From Verrucomicrobiota bacterium (lineage in GTDB: Bacteria; Verrucomicrobiota; Kiritimatiellia; Kiritimatiellales; Tichowtungiaceae), in the NCBI GenBank assembly GCA_030153935.1, contig JASKKX010000012.1, forward strand, positions 1 to 37,156: a stretch of 37,156 bases of DNA. Reading direction: 5' to 3'. Positions 1 to 37,156 of this stretch are shown one piece after another. Under the pieces are notes generated by a model that worked only from the letters and a program-made list of their open reading frames with translations, was not told the DNA's origin and ran no database searches. The position numbers and the translations under genes are program-made. How positions within the stretch are numbered: position 1 is the stretch's first letter; the number at the start of each line of letters is the position of its first letter.

Positions 1-36
1 CCATCTTTTGGAAACAATGTTCCGAAGAGCAGAAGT

Positions 37-1074
37 TCATTTTCCGATTCTGTTTTGTTTTTCAGAAACCGGGAATCCGGCGGTTGCTTTGGAAGTAAAG
101 GTATTGCCGTCATTGCTATGCAGAATGAATAAGGCCTGAAACTCCGGATGGTTTTCCAACCATTGGAAACCTTTTTCGGATCCCATCACGCAAAGGGAGG
201 TCGCAACCGCATCCGCATCCATGCAGCGCGCGGCAATCACAGTGACCGCGGCGACATCCGACATGGCGGGCTTTCCGGTATGCGGATCAATGATATGTGA
301 ATACCGTGTGCCATCGCTCCGGACCCGGAAGTTACGGTAATCGCCGGAGGTGGCCATTGCCTTGTTGGAAATTTCCACTGTTTGGAAAATCTCTTCACCA
401 AAGGCCCTACCGGGTTCCGGCGACTCAATGCCGATGCGCCAGAGTTTAGCAGAGGGGTTGGTTCCTCCCGCAACAATCTCCCCGCCGATTTCAACGATGA
501 AATCGGGATGACCGCTTGCGCGGATCACTTCCGCGACGCAGTCCACTCCGTAGCCTTTGGCGATCGCTGACAGATCAAGCTCAAGTTCAGGATGGTCCTT
601 AATGAGCGTATTGTTTTCCAGTCGTACTTTCTGCCAACCGACCGCCTCCATAATTTCCGCCAGTGATTCTTCATCAGCCGCCGGGCCGAAGCCCCAGTGG
701 TCCACCAGCGGTTTCACTGTTGGGTCAAAAGCCCCGTCCGTCGCGGCACTGAAGGCGAGAGCGCTTTGCATCACCTCCGCAAACGCCGGCGAAATCGGGA
801 ACGGTTCCAGGGACTGAAAAGCATTGAACTTTGAAATTTCGGTATCCGCTTGCCAGGTCGACATGCAGTGATTCACATCCGCAAGAGCCGTGTCAATTTT
901 TTTACGCAGAGCAGCAAGATCTCGTTTCGGTACAGAACCGGCCAGTGTAATATGGCACTCTGTCCCCATCGTCGCCTGCGCCCATGATGGATCGGCGACG
1001 GATTGAGCCTTAAACCACGAAAACCCGCCTAGAGCCAGCACGCATATCATTCCAATGAGAAGCTTTTTATTCAT
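37..1074 (-). CDS. apbE: FAD:protein FMN transferase (ApbE family)
   Basis: ORF with N-terminal hydrophobic segment, 'ATMGTECHITL', 'AIAKGYGVD', 'VEIGGEI', 'SHIIDPHTGKP' ApbE motifs; start taken at MNKKLL (1074) rather than ORF-max 1104. Confidence 0.92.
   Translation of the reverse strand: MNKKLLIGMICVLALGGFSWFKAQSVADPSWAQATMGTECHITLAGSVPKRDLAALRKKIDTALADVNHCMSTWQADTEISKFNAFQSLEPFPISPAFAEVMQSALAFSAATDGAFDPTVKPLVDHWGFGPAADEESLAEIMEAVGWQKVRLENNTLIKDHPELELDLSAIAKGYGVDCVAEVIRASGHPDFIVEIGGEIVAGGTNPSAKLWRIGIESPEPGRAFGEEIFQTVEISNKAMATSGDYRNFRVRSDGTRYSHIIDPHTGKPAMSDVAAVTVIAARCMDADAVATSLCVMGSEKGFQWLENHPEFQALFILHSNDGNTFTSKATAGFPVSEKQNRIGK
153..169. repeat. Dispersed palindrome TTTCCA-N5-TGGAAA (perfect)
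   Basis: tttccaaccattggaaa, inside apbE. Confidence 0.9.
372..388. repeat. Dispersed palindrome TTTCCA-N5-TGGAAA (perfect)
   Basis: tttccactgtttggaaa, inside apbE. Confidence 0.9.
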
Positions 1075-1133
1075 GCTGCCAGCTTCCCAAAAATTCGGTA
1101 ACATCGCAATTGAGAAGAGCTTTTAACGGAAAA

Positions 1134-1171
1134 CCCGGGCGCGGAACCGTGTTAAAGATACAACGCCCGGG
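1134..1171 (-). terminator. Putative Rho-independent terminator of the alcohol dehydrogenase gene
   Basis: Perfect 8-bp inverted repeat CCCGGGCG/CGCCCGGG (1134-1141 / 1164-1171), followed on the minus strand by TTTTCC; lies directly after the adh stop at 1180. Confidence 0.5.
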
Positions 1172-1179
1172 CAAATAGT

Positions 1180-2238
1180 TTAACTGGACCGGGTTTTCAG
1201 AGACTTCATATCAATGACGAACCGGTATTTAACGTCAGCACTCACAACCCGCTCATAGGCTTTGTTAATCTCCTGGATAGTGATCATTTCCACATCGGAA
1301 ACGATGTTATGCTCCGCACAGAAGTCCAGCATTTCCTGTGTCTCCTGAATCCCGCCGATCAGTGATCCGGCAATGCGCTTGCGCTGCATAATCAGTCCGC
1401 CGCCATGAAGCGGGTCAAGAGGCTCTACGGCGCCGACGATGACCATTGTGGCATCGCGCTTTAACAAAGAGACATAGGGATTCATGTCGTGTCCAACAGG
1501 AATTGTGTTGAGCAGGAAGTCGAAACTGTTCCTGTGCCGTTCCATTGCTTTGGGGTCTTTAGAAATCAGCACCTCATCCGCACCGAGTTGCCGGGCATCA
1601 TTGCCCTTTCCTGCGGACCGTGTAATCATTACAACATGGGCACCCATTGCATGGGCCAGTTTTATCCCCATATGACCTAGTCCTCCGAGGCCGATAACCC
1701 CCACCTTGTCACCTTTTTTGACGTTCCATTTCCGCAGCGGCGAATAGGTTGTAATTCCCGCGCACAACAGCGGCGCCACCGCCTTCGTATCCAGCTTCTC
1801 CGAAACATGCAGTACAAATTTGTCGCTGACGACAATTTTTCCGGAATAGCCGCCGAACGTGTGCCCGCCCAGATGCGGATCCGGGCTGCCGTAGGTTGCG
1901 GTCGAACCGTTTTCACAATACTGTTCCAGGTGTTCAGCGCATGCCTCGCAGTTCTGACAAGAATCGACCATGCAGCCGACCCCGACCAGTTCGCCTTTTT
2001 TAAAAGAGGTGACCTCGGTGCCGAGTTTTTCAACGCGTCCGATGATTTCATGACCGGGCACCGCAGGATAAACGGCGTTCCCCCATTCGTTACGCACGAA
2101 ATGAATATCGCTGTGGCATACGCCGCAGTATTCGATATCAATAAGCACGTCGTGCGGGCCGACCTGCCGGCGCTCTATTTCAAACGGCGCTAAAACGTCA
2201 GTGGCCGACGGTGCTGCATATGCGGGTACTTTCATCAT
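1180..2238 (-). CDS. Zinc-dependent NAD(P)-dependent alcohol dehydrogenase (YahK/CAD-like)
   Basis: 'CGVCHSDIH', 'PGHEIIGRV', 'GVGCMVDSCQNCEAC', 'VGVIGLGGLGHMGIKLAHAMG'; start at MMKVPAYA with upstream GGAG. Confidence 0.92.
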   Translation of the reverse strand: MMKVPAYAAPSATDVLAPFEIERRQVGPHDVLIDIEYCGVCHSDIHFVRNEWGNAVYPAVPGHEIIGRVEKLGTEVTSFKKGELVGVGCMVDSCQNCEACAEHLEQYCENGSTATYGSPDPHLGGHTFGGYSGKIVVSDKFVLHVSEKLDTKAVAPLLCAGITTYSPLRKWNVKKGDKVGVIGLGGLGHMGIKLAHAMGAHVVMITRSAGKGNDARQLGADEVLISKDPKAMERHRNSFDFLLNTIPVGHDMNPYVSLLKRDATMVIVGAVEPLDPLHGGGLIMQRKRIAGSLIGGIQETQEMLDFCAEHNIVSDVEMITIQEINKAYERVVSADVKYRFVIDMKSLKTRSS

Positions 2239-2356
2239 TTTTTCTCCTTTATTTATACCTAATATAAATAAGGGCCGGTAAAATGTCAAGGAAGGCAATC
2301 GTAAACCGTATTTAAAACCTCACTTTTCCCGGGCGAACCGGGAAACGGGAAAACGC

Positions 2357-3820
2357 TCACTTTGCCGGATGGCGCGTATGCCAGTCGGTGGTCTGTTCAT
2401 AGGCGTGACCGACTTTAAGAATATTCTCCTCTTTGAAGGAATCGCCGAGAATCTGCAGTCCGATCGGCAGTCCGCTGCCGGAAAACCCGCACGGCACACT
2501 CAGCCCACAGATGCCTGCAAGATTAACCGGTGTAGTGAGAATATCGTCGAGATACATTTTAAGCGGATCGTTCATCTTTTCACCGATTTTATAAGCGGGC
2601 GTCGGCGTGACCGGCGCAAGCAGCGCATCGCACGTTTTGAATGCCTCAACAAAGTCATTGCGGATGAGCGTGCGGACTTTCTGCGCACGCAGGTAATAGG
2701 CGTCGTAGTAGCCGCTCGAAAGAACATACGTGCCGAGAATGATGCGCCGTTTCACTTCCGGACCGAAGCCGGCGGCCCGCGTTTTGCCGTAGAGTTCAAT
2801 CGGATCGGCACCCTCCATTCGCAGTCCGTAGCGAATGCCGTCAAACCGTGCGAGATTGGCCGAGGCTTCCGCTGTGGCGATGATATAATAAACCGCAATT
2901 GCGTATTTTGCATGGGGCAGACTCACATCAACAATTTCCGCACCAAGATCCTGACAGTGCCCGACTGCCGCACGGACGGCTTTTTCCACTTCAGGGTCCA
3001 TGCCTTCCACGAAATACTCCTTCGGCAACCCCAGTTTCATGCCGCTCAGGCTGTGATCCCCGGTCAGCATTTTCCCGAACTCCGGAACATCAATATCAAC
3101 AGAAGTGGAATCCATCTCGTCTTTACCCGCCAGTGCCTCGAGCAGAATGGCGGCATCTTTGACTGTTTTGGCGATTGGGCCGATCTGATCGAGCGATGAG
3201 GCGAAAGCCGTCAGTCCGTAACGCGAAATCATGCCGTAGGTCGGCTTCAGACCGACACATCCGCAGAAGGCGGCCGGCTGGCGGATTGAGCCGCCGGTAT
3301 CGGATCCGAGCGAGGCAATCGCCTCATCCGCGGCGACGCAGGCGGCCGAACCGCCGGAGGAGCCGCCGGGAACACAGTCTGTATTCCACGGATTGCGCGT
3401 TGTTTTAAACGCCGAGTTCTCCGTGCTTGAACCCATTGCAAATTCATCCATATTGACGCGGCCGAGAAAAACCGCGCCCGCGGCGCGCAGCCGGGCAATT
3501 GCGGTGGCGTCGTAAGGCGCGGTGTAGCCTTCAAGAATTTTTGACGAACAGGTACAGGGCTGACCCTTCACATTCAGCAGGTCTTTGACTGCCAGCGGAA
3601 TGCCGAGCAGCGGACCGGTTCTGCCGGCGGCGCGTGCCACGTCCGCAGATTCAGCCTGCGCAAGTGCCGCTTCGCGGTCAATCGTCAGGTAGGCTCCGAT
3701 CTCTGCATCCCCGCCATCAATCGCGGCAAGCACATCGCGGACAATTTCGACAGAAGTGCATTTTCCCTTTTCGAGCAGATCGGAAAGTTCGGCAATGGTT
3801 TTCGTATTTAATTCAGTCAT
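2357..3820 (-). CDS. gatA: Aspartyl/glutamyl-tRNA amidotransferase subunit A
   Basis: Amidase signature 'GSSGGSAACVAADEAIASLGSDTGGSIRQPAAFCG' and full-length GatA-like sequence. Confidence 0.96.
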   Translation of the reverse strand: MTELNTKTIAELSDLLEKGKCTSVEIVRDVLAAIDGGDAEIGAYLTIDREAALAQAESADVARAAGRTGPLLGIPLAVKDLLNVKGQPCTCSSKILEGYTAPYDATAIARLRAAGAVFLGRVNMDEFAMGSSTENSAFKTTRNPWNTDCVPGGSSGGSAACVAADEAIASLGSDTGGSIRQPAAFCGCVGLKPTYGMISRYGLTAFASSLDQIGPIAKTVKDAAILLEALAGKDEMDSTSVDIDVPEFGKMLTGDHSLSGMKLGLPKEYFVEGMDPEVEKAVRAAVGHCQDLGAEIVDVSLPHAKYAIAVYYIIATAEASANLARFDGIRYGLRMEGADPIELYGKTRAAGFGPEVKRRIILGTYVLSSGYYDAYYLRAQKVRTLIRNDFVEAFKTCDALLAPVTPTPAYKIGEKMNDPLKMYLDDILTTPVNLAGICGLSVPCGFSGSGLPIGLQILGDSFKEENILKVGHAYEQTTDWHTRHPAK

Positions 3821-3848
3821 GTTTAACCACTAATTTTCACTAAGGTGT

Positions 3849-4052
3849 TTAGTTCCACGGTGCGATGGAAAGGATTGACGCTACATCGTTCGGGTTCTTT
3901 AGAATTTCCGACTGCGGAACAAACGGAATCTCTCGATCGGCCAACTCCATCTCCGGACATTCCTGATCGATATTTTCCAAAAAGCCAACTCCTTTTTCGT
4001 TGGACACTTCAAACGCAGCCACTATCAGATTACAACCTTCCTGTTCCAGCAT
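3849..4052 (-). pseudogene. Truncated GxxExxY-family protein remnant
   Basis: 'LIVAAFEVSNEKGVGFLENIDQECPEMELADREIPFVPQSE' resembles the N-terminal third of GxxExxY proteins (PF13366), then diverges and stops at 67 aa. Confidence 0.65.
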
Positions 4053-4098
4053 ACTGACCTCCGATTCGTGTGGATTCGTGAAGATACAGGGGGTCCGC

Positions 4099-4395
4099 CT
4101 AAAACTGGTCGTTTATTTTAGGAACAAGGATCTGCCCGTCGCGGGCGGCGGGCGCGTTGGAAATAGCGGTGTCCTGATCCATTGATGCCCGCGGGATATC
4201 GTCGCGAAGCACATTGACCAGCGGCATGGCGTGCGCGGTCGGCGCGACATTCGATATATCGGGTTCGTTGAGCTGCTCGACATATTTGAGCACCTGATTG
4301 AGCTGTCCCTGGAACAGTTCGGCCTCTTCCTCTGTGAGATTGATTCTCGCCAGATTCGCGACATATGAAACATCGATATGGGTTGCATCCGCCAT
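4099..4395 (-). CDS. gatC: Aspartyl/glutamyl-tRNA amidotransferase subunit C
   Basis: 'VSYVANLARINLTEEEAELFQGQLNQVLKYVEQLNE...VNVLRDD' GatC signature. Confidence 0.95.
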   Translation of the reverse strand: MADATHIDVSYVANLARINLTEEEAELFQGQLNQVLKYVEQLNEPDISNVAPTAHAMPLVNVLRDDIPRASMDQDTAISNAPAARDGQILVPKINDQF

Positions 4396-4586
4396 GATTT
4401 ACTCCGATAAAAGACGATACACTATAGCCAAGCCTCCGACTGCGGCGCAAGCGGACACTTTCCAATGTTTTAAAAAACAGAACCGTCTTTTTTTCCGAAC
4501 CCTGTAAATTTCCGTTGATATTCTGCCAAACCTTGGAAAAATGGCGGCTCCGATACAACCGGCACAATGAAATGATAAGGATTCCT

Positions 4587-5657
4587 ATGAATAAAACGTC
4601 TAAGAAATTTCTCACCGATATGATCAACGCCATCAGCCCGTCCGGCTATGAACAGAGCACCGCCGCGGTGTGGAAGGAATATGCCAGGCCGTTTGCCGAC
4701 CGGGTGGAAACCGATGTGCACGGCAATTCGCACGCGGTGATCAATGCCGGCGGCAAAGTGAAGGTGATGCTGGCCGGACACTATGACGAAATTGGGTTCC
4801 TGATTTCCCACATCGACGATAAGGGGTTTCTCTGGATCGCCCCGGTCGGCGGGTGGGACCCGCAGATTGCTCAGGGCCAGCGGGTGCACATCATCGGCAA
4901 CGGCGGCAGAAAGGTCAGCGGAGTGGTCGGAAAAATCGCCATTCATCTGCAGGAGCCCGAGCAGCGCAAGAAGGTTTCCGAAATCAAGGATCTGTGGGTT
5001 GATATCGGCGCAAAGGATAAAAAAGAGGCCGAAACGCTGGTAAGTATCGGCGACCCCCTGGTTACTCAATACGGATTTGAAGAACTGGAGAACGGTCGGG
5101 CTGCCGGCCGTGCCTTTGACGATCGCGCAGGAGCCTTTACCATTCTGGAAGCGGGCCGCCTGCTCGCCGAACTGACGACACAGTGTGAAGTGCATGCGGT
5201 GGCGACGGTGCAGGAGGAAATCGGCCTGCGCGGTGCCCGCACGGCGGCATTCGGCATCGAGCCGCAGGTCGGCATCGCGGTGGATGTGACGTTCGCCACA
5301 GACCACCCGAATATCGGAAACGTGGTGAATCAGGAAGGCAAAGTGGAGATTGACGGCGGACCGGTAATCACCCGCGGACCGAATATCAATCCGAAACTCT
5401 TCGAACTGATTGTAAAAACCGCCAAGGAAGAAAAAATCCCGGTGCAGATCGTCGCGGAAGCGCGCGGAACCGGAACGGATGCCAATGCGATTCAGCTTAA
5501 CCGCGCGGGCGTCGCCACCGCACTGATCAGTATTCCGCTGCGTTACATGCACAGTCCCTGCGAACTGCTGAGCCTTAAGGATCTGGAGGCCGTGTCCAGG
5601 CTGCTGGCCGCAGTGGTCAAGAAAATCACGCCGCACACGAACTTTATTCCGTTTTAA
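4587..5657 (+). CDS. M42 family metallopeptidase (aminopeptidase/endoglucanase-like)
   Basis: 'LAGHYDEIGFLISHID', 'GRAFDDRAGAF', 'ATVQEEIGLRGARTA', 'YMHSPCELLSLKDLEA'; start at MNKTSKKF. Confidence 0.94.
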   Translation: MNKTSKKFLTDMINAISPSGYEQSTAAVWKEYARPFADRVETDVHGNSHAVINAGGKVKVMLAGHYDEIGFLISHIDDKGFLWIAPVGGWDPQIAQGQRVHIIGNGGRKVSGVVGKIAIHLQEPEQRKKVSEIKDLWVDIGAKDKKEAETLVSIGDPLVTQYGFEELENGRAAGRAFDDRAGAFTILEAGRLLAELTTQCEVHAVATVQEEIGLRGARTAAFGIEPQVGIAVDVTFATDHPNIGNVVNQEGKVEIDGGPVITRGPNINPKLFELIVKTAKEEKIPVQIVAEARGTGTDANAIQLNRAGVATALISIPLRYMHSPCELLSLKDLEAVSRLLAAVVKKITPHTNFIPF

Positions 5658-5658
5658 G

Positions 5659-6255
5659 ATGAATACGCCACCTATCGACACCCTGCGCATTTTCCCGCAG
5701 GAATGGCTGGATCCATTTGATTTTGCAGCCTGTTTTGAATATCCGGAGCACCCGTTTGAAATCGACCTTGGCTGTGGCATGGGGCGTTTTCTGCTGGCGC
5801 GCGCCGCAAAATTCCCGGAAACCAATTTTCTGGGAATCGACCGGCTGCTCAACCGGATCAGGAAGATTGATCAAAAGGCGCGCCGACAGAAGCTGTTCAA
5901 CATCCGGGTCTTCCGCGTGGACGGTTATTATGCCGCAACCTACCTGATTCCTCCTCACAGCGTGGATACCTATTACATTTTCTATCCGGATCCGTGGCCG
6001 AAGGGAAAACACCGCCACAACCGGATTTTTAATGCGCCGTTCATGGATGCGATTGTGCGCACACTGAAGCCCGGCGGAAAAATTCATGCGTCAACCGACC
6101 ATCTGCCCTATTTTGAGCAAATCCATAAACTGCTCGTCCAGGACGGGCGTTTCACAGAGACGGATCCCTTCTGTCCTGCGGAAGACGAAGTGAGCGATTT
6201 TGAACTGATCTTTGCCCATAAAACGCCGGGGCGATGCTCCTTCATCCGAAAATGA
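5659..6255 (+). CDS. trmB: tRNA (guanosine(46)-N7)-methyltransferase
   Basis: 'EIDLGCGMGRFLLARA', 'YYIFYPDPWPKGKHRHNRIF'. Confidence 0.93.
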   Translation: MNTPPIDTLRIFPQEWLDPFDFAACFEYPEHPFEIDLGCGMGRFLLARAAKFPETNFLGIDRLLNRIRKIDQKARRQKLFNIRVFRVDGYYAATYLIPPHSVDTYYIFYPDPWPKGKHRHNRIFNAPFMDAIVRTLKPGGKIHASTDHLPYFEQIHKLLVQDGRFTETDPFCPAEDEVSDFELIFAHKTPGRCSFIRK

Positions 6256-6256
6256 T

Positions 6257-6643
6257 ATGCCCCGGAAAAGTCCCATCGTGAAAATTGAGAGTTGCGGTCT
6301 CTACACTCCGCTCGAAAAAGAGGGCAGAGATCTGCCGAAACTGATCCGCTTCACCGATGACATCCCCTGCGGACCCGACGTCGAGTTCGGTTATATTCTG
6401 CATATTCGCAAAGGCCGCGGCATGAAGCTGACGTTTCAAATCGACCATCCGCCGTTCTGCAGCACCCAGGGGGAAATCGAGCCGCCGTTCAACGGCGAGG
6501 TCTATGTGCGATCCAGCGATTGGAAATTTTTCCTTGGTGACACAATCGGGGAACCGTTCGAGGATAAAACCGGAGAGTGGCGCATTCGCACCTGGCTGGA
6601 CGGGAATCTTGTCGCCGACCACACCTTCACCCTTTTTCTTTGA
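6257..6643 (+). CDS. DUF3859-like protein of unknown function
   Basis: 128-aa ORF right after trmB; 'GPDVEFGYILHI...FQIDHPPF...GEVYVR...GEWRIRTWLDGNLVADHTFTL' pattern resembles DUF3859. Confidence 0.65.
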   Translation: MPRKSPIVKIESCGLYTPLEKEGRDLPKLIRFTDDIPCGPDVEFGYILHIRKGRGMKLTFQIDHPPFCSTQGEIEPPFNGEVYVRSSDWKFFLGDTIGEPFEDKTGEWRIRTWLDGNLVADHTFTLFL

Positions 6644-6727
6644 CGGAACCGAAAAGAAAAATAATTTCGACAGAGCCGATCTGCTCGATTAGGGTGTCAA
6701 CCAATCAAACCCACGTGGAGCAGAAAG

Positions 6728-7732
6728 ATGATTAAAGAAGCGGTTCAGGCTCTGGTAGAAGATAAAACCCTATCGCGCAGCGATGCGTATGAAGTCTTTA
6801 TTGATATCATGAGCGGAGACGCCACCCCCGTACAGATCGGTTCGTTTCTGACAGCTCTGCGTATCCGCAGCGAAACGTCGGATGTCATTGCCGGCGCGGT
6901 ACAGGCCATGCGTGAAAAGCTTACGCCGGTCAAAACCCCGGCGGAAATTACAGTGGACATTGTCGGTACCGGCGGTGACGGATTCAATACCTTCAATATT
7001 TCCACCGCGGCCGCCTTTGTGGTTGCGGGGACAGGCGTTACTGTTGCCAAGCATGGCAGCCGCGGCGTTTCCAGCCGCTGCGGCAGCGCCGATGTCCTGA
7101 AAGAGCTGGGGGTCGATCTGACCGTCTCTGAAGCCGTGATGGAAAAATGTCTTAATGAAATCGGCATTGCGTTTCTGTTCGCTCCAAGTCTTCATCCGGC
7201 AATGAAATATGCAACCGGTCCGCGCAAGGACCTCGGCTTTTGGACTCTTTTCAATATTCTGGGGCCGCTAGCCAACCCGGCCGGTGCGCAGCATGGCGTC
7301 ATCGGAGCGTTTTCCGGTCGTCTCGCCGCCCAGCTGGCCGAAGCGCTCAGTATGCTTGGCGCAAAACATCTCTTTGTGGTCTCCGGGGATGACGGGTTGG
7401 ATGAAATCACTACCACAACCACAACGCAGGTGTGGGAAGTGAAAGGAAGTATAATTCGTCAGTTTACGATTAATCCTGATGAACTCGGCCTGCCGCGTGC
7501 GGAGGTCGCCGATCTCGGAGGCGGGGAACCGAATGAAAATGCGGCCATCATTCGCGCCCTTTTTGCCGGTACAAAAGGTCCGAAGAGAGACATCCTGCTT
7601 CTGAATTCTGCTGCGGCGCTTGTTTCTGCCGGCAAAGTCGCTGATCTCAAGGCCGGCATCGCTTTGGCGGCGAAGTCGATTGATTCCGGTGCCGCACAGG
7701 CCAAGCTCGATGCGCTCGTTTCAGCCTGCTAA
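6728..7732 (+). CDS. trpD: Anthranilate phosphoribosyltransferase
   Basis: 'DIVGTGGDGFNTFNISTAAAFVVAG', 'KHGSRGVSSRCGSADVL', 'LGPLANPA'; GTGGAGCAG upstream. Confidence 0.93.
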   Translation: MIKEAVQALVEDKTLSRSDAYEVFIDIMSGDATPVQIGSFLTALRIRSETSDVIAGAVQAMREKLTPVKTPAEITVDIVGTGGDGFNTFNISTAAAFVVAGTGVTVAKHGSRGVSSRCGSADVLKELGVDLTVSEAVMEKCLNEIGIAFLFAPSLHPAMKYATGPRKDLGFWTLFNILGPLANPAGAQHGVIGAFSGRLAAQLAEALSMLGAKHLFVVSGDDGLDEITTTTTTQVWEVKGSIIRQFTINPDELGLPRAEVADLGGGEPNENAAIIRALFAGTKGPKRDILLLNSAAALVSAGKVADLKAGIALAAKSIDSGAAQAKLDALVSAC

Positions 7733-7759
7733 AAAGCCGGCCTGCCAAAAATCCGACGA

Positions 7760-8881
7760 CTATTTCGGGAGCTTTATTTTCCAGCGGATATAGGTGGGAA
7801 TATCGAGGTCTTCCCCTTTCCAGATCGTGCGTTCCGCACCGCCGAATGTACGGGAGCGCGGTTTGAGAATACCGGCCAGCTCTCCCTGTTTTCCAATGCC
7901 GGAAGCAGGTCGCAATCCGCCGCGACCATCGTCAACCAACGGCTCTTTCCACGATTCAGCCGCTAAAATGATCGCCGAGATACTTCCTGCCGAAGACGGA
8001 TCAATGACCACCCCGGTCTTAAGCCAGCACTCTTCGCCTTCAGGAGCAACTCCTTCGACAATCTGCTGAATTTCGGAGAGCTTCATATCTTCTCCTCCGG
8101 TAATTCCGACAATCATTCCCGAGGCGTTTTCGAACACCGCGCCATCCGCGACCAGCGGATGAGTGCGCAGCGCATCAATCAGGTGGTCAACCCGCCCCTG
8201 CCCTGCTGCCGCTGCACAGGAAAAGCGGCAGAAAGCATCGCAATAACTGAGCATCGTGTGCAGTGAAACAAAGTCGAGATTACAGATTCCGGGCCGAGCC
8301 AGCAGTTTCCAGAGGCTGCTGACCCCTGCGGCAAGTGTCTGGTTACTGCGTTCAAGGCTGTCTTTAAAGAGAGCCTCGCCATCGGGCTGAATCAGAGCGT
8401 TCGGCATTTGTACAATGGCATCGGCGTAGGTCCGCAGACGGCGGATCGCGGTGCGTGCTCTGTTCTGTACGGCCGGGCCCTCAAACGGGAACGGAAGAAC
8501 GGTAAAAAACAGAGTTGCCGCCCCGAAACCACGGGCCATGCGGGCAACGACCGGAGAGGCACCGGTGCCGAACCCTCCGCCAAGCCCGGTGATGACCATC
8601 AGCAGATCGACACCGCTCAGCAGGATTTCCAGCTGGCTCGAGGCATTTTCAGCACACCGTCGTCCGATTTCAATGTCACCGCCGGCACCCATTCCATCCG
8701 TGAATGCCTTGCCGATTGCCAGACGATGTTCGATGTGTGCGCAGGTTTCCAAAGTTTGGAAATCGCAGTCCGCCACAGCGAACTCCATTCCTTCCACTGC
8801 ATATGGCACAATGCCGGCGATGGTGTTGCATCCGGCTCCGCCGAGCCCGAGAATCAGTATCTTTTTTGAAGAATCAATCAC
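7760..8881 (-). CDS. ftsZ: Divergent FtsZ cell-division GTPase
   Basis: 'LGLGGAGCNTI', 'DGMGAGGDIEIGRRCA', 'GLGGGFGTGASPVVA', 'LARPGICNLDFVSLHTML', C-terminal peptide 'LDIPTYIRWK' (cf. DIPAFLR); directly follows ftsA. Confidence 0.92.
   Translation of the reverse strand: MIDSSKKILILGLGGAGCNTIAGIVPYAVEGMEFAVADCDFQTLETCAHIEHRLAIGKAFTDGMGAGGDIEIGRRCAENASSQLEILLSGVDLLMVITGLGGGFGTGASPVVARMARGFGAATLFFTVLPFPFEGPAVQNRARTAIRRLRTYADAIVQMPNALIQPDGEALFKDSLERSNQTLAAGVSSLWKLLARPGICNLDFVSLHTMLSYCDAFCRFSCAAAAGQGRVDHLIDALRTHPLVADGAVFENASGMIVGITGGEDMKLSEIQQIVEGVAPEGEECWLKTGVVIDPSSAGSISAIILAAESWKEPLVDDGRGGLRPASGIGKQGELAGILKPRSRTFGGAERTIWKGEDLDIPTYIRWKIKLPK
8746..8762. repeat. Dispersed palindrome TTTCCA-N5-TGGAAA (perfect)
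   Basis: tttccaaagtttggaaa, inside ftsZ. Confidence 0.9.
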
Positions 8882-10103
8882 GTTTGCCTCCCCACAATCT
8901 GGACAACCATTCCCGCCAGCCGGCGCGAACCTGCGGTTCTTCTTTCAACTGGCCGGCGGCATAGCGGACACAGCCAATCACTGCAGCAAACCGGCCGCCT
9001 TCCTGTTTGGTGGAAAGACCGATGCAATTGTGAATGCACCCTATGTGGGCCGGTGCGTTAAATACCTGCTGAGCCAGATCCGCAACTCCTTCCAATGCCG
9101 AGCCGCCGCCGGTAAGAATAATTCCTCCACTCAGCACTCCGGAAAGTCCGTTCTGTTCAATCCGGTCGGCAATCAACCGGAACGTCTCTTCCATACGGGC
9201 ATGAATGATGGTGTGTAATGTGGCGGTGCGCACAACACGGCCACTGAAACCGCCTTCGGCCGGAATAGATATATTCTGATCTCTTTTCAGGCGATTGATC
9301 ACGGCACTGCCTGATTCCTTTTTCAGCGCCTCGGCCTGCCGGCGATTGAGACTGAGCCCGCTGCAGATATCCGCAGTGACATGATCCCCGCCAACCGCAA
9401 TGGAACCTGAAAGTTTAATGAGGCCGGCATTGCACACGAGATAATCGGTCGTCCCGCCGCCGAGATCAATCACCACCGCACCTGATCGTTTCTGCTCCGG
9501 GCTCAATACCGCCAAAGCGGAACAGAACCCGCCAAACGCTGCATCCGCACAAACAACCGGAACGCTTTCTGTAAGTTTTTTCAGATTTTCAACCACCGCC
9601 CGCTGACCATGAATGAGCACCATGCCGACACGGAGTTCATGGGCCAGCATTCCCTCCGGATTAACAATTCCGCTGCGTCCATCCACTTCAAAGGTCTGCT
9701 GCAGAGTATGCAGCCGTATGCGATCTTCAGGGACCGGGATTTTCCGAGCCACTTCCAGCGCGTGCTCAATATCATCCCGCGTAATCTCGCCGCCCGGCTC
9801 GTCGTACTCGTTAAGCACCGGAATTCCGCCTGCAAAAAGCAGGCTTTCCGCCCGTCCGCCGGAGGCCGCAAGATAAATACTCTCGCCGATCGATTTGTTG
9901 GAGCTGCTCTCCGCGGTCTCCATCGCCCGGCGCACTGAATCAAGGGCGAGCTCAAAGTCGACAATTTCGCCCTTGCGGACTCCGCGTGAATCGCACTCAC
10001 CGATGCCTGCAACCATCAGGCCTCCGTCTTCACGAACTTCAGCCATCAAAACTTTGACGGTTGTCGTACCGATTTCAAGCGCTGTAATAAGAGGAGCAGC
10101 CAT
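8874..10103 (-). CDS. ftsA: Cell division protein FtsA
   Basis: Actin-fold motifs 'ALEIGTTTVKVLMAEV', 'VVIDLGGGTTDYLV', 'ILTGGGSALEGV'; C-terminal amphipathic 'WREWLSRLWGGKRD'. Confidence 0.95.
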   Translation of the reverse strand: MAAPLITALEIGTTTVKVLMAEVREDGGLMVAGIGECDSRGVRKGEIVDFELALDSVRRAMETAESSSNKSIGESIYLAASGGRAESLLFAGGIPVLNEYDEPGGEITRDDIEHALEVARKIPVPEDRIRLHTLQQTFEVDGRSGIVNPEGMLAHELRVGMVLIHGQRAVVENLKKLTESVPVVCADAAFGGFCSALAVLSPEQKRSGAVVIDLGGGTTDYLVCNAGLIKLSGSIAVGGDHVTADICSGLSLNRRQAEALKKESGSAVINRLKRDQNISIPAEGGFSGRVVRTATLHTIIHARMEETFRLIADRIEQNGLSGVLSGGIILTGGGSALEGVADLAQQVFNAPAHIGCIHNCIGLSTKQEGGRFAAVIGCVRYAAGQLKEEPQVRAGWREWLSRLWGGKRD

Positions 10104-10113
10104 GCGGGTATTC

Positions 10114-10938
10114 TCAATAATAGGTTACCGGCACATTACGTCCGTCCGGCGTTAAGTCGATGGTTTTCACGCGATGCCCCTGTTCTTTTGCGAGTTGCAG
10201 CACGCGGACCAGCCGGATCAGTTTTTCCCGCGCGGAATGCTGCGGAAAACGAACCGTTGTCTCGCCGTTGACGGTCGCCGTGACAAAGTCGGGATAGCGG
10301 ACGTCAAAGCCGGAAAACGAGACCTGCGATCCGAGTCCGAGCTGGTCAACAGAGGCCAGAAGCTCCAAACACTGACTGACACCGGGCTTCTCAATCCGAT
10401 CGCCGGGTTTTAATTGGTCAAGCTTCAGGCCTTCAATGATCGGTAACGATTGTCCGCTGCGCGTTACAGGCAGCACAACCCCGTGACGGTCCACCAGAAA
10501 CGGACGGCTGCGGGAATTCCAGCGGATCTGTGCCACCGCCACCCGTTCTCTCACATTGATCACCAGTGTGTTGGGCAACTTGCGCTGAATACCGATTGAT
10601 TCAATCAAAGGAACTTGTTTAAGTTTTCCTCGCAAATCATCCGGGCTGATGCTGAAGAGATTCTCGCCGATTTGAATTCCCGTATATTCGCGCAACTGAG
10701 AGGGGGAAAGACGCCCGTCAGAGGAAATCTTCAGCTGTCTCAGCTCGAAATAAGGATTGCGGGAGAAAAAGAACGAACCGGTGTACGCAAGGCCCTTATA
10801 GATACCGAAAAGAATCGGGAGGGCAACCGCAACAAACAAAACAACAATCAGACTTCTCCGAATCGCAACTTTTTTAGAGGACCTGTTCTTGGAATAATGG
10901 ATTTTCCCCCGAGATTTTTTCCGTCTTTTTGCAACCAT
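10114..10938 (-). CDS. ftsQ: Cell division protein FtsQ (POTRA domain)
   Basis: Basic N-terminus, single TM, 'LKQVPLIESIGIQRKLPNTLVINVRERVAVAQIRW' POTRA/FtsQ signature; position between ddl and ftsA. Confidence 0.9.
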   Translation of the reverse strand: MVAKRRKKSRGKIHYSKNRSSKKVAIRRSLIVVLFVAVALPILFGIYKGLAYTGSFFFSRNPYFELRQLKISSDGRLSPSQLREYTGIQIGENLFSISPDDLRGKLKQVPLIESIGIQRKLPNTLVINVRERVAVAQIRWNSRSRPFLVDRHGVVLPVTRSGQSLPIIEGLKLDQLKPGDRIEKPGVSQCLELLASVDQLGLGSQVSFSGFDVRYPDFVTATVNGETTVRFPQHSAREKLIRLVRVLQLAKEQGHRVKTIDLTPDGRNVPVTYY

Positions 10939-10969
10939 ACCCTCTACTCCGTCGCTGTGCGTTCAGGGT

Positions 10970-11860
10970 TTATAGCGAAGCGGTCTGCATGATTCGATCA
11001 CAAAGCACAGAAAACCCGATTCCAGCAGCGGCGGCGGCCTTGGGAAGCAGGCTGTGCGAGGTGAATCCGGGGATGGTGTTCAGTTCAAGTACAAAAAGCT
11101 TCCCGTCCGGCGTCATACGGAAATCGACCCGCCCGAAGCCGCGCGCGCCGAGCACTTCAAAGGTTTTCAGAGCCATAGCCTGCATCCGGGCGGTGGAGTC
11201 GGCATCAAGTTCCGCCGGAACGTCATAACGGGTGGTATCCACTTTGTATTTGGCGGTGTAGTCATACCATCCGCCCTCCGTAACAATCTCGACAACCGGA
11301 AGCCCCTCGCCATCGACGACGCCGACAGTGAACTCGCGTCCCGGAATAAAACGCTGCACAAGAATTTCGTCGTCATACCGCCACGCATCTGCCAGTGCCG
11401 GCGGCCATTCCGATTCGTCGAAAACCAGCGAACAGCCGACGCTTGAGCCCTGTCGAGGAGGTTTTACTGCGACCGGGAGTTTCAACGACGGTTTTTCTCC
11501 GCGGCGAAGCACTTCGCTCTCCGGAACCGGCACACCTGCCTCCCGCAGACATTGTTCCGTCAGAATCTTATCGAATGCGGTCCGGCTCGCCTCCACACCG
11601 GCACCGATATAGGGGACTCCCAGTTCTGTCAGCCGCGCCTGTGCTCCGCCATCTTCCCCAAATGTACCGTGCAGGGCGATAAAGACCCCGTCAGTCCCTT
11701 TGGGAACCGTGAAATCTGGTGCAAGAACATCGACTTCTGTGGCCTCATAACCGGCTTCACGCAAGCCGGCGGCAATCGCGGCACCGGATTCAAGAGAAAC
11801 CTCGCGCTCTGCCGAAAAACCGCCTTTTAGAACCGCCACCTTCCTGAAAATCTTATGCAT
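10970..11860 (-). CDS. ddl: D-alanine--D-alanine ligase
   Basis: 'VAVLKGGFSAEREVSLESG', 'ALHGTFGEDG', 'VKPPRQGSSVG', 'FVLELNTIPGFTSHSLLPKAA'. Confidence 0.96.
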   Translation of the reverse strand: MHKIFRKVAVLKGGFSAEREVSLESGAAIAAGLREAGYEATEVDVLAPDFTVPKGTDGVFIALHGTFGEDGGAQARLTELGVPYIGAGVEASRTAFDKILTEQCLREAGVPVPESEVLRRGEKPSLKLPVAVKPPRQGSSVGCSLVFDESEWPPALADAWRYDDEILVQRFIPGREFTVGVVDGEGLPVVEIVTEGGWYDYTAKYKVDTTRYDVPAELDADSTARMQAMALKTFEVLGARGFGRVDFRMTPDGKLFVLELNTIPGFTSHSLLPKAAAAAGIGFSVLCDRIMQTASL

Positions 11861-11869
11861 GTCGCAATC

Positions 11870-12607
11870 TTACCGGACGGTAAAATCACACACAATCGGC
11901 AAGTGATCTGAAAACTGCACGTTCAGCACCTGGCACTGATCCACCTCAATTTCGGGACTGTGCAGAATAAAATCGAGGTGCCGTTTCGGTTTCCAGCTCG
12001 GGAATGTCGGCATATTGGGAATCTGGGCATTCTTCAAGCCGGTTGCGGCCAGAAAAAGGCGGGTCTCCTGTTCGCCCCACAGTGCGTTGAAATCACCGGC
12101 GACAATGTGAGGTTTCTTTACATTCTGGAGCAGATCATACATATCCCCAAGCTGGCGATGACGCAGACGCGAACCCAGTGCTAAATGGATCAGAAAGAAG
12201 GTCACATCCTCCATTTCCAGTTCAATCACCAACCGTTTCATTCCACGGTCAAAATAGTGAAATGTCTCCTTGTGCCCGCTGTCCCGCACCACAAAGGCGT
12301 TGCCCTGCCGGTTGAAAATCGGAAACCGGTTCGTCAGCGAATTCTCGGCATATTTTGAGCGATACACATGGTACTGTCCCAGCCGTTCAGCCAGCGTCTG
12401 CGCCTGGTTGATTTTCTTCGTGCGGTACGACCCCGCATCCACCTCAATCAGTCCTGCCACATCCGGGTTCAGACTATGAAGAAACTGCGCGATCCGTTCG
12501 AAATTTTTACCGGTATAGCGCAAATACCCGCGAAGCGGAAAATGAATCTTTCCCCCGCCCGTCCCGTATCGAATATTGTACAAAACAAATCTCATCGTCT
12601 GGCCCAT
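11870..12607 (-). CDS. Endonuclease/exonuclease/phosphatase (EEP) family hydrolase
   Basis: 'LYNIRYG', 'LIEVDAGS', 'LIHLALGSRLRHRQ', 'IVAGDFNAL', 'HLDFILHS', 'SDHLPIVCDF' EEP motifs; overlaps murC 3' end. Confidence 0.88.
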   Translation of the reverse strand: MGQTMRFVLYNIRYGTGGGKIHFPLRGYLRYTGKNFERIAQFLHSLNPDVAGLIEVDAGSYRTKKINQAQTLAERLGQYHVYRSKYAENSLTNRFPIFNRQGNAFVVRDSGHKETFHYFDRGMKRLVIELEMEDVTFFLIHLALGSRLRHRQLGDMYDLLQNVKKPHIVAGDFNALWGEQETRLFLAATGLKNAQIPNMPTFPSWKPKRHLDFILHSPEIEVDQCQVLNVQFSDHLPIVCDFTVR

Positions 12608-13842
12608 TCTGAAATTTTTTCAATATCACCCGCACCGATAATCAGTAACACATCGCCGGCGCGCAGTTCACTCTGAATATTCTGCCATGCTTTTTCCAAG
12701 GTCTGGAAAATTTTTATCCGGTTTTCCCAATCCTTGGAAAATGCGCGGAGAAGGTCGTCGCTGCCTCCGCCTGCAAGCGGCTTTTCCGATGCCGCATAGA
12801 CGGGGACGAGCCACAGTTTCTCCAACCCTTCAAAAGCCGGCGGGAAGTCGTTCAGCAGGGCTTTTGTACGCGTATAGCGATGCGGTTGGAAAACCCCGAT
12901 AAGACGCCTGGGTTTCAGCGCTTCAAGCGCGGTCTGAATCAGTGCCCGGATTTCTGTCGGATGATGCGCGTAGTCGGAAACCACTGTATAATCACCGTCA
13001 TAAACCTTCTCGAACCGCCTCCGCACCGGCTGAATTTCTTTTAATGCCTGGATAAGTTCGTCCTCACTCTTCCAATGTCTGCAGACTTCCAGAGCTGCGG
13101 AGGCATTTAACTGATTGTGCCGGCCCGGCAAGGAAACGCTGAGGGGCGCAAAGCGGTACGGTGCGGCTTTTGGATTTTTTTTGCAGAGCCGGGCGGCGGA
13201 CGGATCTTCAGCGCAGTAGACGACGGTCCGCTTTGTATTATGGATGAATTTTCGAAAACACATCTCGAAGGTTTCCACGTCGGCATGATGCTCCATGTGG
13301 TCATATTCGATATTTGTGATGACAGAGATGTCAGGATGATAGTTGGCGACGGTTCCGTCGCTTTCGTCGGCCTCAACCACCATAATTTCCCCGGTGCAGG
13401 CGACGCCGTCAAAACCGGGCACTTCTCCGCCGATGCAGTATCCGCAGCCGAGAATCTGCGCAATCATCGAAGTGGTTGTGGTTTTGCCGTGTGTGCCGCT
13501 CACCGCGATCGTAAAGCAGTCGCGCAGCAGCTCAGGAAGAACTTCTCCGCGAAGGCTGACCGGCACAGCAGCGTTTACCATTTCGGGATGATCATTCGGA
13601 ACAGCGGCTGTCCGAATGATCCATTCAATGCCGTTCAAATGCGCCGGATTGTGTCCTGTAAAAACAGAAATTCCTTTCTTCCTCAGCCAGGCGGTCTGAC
13701 GACTTTCCTGTTCGTCGCATCCACTGACGTTGTGGCCGTGTTCCTTCAGCAAAAACGCAAGCCCCGCCATACCGATTCCGCCGATCCCGATCATGTGAAT
13801 CCGTCGCGGCTTCGAAAGAAGAGTTTTTATTTCCACGCACAT
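12592..13842 (-). CDS. murC: UDP-N-acetylmuramate--L-alanine ligase (short form, 416 aa)
   Basis: 'HMIGIGGIGMAGLA', 'VSGTHGKTTTTSMIA', 'VVEADESDGT', 'SDYAHHPTEI', 'FQPHRYTRTKAL'. Confidence 0.95.
   Translation of the reverse strand: MCVEIKTLLSKPRRIHMIGIGGIGMAGLAFLLKEHGHNVSGCDEQESRQTAWLRKKGISVFTGHNPAHLNGIEWIIRTAAVPNDHPEMVNAAVPVSLRGEVLPELLRDCFTIAVSGTHGKTTTTSMIAQILGCGYCIGGEVPGFDGVACTGEIMVVEADESDGTVANYHPDISVITNIEYDHMEHHADVETFEMCFRKFIHNTKRTVVYCAEDPSAARLCKKNPKAAPYRFAPLSVSLPGRHNQLNASAALEVCRHWKSEDELIQALKEIQPVRRRFEKVYDGDYTVVSDYAHHPTEIRALIQTALEALKPRRLIGVFQPHRYTRTKALLNDFPPAFEGLEKLWLVPVYAASEKPLAGGGSDDLLRAFSKDWENRIKIFQTLEKAWQNIQSELRAGDVLLIIGAGDIEKISEWARR
12693..12709. repeat. Dispersed palindrome TTTCCA-N5-TGGAAA (perfect)
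   Basis: tttccaaggtctggaaa, inside murC. Confidence 0.9.
12724..12740. repeat. Dispersed palindrome, one mismatch
   Basis: ttcccaatccttggaaa, inside murC, 31 bp from the previous copy. Confidence 0.8.
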
Positions 13843-14897
13843 TGCTCCACCAGTTCCGCCAGTTTTCCCGCTGCGTTAAGAGAGAGATTCCGGGAGGCAT
13901 GTCTGCGCATTTTTTCCAGACGTTCGGAATTCTCAATTTGTGCGGTGAGATAATCTTTAAGCCATTCGTCTGTCATATCGGCCTGCTGGATTACATCGGC
14001 CGCCCCGCGTTTTTCAAGCGCACGGGCATTGGCGGTCTGGTGATCGCCCGCTGCGTGCGGATACGGGATGAGCAGCGCAGGCACACCGAACAGGCCCAGT
14101 TCGGCGCAGGTGGAGGCGCCAGAGCGGCAAACCGCCAGCGAAGCGTTCTGATAAAGCGGAGCCATGTTCTGGACAAACGTATGCACTTCCGCGTCAACGC
14201 CGGCTTGCTGATAACGCTTACGAACGATGTCAGCATCCTGAAAGCCGGTCAAGTGCGTGACGTGTACCGCAGGGTCTCTGAGAGAACAGACTGCGGTTGA
14301 AACGATCTCGTTGATCGCGTGCGCGCCGCCGCTGCCTCCCATCACAAGAAGACGAAATCCCGGTTTCTGCCGTCCGATTCCCGGTTTCCGGAGTTCAGGA
14401 CGCAAAGGCATTCCTGTAGGAACCAGGTTGAGCCCTTTGAGATGATAACGGGTTTCCTCAAAACAGATCGCGATGGCCCGGGCCTTTCCGGAGAGCAGGC
14501 GAACCGCTTTGCCCGGAACCGCGTTGGCTTCGTGCAGCACCACCGGAATGCCGCGCAACCGGGCGGCGAGGCACGGGCCGATGGAGGCGTAACTGCCCAT
14601 GGCAAGCACAATGTCGGGTCGGTGGCGGCGCATATTCCACCAGCAATGCACAACCGCGCCCCCCATGCGCAGCGCAGTCAGGACAGAACGAAAGGCCCCG
14701 AACTGGAAGCCTTCAGCCGGAACGGTGACAACACGCCCCTTCCATCCTTTAAGAGCGGCGTCTTCGACGCTCTTGCCGGTGAGCCAGAGAGAGACGTTGT
14801 GTCCACGTTCCATCAGTACACGCGCTGTGGCGAGTCCCGGGAAAATGTGTCCGCCTGTTCCGCCGCAGGCAACCGCAATGTTCAGTTTATCACCCAT
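13827..14897 (-). CDS. murG: UDP-GlcNAc--MurNAc-(pentapeptide) pyrophosphoryl-undecaprenol GlcNAc transferase
   Basis: 'ACGGTGGHIFPGLA', 'LVMGGSGGAHAINEIV', 'CRSGASTCAEL', 'PYPHAAGDHQTANA'. Confidence 0.96.
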   Translation of the reverse strand: MGDKLNIAVACGGTGGHIFPGLATARVLMERGHNVSLWLTGKSVEDAALKGWKGRVVTVPAEGFQFGAFRSVLTALRMGGAVVHCWWNMRRHRPDIVLAMGSYASIGPCLAARLRGIPVVLHEANAVPGKAVRLLSGKARAIAICFEETRYHLKGLNLVPTGMPLRPELRKPGIGRQKPGFRLLVMGGSGGAHAINEIVSTAVCSLRDPAVHVTHLTGFQDADIVRKRYQQAGVDAEVHTFVQNMAPLYQNASLAVCRSGASTCAELGLFGVPALLIPYPHAAGDHQTANARALEKRGAADVIQQADMTDEWLKDYLTAQIENSERLEKMRRHASRNLSLNAAGKLAELVEQCAWK

Positions 14898-16173
14898 TGA
14901 AGAGTCTGTATTTTTTTAACTCTTCCGCAAGATACAATGAACCGGTAAAACAAACGAGTCGCTTTTTACCGGTTTCGACCCAGTCGATGGCCGTCTGCGG
15001 ACTTTCGGTCGGTTCGATATCAATCCCGGCGGTTTTTCCAATGGCGGCAATTTCTTCCGCCTTCATGGCGCGGTCCCCGGGCAGCGTGAGAGCCCAGGCT
15101 TTTTCAACGGCAGGCGCAAACGTTTTGAGGATTCCCTCAATATCCTTGTCTTTCATGAAGCTGAAGAGAAAACCGTTTGCAAACTTTGGAAAGAGTTCTT
15201 CCAGAGTCTGGGAAAGCGCGCGCGCGCCGCCGAGATTGTGCGCGCCGTCATAAATAACGGGCGGTCTCATGGAAAGCATCTGGAACCGACCGGGCCACTT
15301 GACGGTCTCAAGTCCTTTTTTCATCTGCAGCCGAACCCCTTCAATATCTGAAAGGTCTTCAAGTGCGGCAACAGCGACCCCGCAGTTTTCAACCTGGAAG
15401 CTCCCGCCGAGAGGTAAACGCACGTTATGATATTGCCGTCCGCTGGCTTCGATGTTCAGGAGATGATCGGTGCGGCGGCTTTCCAGGCGTTGGAAAAATA
15501 CAGCTTCATCACTTCCAAGGATCGGAACTTTTTTCTCGGCGGCCTCTTTATAGATAACGGCTTCAGCCTCAACCGGCATCGGTCCGCAAATGACCGGCGC
15601 GCCTTTTTTGATGATGCCGGCTTTTTCCCAGGCGATTTTTTCGATTTCCGTCCCGAGGTATTCGGCATGGTCGAGGTCTATCCGGGTGATGACAGAGAGA
15701 ACGGGCTGCAGGACATTGGTGGCGTCCCAGCGGCCTCCCATACCGGTTTCAATGACGGCATAGTCGACTTTTTCGCGGCAAAAATATTCGAAGGCCATTG
15801 CGGTGGAGATTTCAAAGAAGGTGGCCGGCCGGGTGTCGAGTGTCCCGGCGGCGGCTTCGACATCGATGATCAGCTGTTCCAGTTCTGAATCGGAAATATC
15901 CTGCCCGCTGACGCGAAAACGTTCGTTGAAGCGAAAGAGGTGCGGCGAGGTGTAGAGTCCGGTTTTAAAGCCCGAAGCGCGCAGAACCGATTCCACCATG
16001 GCACAGACAGAGCCTTTTCCATTGGTTCCGGCCACATGGATACACTTTAAGGTATGGTGGGGATTCCCGAGTTTTTCGAGCAGCTTCTGCGTCACTTCGA
16101 GCCCCGGTCTGATGCCGTGAGCCGTGCGCAAAAAGAGAGAGTGAACGGCATCCTGAAGTGCAGGCATACTCAT
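14890..16173 (-). CDS. folC: Bifunctional folylpolyglutamate/dihydrofolate synthase
   Basis: '[34 protein letters not shown]', '[18 protein letters not shown]', '[12 protein letters not shown]'. Confidence 0.94.
15176..15192. repeat. Dispersed palindrome, one mismatch
   Basis: tttgcaaactttggaaa, inside folC. Confidence 0.7.
15480..15496. repeat. Dispersed palindrome TTTCCA-N5-TGGAAA (perfect)
   Basis: tttccaggcgttggaaa, inside folC. Confidence 0.9.
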
Positions 16174-17015
16174 TGCTCCGTCATATAGCCGAGAATCAGC
16201 GTAATGCGCTCTTTAAGCTGAGGACGCGGAACGACGGCATCAATCAGACCGTGTTTCTGAAGAAATTCCGCACGTTGAAACCCCTCGGGAAGATCCTGCT
16301 GGGTGGTTTCCTTGATAACGCGCGGTCCGGCAAAGCCGATCAGCGCGCCGGGTTCAGCAATGATCACATCGCCCAAGGTGGCGAAACTGGCCATTACACC
16401 CGCCATCGTCGGATGGGTCAGAATCGGAATATACGGCAGACCGGCGGCGGCATGGCGGGAAAGCGCGGCGCTGGTTTTTGCCATCTGCATGAGACTGAAA
16501 AGCCCTTCATACATCCGGGCGCCGCCGGATGCGCAAACCAGAATGCACGGCATTTTTTCAGCCGTGCAGCGCTCAATGAGCCGGGTGATTTTTTCACCTA
16601 CAACACTGCCCATACTGGCACCAAGGAAAGAAAAATCCATGACGCCAAGACCGATGTCCCGGCCGTTCATTTTTGCTGCACCGCAGGTGACGGCATCTTT
16701 AAATCCGGTTTTTTTCTGATTGGCTTCGAGTTTGGAAATATAGGATTCTCTGCCGGTAAAGTGGAGGGGATCGACAGAAGTCATCTCGGCATCCCACTCG
16801 ATAAAAGTGCCCTCATCGGCGAACATCTCTATGCGTTTCTGCCGGTCGAGAGTAAAATGATAATCGCACTTCGGGCAGATCTGAAGATTCTCTTCGAGCT
16901 CTTTTTTATAGATGATTTCGCCGCAACCGGGGCATTTGCCCCACAGGCCGTCCGGAACGTCCCGTTTTCTCACCTGAACCGTCGAATAATTTTTCTTACC
17001 GAATCGTAAAGCCAT
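16170..17015 (-). CDS. accD: Acetyl-CoA carboxylase carboxyltransferase subunit beta
   Basis: Zinc ribbon '[27 protein letters not shown]', '[25 protein letters not shown]', '[10 protein letters not shown]'; ATGA overlap with folC. Confidence 0.96.
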
Positions 17016-17131
17016 AGGTCATCCTTGGATTGCCGGATAATTGGAACTCTTTCCGGAGTGCACAGAATCCCTCTGCCGGACAGCAACAGTAATCCGCTGC
17101 ACTCCAAACTGACTTCCATTACCTCATTGTT

Positions 17132-17830
17132 CTATCCTCTCGCGACCGTCACGACATGCACCGCCGCCGCGCCGCCTTTTTTCAGAGCCTTGGCACAGGC
17201 ATTGACAGTAGCCCCGGTGGTCATCACATCATCTATCAGTAGTATTCTCCGTCCTGACAAACAAGATAAGAGTCCGATCCGAAAAGCACCATACACGTTA
17301 GCCATACGCTGGGGAGCTGTCAAACCTGTTTGGGTGACGGTTGAACGGATCCGGCGGAGGAATCCTGCCCGGAACGGTATGTGCATGCGCCGCGCCAGCG
17401 CCGCTCCCAGTGCTCCGGACTGGTTGAAACCCCGTTCGCGATATCGCACCGGATAAAGCGGTACGGCCGTAACCGCATCAAACGAACAATCCGGAAATTC
17501 AGCCTGCACACAGGCCAGCAATAAGGCGGACAAGTCCTGAACCAGCCAGAGAGCCCCTTTATATTTCAGATCACGAAGTGCTTCCGCCACAGCCCCCTCA
17601 TAACGCACCGCGGAGCGGGCATAATCAAAATCCGGCGGTTCCCGGGTGCAGGAAAAACAGGTGTAATTATGCTGAATATCTCCGGCGACCGGATCTCCGC
17701 AGACAGCACAAAACGGCGGTTCGATTTTAGGGGTGTCGCACAGACAATCCCAGCAGATGTACCGCAGAGGATCGGGCACAACCTGCGAACCGCAATGGAT
17801 ACAAGTCCTAGGATATATCAGATCCAGCAT
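17132..17830 (-). CDS. comF: ComF-family phosphoribosyltransferase-like competence protein
   Basis: 'CIHCGSQ', 'ALRDLKYKGALW', 'VPLYPVRYRERGFNQSGALG', 'ILLIDDVMTTGATVNACAKAL'. Confidence 0.93.
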   Translation of the reverse strand: MLDLIYPRTCIHCGSQVVPDPLRYICWDCLCDTPKIEPPFCAVCGDPVAGDIQHNYTCFSCTREPPDFDYARSAVRYEGAVAEALRDLKYKGALWLVQDLSALLLACVQAEFPDCSFDAVTAVPLYPVRYRERGFNQSGALGAALARRMHIPFRAGFLRRIRSTVTQTGLTAPQRMANVYGAFRIGLLSCLSGRRILLIDDVMTTGATVNACAKALKKGGAAAVHVVTVARG

Positions 17831-17894
17831 GAAATGGAGTATGATCTATCAAATTCCAGAGGTAAACGTGTTAAAATATTTTTTTCGGGTTATG

Positions 17895-17923
17895 TTGACT
17901 GCCTGCAAAACAGGAGTTATTAC
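17895..17923 (+). promoter_or_regulatory. Putative sigma70-type promoter for the 17967 gene
   Basis: TTGACT - 17 nt - TATTAC; the spacer contains the dyad CCTG-N5-CAGG. Confidence 0.5.
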
Positions 17924-17966
17924 GTTCGTCAGGCAGCAGCTGGCAGCTGGATTACAGTGAGAACTC

Positions 17967-18560
17967 ATGATGAAAAACTTTATGATACTTTCTGCGGCAA
18001 TGCTCCTTGGGGCAGCAGTCGCTGCGGATGACAGAGCGCAGGTCCTGAAATTCGATGAGGTGGAAATTTCAGAGCCTGGCACTCCGCTTTATCAGGATTC
18101 TGACGGAAATGACACGATTCAGATTGATGGGATAGACCTGGCATCAAGCGATGAGAAAAAATGGTTCCGCATTGCTGCAAAATATGAGACCCGCCCGAAA
18201 TGGCTGGACCGCCTGACGATTGAGTATTACGTCCTGATGCCTACACCGGAAAACACTAAAATTCTTTTTAAAGGGGTCGTCAACTACGTCGATATTCCGA
18301 AAGGCCGTGAACATCGCAGTGAAATGTACATGCATTTTAACAGCTATGCCCGCTATCATAAAAAAAGAGAGGAGGTTCAGTACGCGGTACTGGCCAGGAT
18401 TGATGATAAAATCGTTGCGATTAAGACCAATGGGACCGGTGAAGAATGGTGGACGAAGTATCCGGTACATTCCTGCGGCCTCTTAAATCGTCTCGACACC
18501 CCGTTCCGGGCGGTCAATGCCGAGCAATATGAAGCTCAGGATGTCTGCACAGGTAGTTAA
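17967..18560 (+). CDS. Secreted Amuc_1102-like (pilus-associated-like) protein
   Basis: Signal peptide 'MMKNFMILSAAMLLGAAVAA'; 'LDRLTIEYYVLMP...FKGVVNYVDIPKGREHRSEMYM...GEEWWTKYP...LLNRLDTPFRAVNAEQYEA' resembles the Amuc_1102 family pattern as recalled. Confidence 0.6.
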   Translation: MMKNFMILSAAMLLGAAVAADDRAQVLKFDEVEISEPGTPLYQDSDGNDTIQIDGIDLASSDEKKWFRIAAKYETRPKWLDRLTIEYYVLMPTPENTKILFKGVVNYVDIPKGREHRSEMYMHFNSYARYHKKREEVQYAVLARIDDKIVAIKTNGTGEEWWTKYPVHSCGLLNRLDTPFRAVNAEQYEAQDVCTGS

Positions 18561-18707
18561 TGACTGAAAATAAAGAGTGCCGCCGGCCAAAGTCTTTAAT
18601 CTCTGTATCTGAACCGTCCGCCGGCAGCCGGGGCGTTTAAAATTAGGAACTGCGGCCTGTTTAAAAATTATGAAGCGTTTTTTTTGGTATTTTGTTATGA
18701 TTCGCTT

Positions 18708-18736
18708 TTGACAAGGACACTCGGGTCCTCTACTTT
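18708..18736 (+). promoter_or_regulatory. Sigma70-type promoter of tRNA-Lys
   Basis: TTGACA - 17 nt - TACTTT, 21 bp upstream of the tRNA 5' end. Confidence 0.7.
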
Positions 18737-18756
18737 ATGCGCTCCGTTTTTCTTAC

Positions 18757-18829
18757 GGGCCGGTAGCTCAGTTGGTAGAGCATGTGACTTTTAATCACAG
18801 GGTCCTGGGTTCGAGCCCCAGCCGGCTCA
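18757..18829 (+). tRNA. tRNA-Lys (anticodon TTT)
   Basis: GGGCCGG acceptor pairing CCGGCTC (one G-U), TAGCTCAGTTGGTAGAGCA D-arm, TGTGACTTTTAATCACA anticodon arm, GGTTCGAGCCC T-arm; CCA not encoded. Confidence 0.97.
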
Positions 18830-18866
18830 CTCTTTTAGGTTTATCTCCGCAGTGCACACAAGCGGC

Positions 18867-19376
18867 TCATTCACTTCGACGGATTGTGAAAAAGGTGACC
18901 TTGTCTGTAAGGAGGTCCACCACCGCACAGGAGGAATGCATTCCCCTCCCGGCCGAACCGGGATTCACGATGCGGGTTTTATTGATCTGTTCGTCGCAGC
19001 GATCATGGGAATGGCCGAAAAAGACATAATCATACCGATTGGAGCGGACAACAGCCTCAAAACGAGCCTCATCATCGCTGTGCAGGACAGCAATCCGACG
19101 GTTTCCCAATGTGAGATGCGCAAACCGGCCCATGAGGTTGATCCCGCTCTCTTCAGGAAACGGGGGCAGGTTTTTGTTGAGATCACAGTTGCCGAGCACC
19201 GCATAGATCGGAATGTCAAGCGTCTGCAAAAGCGCTGCCATTTCAGAAAGAACCATATCGGAACCGATATCTCCGCAATGGATCACGGCATCAACCGCTC
19301 GGAAGATGAATTCTCTCGCAGCGGAAAGCGCCAAGTCGATCTGTCCGTGTGTGTCGGAAATAATTCCGAGTTTCAC
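18867..19376 (-). CDS. YfcE/MJ0936-family metallophosphodiesterase
   Basis: 'LGIISDTHGQ', 'AVIHCGDIGS', 'VLGNCD', 'FFGHSHDR', 'VNPGSAGRG'; probable GTG start at 19376. Confidence 0.9.
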   Translation of the reverse strand: MKLGIISDTHGQIDLALSAAREFIFRAVDAVIHCGDIGSDMVLSEMAALLQTLDIPIYAVLGNCDLNKNLPPFPEESGINLMGRFAHLTLGNRRIAVLHSDDEARFEAVVRSNRYDYVFFGHSHDRCDEQINKTRIVNPGSAGRGMHSSCAVVDLLTDKVTFFTIRRSE

Positions 19377-19402
19377 TGTTTCATTCCTCGTTTTTTTAGT
19401 TC

Positions 19403-19430
19403 TTGGCACACAGTTCGAAGGGTCTATATT
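19403..19430 (+). promoter_or_regulatory. Putative argC promoter
   Basis: TTGGCA - 16 nt - TATATT, 35 bp upstream of the argC start, in the divergent intergenic region. Confidence 0.45.
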
Positions 19431-19465
19431 AACCCGATTCGTTAACAATACGAGCGGAGATTTAA

Positions 19466-20518
19466 ATGAAGAGAGTAAAAGTAGTCGGAGTCACCGGATA
19501 CGGCGGTGTGGGAATCATAGAGCTTTTGCTGAATCATCCCGGGTTTCAAATCAGCTGTTTGGTGGCCGCGCAGGAAACCGGCATGAAACTCAGTGAGCTC
19601 TACCCTCACCTGACCGGCTTCTGCGATGAGACGGTGCTGACTCCCGACGATCCCAAGGCACAGGAACCCTATGATGCCGTTTTCTTTTCCACGCCCGACG
19701 GCGTCGGTATGCAGACGGCAGCAGCTGAATTGTCTCGAGGAGCCCATGTGGTGGACTACAGCGGTGATTTCCGGTTTGCGACGCCGGAAAAATACAGCGC
19801 CTATGCCAGCTTCATTGGAAAGAATCCAAAACATGCGGCTGTTGAACTGCTGCGGCAGACGGTCTACGGGCTTTCTGAACTCCATCCTTTCGGTCCGGAA
19901 CAAAAGCTGGCCGGGAATCCAGGCTGTTTTGCAGTGAGCTGCATCCTGGGGCTGGCCCCGGCCGCGGCGAACCGGCTGATTCGCCCGAAAAGTGTGATCT
20001 GCGACTGCAAGACCGGCGTCTCCGGCGCGGGCAAGAAGCCGGCCCCGACGTTCCATTACCCTGCCCGGTATGAACAGATCAATGCCTATAAGCTGGCGGG
20101 ACACCAGCATCTGGTTGAAATTGAACAGGAACTGAGCGCATTGGCGGATGAAACCGTACAAGTCACCATGACCACTCAGGTTCTGCCGCTTTGCCGGGGG
20201 ATTCTCTCCTGCTTATACGCTGACTTGAAAAAGCCGATGACAAACGGACAGCTGATGGACGCCTATAAAGAATTTTATGACGGGAAACCGTTTGTACGAA
20301 TTTTTGATAATAAAGCGAATATTGGTACCGCGCAGGTCAACGGAACCAATTTCTGCAACCTGATCGTGGATATTGATGAACGGAATAACCGGCTGCGGGT
20401 AATTTCACACATTGACAATCTAATGAAAGGTCAGGCCGGGAATGCGCTGCAGAACATGAACCTGATGTTCGGTTTTGATCCAACGCTCGGCCTGAACTTT
20501 CCGGGGCGGTGTCCCTGA
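19466..20518 (+). CDS. argC: N-acetyl-gamma-glutamyl-phosphate reductase
   Basis: 'VGVTGYGGVGIIELLLNHP', 'FFSTPDGVGM', 'LAGNPGCFAVSCILGLAPA', 'GVSGAGKKP'. Confidence 0.94.
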   Translation: MKRVKVVGVTGYGGVGIIELLLNHPGFQISCLVAAQETGMKLSELYPHLTGFCDETVLTPDDPKAQEPYDAVFFSTPDGVGMQTAAAELSRGAHVVDYSGDFRFATPEKYSAYASFIGKNPKHAAVELLRQTVYGLSELHPFGPEQKLAGNPGCFAVSCILGLAPAAANRLIRPKSVICDCKTGVSGAGKKPAPTFHYPARYEQINAYKLAGHQHLVEIEQELSALADETVQVTMTTQVLPLCRGILSCLYADLKKPMTNGQLMDAYKEFYDGKPFVRIFDNKANIGTAQVNGTNFCNLIVDIDERNNRLRVISHIDNLMKGQAGNALQNMNLMFGFDPTLGLNFPGRCP

Positions 20519-20811
20519 TGAAGAGTTCGGATCCGGAGCGGAAACCGGGAAACGCAGGCAGCGCTGCAGGCTCCGGCAAAAATGATGTTATTGTAAAAAC
20601 CCTGCGCAAAGGCCTCTGGCTTACACTGGGAACTCTCTTTTTCCTGCTGGGAATCGTCGGGAGTCTTTTCCCCGTTCTTCCGGGATTCGTCTTCTTCATT
20701 CTGGCGCTGTTCAGCTTTATGCGCTGTTCGCGGCGGTTTAATTCCTGGGTTCAGCGACAGCACTGGTTCATCCGGCTTAAAAAGCGGTTCCATCACTCGA
20801 AACCGGAATAA
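20518..20811 (+). CDS. DUF454/YbaN-like small inner membrane protein
   Basis: 'GLWLTLGTLFFLLGIVGSLFPVLPGFVFFILALFSFMRCSRRFNSWVQRQHWF' fits the DUF454 pattern; start near 20518 (ATG within the argC stop region). Confidence 0.7.
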   Translation: MKSSDPERKPGNAGSAAGSGKNDVIVKTLRKGLWLTLGTLFFLLGIVGSLFPVLPGFVFFILALFSFMRCSRRFNSWVQRQHWFIRLKKRFHHSKPE

Positions 20812-20854
20812 CCCGTTGTTGTCTGCTGCATGTTCAGCTAGACTCGCCGCGTTT

Positions 20855-22288
20855 ATGAATCCGAAACTCTTACTGTTTTCTGCCGCGTTTATTCTCGGAG
20901 TGCCTGCGCTCACCCTGGCGGGAATAGTTGTCCCTCCGGTAAAAAACATTCTCATGGCTCTTTTGTGTTTTTCGCTCTGCTATCCGGAGGCATTGACTGT
21001 CAACTTCTTTTCGCGCGAGATCTACCGCGTGGCAACCCGCGGCGTTGAAGTCGGACTCATTGATATCGTTGCCCTGGCGCTTTTCCTGATCATGGTTATC
21101 CAGCCGCGCGGGCAGCGTTTCCGCTGGTTTCCTCCCCTCACCGTCATCTACGGGATTTATATTCTGATCGCACTGATTTCATGGACGTTGACGCCCGGCA
21201 ATATTCCCGTACCGGCTGCCGCACAGAATATTTACTCCTCCTCCGGAACCGCCTTTTACACCGACTTCGAAACCAGCCTGTATCCTCTTTTTGAGATCAG
21301 TAAAATCCTGCGCGGGGGGTTTATTTATCTCGTTGTTGTAAATTTCCTGCGGGATGAAGAAAGTTTTCGCGTGGTGCTCGGATCGCTGCTGATGGTCGTC
21401 TTTGTCATCACGGCCGAAGCGCTGTTTGACCGCTACATCCGAGGGTTTCACCGGATTTCCGCCACACTCGGCCATCCCAACAGTCTGGGAACCTTCATGA
21501 GCATGCTCGGCACTCTTATGTTCGGAGTCGCCCTGTTCCGCGCCACCTTCGTCTCAAGCAGTCTTTACGCCATGGGTACGGTCGCGGCACTGGTCAGCGT
21601 GATCCTCACGATTTCGCGCGGAGCACTTTCGGCAATTGTTATGGGCATTTGGATCGATGTTTCGTCGCTTTTCCATCGATATATCAACCTCAAAAATTTC
21701 ACCATTCTCTTCTTGGGATCGCTGATGGTGCTCGGACTTTTCTTCGTCGCAGCCGACACCATTACCGCCCGCTTTCTGGGGCAGCAGGACGCGATATCCG
21801 ATATTGAATATCGCGGTCTTTACAATGAAGAAGCCAAAGGGATGGCGCGCGACCATCTTTTCGGTGTCGGCCCCGGCAACTTTTCGGCCTACTCCTGGAC
21901 TAAATATGCAGCGCAGGTCGGGCTTCAAGAGCCCGGAACCCCTGCGCATAACCTCTGGTATCTCACCCTTGGAGAAATGGGTTTCCCGGGACTCTTCGCT
22001 TTCATCCTCTACTGGATGCGCTTCTACTCCATCGGCCTGCCCTCTCTCTTCCGCAGGCGAACCGCTTTTATTTATGCGGTTGCCGCTTCGGCAACAGCCG
22101 CAACGATGATCGGCCATATTCAGTTTATGCTGCAGCTTTCATACCGCCAGAACTCCATTTACATGCTCACTAAAATCCTGATGGGCATCGTCGTCGCTTC
22201 ATGGTATGTTGACCGCGATATCCGGCGTAAAGAAGGCGAAGCCCGCCGTCTTGCCCGCCGCACCTCGAACAACCGGTTACCGGCCTAA
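20855..22288 (+). CDS. O-antigen ligase / Wzy-like polytopic membrane protein
   Basis: Multiple TM segments; 'GHPNSLGTFMSMLGTL', 'RDHLFGVGPGNFSAYSW', 'PAHNLWYLTLGEMGFPGLFAF' typical of the Wzy_C region. Confidence 0.85.
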   Translation: MNPKLLLFSAAFILGVPALTLAGIVVPPVKNILMALLCFSLCYPEALTVNFFSREIYRVATRGVEVGLIDIVALALFLIMVIQPRGQRFRWFPPLTVIYGIYILIALISWTLTPGNIPVPAAAQNIYSSSGTAFYTDFETSLYPLFEISKILRGGFIYLVVVNFLRDEESFRVVLGSLLMVVFVITAEALFDRYIRGFHRISATLGHPNSLGTFMSMLGTLMFGVALFRATFVSSSLYAMGTVAALVSVILTISRGALSAIVMGIWIDVSSLFHRYINLKNFTILFLGSLMVLGLFFVAADTITARFLGQQDAISDIEYRGLYNEEAKGMARDHLFGVGPGNFSAYSWTKYAAQVGLQEPGTPAHNLWYLTLGEMGFPGLFAFILYWMRFYSIGLPSLFRRRTAFIYAVAASATAATMIGHIQFMLQLSYRQNSIYMLTKILMGIVVASWYVDRDIRRKEGEARRLARRTSNNRLPA

Positions 22289-23457
22289 TGAGTAAGCGTA
22301 TTAAAATTGTCTGTTACGATGACAACCCGGACTATGGCGGACATCAGGTCATGGCTGTACTGGCCGTTGAAGCGCTTGCGAAATCCTCAAGTTGGCAACC
22401 GGTTTTTTTCTGCAGTCCCGGGAACCTCCGTCTTTATAAACAGCTGGAAAGTATCGCCGCCGCCACCGGCAACCTTGATATCCGCAGCACGCCCTTCACC
22501 ACCCGTAAACTTCAGGGACTGCGCAACCATTTTGAAAAAACCGCCATTCGTAACCTGCATACCCTGATCGAGAGAGAACATCCGGATATTTTTCTCTGCA
22601 TTCAAGGCGAAATTGAAGACGCCTCACTGGCTCTCTGCGCTGTGAAACCCATGACGATCCCGTGCATCAGCTATATTCCTGTACCGCATCGAATGGCTCT
22701 TATGGGAGCGAAATTCGGGGCCGTGCGCGATGCGCTCAACGCTTATCTTTTCAAAAAACCGGATGGCTGGATCACGATCAGTGAATCCATGAAAATGCGG
22801 CTTGAAGAACGCGGTGCCACCGCGCCGATTGAAGTGGTTCATAACGGGATCAACATCAACCGCTTTGTAACCGTCAACAAAAACTCCGCCCGGATCGCAC
22901 TCGGCCTGCCTGTAGAGAAAACCGTAATCGGCATGATCGGCCGCATCGAGTTCAACCAGAAACAGCAGGACTTTCTCGTCAACTGTTTTTCCAAAACCTG
23001 GAAAAACCGGGAACAGTTTCACCTGGTCATTACGGGTGACGGCCCCGACCGTGCGTCGCTCGAAGCACTCATCGGCGCACTCCGGCTGCAGGAGCGGGTT
23101 ACCCTGCTTCCATGGCAGGCCGACAGCACACTCGTTTACAGCGCGCTCGACCTGCTCGTCATTCCTTCGCGTTTCGAAGGCATGCCGCTTGTCATGCTTG
23201 AAGCGCTCGCCTGCGGAATTCCCGTCATCGGCAGTGCTCGCGACGGGATGAAAGATCTTCTTCCTGCCGCATGGACTTTTGAAGCTGAAAACTGTGCTGC
23301 CCTCGCCAATGTTTTCGACTTTGTTTCTGAACATTGGAAAAATGAACTGCCTGCTCTTCAGGCTGAAGTGCGTACGGAATACACGGTTGAAAAATTTCAG
23401 CATAATTTTGAAGCCGCTCTTCACCGGTTTCTTATAATAAACCACCAATGTATCTAG
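22288..23457 (+). CDS. GT4-family glycosyltransferase
   Basis: 'VVHNGININRF', 'IGMIGRIEFNQKQQDFLV', 'LVIPSRFEGMPLVMLEALACGIPVIGSA'. Confidence 0.92.
   Translation: MSKRIKIVCYDDNPDYGGHQVMAVLAVEALAKSSSWQPVFFCSPGNLRLYKQLESIAAATGNLDIRSTPFTTRKLQGLRNHFEKTAIRNLHTLIEREHPDIFLCIQGEIEDASLALCAVKPMTIPCISYIPVPHRMALMGAKFGAVRDALNAYLFKKPDGWITISESMKMRLEERGATAPIEVVHNGININRFVTVNKNSARIALGLPVEKTVIGMIGRIEFNQKQQDFLVNCFSKTWKNREQFHLVITGDGPDRASLEALIGALRLQERVTLLPWQADSTLVYSALDLLVIPSRFEGMPLVMLEALACGIPVIGSARDGMKDLLPAAWTFEAENCAALANVFDFVSEHWKNELPALQAEVRTEYTVEKFQHNFEAALHRFLIINHQCI
22988..23004. repeat. Dispersed palindrome TTTCCA-N5-TGGAAA (perfect)
   Basis: tttccaaaacctggaaa, inside the GT4 gene. Confidence 0.9.
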
Positions 23458-24281
23458 ACTTCTTCCATCTCAATGAATTTCCGTTCAACGTAACGCCCGA
23501 TCCGCGCTTCCTGTTCTTTTCGGATCGGCACCGCGAGGCATTCGATTCCCTGCTCTACGGTGTAGAATATCGGAAAGGATTTATTGTTCTCACCGGTGAG
23601 GTTGGCTGCGGCAAAACCACGATCTGCCGGTCTGTCCTCAATAACCTGCCCCGCACCGTCCATTCTGCACTCATTCTCAACCCGTCGCTGACAGCATCGC
23701 AACTGGTGCGCGCCATTCTGCTCGATCTCGGCATCGAAACGGCAGAACAGGACAAACTGGTGCACATCGCCCAGCTCAACCGGTTCCTTCTCCAATGTCT
23801 GGAACAGGGAGAAAATGTTGCTCTTATTGTCGATGAATCACAGAATCTCGATCCGTTGCTGATGGAACAGTTACGAATGCTCTCCAATCTGGAAACCGAT
23901 CAGCACAAACTGATACAGATTATCCTGTCCGGTCAGCCGGAGCTGAAAGCGCGGCTTCAGCAACCCGGATTGCGTCAACTTCGCCAGCGCGTCATGATTC
24001 ACTGTAATCTCGAACCGCTGTCCGCTGCGGAGACGACATTCTACATTATGCACCGTCTCCGGATCAGTGGAGCATCCGATCCGCACACCTTGTTCACAAG
24101 TTCTGCTGTGCAGCTGATTCATGAGCGTTCCGGCGGCATTCCCCGCCAAATCAATACCCTCTGCGACCGTTCTCTGCTCGCCGCCTATGTGCACAGGAAC
24201 CGGCAGGTCACTTTGACTGATGTGCAGAATGCAATGGCGGAACTTTCCTCCCTGATAGGCACCCAGGACTCTGCCTTATGA
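23448..24281 (+). CDS. GspA/ExeA-like AAA ATPase
   Basis: 'FFHLNEFPFNVTPDPRFLFFSDRHREAFDSLLYGVEYRKGFIVLTGEVGCGKTTICR', Walker B 'VALIVDESQNL', 'GGIPRQINTLCDRSLLAAY'. Confidence 0.9.
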   Translation: MYLDFFHLNEFPFNVTPDPRFLFFSDRHREAFDSLLYGVEYRKGFIVLTGEVGCGKTTICRSVLNNLPRTVHSALILNPSLTASQLVRAILLDLGIETAEQDKLVHIAQLNRFLLQCLEQGENVALIVDESQNLDPLLMEQLRMLSNLETDQHKLIQIILSGQPELKARLQQPGLRQLRQRVMIHCNLEPLSAAETTFYIMHRLRISGASDPHTLFTSSAVQLIHERSGGIPRQINTLCDRSLLAAYVHRNRQVTLTDVQNAMAELSSLIGTQDSAL

Positions 24282-24814
24282 GCCTGATTCAGGAAGCATT
24301 GAAACGGAAAGCCGAAGAAAAGGGCGAAACCGTGTTCTCGCCGGGAGGGACTACGGGAATCCATTCTTCGCAACCGAAAGCCAAAGGGCCGAATATTCCA
24401 CTGATTATTCTGACCGTTCTTCTGGCTGCCGGATTATTTGCCGGACTGATCGGACTGGCTTCCTATCTGATGCCCCCGGATGACAATAAACTGGTGGCGG
24501 AACCCCCGCGGATTATGCCGACAGAGTCACTCCCGCCGGAACCGGCACAGCCGCTTCCCGCCATCGAATCCCCGCCGAAAGAACCAGCCGTTTCTGCGAC
24601 TGCGGGAGAGCCGGAACTGCCGGTTCAAATTGAATGGCCCGAACTCAATCTTTCCGGCATTGCATCCGGAGAGAATCAGCGGATCGCCATTATCAACGGG
24701 AAAATGCTTTCCTCCGGACGGACCGTCAGCGGTGTCACGGTATTGGATGTCGGCGAAAGCGATGTCATCGTCGAGTACATGGGCGAACAGCGCATCCTGC
24801 ATGTTGATGAGTAA
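24278..24814 (+). CDS. GspB-like protein (general secretion pathway protein B domain)
   Basis: N-terminal 'MSLIQEALKRKAEEKG', one TM, Pro-rich linker, C-terminal 'LNLSGIASGENQRIAIINGKMLSSGRTVSGVTVLDVGESDVIVEYMGEQRIL'; ATGA overlap with the GspA-like gene. Confidence 0.75.
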   Translation: MSLIQEALKRKAEEKGETVFSPGGTTGIHSSQPKAKGPNIPLIILTVLLAAGLFAGLIGLASYLMPPDDNKLVAEPPRIMPTESLPPEPAQPLPAIESPPKEPAVSATAGEPELPVQIEWPELNLSGIASGENQRIAIINGKMLSSGRTVSGVTVLDVGESDVIVEYMGEQRILHVDE

Positions 24815-24832
24815 CTTCCGAAACGCGCGAAA

Positions 24833-25783
24833 CTAAAACCATCGTTTCAGGCGGTCTTTCAGACGATACGCAATACGCAGCAAAATGCGCTTCAGTTCAA
24901 ACAGGTGGGCCCATATCACACAGAAAAACCGGTTTTCACGCCGCAAATTCCATGGCCGATCCGGCAGCGGCCAGCCCTCGGCAACGGCCCAGTCCAACAG
25001 GTCCATGATCTCTTCAAACCGGTTGACATTGCGGGTCATCCAGCACTTCCATGGCTTTGGATTACCACCGAAATGAATCACACGCGCGGACGGATCGGTT
25101 TCCAGGACAAAAGGTTGTGTTTCCGGCGCAGTTTCATCGAAAGCCAGCATAGAACTCATAACGGACTCATCGAGCAGAAAGTAAGCAAAACTGCGGTCAT
25201 TCACAATTCCGAAATCCTGCGGAGGAATCACCTTGCGGATTTGCCGGTCCCAGCGGCGTACAAAATCGAGATGGCTTCGGTGAATGGCAAAACAGTGTGC
25301 ATTGCAGGATGTATTGATCCGCGGTTCCTGCCGTTCCCCGACATCCCGGCGCCAGACATCCAGCACTGCGGAGGGAACTTTGCCGCGCGGCTCATCCGGA
25401 GCATACCGGTTGCGGAACAGATAGGCGACTTCAGCTTCCGGACGGAGACGAATCTGAATCCCTTCACCCGTGGCTTCAATTTGCTGCGTGATGTTTCCGG
25501 TCACGATGCAGTCCGAATCTATCCAGAGAATATGCTCGGTATCAGCGGTCAAAAGCGCTTCGGTTTTCTGGCAGGCGATATTACGGATATTCTGATCGTC
25601 AGAATGTTCAAAAACCCGGACCCCCGGAAGAGTCGCCAGTCCTTTTTTTTCATCCGGATTCAGTCCGTAAATCACCAGATGAACCGGAATATCCATGCCG
25701 TGGCGGCGGATTGACGCCAGCAGAAAAAAAAATCCCCACACAAAACTGCGATCACAGGCTGTGACAATCGTTTTCGTACTCAT
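24833..25783 (-). CDS. Glycosyltransferase (GT-A fold, GT8-like)
   Basis: 'KTIVTACDRSFVWGFFFLLASIRRH', 'ILWIDSDCIV' DxD, 'HFGGNPKPWK'. Confidence 0.75.
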   Translation of the reverse strand: MSTKTIVTACDRSFVWGFFFLLASIRRHGMDIPVHLVIYGLNPDEKKGLATLPGVRVFEHSDDQNIRNIACQKTEALLTADTEHILWIDSDCIVTGNITQQIEATGEGIQIRLRPEAEVAYLFRNRYAPDEPRGKVPSAVLDVWRRDVGERQEPRINTSCNAHCFAIHRSHLDFVRRWDRQIRKVIPPQDFGIVNDRSFAYFLLDESVMSSMLAFDETAPETQPFVLETDPSARVIHFGGNPKPWKCWMTRNVNRFEEIMDLLDWAVAEGWPLPDRPWNLRRENRFFCVIWAHLFELKRILLRIAYRLKDRLKRWF

Positions 25784-25841
25784 CGTTATTTGACCAGCCG
25801 GGTAATCAGCAGATGCGGACCCTTTACAGAACAGCCTAAAT

Positions 25842-26102
25842 TTACACGTGATCAAAAATCATCGTCTGTACTTCAACCCCGTCAATGTTTTTGAGCTGCT
25901 TCGTCAGCTCGGTAACCTTGGCGTCATCATCCACCATGTCGAGCAGAATCATCCCGTTCGGCGAACAGACTTTCTTATCGGCCTCATGCAGGCCCAGCCG
26001 CGTACGGATCTGGCAGCCGAATTCGGTGAACACCTTCTGCACTTCGCTCGCGTGTTTTACCCGTTCCGTAATATGCACTCCGACAATGATATGTTTATCC
26101 AT
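25842..26102 (-). CDS. Iron-only hydrogenase system regulator-like protein (TM1266-type ACT-like domain)
   Basis: 86-aa ORF 'HIIVGVHITERVKHASEVQKVFTEFGCQIRTRLGL...GMILLDMVDDDAKVTELTKQLKNIDGVEVQTMIF' directly downstream of hydA. Confidence 0.75.
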   Translation of the reverse strand: MDKHIIVGVHITERVKHASEVQKVFTEFGCQIRTRLGLHEADKKVCSPNGMILLDMVDDDAKVTELTKQLKNIDGVEVQTMIFDHV

Positions 26103-26265
26103 AACCAGTCCTCCGGTTCTTGCTTGTTCTCTTCATCACGATCTTTCCTGCCTGAGTTGTTCTATACATTTTTCGTCAGGCGAAACAAACTATTCAGGGT
26201 ATTCCAAAGCGTTTCAACCGGCTGAAAACAAAAGATCCCCGCCCGGCGTACGGGGCGGCGGAAGT

Positions 26266-28038
26266 TTAAACCACGTCCTTTTCGTGATAGTGAGTATGGA
26301 GCAGATGATGCGATTTTTCGCCGAGCGGCGCGCCGAGGAATTCTTTGTAAAGCTGCTGTACCGCTTCGTTTTCGTGCGATTTACGCACCGTCTTGCCTTC
26401 ATCTTCGGCATAAATCGCATTAATGCGCTTGAGACGTACGCTGTCATCGGTGAAACGCGGCTGCCCGCCGCCGCCGATGCAGCCGCCTGGACAGGTCATA
26501 ATTTCAACGAAATGATAACTCTTTTCGCCGTTTTTGATCCGTTCAAGAAGCCGCCGTGCATTGCCCAGTCCGTGTGCAACAGCAACATTTACGGTGACCC
26601 CTTCGAGAAACGACCAGTCAGAAACGGCTCCCTCGATTTTAATGGAGGCTTCTTTGATGCCTTCGAGTCCGGCAACCGGTTTGACGTGCAGATTTTCCAT
26701 CGGCAGGGATCGCCCGGTGACAATTTCGTACGCGGTGCGCAGTGCCGCTTCCATGACACCGCCGGTGTTGGCAAAGATATCGGCAGCGCCGGAGCTGAGC
26801 CCCATCGGTGCATCCATTTTGCTGTCTTCCAGCGACATGAAGTCGATCCCCGCCTCTTTGATCATCCGGCCGATCTCACGCGTGGTGAGCACATAGTCCA
26901 CGTCACGCGCGCCGCTGTCATTCATCTCTTCGCGCCCGCACTCGAATTTTTTAGCGGTGCAGGGCATGACGGAAACGACAATCAGATCGTCCGGCTTCAC
27001 GCCGATTTTCTGCGCGTAGTAAGTCTTGGCCACCGCACCAAACATCTGCTGCGGCGATTTACAGGTGGAGAGGTTCGGCAGAAACTGAGGATAATAGTAT
27101 TCTGCAAAATTGATCCAGCCGGGCGAGCAGCTGGTGAACATCGGCAACGGAACCTCTTCGCCGTCGACCAGCGCTTTTTTGAGGCGCGTGAGCAGTTCGG
27201 TGCCCTCCTCCATAATGGTGAGGTCGGCGGCGAAGTCGGTATCAAAAACAGCATCGAACCCGAGTTCGCGCAGCGCGGTGGTCATCTTGCCGGTAACCAG
27301 CGTGCCGGGTTCGCAGTCGAAGCATTCGCCGAGTGCCGCGCGAATGGCTGGAGCCGTCTGGACGACGACGGTTTTGGTTGGATCTTCGAGCGCTTTCCAG
27401 ACCGATTCGATATGGCTTTTTTCAGAAATCGCTCCGACCGGGCAGATGGCGGCGCACTGTCCGCATTGCACACAGGCCACGCCGTCAAGATCGAGCGTGA
27501 AGGCCGGGCCGATCATCGTATCAAAGCCCCTGCCCTGCGGGTAGAGAGCGCCGACGCCCTGCATCTCGGAGCAGACGGTAACGCAGCGGCGGCATTTGAT
27601 GCATTTCGAATTATCGCGCACCAGCGCCGGCGTGCTGTCGTCGATGCGGGCTTTGGCTTTTTCCCCTTCATAGGCGATTTCGCGGATCCCCAATTCAGAG
27701 GCCAGGTTCTGCAGTTCACAGTCCTGATTGCGGTCGCAGACCGGACAGTTGCCGTCGTGCTCGGAAAGCAGCAGCTCAACCACCTGTTTGCGTGCGGCGC
27801 GCACGCGCGGGCTGTTTGTCTTCACTTCCATGCCTTCACTGACGGGCGTCGAGCAGGCAGACAGCAGCGTACGGGCACCGGTCACTTCAACGAGACAGAC
27901 ACGGCAGGCGCCGATCGGCTCGCGATTCTCGAGAAAGCAGAGCGTCGGAATGCGGATTCCCGCGTGTTTGGCAGCGTCCAGAATGGTGGCGCCATCGGGG
28001 GCTTCGATCGGTTTTCCGTTGATTATCAGTTTACGCAT
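26266..28038 (-). CDS. hydA: [FeFe] hydrogenase catalytic subunit (HydA, NADH-dependent/bifurcating type)
   Basis: N-terminal 2Fe-2S, His/Cys 4Fe-4S ('HDGNCPVCDRNQDCELQNL'), two 4Fe-4S ('CIKCRRCVTVC','CVQCGQCAAICPVGA'); H-cluster motifs 'FTSCSPGWINFAE', 'VMPCTAKKFECGRE', 'EIMTCPGGCIGGGGQP'; start MRKLIING at 28038 overlaps the hydB stop by 8 nt. Confidence 0.94.
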   Translation of the reverse strand: MRKLIINGKPIEAPDGATILDAAKHAGIRIPTLCFLENREPIGACRVCLVEVTGARTLLSACSTPVSEGMEVKTNSPRVRAARKQVVELLLSEHDGNCPVCDRNQDCELQNLASELGIREIAYEGEKAKARIDDSTPALVRDNSKCIKCRRCVTVCSEMQGVGALYPQGRGFDTMIGPAFTLDLDGVACVQCGQCAAICPVGAISEKSHIESVWKALEDPTKTVVVQTAPAIRAALGECFDCEPGTLVTGKMTTALRELGFDAVFDTDFAADLTIMEEGTELLTRLKKALVDGEEVPLPMFTSCSPGWINFAEYYYPQFLPNLSTCKSPQQMFGAVAKTYYAQKIGVKPDDLIVVSVMPCTAKKFECGREEMNDSGARDVDYVLTTREIGRMIKEAGIDFMSLEDSKMDAPMGLSSGAADIFANTGGVMEAALRTAYEIVTGRSLPMENLHVKPVAGLEGIKEASIKIEGAVSDWSFLEGVTVNVAVAHGLGNARRLLERIKNGEKSYHFVEIMTCPGGCIGGGGQPRFTDDSVRLKRINAIYAEDEGKTVRKSHENEAVQQLYKEFLGAPLGEKSHHLLHTHYHEKDVV

Positions 28039-31000
28039 TGGACACCTCCTCTTCCTCGCCGACAATACATTTTCCATAGTCGCAGCGCAGACAGCGGCGG
28101 GCCTGCCGGATTGCTTCGGTTTCGTTCCAGGCCTGTTCCACTTCGTCAAAATTGCTGCGCCTTTTTTCGACCGGCATCATTCGCATTTTTTCGCGCGGAT
28201 ACGGCACCGGATCGGCATCGGGATCGTAGTCGGTGGTGTTTTCCTGCTCGATTCGCCAGAAAGCGTGCTTTTTACCGGTCAGGAACTGATCGATTCCCAC
28301 TGCGCCGCGCTCGCCGTCGGCAATGGCGTGGACAACGGATATCGGGCCGGTGACAGAATCGCCGCCGGCAAAAACGCCTTCCATCGAGGTTTTTCCGGTG
28401 ACCGGATCGACTTTGATCCAGCCGTGTTCCTCCAGTTCGAATGCACCGCCGAAAACAGAGCCGTCGATGGTTTGGCCGACCGCCATGATGACCTGATCGG
28501 CGTCGATGATGAAACTCTCGTCTTCGCCGGCCTCGGGACGCCGACGTCCGGAGCGGTCGAACTCGCCCAGATGCATGTGCAGACATCGGATGCCGATGAC
28601 TTTGCCCCTTTTTACAATGATCTCTTCGGGAGCCGCTAACGGTTCAATGGCAATGCCTTCCTGCAGAGCCTCTTCAATCTCTTCCGCATAGGCAGGCATT
28701 TCTTCGCGTGTGCGGCGGTAAAGTATTGTGACGGTTTTCGCACCGAGACGGATCGCGGTACGTGCGGCGTCCACGGCCGCGTTGCCGCCGCCAATGACCA
28801 CCACCTTTTTGCCGACCGGCACCGAACCGCGAATGTTGTATTCGCGCAGAAAAGCCATCGCGTCCGCGACACCATCGGCATCGCAGCCGGGCAGATCAAC
28901 GTGGATGCCTTCCGGCGCGCCGATGCCGACGAAGATGGCATCGTAACCCTCCTTTTTCAGCCCTTCCACGGTAAAATCCCGTCCGAGTTCTTTATCGGTT
29001 TCAATTCTGACGCCCATGTTTTCGACCATGCGGATTTCGCGGGCGAGCGTTTCGCGCGGCAGACGGTAGGCCGGAATGGCCTGCACCAGCATGCCGCCGG
29101 GCCGCGGCTCTTTTTCAAAAACGACCGGCCTGTAGCCGAGACGCGCAAGAAAGAAAGCACAGGAAATCCCGGCCGGACCGCCCCCGATGATTGCGATTTT
29201 CTTTTTCGCGTTTTCGGCATTCTCGCGGATTTCCGGAATCTGTATCTCGGTTTCCTGCTCCACCATGAAACGCTTGATGCCGCGAATGGAGACGGGATCG
29301 TCCAGCGTGGAACGGCGGCATTTTTCTTCGCAGGTATGAAAGCAGACGCGCGCGCAGACACTGGCAAACGGGTTGCGGCTGCGATGCAGCCGAAGCGCTT
29401 CATCATAGCGTTTCTCGGCAACAAGCGAAACGAAACCGGGAATATCCACGCCCGCCGGACAGGCGGCCTGGCACGGCGCGCGTACCAGCGACGGGCAGAC
29501 GCCCGCACGGCAGTGCCTGTCGCGGATATGCTCTATATACTCTTCGCGGAAGTAGCGGATGGTGGAGAGCACCGGATTGGGCGCGGTCTGTCCCAGTCCA
29601 CAGAGCGATCCCTGCTTGATGAATTCACCGAGCTCACTGAGCCGGTCAATGTCCTCCATGCGACCGTGCCCTTCGCAGATGCGGGTGAGAATTTCGAGCA
29701 TGCGTTTGGTGCCGACGCGGCACGGTACGCATTTTCCGCAGGATTCCTCCTGCACAAATTCGATGAAGAAACGGGCAACATCCACCATGCAGGCGTCGTC
29801 GTCCATGACGATCAGTCCGCCCGAGCCCATGATGGCCCCCAGCTCGGTGAGCGATTCGTAGTCGAGCGGTACGTTAAGGTGCTGTTTCGGCACACAGCCG
29901 CCGGACGGGCCGCCGAGCTGCGCGGCTTTGAACGGCTTGTTGTTCATAATGCCGCCGCCGATGTCGTAGATCAGTTCGCCGAGAGGCGTGCCGACCGGCA
30001 CTTCCACCAGACCGGTATTGCGCACGGCGCCTGCCAAGGCGAAGACCTTGGTTCCTTTGCTCTTCTCCGTGCCGAACGACGTGTACCACTCCGCACCGTT
30101 GGCGATGATCGCCGGAACGTTGGCATAGGTTTCGACGTTGTTGAGAACAGTCGGCTTGCCCCACAGCCCCTTCTGCGCCGGAAACGGCGGGCGCGGGCGC
30201 GGTTCGCCGCGCCGACCTTCAATGGAGGCCATCAGCGCGGTTTCTTCGCCGCAGACAAAGGCCCCGGAGCCCATGCGGATTTCGAGGTTAAACGAAAAGC
30301 CGCTGCCGAGAATATTGTTGCCGATCAGGCCGTATTCGCCGGCCGCATCAATCGCTTTCTGCAGGCGGGAGACGGCCAGCGGATATTCGGCGCGCACATA
30401 GACATAGCCCTGGGAGGCACCAATGGCGTACGCGCCGATGATCATGCCTTCGATCAGGCTGTGCGGGTCGCCTTCGAGAACACTGCGGTCCATGTAGGCC
30501 CCGGGATCGCCTTCATCGGCGTTGCAGAGCATGTAGCGCTGGTCGGCAGGCGTCTGGCGGGTGAAGTTCCATTTCATCCAGGTCGGGAAGCCCGCGCCGC
30601 CGCGACCGCGCAGGCCGGAAGCCTTCATTATGTCAATGACATCGTCCGGCATCATGCCGCCGAGGACTTTGCCGAGCGCCTGGTAAACGCCGGCGGCGAG
30701 TGCCTCGTCGATACTCTCCGGATCGATGCGCCCGCAGTTGCGCAGGACAATTTTGGTCTGCTGTTTAAAGAAGTCGATGTCATCGATACAGGGAACGGTT
30801 TTCTCCCCTTTGGCATCGCGGGCCGTCAGTCGCTCAATCACGTTGCCGCCCACCGCATGTTCCTTGATGATTTCCGCAGCGTCTTCGGGCTGAACGCGCT
30901 GATAGAAGGTCATATCATCGACCATCAGCAGAACCGGCCCTTCGGCACAAAGACCCATGCAGCCGACCGCAGTGACCATCACTTTCCCGGTCAGCTTCTG

Positions 31001-31171
31001 CCGGTCGACTTCGTTGCGCAGTGCGGCAATGACTTTATCTGAACCGGAGGCCAGGCAGCCCCCGCCGGCGCAGACGAGAATCTGTTTCACGCCTTCAGAC
31101 ACAGTCTTTTCCCGATTCATTTCACGCAGAGCCTCTATGGACGGAATAATTTTTGAAATTGGAGCGATCAT
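28031..31171 (-). CDS. HydB/NuoF-like subunit fused to GltD/NfnB-like FAD/NAD(P) oxidoreductase (1046 aa)
   Basis: N-terminal thioredoxin-like 2Fe-2S ('CAGGGCLASG...GCMGLC'), NuoF FMN/NADH region ('GLRGRGGAGFPTWMKW','CNADEGDPGAYMDRS','ESCGKCVPCRVGT'), then 'CQAACPAGVDIPGFV', 'IIGGGPAGISCAFFLARLGYRPVVFEKEPRPGGML', 'VVIGGGNAAVDAARTAIRLGA', 'VFAGGDSVTGPISVVHAIADG'. Confidence 0.95.
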   Translation of the reverse strand: MIAPISKIIPSIEALREMNREKTVSEGVKQILVCAGGGCLASGSDKVIAALRNEVDRQKLTGKVMVTAVGCMGLCAEGPVLLMVDDMTFYQRVQPEDAAEIIKEHAVGGNVIERLTARDAKGEKTVPCIDDIDFFKQQTKIVLRNCGRIDPESIDEALAAGVYQALGKVLGGMMPDDVIDIMKASGLRGRGGAGFPTWMKWNFTRQTPADQRYMLCNADEGDPGAYMDRSVLEGDPHSLIEGMIIGAYAIGASQGYVYVRAEYPLAVSRLQKAIDAAGEYGLIGNNILGSGFSFNLEIRMGSGAFVCGEETALMASIEGRRGEPRPRPPFPAQKGLWGKPTVLNNVETYANVPAIIANGAEWYTSFGTEKSKGTKVFALAGAVRNTGLVEVPVGTPLGELIYDIGGGIMNNKPFKAAQLGGPSGGCVPKQHLNVPLDYESLTELGAIMGSGGLIVMDDDACMVDVARFFIEFVQEESCGKCVPCRVGTKRMLEILTRICEGHGRMEDIDRLSELGEFIKQGSLCGLGQTAPNPVLSTIRYFREEYIEHIRDRHCRAGVCPSLVRAPCQAACPAGVDIPGFVSLVAEKRYDEALRLHRSRNPFASVCARVCFHTCEEKCRRSTLDDPVSIRGIKRFMVEQETEIQIPEIRENAENAKKKIAIIGGGPAGISCAFFLARLGYRPVVFEKEPRPGGMLVQAIPAYRLPRETLAREIRMVENMGVRIETDKELGRDFTVEGLKKEGYDAIFVGIGAPEGIHVDLPGCDADGVADAMAFLREYNIRGSVPVGKKVVVIGGGNAAVDAARTAIRLGAKTVTILYRRTREEMPAYAEEIEEALQEGIAIEPLAAPEEIIVKRGKVIGIRCLHMHLGEFDRSGRRRPEAGEDESFIIDADQVIMAVGQTIDGSVFGGAFELEEHGWIKVDPVTGKTSMEGVFAGGDSVTGPISVVHAIADGERGAVGIDQFLTGKKHAFWRIEQENTTDYDPDADPVPYPREKMRMMPVEKRRSNFDEVEQAWNETEAIRQARRCLRCDYGKCIVGEEEEVSNA

Positions 31172-31698
31172 TGAGTAACTCCTTCCTCTGATATTGCATA
31201 GGCTCTGAGCAGTTCACCGATCTTAGAGGGTTTCACGCGCTGATGAACATCGTCGTTCACCATAATAACCGGCGCAAGGCCGCAGGCACCGAAACAGCGG
31301 CCGACATCCAGCGAGAATTGGCGGTTCTCGGTGGTCTCTCCAACATCGATACCCAGTTCTTTTTTGACTGAAGCCAGCACCTCTTTGCCACCGCGTACAT
31401 AACAGGCGGTGCCGAGGCAGACACGCACCATGTTTTTTCCGCGCGGAACAGTCGAAAAAAAGGAATAGAAACTGACCACCCCGGCCACTTCGCTGTAAGG
31501 CTTTCCGAAATCCCGGCTGATTTTTTTCAGTACACTTTCAGGCAGGTACCCAAACCGGCTTTGCACAATCTGCAGCGCGGGAATCAGCCCTCCCGGTTTA
31601 TTCTGATATTCCCCGATCAGTTCATCGAGCTGCAGGATCATCTCTTCTTCGGTCAGCTCTTCTGAACAGGCACAATTACAGGTTGCATTTTCCACCAT
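31168..31698 (-). CDS. hydC: NuoE/HydC-like thioredoxin-fold [2Fe-2S] subunit
   Basis: 'GGLIPALQIVQSRFGYLPESVLKKIS', 'VCLGTACYVRGGKEV', 'VGRCFGACGLAPVIMVNDDVH'; start MVENATCN preceded by GGGAGGGAC; ATGA overlap with the hydB-like gene. Confidence 0.93.
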   Translation of the reverse strand: MVENATCNCACSEELTEEEMILQLDELIGEYQNKPGGLIPALQIVQSRFGYLPESVLKKISRDFGKPYSEVAGVVSFYSFFSTVPRGKNMVRVCLGTACYVRGGKEVLASVKKELGIDVGETTENRQFSLDVGRCFGACGLAPVIMVNDDVHQRVKPSKIGELLRAYAISEEGVTQ

Positions 31699-31853
31699 GA
31701 AGTCCCTCCCGTTTTGCAGACGAAATATAAATGGCTGTATCAGTTTAAGATACACTGTAAATCCGTGTAAATAAAGACGGATTAAGTCTAATTTACGGCA
31801 CTTTTCATTCAATCAGCAATTGGAGTCCGCCTGATTTCCGTTAAAATAAGCAT

Positions 31854-32693
31854 ATGAAAAAAATCGGAGCCCATGTAAGTGCGAGCGGCGGCGTAGAGAA
31901 TGCGCCGCTGAATGCCAAGGCGATCGGCGCGGATGCCTTCGCCCTTTTCACAAAGAACCAACGGCAGTGGATATCCGCTCCGCTGACTGAAGAAAGCATC
32001 CGGAAGTTTAAAGAAAACCGTCGGGAACGTTTTGCGCCCGGCTGTATTCTGCCTCACGACAGCTATCTGATTAACCTCGGTCATCCTGAAACCGGGCCGC
32101 TGGAAAAGTCGCGGAGCGCGTTTCTCGACGAAATGCAGCGCTGTGAACAGCTTGGACTCGACCGGCTGAATTTTCATCCGGGAAGCCATCTGAACAAGTG
32201 CAGCGAAGAGGAGTGCATTGCGATTATTGCCGAATCAATCAATATCGCCCTCTCCAAAACCAAAGGCGTAACCGCCGTGATTGAAAATACAGCCGGGCAA
32301 GGTTCAAATATGGGGTATCGCTTTGAACAGCTGGCCGCAATGATTGAACAGGTCGAAGACAAGAGCCGCGTCGGCATCTGTCTCGACACCTGCCACTCAT
32401 TCGCCGCCGGCTATGATCTGCGCACCGAAAAAGCATTTACGGCGACATTTGGAGAGTTCGACCGGATTGTCGGGTTTAAATATCTCCGGGGAATGCACCT
32501 CAACGACTCCAAAAAAGATTTCGGCAGCAAGGTGGATCGTCATGAATCGCTCGGCAAAGGGTTCATTGGAATCGATTGCTTCCGATTTCTGATGGCTGAT
32601 GACCGGTTCAACGGGATGCCGCTGATTATGGAAACGCCTGATCCATCGATCTGGGCTGATGAAATCAGACTTCTCCGCAGTTTTGAAAAATGA
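31854..32693 (+). CDS. nfo: Deoxyribonuclease IV (endonuclease IV)
   Basis: '[38 protein letters not shown]', 'NFHPGSHL', '[23 protein letters not shown]', '[17 protein letters not shown]', '[25 protein letters not shown]'. Confidence 0.96.
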
Positions 32694-32860
32694 CCTGCAC
32701 CAGTGGACGGGTCGCATCGCGCAGGAGGACCCAGTCAACGGGAAAGCGAATGTCGGCTTTGACACAGGGAGTGGCGGCAGAAACCTGATTGAAGCGCGGA
32801 GCAGCTTTTCAGTATCGGCTGCGGCCGGGTTGAGTTCGTGAATCATTTCCGAGGCCTGCC
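32694..32860 (-). pseudogene. Decayed transposase-like fragment
   Basis: Minus-strand frames read 'EMIHELNPAAADTEKLLRAS' then, after a frame change, '[35 protein letters not shown]', reminiscent of transposase catalytic-domain text; no intact ORF. Confidence 0.4.
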
Positions 32861-33018
32861 GACAGGGAAAAGCTTCTCGAAGCGTCCGAGCGTGCTTTTG
32901 GAAACCCGACGAATCCCATTTTGCGCCGAAAACGCAGGGAAGTGCTGAACGAAACCCGGGGTGAACGCGGTTTAACCCGAGTGACGGGCAGATCGTCTCT
33001 GTGGGACGGGGCCTGGAT

Positions 33019-33048
33019 CCCCCCGGCTTTAGCCGGGGGTTCTTTTTT
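33019..33048 (+). terminator. Strong Rho-independent terminator
   Basis: CCCCCGGCT-TT-AGCCGGGGG stem-loop followed by TTCTTTTTT. Confidence 0.8.
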
Positions 33049-33196
33049 AATCACAGCTGATGGCGGAGCTGATCTTGGTTTCCCATCAATTGCCGGCGAA
33101 ACCAGGAAAGGTTCATTCATCCACGGAAAAAAATTCCATGGCATCCTGCCTTTGGACAGCATAAGGTGCGTTCCCGTAATGAGTTATAACATACGG

Positions 33197-33520
33197 TCAG
33201 ATCAGAAGCAAGTCAGTCAACAACAGAATAAACAAAAGGATGCAGATCGAGCTGACGCCAATCGACCAATATGGAAGAGGACTTTGATCATCCGAACGAC
33301 GCATCAGTTTGGACCCCGTCGCCAGCACTGCCAGCAGAAACGTGAGTCCGACCGCCAGCAGAAACGCCAGTCGGTTCTTATCCGCATATGGAACGCTCGA
33401 ACCGGCTCGTCCCACCAGCGGCAGCAGCATGCAGGTGAAGAAAAACGAAACCCCCGACGCCACCGTCAGCACACTGCCGGTGACCGGCTTTCGAATAAAC
33501 TCTTTAAATCCTGAATTCAC
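33197..33520 (-). CDS. Hypothetical small membrane protein (about three TM segments)
   Basis: 107-aa ORF with hydrophobic stretches 'VSFFFTCMLLPLVG', 'LAFLLAVGLTFLLAVLA', 'ISICILLFILLLTDLLLI'-like. Confidence 0.6.
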   Translation of the reverse strand: MNSGFKEFIRKPVTGSVLTVASGVSFFFTCMLLPLVGRAGSSVPYADKNRLAFLLAVGLTFLLAVLATGSKLMRRSDDQSPLPYWSIGVSSICILLFILLLTDLLLI

Positions 33521-33560
33521 GGCCCTCCATTATAGATCAAAACTGTCTTCAAACAAGATT

Positions 33561-33577
33561 TTTCCAATGCATGGAAA
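33561..33577. repeat. Dispersed palindrome TTTCCA-N5-TGGAAA (perfect)
   Basis: tttccaatgcatggaaa, intergenic, upstream of uvrA. Confidence 0.9.
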
Positions 33578-33617
33578 ACGTCTATAGTCTATTTTTAATT
33601 ACTGGAAAACTGAATTT

Positions 33618-36440
33618 ATGAGCGACAAATGGATCACTGTAACCGGTGCGCGCGAGCACAACCTCAAGAATGTAACCGTGCGCATCCCGCGCAACAAACT
33701 CACCGTCATCACCGGCCTCAGCGGCTCTGGGAAATCGTCGCTCGCCTTTGATACTCTCTATGCCGAAGGCCAGCGCAAATATGTCGAAAGCCTCTCCTCC
33801 TATGCCCGCCAGTTCCTTGAGCAGATGCAGAAGCCGGACGTCGATACCATCGAAGGCCTCTCGCCCGCCATCTCCATCGAGCAGCGCACGGCGGGCTCCA
33901 ACCCGCGCTCCATTGTCGCCACGACAACGGAAATCCACGACTACCTGCGCCTGCTGTTTTCAAGTATTGGAAAAGTTCACTGCCCCTCCTGCGGCAAACC
34001 GATTCAGCGGCAGAGCGCCGAAAACATCACCGAACAGTTGTTGCAGATTCCGGAAAAAACCAGAGTCATGCTGCTTGCACCGCTGGTGCGCGGACGCAAA
34101 GGACTCCACGAAGAAATCTTCGCCGCCGCCCGGCGGCAGGGGTTTGTGCGGGCGCGCATCAACGGGGAACTCTGTGAGCTCGACGCCGTCCCCGCCCTCG
34201 ACAAAAACAAAAAGCACACCATCGAAGCTGTCATCGACCGGCTCGTCATCGATTCCGCCGCCCGCAGCCGCATCAACGACTCGGTCGAGCTGGCCCTCGC
34301 CACCGGCGACGGATTGATGATTGCGATGGTTCAGACCGGCGAAAAATGGATCGACCGCCTTTACTCCGAAAAAAACGCCTGTCTCGACTGTGGCATCAGC
34401 TTTGAAACCTTCACGCCCAAACACTTCTCCTTCAACAGCCCGTACGGGGCCTGCCCGACCTGTTCCGGCCTCGGCAACCTGCTCACCTTCGATGAAGAAC
34501 TCGTCGTTCCCGACGAAACCCTGCCGCTCGAAGAAGCCGTTCATCCGTGGCGGCGCGGCGGACGCCGCGCCATCATCTACCACAAAAAACTGCTGGCTGC
34601 TGTTGCCGATCACTATGGCATTTCACTCCGTACGCCCTTTAACGAACTGCCTGCCGCCTTCAAAAAAGTTCTGTTTTACGGCTCCGGCGACGAGCCCATT
34701 ACCTATTTCCTGCGCCGCCACAAAGTCACCAAACCTTTCGAAGGGCTCATCCCGAATCTTCAGCGCAGCTACACCGACTCCGAAAGCGAATTCAACCAGA
34801 AGCGGTTGCGCACCTACATGGGCACCCGGCGCTGTCCCGCCTGCAACGGCGCACGCCTGCGGCCCGAAAGCCTCGCCTGCACCGTCGGCGGAAAAAACAT
34901 CCACGACATCACCGTTCTCTCCATCGAAAAAGCCCAGCAGTTTTTCCAGGCACTGGACCTGTCCAGAGAGGAGGCGCGCATCGCGCGCGACATTCTCAAA
35001 GAAATCCAGGCGCGCCTCGGCTTCATGCTCGATGTCGGTCTCGATTATCTGACGCTCGACCGCGAAAGCGGCACCCTCTCCGGCGGCGAAGCCCAGCGCA
35101 TCCGGCTCGCCACGCAGATCGGCTCGCGCCTCACCGGCGTCCTCTACGTCCTCGACGAACCCAGCATCGGTCTGCACCAGCGCGACAACGACCGCCTGCT
35201 CGCCACGCTCAAGGAGCTACGCGACCTCGGCAACACCGTCGTCGTCGTCGAGCACGACGAGCAGACCATTCGCGAAGCCGATTACGTCATCGATCTCGGT
35301 CCCGGCGCGGGCGTCCACGGCGGCGAAGTCACCTTTTGCGGAACGCCTGCCCAGCTGTTGAAGGCCAAAAATTCGCTCACGGCGCAGTACATGCGGCGCG
35401 AAATCGAAATCGAAATCCCGCAAAAGCGACATAAAGCCGCGGCCGGATACATCGAAATCCGCGGCGCAGCCGAAAACAATCTGAAAAATATAAACGTCAA
35501 AATTCCGCTCGGCCTGCTCACCGGCGTCACCGGCGTCTCCGGCTCCGGCAAAAGCACACTCGTCGATGATGTCCTGCGCCGGGCGCTCTACCGCCGTTTC
35601 TTCGGCTCCAAAGAACGCCCTGGCAAACATAAGGAACTGCTCGGCGTCGAACAGATCGACAAAGTCATCGTCATCGACCAGTCGCCGATCGGCCGCACCC
35701 CGCGCAGCAACCCCGTCACCTACACCAGCGCCTTCTCCATCATCCGCGACCTCTTCGCCAAACTGCCCGCCTCCAAGGTGCGCGGCTACGGCCCGGGCCG
35801 CTTCAGCTTCAACGTCAAAGGCGGACGCTGCGAACACTGCACCGGCGACGGCCTGCTCAAAATTGAAATGCACTTCCTGCCCGACGTCTACGTCACCTGC
35901 CCGCAGTGCGCAGGAAAACGTTATAACCGCGAAACGCTCGAAGTCCATTACGGCGGCAAAAACATCGCCGATGTGCTCGCCATGACCATCAACGAAGCCT
36001 GCGACTTTTTCGCCGCCATCCCCGGTGTCGAACGCCGCCTGCGCACCCTGCGCGAAACCGGCCTCGGCTACCTGCGCCTCGGTCAGTCCGCCACCACCCT
36101 CTCCGGCGGCGAGGCCCAGCGCATCAAGCTCTCCGCCGAACTCAGCAAAAAAGCGACTGGTAAAACGCTCTACATTCTCGACGAGCCGACCACCGGCCTG
36201 CACTTCGCCGACGTCCACAAACTCATTGAAGTACTGGAAACGCTGCGCGACGGCGGCAACACCGTGCTCGTCATCGAACACAACCTCGACGTCATCAAAC
36301 GCGCCGACTGGCTTATCGACCTTGGCCCCGAAGGCGGCGAACGCGGCGGCACCCTCGTCGTCGCCGGCACCCCCGAAAAAGTCGCCAAAACCCCCGCATC
36401 CTACACCGGAAAATATCTCGCCGACCTGCTCAAAAACTGA
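33618..36440 (+). CDS. uvrA: Excinuclease ABC subunit A
   Basis: '[37 protein letters not shown]', '[32 protein letters not shown]', '[18 protein letters not shown]', '[17 protein letters not shown]', '[16 protein letters not shown]'. Confidence 0.98.
33957..33973. repeat. Dispersed palindrome, one mismatch
   Basis: ttttcaagtattggaaa, inside uvrA. Confidence 0.75.
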
Positions 36441-36499
36441 AAAAACGCAAATGAGTTCCCAAGTCTGGAAGAATTCTGACGGGGTAACGGGAGCCCAGA

Positions 36500-36680
36500 G
36501 ATGAGCGAACCAAAGCGTGTACCCAACTCATCCTGCTGGCCTCACAGGGCACGCTCCGCGATCAACAGATCGCCGAGACAACCAGCCCCGGCTTCCTCCA
36601 CATTTCGCGGCTGGATCGACCGATTCCGCGAACAGAGCGCGGCGGTACTGATTCGCCGTCAGGGACTAAGGTGGACGACC
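36500..36680 (+). pseudogene. Frameshifted IS630-type transposase HTH remnant
   Basis: Frames read 'TQLILLASQGTLRDQQIAETTS' then, after a shift, 'STFRGWIDRFREQSAAVL', resembling the N-terminal HTH of IS630-like transposases. Confidence 0.5.
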
Positions 36681-36735
36681 GAGCCCGGTTCAGATCCGGG
36701 TGCAGAATGAGGTCCCGTTACGGACTGCAATCCGC

Positions 36736-36880
36736 TCGCCCTATCCCGCTGTCGAACGCGATTACGCGTTCATCGTCGATGAGTCCCCGTACGAAACGAA
36801 GAAATTATTAAAGTGATCAACCGCTCGGCTCCGGCGGAACTGGGAAAAGCAGAACTTTTCGATAGTTTCCGCCACGATTC
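36736..36880 (+). pseudogene. Degraded pheT 3' remnant (FDX-ACB anticodon-binding domain)
   Basis: Frame 1 'YPAVERDYAFIVDESPYETKKLLK*' and frame-shifted 'KVINRSAPAELGKAELFDSFR' together resemble the PheRS beta C-terminal FDX-ACB domain. Confidence 0.6.
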
Positions 36881-37156
36881 GCGAAAACTGATCCCTGTGC
36901 CGACAAGCGGCATTCCTCTCTTGACGGACGCAAGCAATGGCGTACTATTTATTCCGTGAGGAAGAGATGAGGAAACCCTGACAATGATCTTTAAAAATTT
37001 ATTTTTGCCCGCCCGGTTAGGCGATATTTTCTGATCCGATAGCAATTCATTATAGGGAGCTTAGGACGGTGCTGATGTATTCCATCTTCACTCGAGGGCG
37101 CCCACCTGTCAATTCAGGGTTCGGAAATGAGCCTTTTCCGGCAACGGGCTTTTTTT

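Follow-up and report, generated by a model that had tools for sequence, protein, structure and literature searches.

In filament structures of S. aureus FtsZ, T109 (T108 in E. coli) forms a bond to the gamma-phosphate analogue, the catalytic water is positioned by a swing of D210 and held with help from D213, and R143 makes a water-mediated link to D213 and the gamma-phosphate, with the backbone of strand S9 (M292, F294) being water-tied to R143 of the next subunit (PMC8936486). Assembly was abolished by D213N, D210N, or R143Q, and the R143K and Q48A proteins displayed GTPase activity reduced about six-fold and stabilized filaments (PMC8936486). E. coli D212A is cited, in PMC8142252, as retaining about 7% GTPase activity, and cells producing it beside wild-type FtsZ still constrict (PMC4383033). 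B. subtilis cells with D213A beside wild-type FtsZ form slow, partly condensed rings and still divide (PMC8079713), and V293I, in strand S9 of E. coli FtsZ, suppresses ftsZ84 (PMC4603965). With respect to Verrucomicrobiota, divergence of FtsZ is already known: the verrucomicrobial protein has been noted among the most divergent (PMC9871819), and it is essential in V. spinosum (PMC12283558). Pontiella agarivorans divides by binary fission and has FtsZ genes (PMC10880615). Natural loss of the catalytic residues listed above was not found described in our literature search, which lay mostly outside subscription papers, and novelty is therefore provisional.

The window analyzed here is the whole stretch of 37,156 nucleotides at positions 1 to 37,156 of contig JASKKX010000012.1 (assembly GCA_030153935.1), from a Tichowtungia-like bacterium of the order Kiritimatiellales. 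Its ftsZ (7760..8881, minus strand, as are ftsA, ftsQ, ddl, and the residues given below) is an intact open reading frame of 373 aa with a GTG start, which overlaps ftsA by 8 nt; both the GTG and the same overlap were also observed in a relative (G030). Upstream lie ftsA (8874..10103; TIGR01174, 295 bits against a cut-off of 176), ftsQ (10114..10938; POTRA_1 and FtsQ_DivIB_C domains), and ddl (10970..11860; NF002378, 335 bits), and the ftsQ-ftsA-ftsZ order was retained in seven relatives. The C-terminal peptide LDIPTYIRWK (7778..7807) was conserved in the seven aligned congeners; the corresponding region binds FtsA in other FtsZs, and the same role is predicted here. The dcw context, FtsA partner, and C-terminal peptide reported in the first-pass annotation were thus all present. 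An endonuclease/exonuclease/phosphatase-family gene (11870-12607) was also seen between murC and ddl inside the cluster, an insertion which recurs in two other genomic loci (G041 and L038).

The protein scored 90.3 bits against Pfam Tubulin (cut-off 33) and 31 bits against FtsZ_C (cut-off 27), passing both. Against TIGR00065 it reached 189 bits, under the 295.2-bit equivalog cut-off, which is a score threshold and not a biological feature; three FtsZs of the same class (G030, G002, and G053) likewise fell below it, and that of G318 and the E. coli protein passed. Compared with congeners the gene had a dN/dS of about 0.1-0.2, with dS partly saturated, and by this measure it is under purifying selection. 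Identity to the seven relatives was 56-76% for FtsZ and 74-81% for FtsA, FtsZ being the less conserved in every comparison. FtsA is expected to be less conserved than FtsZ in other bacteria, the reverse of what was observed in these comparisons; the pattern fits a faster change of FtsZ in these relatives.

Alignment with E. coli FtsZ placed Phe104 (8570..8572, codon TTC), which sits within GLGGGFGTGASP, in the column of T108, such that the T4 signature reads GLGGGFGTGA and the loop is GGGFGTG rather than the canonical GGGTGTG. In the T7 loop, NLDFVSLHTML, Asp203 (8273..8275) retained the catalytic aspartate D209 (S. aureus D210), and the second, D212 (S. aureus D213), was replaced by Ser206 (8264..8266, codon TCA). 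These two substitutions and the kept first aspartate had been identified in the first-pass annotation, along with the statement that in E. coli changes at such sites impair GTP hydrolysis. A third loss had been missed there: the transition-state arginine of helix H5, R142 (S. aureus R143), is Val138 (8468..8470), leaving no basic residue in that column. In total 3/7 residues of the catalytic shell were missing. Retained were the T7-loop Asn201 (N207; 8279..8281), the Mg/K-linked T2-loop residues Asp40 and Gln42 (D45 and Q47; 8756..8764, codons 8762-8764 and 8756-8758), and the equivalent of the base-contacting Asn165. A basic residue, Arg141 (column 145; 8459..8461), lies one helix turn on from the lost arginine and may be a substitute, and Trp286 (column 291; 8024..8026) lies on strand S9 at the subunit interface.

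The T7 loop is not misaligned, as alignments to the B. subtilis and M. tuberculosis FtsZs of the PDB had no gaps across both motifs and the B. subtilis motifs GGGTGTGAAP and NLDFADVKTIM fell in the same columns. A stand-in for Thr108 by Ser69 of the T3 loop was also rejected, this serine being found in 13/14 congeners and not in the window protein. A structure model built from eight close sequences had a mean pLDDT of 57, too poor for geometry.

To place these residues in context, 175 sequences, one FtsZ per genome, were sampled across the order, class, and phylum, with E. coli FtsZ as the reference for alignment; conservation outside Verrucomicrobiota rests on the PDB alignments and the literature. 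The order comprises two families, that of the window (14 species of one genus) and a Pontiellaceae-like sister family (18 FtsZs). At column 108 the window family had Phe in 13/14 and Leu in 1/14. Thr occupied this column in 18/18 sister-family FtsZs, in 87/99 from elsewhere in the class, and in 41/45 other Verrucomicrobiota. Column 212 was acidic in 2/14 of the window family (Ser, Thr, Ala, or Asn in the other 12) and in 0/18 of the sister family (Cys in 14, Ser in 4); elsewhere in the class about half of the FtsZs were acidic at this position, and 100/175 across the phylum were non-acidic. The R142 column was basic in 0/32 FtsZs of the order versus 132/144 elsewhere, and the loss of R142 shared its distribution with Trp291, present in 31/31 FtsZs of the order having this column and 0/144 elsewhere. 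D209 did not vary among the 32 FtsZs of the order, and D45 was kept in 168/175 of the phylum.

As judged from this alignment, Phe108 is a mark of the genus, whereas the order is marked by the absence of R142 and, for the most part, of D212, and many FtsZs of the phylum lack a single T7 aspartate. The substitutions were borne out by comparison with relatives and are not peculiar to this gene, the trait being order-wide and in part phylum-wide. Like the window protein, the sister-family FtsZs have a non-basic residue at R142, no D212, Trp291, and an intact D209; unlike it, they keep T108, have mostly Gly at N207 (kept in 14/14 of the window family), and mostly Lys or Arg at Q47. Other verrucomicrobial FtsZs resemble it in frequently lacking one T7 aspartate and differ in mostly keeping R142 and T108. 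An independent-pairs test revealed no coupling of T108 loss to loss of D212 or R142, and one distant sequence (G307) combines Phe108 with both aspartates. In another family (f54; e.g., L157, L163, and L167) a mirror image of the window protein was seen, with Gly at D209 and Asp or Glu at 212.

Sequencing errors are excluded, since separate assemblies of relatives show the same changes, and this recurrence together with purifying selection also ruled out a pseudogene. A decaying gene, or an assembly error, in a lineage dividing without FtsZ is in keeping with the lower conservation of FtsZ than of FtsA in all seven relatives and with the lack of an FtsZ match in five genomes of the order; this explanation is nevertheless very improbable, and is refuted by the conservation seen, given the intact reading frame and start, the low dN/dS, and the congeners with the same changes. 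The five genomes (G004, G005, G014, G015, and G025), all from the sister family, are draft assemblies, one of which (G004) is rated 94% complete. In two further genomes ftsZ was split into two frames, either by a frameshift error or by a real break: the one-contig G012 (L099 and L089; G012:C1:425846-426948) and G031 (L015).

The first-pass annotation had also suggested a possible need for another FtsZ. The window's own genome, 93% complete, gave one Pfam Tubulin match only, and a second ftsZ was rejected. That the window FtsZ works only alongside another FtsZ or tubulin with a complete catalytic site finds some support in an extra tubulin-like protein in G030, G036, and G021, which has an intact GGGTGNG and a VDHED motif. 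This 366-aa accessory protein (L193 family) had no match in the window's own genome, however, and was absent from 40/43 genomes of the order, and near-complete genomes without it include some with the same FtsZ substitutions; a partner of this kind is extremely unlikely and largely refuted. In G030 the protein belongs to a conserved two-gene cassette (L212:5048-6487), in which an ORF of ~112-120 aa abuts or overlaps one for a tubulin-superfamily protein of 366-381 aa with a weak Pfam Tubulin match (30 bits) and GGGTGNG and VDHED-like motifs. The same cassette was found at L196, L215, L214, L192, L191, L189, and L213, and at a ninth locus (L195) the small ORF was not seen; the nine Verrucomicrobiota genomes are scattered, and one cassette lies near a transposase. 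The layout recalls TubR-TubZ partition pairs.

Among the 175 phylum sequences both acids were present in 47, D209 only in 96, D212 only in 28, and neither in four, two of which have Glu at 211. When the two sites were simulated independently on the FtsZ tree about 18 sequences with neither acid were expected, and four or fewer were obtained in 0 to 0.75% of 400 simulations (p 0 to 0.0075), these p-values being approximate since the tree was a quick build with motif columns excluded. Avoidance of co-loss was significant by Fisher test over sequences (p=1.3e-8) and over 65 families (p=0.036); a pairwise sign test restricted to well-supported branches pointed in the same direction, with too few pairs (median p 0.5). 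As D209 and D212 are each often lost and almost never together, we read this as selection for at least one catalytic acid, and hence for hydrolysis.

This pattern bears on whether the protein is a GTPase-dead scaffold which binds GTP and polymerizes, with turnover supplied by nucleotide exchange, proteolysis, or other factors. Loss of 3/7 catalytic-shell residues speaks for such a protein, as does E. coli D212A, whose weak GTPase does not prevent constriction when wild-type FtsZ is also present (PMC4383033). The invariance of D209 in the order and the phylum-wide avoidance of double acid loss both imply selection for catalysis, and make a dead scaffold distinctly unlikely. Of the altered or absent GTPase activity suggested in the first-pass annotation, altered activity is the best reading from these sequences, in agreement with structures and with mutants at the same positions; absent activity is less likely, and another FtsZ is unsupported.

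At the other extreme, the enzyme could be fully compensated, with Arg141 replacing the lost arginine from one turn along H5, other changes at the interface, and near-normal GTPase activity. Lys or Arg occupies column 145 in 14/14 species of the genus, compared with 13/144 FtsZs outside the order, a pattern coinciding exactly with the loss of R142, and the order-specific Trp291 and the intact D209 are in line with such a repair. The S. aureus R143K protein, on the other hand, has its charge displaced by only 3 Å and still pays about six-fold in activity (PMC8936486); moreover a lysine at 145 occurs in only 8/18 of the sister family, and D212 has no obvious replacement. We regard full compensation as unlikely.

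Our preferred explanation, to which we assign a probability of roughly 0.6, is that the window encodes a single working division FtsZ with a rebuilt, one-aspartate, arginine-less site, at which GTP hydrolysis would be slow and not abolished. With the hydrolysis site between neighbouring subunits rebuilt in this Tichowtungia-like host, the protein would bind GTP and polymerize with FtsA, Asp203 alone would carry out hydrolysis, slowly, and longer-lived, slowly treadmilling filaments would result. With the polar network gone, the interface may be stabilized instead by Trp286, which lies on the opposing strand, and perhaps by Arg141. The distribution of Trp291 suggests a hydrophobic contact in place of that network; Trp291 and Arg142 changed once together, which makes their coupling a single event, and each candidate compensation arose once. 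The sister-family genome presumed to be that of P. agarivorans has Cys at 212 and no R142, and close relatives with these losses probably include cultured species that divide normally. Since such relatives share the losses, a stripped-down, slower site is likelier than a broken FtsZ or one needing a second FtsZ. Against the slow-hydrolysis reading, either D213N or R143Q alone abolishes assembly of S. aureus FtsZ in vitro, and by analogy compensation in the window protein would have to be substantial.

Like canonical FtsZ of E. coli, B. subtilis, and S. aureus, the window protein combines Tubulin GTPase and FtsZ C-terminal domains, a G-rich T4 loop, the equivalents of N165, D45, Q47, N207, and D209, an adjacent FtsA, and the C-terminal peptide; it departs from them by T108F, R142V, D212S, the Trp at column 291, and its low TIGR00065 score (189 vs 295 bits). 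E. coli D212A, B. subtilis D213A, and S. aureus R143K and Q48A, in which GTPase or filament turnover is slowed, each carry one engineered change in an otherwise canonical FtsZ, with stabilized polymers shown for the two S. aureus proteins and constriction beside wild-type FtsZ for the other two, whereas the window FtsZ carries three natural changes together with surrounding ones. More broadly, and tentatively, Kiritimatiellales may have kept one catalytic Asp and swapped the Arg-water-Asp network for a hydrophobic contact between a mostly aliphatic residue at R142 and the Trp of column 291, in which case the arginine, the second aspartate, and the gamma-phosphate threonine would be dispensable for natural FtsZ-driven division; we consider this possible, if somewhat doubtful.

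How much GTP hydrolysis FtsZ-based division needs is a live question, and most work on it to date has used engineered mutants, frequently with a wild-type copy present. The phylum-wide pattern that one of two aspartates is enough offers a testable rule for the FtsZ mechanism. In single-FtsZ bacteria, including cultured ones, losses that in vitro disable model FtsZs occur naturally. Such bacteria would allow a direct test, in a natural setting, of the catalytic residues and the extent of treadmilling needed for division.
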